From Saccoglossus kowalevskii (taxonomy: Eukaryota > Hemichordata > Enteropneusta > Harrimaniidae), in the NCBI RefSeq assembly GCF_000003605.2, contig NW_003147786.1, positions 6,079-33,419 on the forward strand: a stretch of DNA of 27,341 nucleotides. Reading direction: 5' to 3'. The notes beneath the pieces were generated by a model that was not told where the DNA came from, ran no database searches, and worked only from the letters and a program-made list of their open reading frames with translations. Numbering within the stretch: the stretch's first letter is position 1; every line of letters starts with the position of its first letter. Below are positions 1 to 27,341 of this stretch, piece after piece. Position numbers and translations under genes: made by a program.

Positions 1-1200
1 TCAATATGTTTATTAGGACACGTCAATATGTATGCTACGACACGTCAATGTGAATGTTAGGACACGTCAATGTGTATGTTAGGACATGTCAATGTGTATG
101 TTAGAACACGTCAGTGTGTGTGTTAGGACTCGTCTACGTGTATGTTATGACACGTCTATGTGTATGTTAGGACACGTCAATGTGTATGTTAGGACATGTC
201 AATGTGTATGTTTGGACCCGTCAATGTGTTTATTAGAACACGTCAATGTGTATGCTAGGACACGTCAATGTGTATGCTAGGACACGTCAATGCGTAAGTT
301 AGGACACGTCAACGTGTATGTTAGGACACGTCAATGTGAATATTAGGATATGTCAATGTGTATGTTAGGACATGTCAATGTGTATGTTAGGACACGTCAA
401 TGTGTATGTTATGACACGTCTATGTGTATGCTAGAACACGTCAATGTGGTATGTTAGGACACGTCAATGTGTTTATTAGGACACGTCAATGTGTATGCTA
501 GGACACGTCAATGTGTATTCTAGGACCCGTCAATGTGTATGTTCGGACACGTCAACGTGTATGTTAGCACACGTCAATGTGAATGTTAGGACACGTCAAT
601 GTGTATGTTAGGACATGTCAATGTGTATGTTAGAACACGTCAGTGTGTATGTTAGGACTCGTCTACGTGTATGTTATGACACGTCAATGTGTATGTTAGG
701 ACATGTCAATGTGTATGTTTGGACCCGTCAATGTGTTTATTAGAACACGTCAATGTGTTTGCTAGGACACGTCAATGTGTATGCTAGGACACGTCAATGT
801 GTAAGTTAGGACACGTCAACGTGTATGTTAGGACACGTCAATGTGAATATTAGGATACGTCAATGTGTATGTTAGGACATGTCAATGTGTATGTTAGGAC
901 ACGTCAATGTGTATGTTATGACACGTCTATGTGTATGCTAGAACACGTCAATGTGGTATGTTAGGACACGTCAATGTGTTTATTAGGACACGTCAATGTG
1001 TTTATTAGGACACGTCAATGTGTATGCTAGGACACGTCTTTGTGTATGTTATGACACGTCAATGTGTATGTTTGGACATGTCAATGTGTATGTTAGGACA
1101 CGTCAATGTGTATGTTAGGACACGTCAATGTGAATGTTAGGACACGTCAATGTGTATGCTATGACATGTCAATGTGTATACTAGGACATGTATATGTGTA
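1..1200. repeat. 22-bp minisatellite array with higher-order structure
   Basis: About 54 head-to-tail copies of a 22-base unit (consensus GTGTATGTTAGGACACGTCA plus AT), entering from the left window edge and decaying near 1200. Variant monomers recur in the same order. The variant GGACATGTC seen at 82 returns at 611, the GGACCCGTC unit at 214 returns at 721, and the one-base-longer unit (CAATGTGGT) at 442 returns at 949. This gives a higher-order unit of about 507-529 bp (23 or 24 monomers). Almost every monomer carries ACGTCA, a CRE-like half site. Because 22 is not a multiple of three, frames close quickly, and the 64-residue reading frame at 86-280 is an artefact. Confidence 0.95.
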
Positions 1201-4200
1201 TGAGAATAACAAAACTGATGTGGTCGTTGCACTTGTATGACATCATCATGGTGAAAATATTTGTTTGATTAGAATTTTCCTTCATGATAACATATTATAT
1301 ATATAATAATCATATTTGGTTTTCAATGAAAGTAAAGATAAAATGGAAAACTAACAATCCATCATTGTCAATGTACTAAAATAAGATCTTTAAATGTTCG
1401 AGAATTAAAATGTATACCGCCTTTAACATGGAGTTAACATTGCAGCGCTGCCCTAACTAAAAGTAGTGTTCTGTTATTCTCGAGTGATTCGATATACCAT
1501 CATCCTGAATACATAATGATTAACATGTATCCATAAAAACTTGACGTAACTTAAAACAGCATTGTACTAAACAGCTTGGGTAGTTTAACCCGGGAAAATA
1601 TACTGAAGAAGTACCCCATCTGGTGATTATAAGTCTGTTAAAACTAATCTGTGCTTGATAGTCTGATTCCAGCTTACGTCCTCTGTTCGTGGATATATCC
1701 ATCGCTGTGCCAAATCCTGATAATTGCTGGATTACAAAATTGACATATTTCTTCAAATGCATTTTAGTTTCATGTTAACATTCATATATTATAGTGTTTT
1801 TGCACACAAATAAATAGCAACCGAAATTGTCTGTTATATCGAAATCATGTATACAGCTTCGATGTCAACGTACACATTTCTACTATGAATGTAAACAGGC
1901 TTCGATAAATTCTAGAAATCACAAGTAGCGTATTTACAAGTTCCAATATCACGTGATTAGGACTTAGGAGAAAGACGAATACATGTATAATATGAGGAAT
2001 AGAATAATAAAATAATACAGATCTCGTATGAGCCGAGTCTTTGTATTGTGGAGACAGATTACCATAAATGTATTTATGTATTAATGTGTTTAACACCCGA
2101 ATATAAACAATCGCTTTTGTCTGTTTTGCATGAGTCATTGACGAAATTATTATGCCACCAGCATCTACTGTTTGTTCTGTTGTCACGTGGCTACAATTTG
2201 CGCCATTCTTATTCATTAGTGAGTTGATTATGAATGTTCAAAATTTTGAGTATAATATCCTTTGAGGGGTATACTCATAGTTGTTACCAAAATACCCCAA
2301 TGGTTATACAATCTGTCGGTCAGTCAATCGGTTGAAGCTTTGCTAAGCACACTTGTGAATAGTTGAATAAATAGCCCTAATTATGTTGGAATTTGAACCT
2401 TAACGGTTACAATCTACAATCAATAATTTGTGAATCATTGGTAAATATATCACACATCAGCTAATACCAGAACAATTATTCGTAGCAGCCGATCAATCGA
2501 TGGAAATGCAATTTAAAGGATGCCATTGACCTTGTAAAAATAGCTCTTTATATGCATACTATTTAAACAACAGCTGTTGCAAATAGTCAAAAAGGCGTAG
2601 TAAGGTGACTTTAAAGACGTTGTTAATTTTACAAACTTTCTAAGATCTGACTGTCGAGTTAGCCAAATGTGTGAGATCGCCCGTATTATTTATTACTTGA
2701 ATATTTTACTACCGTATTTGCCATGGCATGTCCATAAATGACATGGCGGTTTTCGCAACACAATATACACATTATAAAGGCACAAATGCACGGCTTTTAG
2801 AATAATAAATAGAATTATTCAAACAGTAAGTTGATAAAAGGTAGTCGAGTGTATTTGAGAGGAAGAATAGCGCATGTCCTATCTCGTAACCCTAAATATT
2901 TACATAGTTTCTGTTGCAAAATAAAATGTATTGTTGTATGTACTTGAAATAACATAATAGACACTTACTGCCCATCACAAAAATAGTATTTATTATATTA
3001 AATATTATAGTCCACTGTGACTATAACAATTCAGCATTTCTCTTAGCCACCGAAAATAAATATTTATGATGCATGATCTCAAACCATCAAGCAGATGAAT
3101 CGTAGAGGTCAGTGTCCAGTTTGTCAAACAACCGCCCTGCGTCACCAATTAGAGAGAGACAGAGTTAACGTTATCTTAAATTGAAATATATTACAGTGCT
3201 CGAACTTATCAGTGGATCAGCTGACGACGCCATGGAAATCCGTAACGAATTGTTAACCTATTAGTTTGAGGTGAACTGTGTGTGTTCTCGTTAATTTTAT
3301 GTATATCGCTAACACTAGCTATCGTGATGACATAAATGATCTAATAATGGGTAATAGTTATGTGGCCTCTCTACAGAATCACAACTACGCAAATAGAAAT
3401 TGATTATATTAGCCGCAGATTGTTATGAATCGCAGTTATATGTATAAATCATTTCAATATACATGTTCTGCTGATTTTGTGGTGGAGTTGCGGTATATGT
3501 TCGGTCATATGATCACGATAAAACATAAATTATATACATATTTGATAGTAATGTGTAGCACTAGGAGCTGGCATGTTGTTTTGGTCTGTATACTAATTAC
3601 TGGTCGTTAAATTCAATGTGTTAATCTCCTAGTTATCGCACAGTCAAACATGATATCTGAATTCACATATACAACAATCTGAGTAGGTTTAAAAACGGGC
3701 ATGTTAGCTGTTTCATAACCAAATAACGAATGCTTCCCCATTTTGTTTTTAAAAAGGTAAAAGCGTGAAGCCCGGGTTGGTCTACTGGCAGTAATCTCTG
3801 CACATATTCCTTAAAAATGGACACGCTAACGTCTATGCAATCTACCACAGTTTCAGTGTTACAATCAGCGAATAGCAATCAGACGTAGCTGATCAACTCA
3901 AACAATATATTCATACAGTTCCAGTTTTTTCTAATTTTATTTCAGTGTGATCTCATTTCCTATTTATGGGGTGGTATCTGCCTTTGAACATGCGTTTTAA
4001 TTTTACGTATTTTTTCCGTTCAGAATGAAATAGCTAAAACAAACAAAAGCGTATTTTTTAAGCTGTTGGGTGAGTGCCAAACTCGAGTTGTCCAAGACTA
4101 TATATTTATGCGAACTGAAAATTGGATCATGTGATCGAGTGAGTAATAACAACGATAACCCACTCGTGAAATTAAATAGTTGTCGATTTAGAATGGCCAT

Positions 4201-4700
4201 TCTCAGTGGATTACGGCGCTTTCCCTTTTCACACGAGTTCAGAATGGTTGAAAGCATTCCGACTTATCTTATTTGATTGAATGTTCAAAAATAATACGCA
4301 CAAAAAATGGCTTTTCAAAATGCAGCTGGTCCTCAAATGTAACACCCCGTTATTTTTTTTACAAAATTCTTACAACTTTTTTAAAATGCGGAATGATACT
4401 GGTGCGCTTTTTCTAGTCGATTTAAACACTAAGGTGCTGCATACAATCATGTAAAGAAGATAGCTTAAAGTGTCTATTGGGATGCATGGACACGGAATCA
4501 TTTGAGCCTGTGTGTTTATCTGTAGAAATCAGAGTTGTCCGCCTACCAAATTCAACTGTGCCATCTGTTTTCATAAGAGCTTATTGACGCAAACAGTTTA
4601 ACAGTATCCCTGAAACGATTCCCCTGTGACAGGGTGGCATTTGTGGTGGAATAATAAATCTCTGAAAGCACCTTATCATATATGCAAGGGCCTGATTGCA
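1201..4700. other. AT-rich intergenic region, no gene recognised
   Basis: The short reading frames here (for example 1520-1762 and 1845-2216 on the minus strand) have no recognisable domain, no convincing splice context and amino-acid compositions expected of AT-rich noncoding DNA. No tRNA, hairpin RNA or transposon end was identified. The right end lies directly upstream of the neuropeptide promoter. Confidence 0.6.
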
Positions 4701-4731
4701 TTTTAATGAGCATGCTGTCTTTGTCCGGGAG

Positions 4732-4739
4732 TATAAATA
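4732..4739 (+). promoter_or_regulatory. TATA box of the neuropeptide gene
   Basis: TATAAATA lies in a slightly GC-richer stretch. About 25-30 bases downstream is CCAGTTC (4756-4762), which resembles a metazoan initiator, so transcription probably starts near 4758. The placement agrees with a short 5'UTR exon ending at a splice donor near 4813. A strong TATA box is common in highly expressed, tissue-restricted peptide-hormone genes. Confidence 0.65.
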
Positions 4740-4757
4740 CACCTAGCTAGGGAGACC

Positions 4758-4813
4758 AGTTCAAAGTCTATTTGCAGCCGACGAAGAGAAAACTTGAAAT
4801 CATTCTTAGTGAG
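4758..4813 (+). other. non-coding exon 1 of the neuropeptide gene (inferred)
   Basis: Inferred exon from the presumed start site to GAG|GTGGGT (donor GT at 4814-4815). A competing donor TTA|GTGAGG would end the exon at 4808. No ATG lies inside it, so it would be 5'UTR only. The intron to the next exon runs 4814-5068 and ends in a pyrimidine-rich TTCTTTTATATTCAG. Exon limits are predicted from splice signals only. Confidence 0.5.
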
Positions 4814-5099
4814 GTGGGTATTATTGTTGTATAGGCGATATTATATTAAATTTGCACGTTATATGGATTGGTCATAAGAACGTAAAATGTAGTATATTTC
4901 TATATTATATAGTAAAAACTGAGCTGGATAGTTAATTCATTTATTTAGTTTAGAATATTTGCGGTTATTCAGCTGAATTATGTGCAATTGTTAATAATAT
5001 ACCATATTTAGACAACATTTTAATTACATATAATTACTTCAAAGTAATGTTACTTCTTTTATATTCAGGACAGTCTTAAATAATACAGACACAGATAAA

Positions 5100-5237
5100 A
5101 TGAATCATATAAAAGTTGGTGCTGCTGTCTTTGTGACGCTCGTCTTGCTGAGTACAATTACAGAAGCTACACTTCACTTCTCGGGTAAAGGGAGCCAGAT
5201 GTGGTCTGCAGGAAAGAGGGATCGCCTGGATGATTAT
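5100..5237 (+). CDS. neuropeptide precursor, coding exon 1 (signal peptide + amidated peptide)
   Basis: The exon opens after an acceptor at 5067-5068; translation starts at the first ATG in it, 5100. It encodes 46 residues. Residues 1-23 form a classic signal peptide (Lys-5, hydrophobic VGAAVFVTLVLLS, then cleavage after ITEA). Residues 24-37 (TLHFSGKGSQMWSA) are followed by GKR, the standard amide-donor and dibasic processing site, predicting a 14-residue C-terminally amidated peptide. DRLDDY then begins the associated peptide before the donor TAT|GTGAGT at 5238. LHFS followed by Trp and an amide resembles the AKH/GnRH/corazonin superfamily core (pGlu-x-x-Phe-Ser-x-x-Trp). Here Thr replaces the usual Gln, and Trp sits at position 12 instead of 8. 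GK at positions 6-7 might be an additional monobasic processing site. The secreted amidated peptide call is strong; the family call is tentative. Confidence 0.8.
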
Positions 5238-5995
5238 GTGAGTACATCAAGCTTTTCGTAGACAGTTGATGTTTTTGTGGTTATTGGAATTTCGTTCGAA
5301 CATTGGTCCGGTACTATTGGTTCTTGTAGTTTCTGCAATTATGGTCAACTCGTATGCTAGCCTAAGTGGGTTATTTAGTAGTATGTTCAATTATTTTGCA
5401 ATTGTGTTTTGCAATTATCATAGTAGCGTGAAGTAGCATTAAATTGTATACATCTTCTTACGACCTTATTATAATTTCAAAGAAATAAATATGTATAACC
5501 ATAGTCCCGAAAGCAAAGTATCATGAAGACGCGAACATTAATTAATCAGCGTTTTCCGCTATGTATATTTTATAGTTAACAACAAAATCTTTAGAATAGA
5601 AATTAAACAATAGGTTGTGTCTAATAATGTATATTAAAGGAAATTACACTACGATCTACAACAAAGAAATCTGCACTACAAATAGGCGGGCACGTTTTTA
5701 TTCGTAGATCATTTATGAATTCAGGAAGGTGTGTATTGATGTTCGAGTGCTATTTCGTGTAAGATTTCGGAAATGTTAAGAAATTAAAATAATGACGGTG
5801 TATGTGGATTTGCACCTGTTTCAGCCTCTTTCTCGCACACATGACTAACGTAGTGCGTGACATTAAGTACAATATGTATCGGCATACTCGTGTTAAAAGG
5901 GATATGTGTATTATTGATTCGTACACATAATAAAGCCAGCTGTGTCACTTGGTGCATATTTTGAACATGAAGCTAGTCAATATACGTATTTTATT

Positions 5996-6077
5996 AAAAT
6001 CCGTACTGATCACTGCCAGTTCAATCTTGACATCCTCTTTAAAACCTGCACTGATCATTGCCGCATCAATCTTGAAA
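5996..6077. repeat. two-copy tandem duplication, 45-bp spacing
   Basis: AAAATCCGTACTGATCACTG at 5996 is repeated with changes at 6041 (AAAACCTGCACTGATCATTG). The match continues through TCAATCTTGA in both copies. It is intronic and has no evident function. Confidence 0.7.
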
Positions 6078-7779
6078 TGAATGAACAGCTAAAGATGGCA
6101 AAGCCGATAAACTCATAAATAAAGTGAACAGCCAGATGCACATCACATCGAATTTGGTATTAGGTGATCTGAGATGACTATATAATAAACTGGTACCATA
6201 ATATATAAGGTAAATAAACCCTTTCACAGTGATCAACAACTATGATGAGAAGGGAATACATAAATCTAGGCAGCTGTACGTGAAGCTTCAGTTGTCATAT
6301 TTGTTCGGCCACACAAAACTGTACAGCCGGTTGAAAAGCCCAGCTATATTCGACGCCGATAGAGAAGAGATTTGCTATTAAATTACTCCCCATGCACCAC
6401 ATCCCTTCGCATTTGTAAACGAAATAAATGTACTTGCTTCCTGTGCCGTTTCAAAGAATAATTCAGCCACGTTATTCTATATATATTTTTGCAGCTCGAA
6501 AGTGTTTTTGACGTTTTCGTCATTACGTAAGCATATAGATAGCATATATGAATACACACATTCAAGAAAAGTATACACAACTTGATACTGTCATTACATA
6601 TGTCGTCACGAAACTATAGCAGTTCGCGAAACGTATTGAAATGATATCGTGATTGGCTTGAAGACAAACTGTATTTTGACATCCGATTGATGAATGTATG
6701 CGACTTATGAAAATATCATCTATAACCTTGATTTGACATGAAACACTAAACATCTGCTTGTCGGCAACTGGCGATTATACAATGCAGACATTTTGTATAA
6801 TTTTGCTATTGGCGTTATGGGGTTAACTTATTGTTTATCGCAGCACGTTGCGGGTAACGCGATATCTCTCGAAGTCCGCTCGTTGATCGCCGCTTTAAAC
6901 TGCTCAAGTGGAACTATTTTCCCAATAAACAGTGAATTTGCATACCGTATCAAACTTTAATATCTTTTTAAAAGGCAATGTGTCTTGTACGCTATTTAAC
7001 CTAATATAGAGAACCCTTGAGCAAACGGCTAATTTCCATCACAAACACGATACTTTGATTCATATCAAAAATAACTAGACTTAATGATCAAAGCATTTTG
7101 TTCGAATGACGCTCTTCCGGCGCTATGTTATGGATCATTATTTTGAAATCAACCGTCTATTTCAACAAATTAACTAGTATGTTCTGTGCAGATAAACTGC
7201 ACCTGTGGGGGAATCGTAACATTTATAAATCGTTAACCAGGCAATAAAACAAGCCTTTATCATAAATAACTAACAATTCCCTAGAGATTTTCTTGCATAA
7301 ATACCTAGTACTCAATGGAACACTTCAAGACAACACATGGGTGAACAATATCATCTGCGATCCAGCGTCGTTAGATTCCTGTGTTCACGTTTGGTACACG
7401 GGGCACAAAATGCTGTATGCATGTGTACTATAATGAAAGGCCTGTGGTATTCGTTTGATTATTTGTTTCATTCAAAAGGTGGTACGTTGATTTAATACCG
7501 ATAAGCAAAAATGTTATTTTAGTATAGTACATTCTTTTTATATAGTTAGAAATTACCTTCATCGATACAACAAATTGGAAAACATGTAATGGTGGTCATA
7601 GTCTAACAAGTTTGGTTATCAAGACTAACCACAAGTATAAGTCAGGACAAGTTGTCATTGTGTATCATCATCATGACTAGAATATGAGTTTACACATCGA
7701 GATGTTCAGCATATATAGATAGTTTGGAGCATGTAAGCCTGCTAAGGCAGAATTATGAGTTAGCCTATTAAGTAAAGCA

Positions 7780-7975
7780 GTCAATAGGTTAACATGTAAG
7801 ATTGTCACATGGACTAACATGTTGGAACATGCCGTCATGGGTTAACATGAGATAACGTAACATGAGATAACGTAACATCGTGGGATAACATACGAGTTGA
7901 TGCAGAAACATTGGTTAACACATCAGATAACGCAGCCACATGGGTTGACATACGTGATTATGCAGCTACACATGA
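7780..7975. repeat. degenerate short tandem repeat rich in TAACATG
   Basis: Irregular reiteration of a TTAACATG / GATAACGTAACATG theme. It includes one perfect 15-base duplication (CATGAGATAACGTAA, 7846-7875) and looser copies on both sides. It is intronic minisatellite-like sequence. Confidence 0.6.
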
Positions 7976-8415
7976 TTTCGTCCATATATTTAAAAATAAA
8001 GAAAAATATCATATACTATCATTTAATACATTTTGCTATGTTTTATTTTTACTTATTATTTTTAGATTTTTTTGGATTAGTACAAACTCATTGCGGACAT
8101 CTTGTATCACTGCTGAGTCCAGTGATCCGTGATGATCCCTGACGGTTTTCTGTTCCCGGTTTTCTATTTCTATAATTCTCACGAGAATAGTATATTAATA
8201 CAGGGTGTGATATTTCCCAAATTACGTTAATTACCAAGCAAGAACACAAACGACCCCATATGTGTATGTACATATGTATATTAAACTAGTCTTTATATTC
8301 CTAGGTCTAGAAAGCCAAGGATTATACTAGCAATTGAGACGTTACACGAAGATAGTGTCCGCGTCATCAAAATTATTTATCCTACATGAATATGTATTAT
8401 AGTGATATGAAATCA

Positions 8416-8418
<3 letters not shown>

Positions 8419-8477
<59 letters not shown>
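8419..8477. repeat. (AT)n microsatellite
   Basis: Uninterrupted AT dinucleotide run of about 29 units in the neuropeptide intron, and self-complementary. Confidence 0.97.
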
Positions 8478-8479
<2 letters not shown>

Positions 8480-9129
8480 AGAAAATACGCCGCCTTAATT
8501 TGGTCAGTTAAATGGAGACATGAAGACGACAATTTGATTATATGCGTAAAAAATAAAAGCACTGATGTTTGATTTATGATCACAAGGCCGAGCTGCTATA
8601 ATACGTGACTGGTATATAAATAGCGATGTACTTATACTTTCTGATGTGTTATTTCAAACTGCCATAATTGCGCACACAACAATAATGATAATTTGATCTA
8701 ATGGGACAAACCACCCCTCCTCCAATAATAACGCAAATACTCATTTCTTAAATGTAAATTGCAAATGCGATGGGTTCGGAAGATAAAAATGCCAGAAAGG
8801 CATAGCAGCACCCTGCACGGCTTTCATATATATTATTAAATATTAGTTTTTTTTTGAGTGTTTAACTACCACTGTAAACACATCAAATACAATAAAACAT
8901 ACATTTATACAACTACTATGTGAACAGAATTTATAATCCTAAATATCACTATAATGTGTACTCGGTTCGTTACTCCTTCGTTTTTCCCAATACTCTTTCA
9001 TCCGTGAGGTGAGTGTCCGAGCGCAGTTGAATGATTGTGTGACGAGCGTGACGTACGTCTGAAGCCCAGTCGTCGTCCTAGATTACCTAATTAGTCTCTA
9101 CGGTGTACATGACAGTATGTTCTTTGGTC

Positions 9130-9148
9130 AAAAAAGCGACGCTTTTTT
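9130..9148. repeat. perfect 19-bp palindrome
   Basis: AAAAAAGCG, a single A, then CGCTTTTTT: nine perfectly paired bases each side of a one-base centre. Flanking GGT (9126-9128) and ACC (9151-9153) extend it imperfectly. It could be an inverted-repeat scar or a protein-binding site; no attached gene is seen. Confidence 0.8.
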
Positions 9149-10481
9149 GTACCAGCAAAGGTTAATATGGTACTACCAGAGAAAAATCACAATAATAACA
9201 CGGATCACATTATAATAGAAACAGAATAATATTGACAAACAATTATAACTATTCTTGTTTCAATATATGTGTAGTACTTGTTTTCTTAAGTAGAATTATT
9301 ATTTCCAACTGTATGTAACCAGTGTGGATTACTGAACAACCTATACGTCACACGTGTCTTATACAAGCAGTTGCAGATGATATACGCCGAAGGCTAATTT
9401 ATAACAATCTATGAATTCTTGGGGGTACTGTGAGTTCTGTCGACAAAAACTCGATTTTTGTGAAAGAAGTGTGAAATAACTTAATAAAAAAACACGGATG
9501 GTGATTCTTATTTAAATCCAACCATATTAATTGACGAAAGTAACGTGAGTAGAAGCACGTTCTACAGCTGCCGAACTAAATTTCAACATGTCTTCAAATT
9601 ATGTCTAACTGCTGTGCAAGTTGTTAGTGACTGCGTCTACAAACATTTAATCGCCTTCAGATTTGAAGTATAATCTTTAGCAGCAACAACATTTCAGCAG
9701 CTGTCAACTAAAATCATCACATGGAGTTTGGTTTGGTGCACATTGTCTGGAGTAAACCTACTTTTAAATAAAAGTAAGACAGGTGTTTCAACATTGATTG
9801 TTGTATTCACCCGGCGACATTTCCTGGAAGGATGATACACGGTATAATTGTTTGAAATGTGTTATTTCCGTATGTGTCATTCGTTGGCATGTTTTGATTT
9901 CCTGTAGATTTAGCTTCTCTCACGAAATACGCAACTGCATTGTTGGTGTCCCGCGTTATAGTTGACACTGGAATCACTTGAAATTCATGTGAACTACATG
10001 AGTTAGGCAATGTGTTTTGAGCTTAATACTAGTATATGTTCAAACATGTTTGTTATTTATTTTCTAAATGTAACGATGTAATACAACATACAATTCACTA
10101 ATGCATTCAATGAAATGGCGAATATTCTGCTCTGATTCACTACTGTTTTGGCAAAGTAAATCATGAGCACTGCTGTCTTCTATTTATATCCATAATTCAT
10201 AACTTCCATCGCGGTATAAGAAATTTCTATTACAAGCATATGAGATAAGTAGTGATTCTTTGAATACTTCTAACCCTCCTGTAAATACTAACAAAGTGCA
10301 CGTCACGTTCGTAAAAACGTAAACGGTTTACGCTGCCTCAATCACGCCACATTAAATCAACGTACGCGTGAGTCCAAAAACAACGATCGATCGCAGACGA
10401 AATATGTCTCTGGATGAACACAAAAAGTTAGAAGTACTGCAATGTGGCATTAACTCGTCTCCTGTTGATCGTACAAAACTG

Positions 10482-10534
10482 TACTTATTTATTTATTTAT
10501 TATTATTATTTATTTGAATTATTTATAATAATAA
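10482..10534. repeat. short TTTA/TTA simple-sequence run
   Basis: TTATTTATTTATTTATTATT-type low-complexity tract immediately preceding the 27-bp minisatellite. It is probably slippage-derived. Confidence 0.8.
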
Positions 10535-11720
10535 ATGTTAAGTAACGAATTGTGTTCTTTGAAGTGCAGTTATGAGTTGTATCTTGTAAGGTGTATTTTC
10601 GATTTCTATCATGTAATGTGCAGTTACAAGTCGTATCCTGTGTGGTGCAGTTACGAGTTGTATTCTGTAAAGTGGAGTTACAAGTTGTATCATGTGAGTT
10701 GCAGTTACCAGTTGTATCCTGTATGGTGCAGATACCAGTTGTATCCCGAGAGGTTCAGTAACGAGTTGTAGCCTTTGAAGTGCCTTTATGAGTTGTATCT
10801 TGTAATGTGTCATTACAAGCTGTATCCTGTGAAGTGCAGTTATGATTTGTATAAAGTAATGTGCAGTTACAAGTAGTATCCTGTAAGGTTCAGTAAAGAG
10901 TTGTAGCCTTTGAAGTGCCTTTATGAGTTGTATCTTGTAAGGTGTCATTACAAGCTGTATCCTGTGAAGTGCAGTTATGAGTTGTATCCAGTAATGTGCA
11001 GTTACAAGTTGAATTCTGTAAGATGCAATTACGAGTTGTTCCCTGTGAAATATATTTACGTGTTGTATCATGTAATGTGCAGTAACGAGTTGCGTCCTTT
11101 GAGTTGCAGTTACAAGTTGTATCCTGTAACGTGTAGATAAGAGTTGTATCCTGTAATGTGCAGTTAAAAGTTGTATCATGTGATGTGCAGTTACGGGCTG
11201 TATCCTGTAAAATACATTTAAGAGTTGTATTATGTAATGTGCAGTTAAACGTTGTACCATGTGATGTCTAGTTACGGGTTGTATCCTGTAAAATGCATCT
11301 AAGATTTGTATCATGTAATGTGCAGTTACAAGTTGTATTATGTGAGGTACAGTTACGAGTTGTATTATGTGAGGTACAGTTACGAGTTGTATCCTGTAAG
11401 GTGCAGTTATATATTGTATCCTGTAAGGTGCAGTTATATATTGTATCCTGTAATGAGATTTTATGAGTTGTATCCTGCAATGTGCAGTTACAAGTTGTAT
11501 CCTGTATAGTGCAGTTACGAGGTATATGCTGTTAGGTGCAGTTATGAGTCGTATTCTGAGTTGCATTTAAAAGCTGCGTCTTGTGAGGTACAGTTACGAC
11601 TTGTATCCAGTAAGATGCATTTACGTATTGTATCTTGTGAGGTACAGTTACAAATTGTATAATGTGAAGTTCAGTTACAAGTTGTATCCTGCAATTATGA
11701 GTAGTAGACTGTAAGGTGTG
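10535..11720. repeat. 27-bp minisatellite array
   Basis: About 43 imperfect copies of a 27-base unit (theme GTTGTATCCTGTAATGTGCA followed by GTTACAA). Each unit holds a short GTAA...TTAC dyad. Because 27 is three times nine, several frames on both strands stay open. The longest is a 342-residue minus frame at 10538-11566 built of a nine-residue repeat (theme YRIQLVTAH), and shorter plus-strand frames repeat a CSYELYPVR theme. No signal peptide, promoter or splice signal supports coding, and the array sits in the intron of the plus-strand neuropeptide gene, so it is annotated as repeat only. Confidence 0.93.
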
Positions 11721-12359
11721 GTTACGTGTCGTATCCTGTACGACCTGGTTGTGAGTTGATTGCTGGAGGTGTTATTACTTGTCCCATCGTTTAGGCAGTC
11801 GCGAGTCGTTTCAGGTATATATATTTTGGTTACGGATCATATCCTGCCAAGTGCGGCTACCTCTACTTCACACAAGATGATGTCGTTTTAAGTGTCAGTG
11901 TCGACGTCCTATAATCTTTCCGAGATAGTGTTTACACTTTATATAATATAAGAATACTAGTATACGATACAGGAATGCAGACACCGTCACATCCAGTATA
12001 TGTATTAGAATACAGGAGTAGATGAGAGGACATTTCCATGGCAAGTTCAGTGTATAGACTTGCGGCTATGTTGTGCCGGACGGTTTGATCCGATGTGACA
12101 TGTTAGTGGCTTATAATGATAAGCTAAAACAGATTATTGGCATTGATAGTGAATGGTGAGATTGTCTGTATGAAACAGTTTAAGTGATGATGGATAAGGT
12201 GGTAATGTGAAAAGTCTAATTATCTTTAGTCAATTTAGATAAGCGTTGCATCCACGGGTTGTAAAAACTATAAATATTATCTTACAGTGATGGCAGCTGA
12301 AAAGTATTTGATACACGTGTAAAGCCGCTTAAGATCATTCTTTATTTTATCTTTCTTAG

Positions 12360-12470
12360 GTATCTATATCGGACTTAATTGAAGTCGCAAACAATTTGCG
12401 TGAAGACGTGGAAAAACTAATGGACTTGTTGCAAGCCAAGGCCGAAGAAGAACTGAAAACGAGGCAGTAG
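12360..12470 (+). CDS. neuropeptide precursor, coding exon 2 (associated peptide)
   Basis: Begins after CTTTCTTAG and continues the frame of the first coding exon for 36 residues to a TAG at 12468-12470, giving an 82-residue precursor. The segment (starting VSISDLIEVANNLREDVEKL) is rich in Glu, Leu and Lys, lacks cysteine, has no second dibasic amidation site and is strongly helix-forming. This is the usual character of the hormone-associated peptide that follows the active peptide in AKH-type and GnRH-type precursors. The exon plan (5'UTR exon; signal, hormone and start of associated peptide; rest of associated peptide) also fits those genes. The SIxDL start faintly recalls egg-laying-hormone-type peptides, but the C-terminal amidation signal such peptides require is missing. 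Confidence 0.75.
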   Translation, partial: VSISDLIEVANNLREDVEKLMDLLQAKAEEELKTRQ

Positions 12471-12541
12471 CAACCATGAATCTAGTTTAAGACAATCATT
12501 ATTTCACATGGAAAAGCTATATTTCTGTCTGTCAGTTAATT

Positions 12542-12547
12542 ATTAAA
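12542..12547 (+). terminator. candidate proximal poly(A) signal ATTAAA
   Basis: ATTAAA lies 72 bases after the neuropeptide stop codon. It would give a very short 3'UTR. The distal signal at 12821 is the canonical form, so alternative polyadenylation is possible. Confidence 0.35.
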
Positions 12548-12820
12548 GATATGTTCTGTGCATTGAAGCACATGGGACGCCCTATAGAAACTCAAATGAT
12601 AAACACCATATTTTGATCACAGTGTGTTTGCACATGCGTCGTCAACTATTACATCGCAATTTCAAATTGTGCACCTGCAACTTATTTGCATTTACATTAT
12701 TTTCTTAGTTTATTTTGCATTCACAAATATTCTTTATCCATGTTTGGGTAACATGTATCTCTGGCATTATAGTTGTTGCGCCACATACGGCGAACAATGT
12801 ATATCTATATGTAAAATACA

Positions 12821-12826
12821 AATAAA
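12821..12826 (+). terminator. poly(A) signal AATAAA of the neuropeptide gene
   Basis: A canonical AATAAA lies about 350 bases downstream of the stop. It is followed by CTATTGTACACTAGTGGTCG and then a T/G-rich stretch (TTCTTGTATTCTTGATTTATAG), as expected of a cleavage site with a downstream element. Confidence 0.5.
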
Positions 12827-13267
12827 GGAAATACCTATTGTACACTAGTGGTCGTTCTTGTATTCTTGATTTATAGTATATGTTGCGATGCGTGTGAAAT
12901 TTGTGTATGTGGCAGCAATATAAAAGGTATATACAGTTGACGGTGCGTCCAACTGTTAATACGTTTATTATTATATGAATTGTGAGAAGTTCGGAGAAAT
13001 TGAACGCCAGATACAAAGAAGATCAATGTTGAGTCGTTGTGCTGCAAACGAAACCGATGACGCTTTAAAAAAAACTTTCTTATTACAAATAATGGAAACC
13101 TGATATATTTCATCTGCGCCAAAGCTTTGAAATTGTATTTCTTACAATAATTCAGCAGTATTGTGTGCTTTCTAATACATCACTTTTATAACATAAAATT
13201 TGTTTCTTCCATATTTCATGCTATTTTGTAATTTTTTAATAACGTTGTATTATTGTTATCATTATTA

Positions 13268-13572
13268 GGTGACCGCCCCATGTTCGGAAATCCCTATGTT
13301 CTGAACTCTCCTTGTTCGTAATCCTTATGTTCCGAAATCCAATGTAAATGGTTTCTGTATTGAGTGTTCTGACACTCAAGACAGTGGGGAGGTATAGCGA
13401 ACGTTGCATATACATCTCATGTTACTATTGACAAACGTGTCTTCTTTGTACAATTGGGTCACGGTGTATTTTTTTTCGACATTTGTTATCAAATTGACGA
13501 GGTCATTAGAGGTCCGTAGGGACGAGCGCTACTGGGTCTTCATGATGGTCCCGGATGTGTCACAGTGTGATA
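13268..13572 (+). repeat. left arm of the long inverted repeat
   Basis: Outer end has about four degenerate 17-base subrepeats (CCATGTTCGGAAATCCCTAT theme, 13277-13343). The arm then runs to the near-perfect palindrome around TCACAGTGTGATA. The 87-residue plus frame at 13404-13667 overlaps it but matches nothing recognised. Confidence 0.75.
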
Positions 13573-13840
13573 ATCCCACGCGACAGACATTCACATACTA
13601 TCTATGTTTCAGATACGTTGTACTTCTATTTACTATAAATCCTACCAACGGAAACTCCGCATATTAGGTCTTTGTGACTTTGTGACTAATGTCTCAGATT
13701 TATACACAATATGCGTGTAGAAGGTAGAAGATGTAGAAACGATTGATTGAGTGCGGGAGTGGGTGACTATGACTGAGCATGTGAGTCTGTGATTGAGAAA
13801 GTAAGTATAAATGAGTGAGTGATTACACCCTCTGTACCAT

Positions 13841-14364
13841 TGGTGGACGGACGCTTCGGCCGCGGACGTTTCGGCCAAGGATTTCGATCAGGGCGGACGT
13901 TTCGGCCCGTGGCTCTTTTCTGTAAAATAAAGGGTCTTCATTATTTGAAATTCTGTAAATATTTACAGATATATTTAATACATAGTCTATTACGTGATAT
14001 GGGCATTTAGTTGTTTACAGAAATATTTAATACATAGTCTATTACGTGATGTCGGCATAAAGTTGTTTACAGAAATATTAAAACACACTAGTCGTCTATT
14101 TCGTGATTTCAGCGTACATTTGTTTAGTTTTTTTACAGAAATACTTAATACATATTCTATTACGTGATGTCGACATACATTTCTTATATGAATATTTAAT
14201 ACATATTCTATTACGTGATGTCGGCATACAGTTGTTTACAGAAATATTTTATACATAGTCACGCTGTGGCAAAGATCATCTTACCATTGAACTCTACTCA
14301 GGCCGAAACGTATGCCCTGGTCAAAACCCTTGGCCGAAACGTCCGCGGCCGAAATGTCCGGCAT
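13841..14364. mobile_element. MITE-like element with 65-bp TIRs and tandem core
   Basis: Left arm 13843-13907 and right arm 14301-14364 are reverse complements with a handful of mismatches. Shared blocks are TTCGGCCGCGGACGTTTCGG, CCAAGG, a TTT stretch, CAGGGC and ACGTTTCGGCC. Each arm contains the GGACGTTTCGGCC theme three times. The core is a 52-bp tandem array. GTACC occurs just outside both ends (13834-13838 and 14367-14371) and could be a target duplication. There is no room for a transposase, so it would be non-autonomous. Small TIR elements with internal satellite-like arrays are well known in bivalve genomes. It is nested inside the larger inverted-repeat element. Confidence 0.8.
13961..14262. 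repeat. 52-bp tandem array in the MITE core
   Basis: Units start at 13961, 14013 and 14065 (exact 52-base spacing: GTTTACAGAAATATTTAATA, then CATAGTCTATTACGTGATGT and CGGCATAAAGTT). Two or three more diverged copies, with a T-rich insertion near 14127, continue to about 14262. Confidence 0.85.
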
Positions 14365-14826
14365 TCGTACCAGTATAGTACTTATATCCGATGAGCGCAG
14401 CCTCAGACTAACAAACAACTGATGAGTCATGTGGGTCTGAGTGAGTTGCCTTTTTTATATATATACTAGATATGAAATTGGTTTTGCAAACAAACAAGAC
14501 AATGCACAAGTCGACGCGGCGTTTTTGCTGCGTTGTACTGACCAGATTCCTGGCTCACAATGGAAACATTAAAAAGCCTATACCGCCTTTTGTGTCATTT
14601 GTGCCACTGTTTTTGAGGCCGACACGGATACTATAACGCCATGACGACCGGTTTTATTTCCAATTCAAAGGCGAGGGTCCGACTGGGTTTGATGTCTTTG
14701 TTGGTGTTTTTATAATGCTTTCTATTCAACTTGTCAGGTGTTTATTTTAGCCCAATAGGATGACTGCCAAAAAAAGAAACCTGGCAAATAGAAAAGCTCG
14801 ATGAAAACATCACAAAGACATGAACC

Positions 14827-15589
14827 NNNNNNNNNNNNNNNNNNNNNNNNNNNNNNNNNNNNNNNNNNNNNNNNNNNNNNNNNNNNNNNNNNNNNNNNNN
14901 NNNNNNNNNNNNNNNNNNNNNNNNNNNNNNNNNNNNNNNNNNNNNNNNNNNNNNNNNNNNNNNNNNNNNNNNNNNNNNNNNNNNNNNNNNNNNNNNNNNN
15001 NNNNNNNNNNNNNNNNNNNNNNNNNNNNNNNNNNNNNNNNNNNNNNNNNNNNNNNNNNNNNNNNNNNNNNNNNNNNNNNNNNNNNNNNNNNNNNNNNNNN
15101 NNNNNNNNNNNNNNNNNNNNNNNNNNNNNNNNNNNNNNNNNNNNNNNNNNNNNNNNNNNNNNNNNNNNNNNNNNNNNNNNNNNNNNNNNNNNNNNNNNNN
15201 NNNNNNNNNNNNNNNNNNNNNNNNNNNNNNNNNNNNNNNNNNNNNNNNNNNNNNNNNNNNNNNNNNNNNNNNNNNNNNNNNNNNNNNNNNNNNNNNNNNN
15301 NNNNNNNNNNNNNNNNNNNNNNNNNNNNNNNNNNNNNNNNNNNNNNNNNNNNNNNNNNNNNNNNNNNNNNNNNNNNNNNNNNNNNNNNNNNNNNNNNNNN
15401 NNNNNNNNNNNNNNNNNNNNNNNNNNNNNNNNNNNNNNNNNNNNNNNNNNNNNNNNNNNNNNNNNNNNNNNNNNNNNNNNNNNNNNNNNNNNNNNNNNNN
15501 NNNNNNNNNNNNNNNNNNNNNNNNNNNNNNNNNNNNNNNNNNNNNNNNNNNNNNNNNNNNNNNNNNNNNNNNNNNNNNNNNNNNNNNNN
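14827..15589. other. assembly gap (763 N)
   Basis: Unknown bases. The two long apparent reading frames across it are artefacts of N translation. The gap lies inside the 3.7-kb inverted-repeat element, where any transposase would be expected. Confidence 1.
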
Positions 15590-15846
15590 AAAAATTTGAT
15601 GTTATATTAACTATGATTCTGCTGGTTTTACATGTTCATTTCGTATGCTGAAAAAATCAAAGAGGTGTGGAGAACTGTCTTCTTGACCACAATTTCCAAG
15701 TAAGTAGACGGTTCGGCAATTGATGATGATGTAACCTGAAAGCGCAAGCGGACGAAACTGGTGTTTGCCGCTAACTATGTTCTGCGTTTTATACTTTCAC
15801 TCCTATTTTTACAGAGCGACAGTTTGACATGATTCCGCAGCATCCC

Positions 15847-16029
15847 TCATAATTCCTCAAATATAACCAGTGCCGCTTCCTCAATACCAATCTCCCTCAA
15901 AACCCCTGTTGCATGTTTATCTGAGAATACAATAGCCGTTTCAGATTGTGGTCCAGTAATTAATAAATGATTGCGGCCAGGACTGTATTTAAATCGGTCT
16001 TTAATAGTAAAAAAATACATATAAAACAT
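15847..16029 (-). pseudogene. unrecognised 60-residue coding-like fragment
   Basis: Minus-strand frame ending in a stop, with protein-like composition from residue 10 onward (KDRFKYSPGRNHLLITGPQS, then ETAIVFSDKHATGVLREIGI). The first ten residues are AT-rich and resemble the tail of an intron (TTTTTTTACTATTAAAG before ACCGATTT), so this may be a terminal exon or a remnant cut from a longer protein. No family is recognised. It lies between the gap and the right arm of the inverted-repeat element and could be what is left of that element's protein. It may also be chance. Confidence 0.25.
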
Positions 16030-16659
16030 AATACGTAGTAAGCGTTTTGTTAGGATAAAACGGTTGGATACAATTAGTATTGTTTAAGCCGTGCTGATTT
16101 GATTACAATGGCGCGCCAAAAAAAAGTGGACAAGAATGAAAACTGATATTTATCATGAAATCTAACTTAACATTAACTTAACATACAAAGCATGGTTAAT
16201 AACAAAAATTTTCCATTTGTTACAATTTATTTTACCCTAGAAGACTTGGTGGCAAGCAAGTTGGTTCGGCTGCGCCTATTTTTTTATTGTTCGGGCTCAC
16301 TAATTTTTACTGTTTTCTAGAATCGCATCCTCGTTTTCGTGTGTGGAATCCTCGAGATCTCGAGATTTCTGTATCAGCTGTGGAGAAAATCTGGAAATCT
16401 ATGTATCAAGGTCAACTAGTAAAAAAAACTTTGATTTTCTATTACTATTTCTCAATCAGCTAACGAAAAATCGATAAATTTGTTTGGAAAAATTTCTACA
16501 TGAAAAAAAAAGTTTTATTTCGGGAATTTTTAGTTACAATGAAGTATGAAGAGTTTTCGTTGGGAGCCTATTGCCTATTGCTTAACTGTGTAAATAGAAG
16601 TACATGTACAACGTATCCGAAACATAGGTGTATTGTGTGAATGTCAATGTACGTGGGAA

Positions 16660-16946
16660 TATCACACTGTGATACATCTGGGACCATCCGGAAATCCCCG
16701 TAGCGCTCATCCCCACTGACCTCTAATGCCAATTTGATAACAAATCGTGCAATGCGGTCACCAAATGGCGCTTATTCACGAGAAATTTGCAACGTTCGCT
16801 ATACTTCCCCGCTGTTTCGGGTGCCGGAACACTCAATACAGGAACAATTTATATTGTATTTCGGAACAGAGGGATTTTGGAACATAGAGATTTCGGAACA
16901 TAGGGATTTCGGAATATAGGGATTTCGGAAGATAGGGCTTGAATCC
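16660..16946 (-). repeat. right arm of the long inverted repeat
   Basis: Reverse-complement partner of 13268-13572. Its inner end is the perfect palindrome TATCACACTGTGATA (16660-16674). Its outer end is about five copies of ATTTCGGAACATAGGG (16859-16937). The 167-residue minus frame at 16799-17302 starts outside and runs through the subrepeats, and is not supported as a gene. Confidence 0.75.
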
Positions 16947-17884
16947 ATTATTATTGCTATGCTATGCAACTTAACTTGTATTGTCCTTTGTGTCTGTAAT
17001 ATTTTTATCGTTCCAGCTTCAAAGTCATCATTGAGATTTGTTTGGATGAATGACATGTTACGACACCCGTTGCCGAACGCCGTTTCCAACAGAAAACGAA
17101 GTAAAGTAGAATTTCCTTCACGAAATACTAATAACTGGGTACGGCACCAAACAATTAAAATGCGAATAACATAACACGGCAGACCCCAGTCAACCAACTT
17201 CCCAAACAAGGGCCAATATATTCGTTTTGAGACAATATTGGAATTAATTTTATGGGAGTAATGTACCTTCGTCAAGTGGACTGAGGGTAAAGACCTTCCC
17301 AATCGGTGTTATTAACAAAATACCACAATATCATCTTCCATTTATTTATTTGAAAAAAAAGTGAATCGTGTTGGTATTTATAACAGTAACGGGGCATAAC
17401 AAAACCTTCTTCACCATGAGGACGTGAACAACGACAACTAGGGGAAATGATAAATACTAAAACGTATTGACATCCTGAAAATACTGCATTTAGTACTGAA
17501 TTGTGACACGTGATATATTAATGGGAATGAAATGGACGACAATATTCAGTGGGCTTATTATTCACTCGTCCGTTACAGTGTAACATTAGCCATGACACGC
17601 CGAGTTGTAGGACAAACAGAACATTATTTATTGTAAAGTGTGAAAATAATGAGTTTACTCCCGACTTGTTCTCGGCATCCACAAGTATAACCATGACACA
17701 GAGTCACACACAGTTGAGGCCATGGCAAGAACAATGGTCATAGTCCTATTGACAGTTTTGTAAACATGCATTATATATAGTTTATCACTTCAACTCTGTA
17801 GACTATGACCTAAACAACGATTGTTCTGTTACGACAAGTTCAGCACAGTATAGTAAATCACGACGAGTCATAATTGCAGCCAGC

Positions 17885-17975
17885 ACAAGCAGTGCGTTTG
17901 TGTGATGGTATCAAGGTAATACGCACGCGCCTTGCTGTCTGCCCTACATTCGTTCCGGGTGCCCGGGAAGTTTTA
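17885..17975 (+). repeat. possible tRNA-derived SINE head
   Basis: TGATGGTATCAAGGTAATAC followed by GCACGCGCCTTGCTGTCTGC and CATTCGTTCCGGG has the order and spacing of a tRNA-like A box, anticodon region and B box, as found in many invertebrate tRNA-derived SINEs. The A and B boxes are both imperfect and no clear tail was identified, so it would be an old, degenerate copy. Confidence 0.35.
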
Positions 17976-20900
17976 CAACCCTGATAGCAGTGCCGGATAA
18001 GATAATAATATAGTCGCCTCAGCCTAGGTTTTATCACTCGCGAGAGCTGTGTATTATTGGTGTAACTGTTTTCAATAAACACTTTCAGGTTATAAAGTTC
18101 AGCTGCAACGTTTTGGCTTCAACGGTTCTGATATATTCTTTTCTTTCTTTCTGTAACAAATTTAAATAATATATGCCATTCCAAATTACATCGTTTTGCA
18201 AAAATCTGTTTTTCACCGTTGCACGATATTGAAATAAAATATTTCATTTTCATAAAAAGATAAATTTGTTCTAGAACATGATTTGTCTACCACTTTTAAT
18301 TCGCATGTAACCTCCTACAAACATGACACATTTAAAACTATACCTGTTTTGTAAACAAAACAATTACACGACCTATACAATAATGAACAGTTAACTGAAG
18401 GCAACGACACATTCCACATTCCCTCTATCCCGGTCTGAAAACGGTCATAGTATTAGGTGTGAATTGGCCTCCTTCCTTGGCAAAGGCGTGTTGCGAGTAT
18501 GGGCAAAGCTGTGTCATACAATCAATACACAGTCGGTTACTATTTTTAACATCGTCGGTTCTATGTGTGTTTTTTTTTACAACTTAGTTGTTTATTGAAG
18601 AATTCGAGCTTTTCACATAATCTTTTGATCTAGATATATGTGTAAGATCATATTTTAGTAGTTCTTTAATTCATCTATTTTACCAGCAGCGACACATTTT
18701 TGCAACAAATTTTCTTACCTATACCCAGAAATTTTTCGTGTTTGATTTTTGGAGTGATTGGAATGAACTCTATTTTATTTTCCTTTCTTCTCGGCGCGAA
18801 ACCAATATTTTTCTTCTATATTGACATTTTATGATAGAAACGTATCATTAAAAATTGGTGGGCTGATTTGTTATTTGTCACACCGAATTTTATTAATGTT
18901 AAATTGGGCGATTTTTACGGATGCTCTTTTCGATCGTAAATGCAAATGGCAACGTTTTGAAATGATAATGTGTGCTATTCAGTGCTAACAAATCATTTAT
19001 ATACAAAAATTTAAGCATTGTTTTATACTTTTGCATCCAATAAAGTTGTTGTATAGTTTACTTGCATTTTTATGGACCCCAAGAATCAGAAATATCACAT
19101 TTTTTTTCGATCGACCACGTTAACATGAACGAAGACATTTTGACGTGTTTAGTGATGTCATCATGTTGATACACGCCATTTTTCCCTATTAAAACTAGAA
19201 GATGAACATAATTCCCGATATTAATCTTAACATGACAGGAACTGGATGTTTATGAGTTGGTAGGCTGGTTTTGATGCGTATCATTAATTTCTTAATAGAC
19301 CAAATGTTTTTATTTAAATTGTATTGCATCTGCGGTAAATGCCGGACAAATGAGTTCCGAATAGTGTAAATCTTGATTTGAATATGCTAGCATTTTCAGA
19401 CTACTTTTCCATATTCAGTATTTGAAATGTGTCGAACTGTCAAGTTTCGAATAAATTATACAATAGTTTAACATTAATTTATATCATATATGCCAACTTT
19501 AGCTGGCCTAATAGCGGCGGGTTCAACTTAAACCATATTCACCCACTTAATAACCTCACCGTGGTATTCCATCATAGTAAATTACAGCCAATCGTGTTTC
19601 GAACAGCGCATACACTTTATTCAAGATTCCAGAATTCAAAGCTCCTTTGAGTTTCTGCGTTGGTATTCTAAGTACGTTTATTAAAGACGCAATCACACAG
19701 TTGTTTTGGGCACTTAGTTATTGGCAAACATATCTAATGAAAAGTATTATTCTCTCGACTTATTTTGAATATGAAATTTATATTAAGGAATATACTAGTA
19801 TGCGCCAATCATCAGTCATCCAATGATGGATCCTTGTGTATTGACTTTGAATACGCCAGACAGCAAAATCTAACCTATCACGATCCTCGCTAAGACGGGC
19901 ATGTTGCCATTGAATTTCTTGAAAAGTTGCTTGAAGTGGGAGTTTTCCCGCCTTTTGAATTTTGCTTCTGCATCTCGTTACTCAACGAAACCACTCTAGC
20001 TCCTTATACCCAACTTAGCATACACCAGTTAATTAAATGTCGGACAATTGATATACAACAATTCAGAATTAACAATGTAACAATAATGGATAAAACTACG
20101 TAAACGGTACATCGATAAATTACACACAACGGGTAAATGAGCCTGACTATATAGAATACGATTGAACGTCAGTTATCACGGCGAAACAGCCAAATAAATA
20201 CAACTGCCAAATGAAACAAGTTATTTGCCACCGAATATTCGAGAACTTGAATATACCATATTGTATATATATTCATATAATAATATATTTAGTTGTAGGA
20301 AAACGGTTTTAGGTTTGGCTGTCAGATACCACGGATTAAAGAACAAAATGGCATGTCTCCAACGTCAGAGATTTCTAAGTAACCAGGTAATGTCCGTGTG
20401 ACTGAGATACATAATAATTCTTGCTCGGCAACGATAATTCTGTGGACCAATTTTCGTCAGTTAAACACATACAAGTTGAAGTTGCCGGTTATAGATAGAA
20501 CTCTCAGGCTGTTGTTCTTATTTTGATTTTCATGGTCGGCTGTTTTGTTGTAGTTGTTGGTAATTAATAAAAGCTAAGTTGTCACAAAATATATATTTTA
20601 CGATTTGTAGTACTTCTCAGATAGAACCTATGTTGAGAATGACAACGCGACTTATGGATCAGAGATTGGGACGTCAATAGTGATTGCGCCCTCAAACGTA
20701 TTTTCTGCAAATCATAACACTAACACAATTAACTATTCTTCATTTTGGTTTGAACGCGAAGCAGCTCTGTTCTTATCAGCGATTATTTCCACACTAGGAG
20801 AGTAACTGGTGCATTCTCCATATTAAATTAAAGTGTATCAATTCAAAAATACTATGGAAATATTAATCAGTGTAACTCTTTGACAGTACCGTATTGGCGT

Positions 20901-21163
20901 TTTCTGGCATTCTAAATCTTGCCGTTGCGAATTCCAAGGTGGAATTTCCATTTTCGTCAAGAATACCACAATAATAAGTGGGGATATTCTGTGGATACAA
21001 ATTAGGTTAAATTATAGTTACGTCATCAGCACTATGCCAGTATGAACTGTTTACTTGTCACCGGAGGAATCCAAATATGCAAATGATATATTCCAGGTGT
21101 ATGGTGCGCTATTAGAGCCAGAATTGAAAAACACCAACAAATAAAACAATAAATGAAATAGAT

Positions 21164-21344
<181 letters not shown>

Positions 21345-22457
21345 ATAGAATTGATAAATAAATATAGAATACGTAGATAAATATTATAATAAAACCGTAA
21401 AAGAATAAATAGAAACGTAAAACAATAATTAAAAGAAAAAAAAAAAGAATAAAAATTGTTTGCTCCCGCAATCGGACAACCAGTAACATTTATGTGTATG
21501 GTCACAAATAAAAAGTAATATGAAATAACAATTCCACTTCTCAATCAACATCAAATTATTTTGTTTACAGATGACAAGATGCAATAGATTTACTCCGGTT
21601 TGTAACAGGGACACAAGCAATTATGCACAATAGACAATCTGGATGGAAATTAATTCAAGTACAGAAACATCACCAATACTTGTAATGCCACTTTACTTAT
21701 GCCATCAACACATTTTGTATATGAAGACTTTAAGGATAACATATTTGAATATGTTCCACTAGGATTGGGACATTTTTGTATGGCTTAATACATTAAGTTG
21801 GTGCTTCAGGGGATGCTCGGCAACAAGTGGATTGGCCGATGGTACGGGTTGATTCTAACAATAATTGATATACGTGCTTTTTTACTCCCAAATCCTTGAA
21901 AAATCTATAAATAATCGGTATAAACCAGCAACCCTTTCAGTGGGAGTATACTGTAGAATAGGTTTTTTTGTTTTCTCCATGAAATAGTATATAAAATAAA
22001 TCTGACTATTGTTGTTGTAAACAGTTTATTACACAGACAGCAGTCTAATAAAGAAGCAAAGTGAAACAACAGTTGTAAACCTGCTTTCAGGAATCTTTCA
22101 CACATGACTATGCCATGAAATATTCATTCAAATCTGGCAGATATTTATTACATTTTTGCTCATGTTTTCATACCAAGTCATGGATGTAATTCATATGGCA
22201 AATACATACACTCCTAGGTAGTTTGTATTTCAAGTAACTATTCTACTAGTCACTATTTTTGTTTCAGAAAACATTCTTTTTGTGAATTCATTCATGAATA
22301 TTTTGTTTACTAGGTTCTGACTCAACCTGGAAATATTGACAAATTTGTATTGACACATTCTTTGTTGTCCTTTCTTGGAGTGCATTACTATAGCATAGAT
22401 TATAGACAGATAATCAGATTTACATACATGCAATTGTATTTTAATACCAGTTGGAGA

Positions 22458-22467
22458 GCGCCCTCTA
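22458..22467 (+). promoter_or_regulatory. GCGCCCTCTA motif, copy 1 (CTCF-core-like)
   Basis: GCGCCCTCTATGG resembles the reverse form of the bilaterian CTCF core (GCGCCCCCTAGTGG). The same 10-mer recurs at 22977. The two copies bracket the SGNH-hydrolase fragment, so they may instead mark the ends of an inserted repeat. Confidence 0.35.
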
Positions 22468-22683
22468 TGGCTGGTGCATTCTTGTTTAATTGTGGCTTAG
22501 AGGGGGGCAGCAACATTGATCCACCTCTTTTGAATTACACCGTCGACTTGCCGGCTTGCAGTTTGTTTCTTCTACAATTTTAGTCGTATTATCGACATTG
22601 TTAAGGCAAGTTCTGGTTTACCTGGGGTTATCGTTCCGCCGTTGAGGTTTCAGGCACTCTTTCACACGTCTGTTTAAGTCATC

Positions 22684-22976
22684 ATGAAGCCTTAAGTTTT
22701 AATTTTGGGTCATTCTTTTGTGACGCGATTGATTACGTCCATGTCAAGTGGACGCAACGCACGCGCTTTGCCGCTTTCGTTCAAATTTGAGTAATTCGGC
22801 AGAAATAAAACTACATGGTGTCGGAGGGCGTACGGTGGAAAAGATACGGCGTTTCAATTTACACGTCGTTCAGGATTTAAACCCAGACGTGGTTATTTTA
22901 CAGTTGGGTACAAATGATGTAGCATCACTTTCTGCATTCAATGTAGGGTCACGTTTAATAGCTCAGCGCAAGTCGT
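22684..22976 (+). pseudogene. broken SGNH (GDSL-type) hydrolase fragment
   Basis: Two of the family's blocks are recognisable in two different frames. Block I is VLILGHSFVTRL (from 22696; GHS carries the nucleophile Ser). It follows an ATG at 22684 and an in-frame TAA three codons later. After a frameshift near 22744-22750 the second frame reads LHGVGGRTVEKI (the Gly block) and PDVVILQLGTND (the GTND block). The third part with the catalytic Asp-x-x-His is absent; the frame stops at 22985-22987 as the repeated GCGCCCTCTA motif begins. SGNH hydrolases of this type are carried by some animal retrotransposons (for example Ngaro/DIRS-like and certain LINEs) and are multi-copy in molluscs. It is nonfunctional as read. 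Confidence 0.8.
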
Positions 22977-22986
22977 GCGCCCTCTA
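22977..22986 (+). promoter_or_regulatory. GCGCCCTCTA motif, copy 2 (CTCF-core-like)
   Basis: GCGCCCTCTAGTG is a closer match to a CTCF core than copy 1. It lies 85 bases upstream of the SAP-protein start codon and exactly where the SGNH similarity ends. Confidence 0.35.
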
Positions 22987-23070
22987 GTGTCAGAATGATC
23001 TGAACTTTCAGGTAGGGCACAGCAGAGGACACCGTTCATCCTTGCAAAATTCATTCGCGTTGTTATTGTC

Positions 23071-23228
23071 ATGGCGTCGATAAAACTGGTAATCCTATCT
23101 GAGAATGATGTTCCCGGCGCACGTTTCAAAAGGAAGTCTGTTGAAGAACACACTAATGTACAGTTGAGGCGATGGTTAGAGTGCAGAGGGTTGAAAAAGT
23201 CCGGAAATCGATCTGTTCTTATACAGAG
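23071..23228 (+). pseudogene. SAP-domain protein, first coding exon
   Basis: Starts at ATG 23071 and runs 52 codons plus two bases to the donor AG|GTAAC at 23229. Residues 29-53 (NVQLRRWLECRGLKKSGNRS, then VLIQR across the junction) form a SAP helix-extended-loop-helix, a short DNA/chromatin-binding domain. The preceding ILSENDVPGA segment is typical of a mollusc multigene group in which a SAP domain precedes a SWIM zinc finger and sometimes a YqaJ-type nuclease; that group assignment is from memory of such proteins. The exon itself is undamaged, but the gene is interrupted downstream by a retroelement, so it is called a pseudogene or disrupted allele. A GC-richer leader lies upstream. Confidence 0.75.
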
Positions 23229-24243
23229 GTAACATTATTAATAATCGATTAAAATATTCTGTCAAGTTTTCTGTCAATGTTTTGTGTTTTGCGTCATTCT
23301 GTGATGATATTTTTTTATTCAGAATGTTAGTAACATGTTGTCAAAATTGTTTTATGTCATTATTCTAAAAATGAACGTTTAATTTAGCGACAAGGTCGAC
23401 TAATAACGGCTACTGCTAGTACTGCGTTCTGACGTTTGTGTTCGGCCGTATTTTCATTTTAGTAATGATATTTCTTGATACCAAGTGGCTTTTTATGTGC
23501 ATTGATTGCAGCCATTGCAGGAACGATATCCATTTGCACTGAATCTATTTACTGACGTCAATACTTGCTGTTAATAATATGAAGAATGGCCCACAAAAAT
23601 TCATGGTTAACTTTTTTTTACTACCACAATATTTTCCCGCCAAAAATTGTGTTTAAAAATTCTTGCATTAAATAAACTTTCTTGAATTTCTCATTTCATT
23701 TTGGTCATGAACAGAGTAGAAATGTTCATTGTAAACAGGTATTAATGGGTAGATTTGAAATGAATTTCTGTTGTGAAAAGTGACCAAAGTTGACAGTGGG
23801 AGTGATAGAATAATAATAACTAAATAGCTTGTGGGGGGGGTCCTTCGTTATTTTTAGCTTGAAAACGCTAGGTTGTTATCAAATTATTTGTTTACTTTCC
23901 TGCCTTGAGTTTAGTTATTATAAAATGCAGTACACTGATAAATAGCAAGTATTGACTGGTGAAAAAAATGCCTGACCCAAACTCCAATGTTTTTACCTGC
24001 CATTCAAGTTGGCATTGTTGGGCAAGTTTCTGTATTTTTATCATGTGTTTGTGCTTTTATCATTGCATATTGAAATAGCCAAATTTATATAACAAAAAAT
24101 TGCCACTATACTATTGAGTTAATCAGAGGGCACAGTATTAAGATAAAAATACAAATAAAGCAGCTAAATAAAATACGATAAATCTGCATTTTCAATAACT
24201 AATTAACTTATTTAAAAATAAAAATAAACTGATTTTTGTTCAG
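23229..24243 (+). other. intron of the SAP-domain gene
   Basis: Donor GTAAC at 23229 and acceptor TTTTTGTTCAG ending at 24243; phase 2, restoring an Arg codon (AG|G). It is AT-rich, with a G8 run near 23834. No other feature was recognised. Confidence 0.75.
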
Positions 24244-24573
24244 GTGTAAAGATTGTATATCAAGTAGGAAGCATGATTTGATTGACGTTAGTGTAGACAA
24301 TGGTAAATGGTATGAGAAAAAAGCAGGTGAATTTAACCAAGATGATGTGCAGTCAAAGGCAACTATTTTACCAATACTTGGGTGGAAAGACTTTAGTCAG
24401 AGTGATCGTCCATCACTTTTTAATTATGGTAATGTTTACCACTGGTTAGTTGAATCCATGCCAGTACTGCCAACTTGTGGTGATGAAGAAAGTGATGATG
24501 ACAATAATAATTCAGTCATCACTGAAAAATCCCTACGACGTGGACAGCAGTATTTAAAATCAGGCTGTGTCAG
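24244..24573 (+). pseudogene. SAP-domain protein, second coding exon (interrupted)
   Basis: Continues the SAP protein in frame for about 109 codons. Visible elements are CKDC, DVSVDNGKWYEKK (a conserved-looking Trp-Tyr segment), GWKDFSQSDRPSLFNYGNVY, an acidic linker EESDDDNNN, and SLRRGQQYLKSGC, which resembles the lead-in to a SWIM-type zinc finger. Host reading ends at 24573, where the retroelement LTR begins. The last residues before the next stop (GYRIFYRIR) are encoded by LTR sequence. The missing C-terminal part would lie beyond the retroelement, outside the window. Confidence 0.75.
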
Positions 24574-24822
24574 TGTGGGGTATAGGATCTTTTACCGAAT
24601 CAGATAACAAGTCAGTTACTTCGAGTTGACTACTTTATTCCGTGGTCTAAACACTACTGCCTCGTGTTAGCCTTGACTCACACATGTGACAAGTTTACAT
24701 TCTGGCGGGCAATCTCAAGTTACATTAACGTGATAGGCTATAAACTACAGTGACGTAATGTAAGATAAAGAATATCATACGGTATCCCCAAATATGTTAA
24801 TCACATAAATCTGTTTCCAACA
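24574..24822 (-). mobile_element. 3' LTR of the BEL/Pao element (249 bp)
   Basis: On the minus strand it runs from TGTTGGAAACAG to CCTATACCCCACA, with the TGT...ACA ends typical of LTRs. It contains AATAAA (24634-24639 on the complement). It directly abuts the polypurine tract on the internal side and the interrupted SAP exon on the other. TGTTGGA is the usual LTR start in BEL/Pao elements. The partner 5' LTR is beyond the right window edge, so the two cannot be compared here. Confidence 0.85.
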
Positions 24823-24840
24823 TTCTCCCGGCGGCGACAG
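24823..24840 (-). other. polypurine tract of the BEL/Pao element
   Basis: Reads CTGTCGCCGCCGGGAGAA on the minus strand, ending directly at the LTR start TGTTGG. This is the plus-strand priming site in reverse transcription. Confidence 0.75.
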
Positions 24841-25044
24841 TATCAATAGATATACGTATATAATGATATAGATAAATAACGAATTCGAATAAAGTTATAA
24901 CATAGAACGAATAACACGCAAAGTAACGAGTAAGTAAATATCGAATATAGAATAAAGAAATCACTTGGATATCGAAATAATATAGATTAAAACTACTAAT
25001 ATAATAATGTTCGTTATATAGTCCAACACAACACATCGTAAAGT

Positions 25045-25480
25045 TCACACATTGTTCAAGTCTTGTATTTTACAGCGGGCTATAGCTGCTGCATTTCGCG
25101 TTGATCTTCGTAGAGTAGTGCCACGCTGATTATGTGTTACGTCCATGTGAGTTTCATTATTGAGAACTTCGGTAGGCGTGATGTTTATCTTATCCTTCAA
25201 AGCATGAAAGACGAATCGAATAAGCCTGGAACCTATTAATGCTGCCATAAGTTCAAGGCGCGGTAAAGTCATTTCTTTGAGTGGCGCAACACGTGTCTTA
25301 GAAATAACTAACGAGGTCTGTCGATCTTGACGTAGATACACGGCAGCACCGTATGCTTTAGGGCTAGCATCAACAAACACATGGAGTTCGTGGACATCGG
25401 TAGACTTAGTGTGATCAGCGAAGTATTTCCTGTTTATTGTAATGTCCGTACTGGCTACAACATCTGATATTATCTCCTCT
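25045..25480 (-). pseudogene. BEL/Pao Pol: RNase H remnant fused to Pol C-terminal tail
   Basis: Minus-strand frame open after a TGA (25482-25480). The RNase H start is clear: VFVDASPKAYGAAVY carries the first catalytic Asp and LPRLELMAALIGSRL the Glu. At about 25171 similarity to RNase H ends after KINITPT and continues in frame with EVLNNETH and a basic tail containing TLRRSTRNAAA, the kind of Ser/Arg-rich end that closes BEL/Pao Pol after integrase. The second half of RNase H and the whole integrase (zinc-binding and DDE domains) are therefore deleted without breaking the frame. The usual element would have well over a kilobase more here. Confidence 0.8.
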
Positions 25481-25482
25481 CA

Positions 25483-25714
25483 TTTGTTTGTTTGTATATC
25501 GTCAAGCGGTTCATCCCACTCAAGGTTTTCCTTCCAGAGATGTTGAATAAATATCTTAGCTTTTATGAGCACTGGTCACAGGTGTCAGGTGTCCCAATGG
25601 GTCAAACAAACTTGAGACGACTTTAGTAACATAGCGTTTAGTGACTCTGTGGTCCGGATTATGTCCAGTGAGTTTCCTGATAGCAAGTACATCGGAGTCA
25701 GTTTGCCAGTGAAT
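25483..25714 (-). pseudogene. BEL/Pao Pol: RT thumb/connection, frameshifted
   Basis: Links the RT to RNase H. Recognisable segments are LAIRKLTGHNPD, VVSSLFDPLGHL and FIQHLWKENLEWDEPL, but they fall in two frames. A small duplication near 25569-25578 shifts the frame, and a TGA at 25482-25480 replaces a codon that is normally Trp in this family's spacing. The SSLFDPLGHL block is characteristic of BEL/Pao RT. Confidence 0.75.
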
Positions 25715-26324
25715 AGAGGATACCAACGTTGGTGTTCATTTCTAGGGCGTTGTCTTTTTCAGCAAGTGCGCGTATTTCTTTACAGTTTGATGACCAAGAG
25801 CGGAGATTGAAACCAGATGATCTCATCAGGGCGTTAGCATCATGATAGTATTTCTCCGCTTCTGTTACGTTTTCAGTCCCAGAAACAACGTTATCTACGT
25901 AGATATTATCTTTCAGATCAGCGGAAGTAGGAATCGTATTGTTGGCTTCTAAGTGAGTTTTCAATACCGCATTCAAAATAAATGGTGAACAAACTGCCCC
26001 GAAAAGTACCGATTTAAATTGAAACACACGGAATGTACTTTCAGGGTTGGTAGGGTCCGTTAACCACAAGAATTTCGTGAATTCGCGATCCTCTTCATGT
26101 AAGCGCACATTAAGAAAGGCCTTCTCGATATCGCTGAAGATCGCAATGTCATTAATCCGGAACTGGAGCAAAATGGCTGTTAAACTGTTCAATAGCGGAG
26201 GCCCAGTTTGTAGACAATCATTTAAGCTGGGATAATCGTTTGACTGTCTACAGCTACAGTCGTAAACTACACGTATCGGCGTTGTAGTTGAATCCTTTTT
26301 AACCGGGCGATGAGGTAGATAATG
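25698..26324 (-). pseudogene. BEL/Pao reverse transcriptase core
   Basis: Minus-strand frame entered by a frameshift near 26323-26328 and left by another near 25715. It carries RT motif A (FSDIEKAFLNVRL, catalytic Asp), the block FLWLTDPTNPESTFRVFQF, FGAVCSPFILNAVL (motif B region) and motif C as YVDNVVSG, the YVDN form usual in BEL/Pao. Catalytic residues are intact but the frame is separated from protease upstream and from RNase H downstream. Confidence 0.88.
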
Positions 26325-27340
26325 ACCACATTAGCATCATCGTCCACCACTTCTTCAATAAAATCACGTGCCAATTGATCGTTGATTATTTTGTCGTATG
26401 TTTGCAGTAAATCTGGTGTTAAACTACGTACCATGGAGCGGGTACGTTTATCGCTAATTCGATAATTTGTTGGCAGTGGTGCGTGGTCCGATTTCCACGG
26501 TAGTTTGGCGATATATTTCCCATCCTCACTTCGTAAATGCGTATCACGGTACGATTCAAAATCATTTTCTTTAAGGCATTTCCCACTTGCGTCATTCTTA
26601 ATACCGATTGTCTTCAGTTCCCAATAATTCTGAAGTTTCGTTTCTTCCTCTCGTGTAGTTGTAGCAATATGCAAAATAGTAGTATTGATATTTGAACTTT
26701 TCTTACCAGATGGTCCCGAAAGCAAATATCCAAACTTAGACCAAACAGCTGTAGGTCCCGGTCCCCTGATGACGTGGTCTTCGATAAAATCCCAATAATA
26801 ATCAGCTCCAATTAACACAGAAATTTGGAATGAATCAGCTTTAGAGACCGGGTGCGCCAGTTTCAGTCCACGTAAATGAGGCAAGTTTACGAGCGAGTGT
26901 GTTATCAGATTCGACAGAGGCGCACATATTTCAGGAACTATAAAAGCGCTAATGGTGAGAACTCCAAAGAGAATTTGGATTTGAAAAGTTCCCACATCAA
27001 ATGATCTGACATTCGAGTCAGTGTCTCCAAACGTTGCAAGTTGTATCATCTCTGAAGCGACGGGTTTCACATTCAGTTTCTCGGCGGTTTCTCGGGTGAC
27101 AAATGACCGGGTTGCGCCTTCATCAAAAAGTATAGTCGCGTTTATTATGTCTGTATTCACGGAAATAGTTGCTACGGCAGTTTTTAATAAGACTGGCTCA
27201 GCGCGCGGAACATCTTTCGTCTTTGCGAAGTTCACGTGAGTCGGAGTAGGAGGTTGATTTTGTACAGCAGCGGGTTGGGTTTTGCCTGGTGTCCAATTGT
27301 TGGTAGTGCAAAGCGAAGTATGGTGTTTACGTGAACATAG
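26267..27340 (-). pseudogene. BEL/Pao Gag zinc-knuckle end and aspartic protease
   Basis: Open from the right window edge to a stop at 26269-26267. The first visible part, CSRKHHTSLC (27337-27308), is the end of the Gag CCHC-type zinc knuckle region, followed by a Pro/Gln/Thr-rich linker. The retropepsin-like domain holds ATILFDEGATRSFVT, with the catalytic Asp in the DEGA form typical of BEL/Pao (about 27124). Further on are the linker FEVGTF-like region, LIGADYYWDF and the block IYDKII/FIEEVVDDD that leads into RT. The final 18 residues are out of frame after a single-base shift near 26323-26328. The frame has no start codon of its own in the window; Gag and Pol appear to share it. Confidence 0.85.
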
Positions 27341-27341
27341 T

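Follow-up and report, generated by a model that had tools for sequence, protein, structure and literature searches.

A probable second, divergent corazonin-type neuropeptide gene in the hemichordate Saccoglossus kowalevskii

Gene structure and host

The window (the whole 27,341-nucleotide stretch of Saccoglossus kowalevskii DNA analysed here) carries on its plus strand a two-exon frame for a predicted 82-residue neuropeptide precursor, running from the ATG at 5100 to the stop at 12470. When re-derived, the frame reads MNHIKVGAAVFVTLVLLSTITEA-TLHFSGKGSQMWSA-GKR-DRLDDY up to the exon junction and VSISDLIEVANNLREDVEKLMDLLQAKAEEELKTRQ from there to the stop, so that translation reproduced the precursor of the initial annotation together with its 14-residue peptide, its GKR site and its 5237/12360 junction. 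Coding exon 1 (5100..5237; 46 codons from the ATG to a phase-0 donor, read from the sequence and matched in the genome assembly) specifies a putative 23-residue signal peptide (MNHIKVGAAVFVTLVLLSTITEA; 5100..5168), the predicted peptide TLHFSGKGSQMWSA (5169..5210, aligning to ambulacrarian corazonins with no gaps) and, in the frame translation, GKR as an amidation glycine plus dibasic cleavage site (5211..5219). The precursor would therefore hold a single peptide immediately after the signal peptide, provided that cleavage occurs where we placed it by analogy with the A/Q site of the species' known corazonin precursor (Sk-CRZ); a simple rule-based call put it two residues upstream (TIT/EATLHF). 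The donor (TAT/GTGAGT, 5237/5238) and the acceptor (TTTATCTTTCTTAG/G, 12359/12360) bound a 7.1-kb phase-0 intron (5238..12359; GTGAGT...TTTCTTAG) that includes a 27-bp minisatellite (10564-11691), and coding exon 2 (12360..12470) encodes an acidic helical C-terminal peptide and a TAG stop. On the same strand, 5069..5099 may be a 5' UTR portion of exon 1, with an acceptor-like TATTCAG at 5062-5068, and AATAAA at 12821..12826 is a likely polyadenylation signal. A second candidate poly(A) hexamer, ATTAAA, lies at 12542.

We assessed the reality of the gene by scanning both strands of the window for exons with a Met, a hydrophobic core, small residues at -3 and -1, and G[KR][KR] 6-16 residues on. 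The scan gave one match, the exon at 5100, which alone in the window combines a signal peptide with GKR; among 60 dinucleotide shuffles of the N-free window sequence, 55 yielded no match and the mean was 0.083. Exon 2, for which an acidic helical associated peptide had been proposed, ranked first in helix content among 123 plus-strand candidates that combine an acceptor with an open frame (19 helix-type residues of 20 in its best stretch, against 16 for the runner-up). Both results, along with an intact signal peptide, cleavage site, polyadenylation signal and consensus splice sites, speak against a pseudogene or open frames paired by chance, a reading that we regard as very improbable even though the surroundings are rich in repeats and the gene is known here from DNA alone. 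Database searches returned 0 Rfam matches for the whole window and, for the precursor, only a Pfam match to IF3_N that, at 13.5 bits (E 0.084), stayed below the cut-off of 26.9. The peptide TLHFSGKGSQMWSA was not found in full-text searches of the literature, which covered the running text of papers.

A bivalve host had been presumed for this DNA, and two features of the assembly rule this out: its mitochondrial contig is hemichordate-like (nd5 and cob adjacent, with ATA = Ile and AAA = Lys as the best fit), and it encodes QPHFSLKDRYRWKP-GKR, the published corazonin of S. kowalevskii.

Similarity to corazonins and related peptides

Corazonin belongs among the relatives of GnRH, a reproductive hormone in humans. 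The window peptide aligned with four ambulacrarian corazonins at equal length and with no gaps, and it has their aromatic-Ser/Thr pair at positions 4-5 and Trp/Tyr at 12 (F/Y4 and S/T5 in all four; K7, G8 and W12 each in three of four, the urchin having Tyr at 12). Ungapped shuffles gave P = 0.00015 (Sk), 0.0016 (Aj), 0.010 (Ar), 0.014 (Sp) and 0.0007 (summed), values that apply to comparison families picked after the peptide had been seen and to a short match of 14 residues. With gaps allowed, z was 4.1 for the Saccoglossus and 3.6 for the sea-cucumber corazonin; the starfish (2.3) and urchin (2.2) corazonins scored no better than limpet and sea-hare AKH (2.6) or starfish GnRH (2.8), and z was 2.0-2.5 for mollusc GnRH, 1.3 for arthropod corazonin and 0.5 for oyster AKH. 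Two other types were discarded, the bombesin type (z below 0 for all three peptides tried) and the annelid proto-AKH type (z just 0.8). The annelid peptide, pQFSFSLPGKWGN-NH2 (C. teleta GnRH-2, P. dumerilii proto-AKH-1), also has FS at 4-5 and a spacer lengthened to 4, but differs from the window peptide in its pGlu1.

These similarities support the proposed membership of the GnRH/AKH/corazonin superfamily, with the best scores for corazonin; the AKH label was not supported. Like molluscan and arthropod AKH, the window peptide has FS at 4-5 (a true AKH has FS, FT or YS there), a Trp and a predicted amide, and the C. gigas AKH gene likewise has one phase-0 intron. However, AKH comprises 8-10 residues with pGlu1 (from Gln1), Trp8 and a W, WG or WGX-amide end (WGX in the molluscan and arthropod peptides), whereas the window peptide has 14 residues, Thr1, Trp12 and the ending WSA. 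Its Ser-to-Trp spacer is six residues long and that of AKH two, so the 'four extra' residues first reported were counted correctly. The claim of a new branch fell, because the 'expanded' spacer and the missing Gln are known traits of ambulacrarian corazonins. A non-Gln N terminus and a six-residue FS-to-W spacer occur together in deuterostome corazonins (HNTFTMGGQNRWKAG-NH2, HNTFSFKGRSRYFP-NH2 and HNTYSMKGKYRWRA(G)), the echinoderm ArCRZ, AjCRZ and SpCRZ among them, and Sk-CRZ (pQPHFSLKDRYRWKP-NH2) shares the spacer; a spacing odd for a clam is thus ordinary in this group. The window peptide also shares K7-G8 with AjCRZ and SpCRZ and the W-x-A-G ending with AjCRZ and ArCRZ. It differs in its N-terminal Thr, absent from all four compared corazonins (His1 in ArCRZ, AjCRZ and SpCRZ), and in precursor size (82 residues, against 99 for ArCRZ and 111 for AjCRZ).

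Comparison with the Sk-CRZ gene

Elsewhere in this assembly, at C3808:52836, is the precursor exon of Sk-CRZ, which follows the plan of the window exon: a signal peptide ending in Ala, a 14-mer, GKR, six residues and a phase-0 donor, leading in both genes to a short C-terminal exon (a predicted one for Sk-CRZ). The two peptides share H3, F4, S5, K7 and W12; they differ at the N terminus (Gln in Sk-CRZ, Thr in the window peptide) and in the middle (LKDRYR versus GKGSQM). Similarity between the genes was strongest in the exon-1 pro regions (z 4.3, P = 0.0006), extended to the entire pro regions (z 3.8, P = 0.002) and was weak for the signal peptides (P = 0.06). The C-terminal exons showed no likeness beyond chance (P = 0.33), for an Sk-CRZ exon 2 that was picked by eye among 165 candidates (second by similarity to window exon 2, fourth by helix content) and whose true counterpart may sit in a run of Ns. 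Between the window contig and C3808, the latter compared from 32.9 kb onward in sequence that is about half N, no long shared segment was seen, only three short matches of 59-89 bases.

Across the genome, DNA coding for HF..K[GDE]...W was matched 15 times (7 in a reversed control), and only two of the 15 matches, the window gene and Sk-CRZ, had a signal peptide together with GKR; with a looser pattern for corazonin there were at least 272 matches, close to the 257 of its reversed control. The precursor searched against the 572-Mb assembly (E ≤ 10) found its own two exons only, but the same search missed the Sk-CRZ gene and therefore rules out close copies only.

These comparisons bear on whether the HFS...W resemblance might be convergent, in an unrelated amidated neuropeptide. 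The shortness of the peptide, its N-terminal Thr and the dissimilar C-terminal exons would fit convergence, but a gap-free, equal-length match combined with the same exon geometry within one genome, and shuffle P values of 0.00015-0.014 against each of the four corazonins, make it improbable in our judgement.

Intron number and the GnRH alternative

In deuterostomes, according to PMC10321317, CRZ genes carry a single phase-0 intron and GnRH genes two introns in the coding sequence; Tian 2016 gives the opposite counts. The single phase-0 intron after the peptide in the window gene thus follows the CRZ pattern of PMC10321317, lacking the two coding introns it assigns to GnRH, and is opposite to the pattern of Tian 2016. 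Its intron count accordingly argues against a hemichordate GnRH-type (GnRH/AKH) precursor, acting through a GnRH-type receptor, only if PMC10321317 is followed. By sequence, GnRH ligands are not easily distinguished from CRZ ligands (Tian 2016), and the gapped scores with starfish GnRH and with limpet and sea-hare AKH are compatible with a GnRH-type identity, as are genome searches that found 0 matches elsewhere for the molluscan (control 0) and echinoderm (control 2) GnRH patterns, which a hemichordate GnRH of other sequence would escape. Nevertheless, two corazonins score higher, the peptide has neither an N-terminal Gln nor a W-x-P-G ending, and an S. kowalevskii GnRH precursor has already been published; known here by accession alone, it might in principle be the window gene. 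Overall, we consider a GnRH-type precursor unlikely.

Proposed function and significance

The window gene is likely to represent a divergent second gene for a corazonin-type neuropeptide in Saccoglossus, paralogous to Sk-CRZ, and what would remain new is that one hemichordate has two such genes. It probably yields an amidated 14-mer that signals through a corazonin/GnRH-family GPCR. By the proposed processing route, the precursor would enter the secretory pathway of neurosecretory cells and lose its signal peptide, a prohormone convertase would cleave after GKR, a carboxypeptidase would trim KR, and PAM would convert the glycine into the amide of TLHFSGKGSQMWSA-NH2, which may then bind a corazonin-type (or related GnRH-type) GPCR. 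A GnRH/CRZ receptor motif had 0 matches in the genome, a result that is uninformative because sequence divergence or an interrupting intron would conceal the motif. By analogy with starfish ArCRZ, which contracts muscle preparations of that animal (PMC9974683), the peptide would probably be a myoexcitatory or modulatory transmitter.

The separation of GnRH and corazonin is dated to before the protostome-deuterostome divergence on the evidence of ambulacrarian corazonins (Tian 2016). If the acorn worm does have a second corazonin-type gene, the ligand set went on expanding in deuterostomes, surveys that assume one ligand per species may overlook paralogues, and the pair would serve as a natural experiment on the roles of the N-terminal cap and the core in receptor choice. 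More tentatively, the two ligands could stem from an old duplication after which the second lost its pGlu cap, changed its core and acquired its own receptor and role; the GnRH/corazonin superfamily would then have expanded on the deuterostome side as well, in parallel with the arthropod AKH/ACP split.

Re-reading of the sequence confirmed every coordinate that the initial annotation had proposed for the candidate neuropeptide gene: on the plus strand, an ATG at 5100, a donor after 5237 (TAT followed by GTGAGT), a 7.1-kb phase-0 intron, an acceptor before 12360 (TTTATCTTTCTTAG) and a TAG stop ending at 12470, with an AATAAA at 12821. The conceptual translation product is 82 residues long and comprises a hydrophobic signal peptide, TLHFSGKGSQMWSA, GKR, DRLDDY and a helical, acidic 36-residue tail encoded by exon 2. 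The pattern aromatic-[STKQ]-...-W-...-G[KR][KR] occurred only at this gene in a six-frame scan of the window, and exon 1 was the sole match on either strand in a simple scan for a signal-peptide-like start followed by G[KR][KR] (mean of 0.083 matches in 60 dinucleotide shuffles, 55 of which had none). Exon 2 ranked first for helix content among 123 plus-strand acceptor-plus-frame candidates. As is established for precursors of this kind, the product would be cleaved at KR, amidated and secreted. The intron also contains a 27-bp minisatellite (10564-11691, about 42 copies), leaving a 342-codon repetitive minus-strand open frame with no Pfam match above cut-off.

The gene is best read as a second, divergent corazonin-type gene. 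A long FS-to-W spacer and a missing N-terminal Gln had been put forward as novelties within the AKH/GnRH superfamily; echinoderm corazonins show both (in the available text of PMC5592718 and PMC6586643), and Gln is also absent in Xenoturbella and nemertodermatid relatives (available text of PMC6188537). Alignment of TLHFSGKGSQMWSA was gap-free with ambulacrarian corazonins, which include pQPHFSLKDRYRWKP-NH2, HNTFSFKGRSRYFP-NH2 and HNTFTMGGQNRWKAG-NH2 (PMC5592718, in part) and HNTYSMKGKYRWRA(G) (PMC6586643, in part). Ungapped shuffle P values, which are optimistic because the comparison families were picked after the peptide had been seen, were 0.00015 for S. kowalevskii corazonin (Sk-CRZ), 0.0016 for sea-cucumber AjCRZ, 0.010 for starfish ArCRZ, 0.014 for urchin SpCRZ and 0.0007 for the four summed. 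In the gapped test, Sk-CRZ and AjCRZ stood out (z = 4.1 and 3.6), and ArCRZ and SpCRZ (2.3 and 2.2) did no better than AKH (two AKHs scored 2.6, the oyster one 0.5) or starfish GnRH (2.8); mollusc GnRHs reached 2.0-2.5, arthropod corazonin 1.3 and annelid proto-AKH 0.8.

DNA coding for HF..K[GDE]...W had 15 matches in the genome (9 forward, 6 reverse; 7 for the reversed control), only two of which carried a signal peptide and GKR in their own orientation: the window gene and C3808:52836, on another contig of the assembly. The latter (positions 1414-1563 of its extracted sequence, L018) reads MNRSTAKTTCLILALFVLLQLLSHGQA-QPHFSLKDRYRWKP-GKR-ANAGLR, followed by the donor GTAAGT, and its peptide QPHFSLKDRYRWKP is identical, letter for letter, to the S. 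kowalevskii corazonin in the table of PMC5592718; the genome is therefore that of a Saccoglossus, most likely S. kowalevskii. Both genes have a 14-mer, then GKR, then exactly six residues, then a phase-0 donor. Their pro regions were similar, both within exon 1 (z = 4.3, P = 0.0006) and as a whole (z = 3.8, P = 0.002), with P = 0.06 for the signal peptides. A likely second Sk-CRZ exon (LPATLSLLLKQLNSDYRTRMALNDIDNMFNSAEDDAVKEEY, at C3808:82702) was picked by eye from 165 candidates, among which it came second for similarity and fourth for helix content. It would put the intron length at about 30 kb, of which 22 kb reads N, and its likeness to window exon 2 was within chance (P = 0.33). Contigs C3808 and C3818 had only three short matches in common, in a comparison where N made up 59,337 of 112,791 and 14,878 of 59,442 bases, respectively. 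Searched against the 572-Mb assembly at E up to 10, the window precursor matched only its own two exons, a result that rules out close copies only, because the same search missed the related Sk-CRZ gene. An argument from intron number is conditional, since the available text of PMC10321317 reports one coding intron in deuterostome corazonin genes against two in GnRH genes, and that of PMC4923880 the reverse.

The premise of a bivalve host was contradicted by this Sk-CRZ gene and by the mitochondrial contig of the same assembly (C4830, 17,037 bp). Its gene order, named by eye with Pfam backing for cox1, nd4, nd5 and cob, is cox2-atp6-cox3-nd3-nd4L-nd4-nd5-cob, then -nd6, 12S, 16S, nd2, nd1, -cox1. 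According to the available text of PMC2697986, nd5 adjoining cob is common to Xenoturbella and two hemichordates, ATA=Ile is a trait that echinoderms share with hemichordates and that Xenoturbella lacks, and Saccoglossus reads AAA as Lys. Codon tests favoured ATA=Ile with AAA=Lys over tables 5 and 9, by margins of a few bits each, for nd5 (231.3/131.3 versus 227.7/131.3 and 224.2/123.5 bits), nd4 (251.4/87.6 versus 249/85.1 and 243.9/87.5) and cob (273.7/155.4/118.4 versus 269.5/154.4/117.7 and 272.9/153.5/115.9); for cox1, compared under tables 5, 9 and 2 only, table 9 was top (504.4 versus 495). Two departures in this order, minus-strand cox1 and the placement of nd2 ahead of nd1 (4352-5941 and 1917-4257 of the mitochondrial sequence L005), reflect either a real rearrangement or a misassembly.

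As far as a full-text literature search for the peptide, exclusive of figures and supplements, can tell, the novelty is a corazonin-type gene additional to the known Sk-CRZ; if the published S. kowalevskii GnRH accession corresponds to the window locus, the gene is already known as GnRH. By analogy with starfish ArCRZ, which makes muscle preparations contract (PMC9974683), our best guess is a modulatory role for the peptide, for which we infer receptor, expression and effect; receptor-motif searches gave no match, which carries no weight either way.

The window opens with a tandem array (1-1202, 22-bp unit, about 54 copies). An inverted repeat (13276-13411 and 16785-16921; arms of up to 92 nt, 85%), its two parts separated by about 3.4 kb, flanks an assembly gap (N run 14827-15589) and is probably a mobile element. 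A palindromic element at 13848-14360 ends in GGCCGAAACGTCC-like sequence and has arms of 60 nt (88%) as well as internal repeats of 52 bp. Adjacent frames at 22733-23229, with a GDSL-lipase-like match under cut-off and a SAP-domain match over it, are probably a transposable-element remnant. Pieces of a Pao-type retroelement (Peptidase_A17, RVT_1) lie on the minus strand at 25045-26330, and additional retroelement-like minus-strand frames occur farther along the contig.
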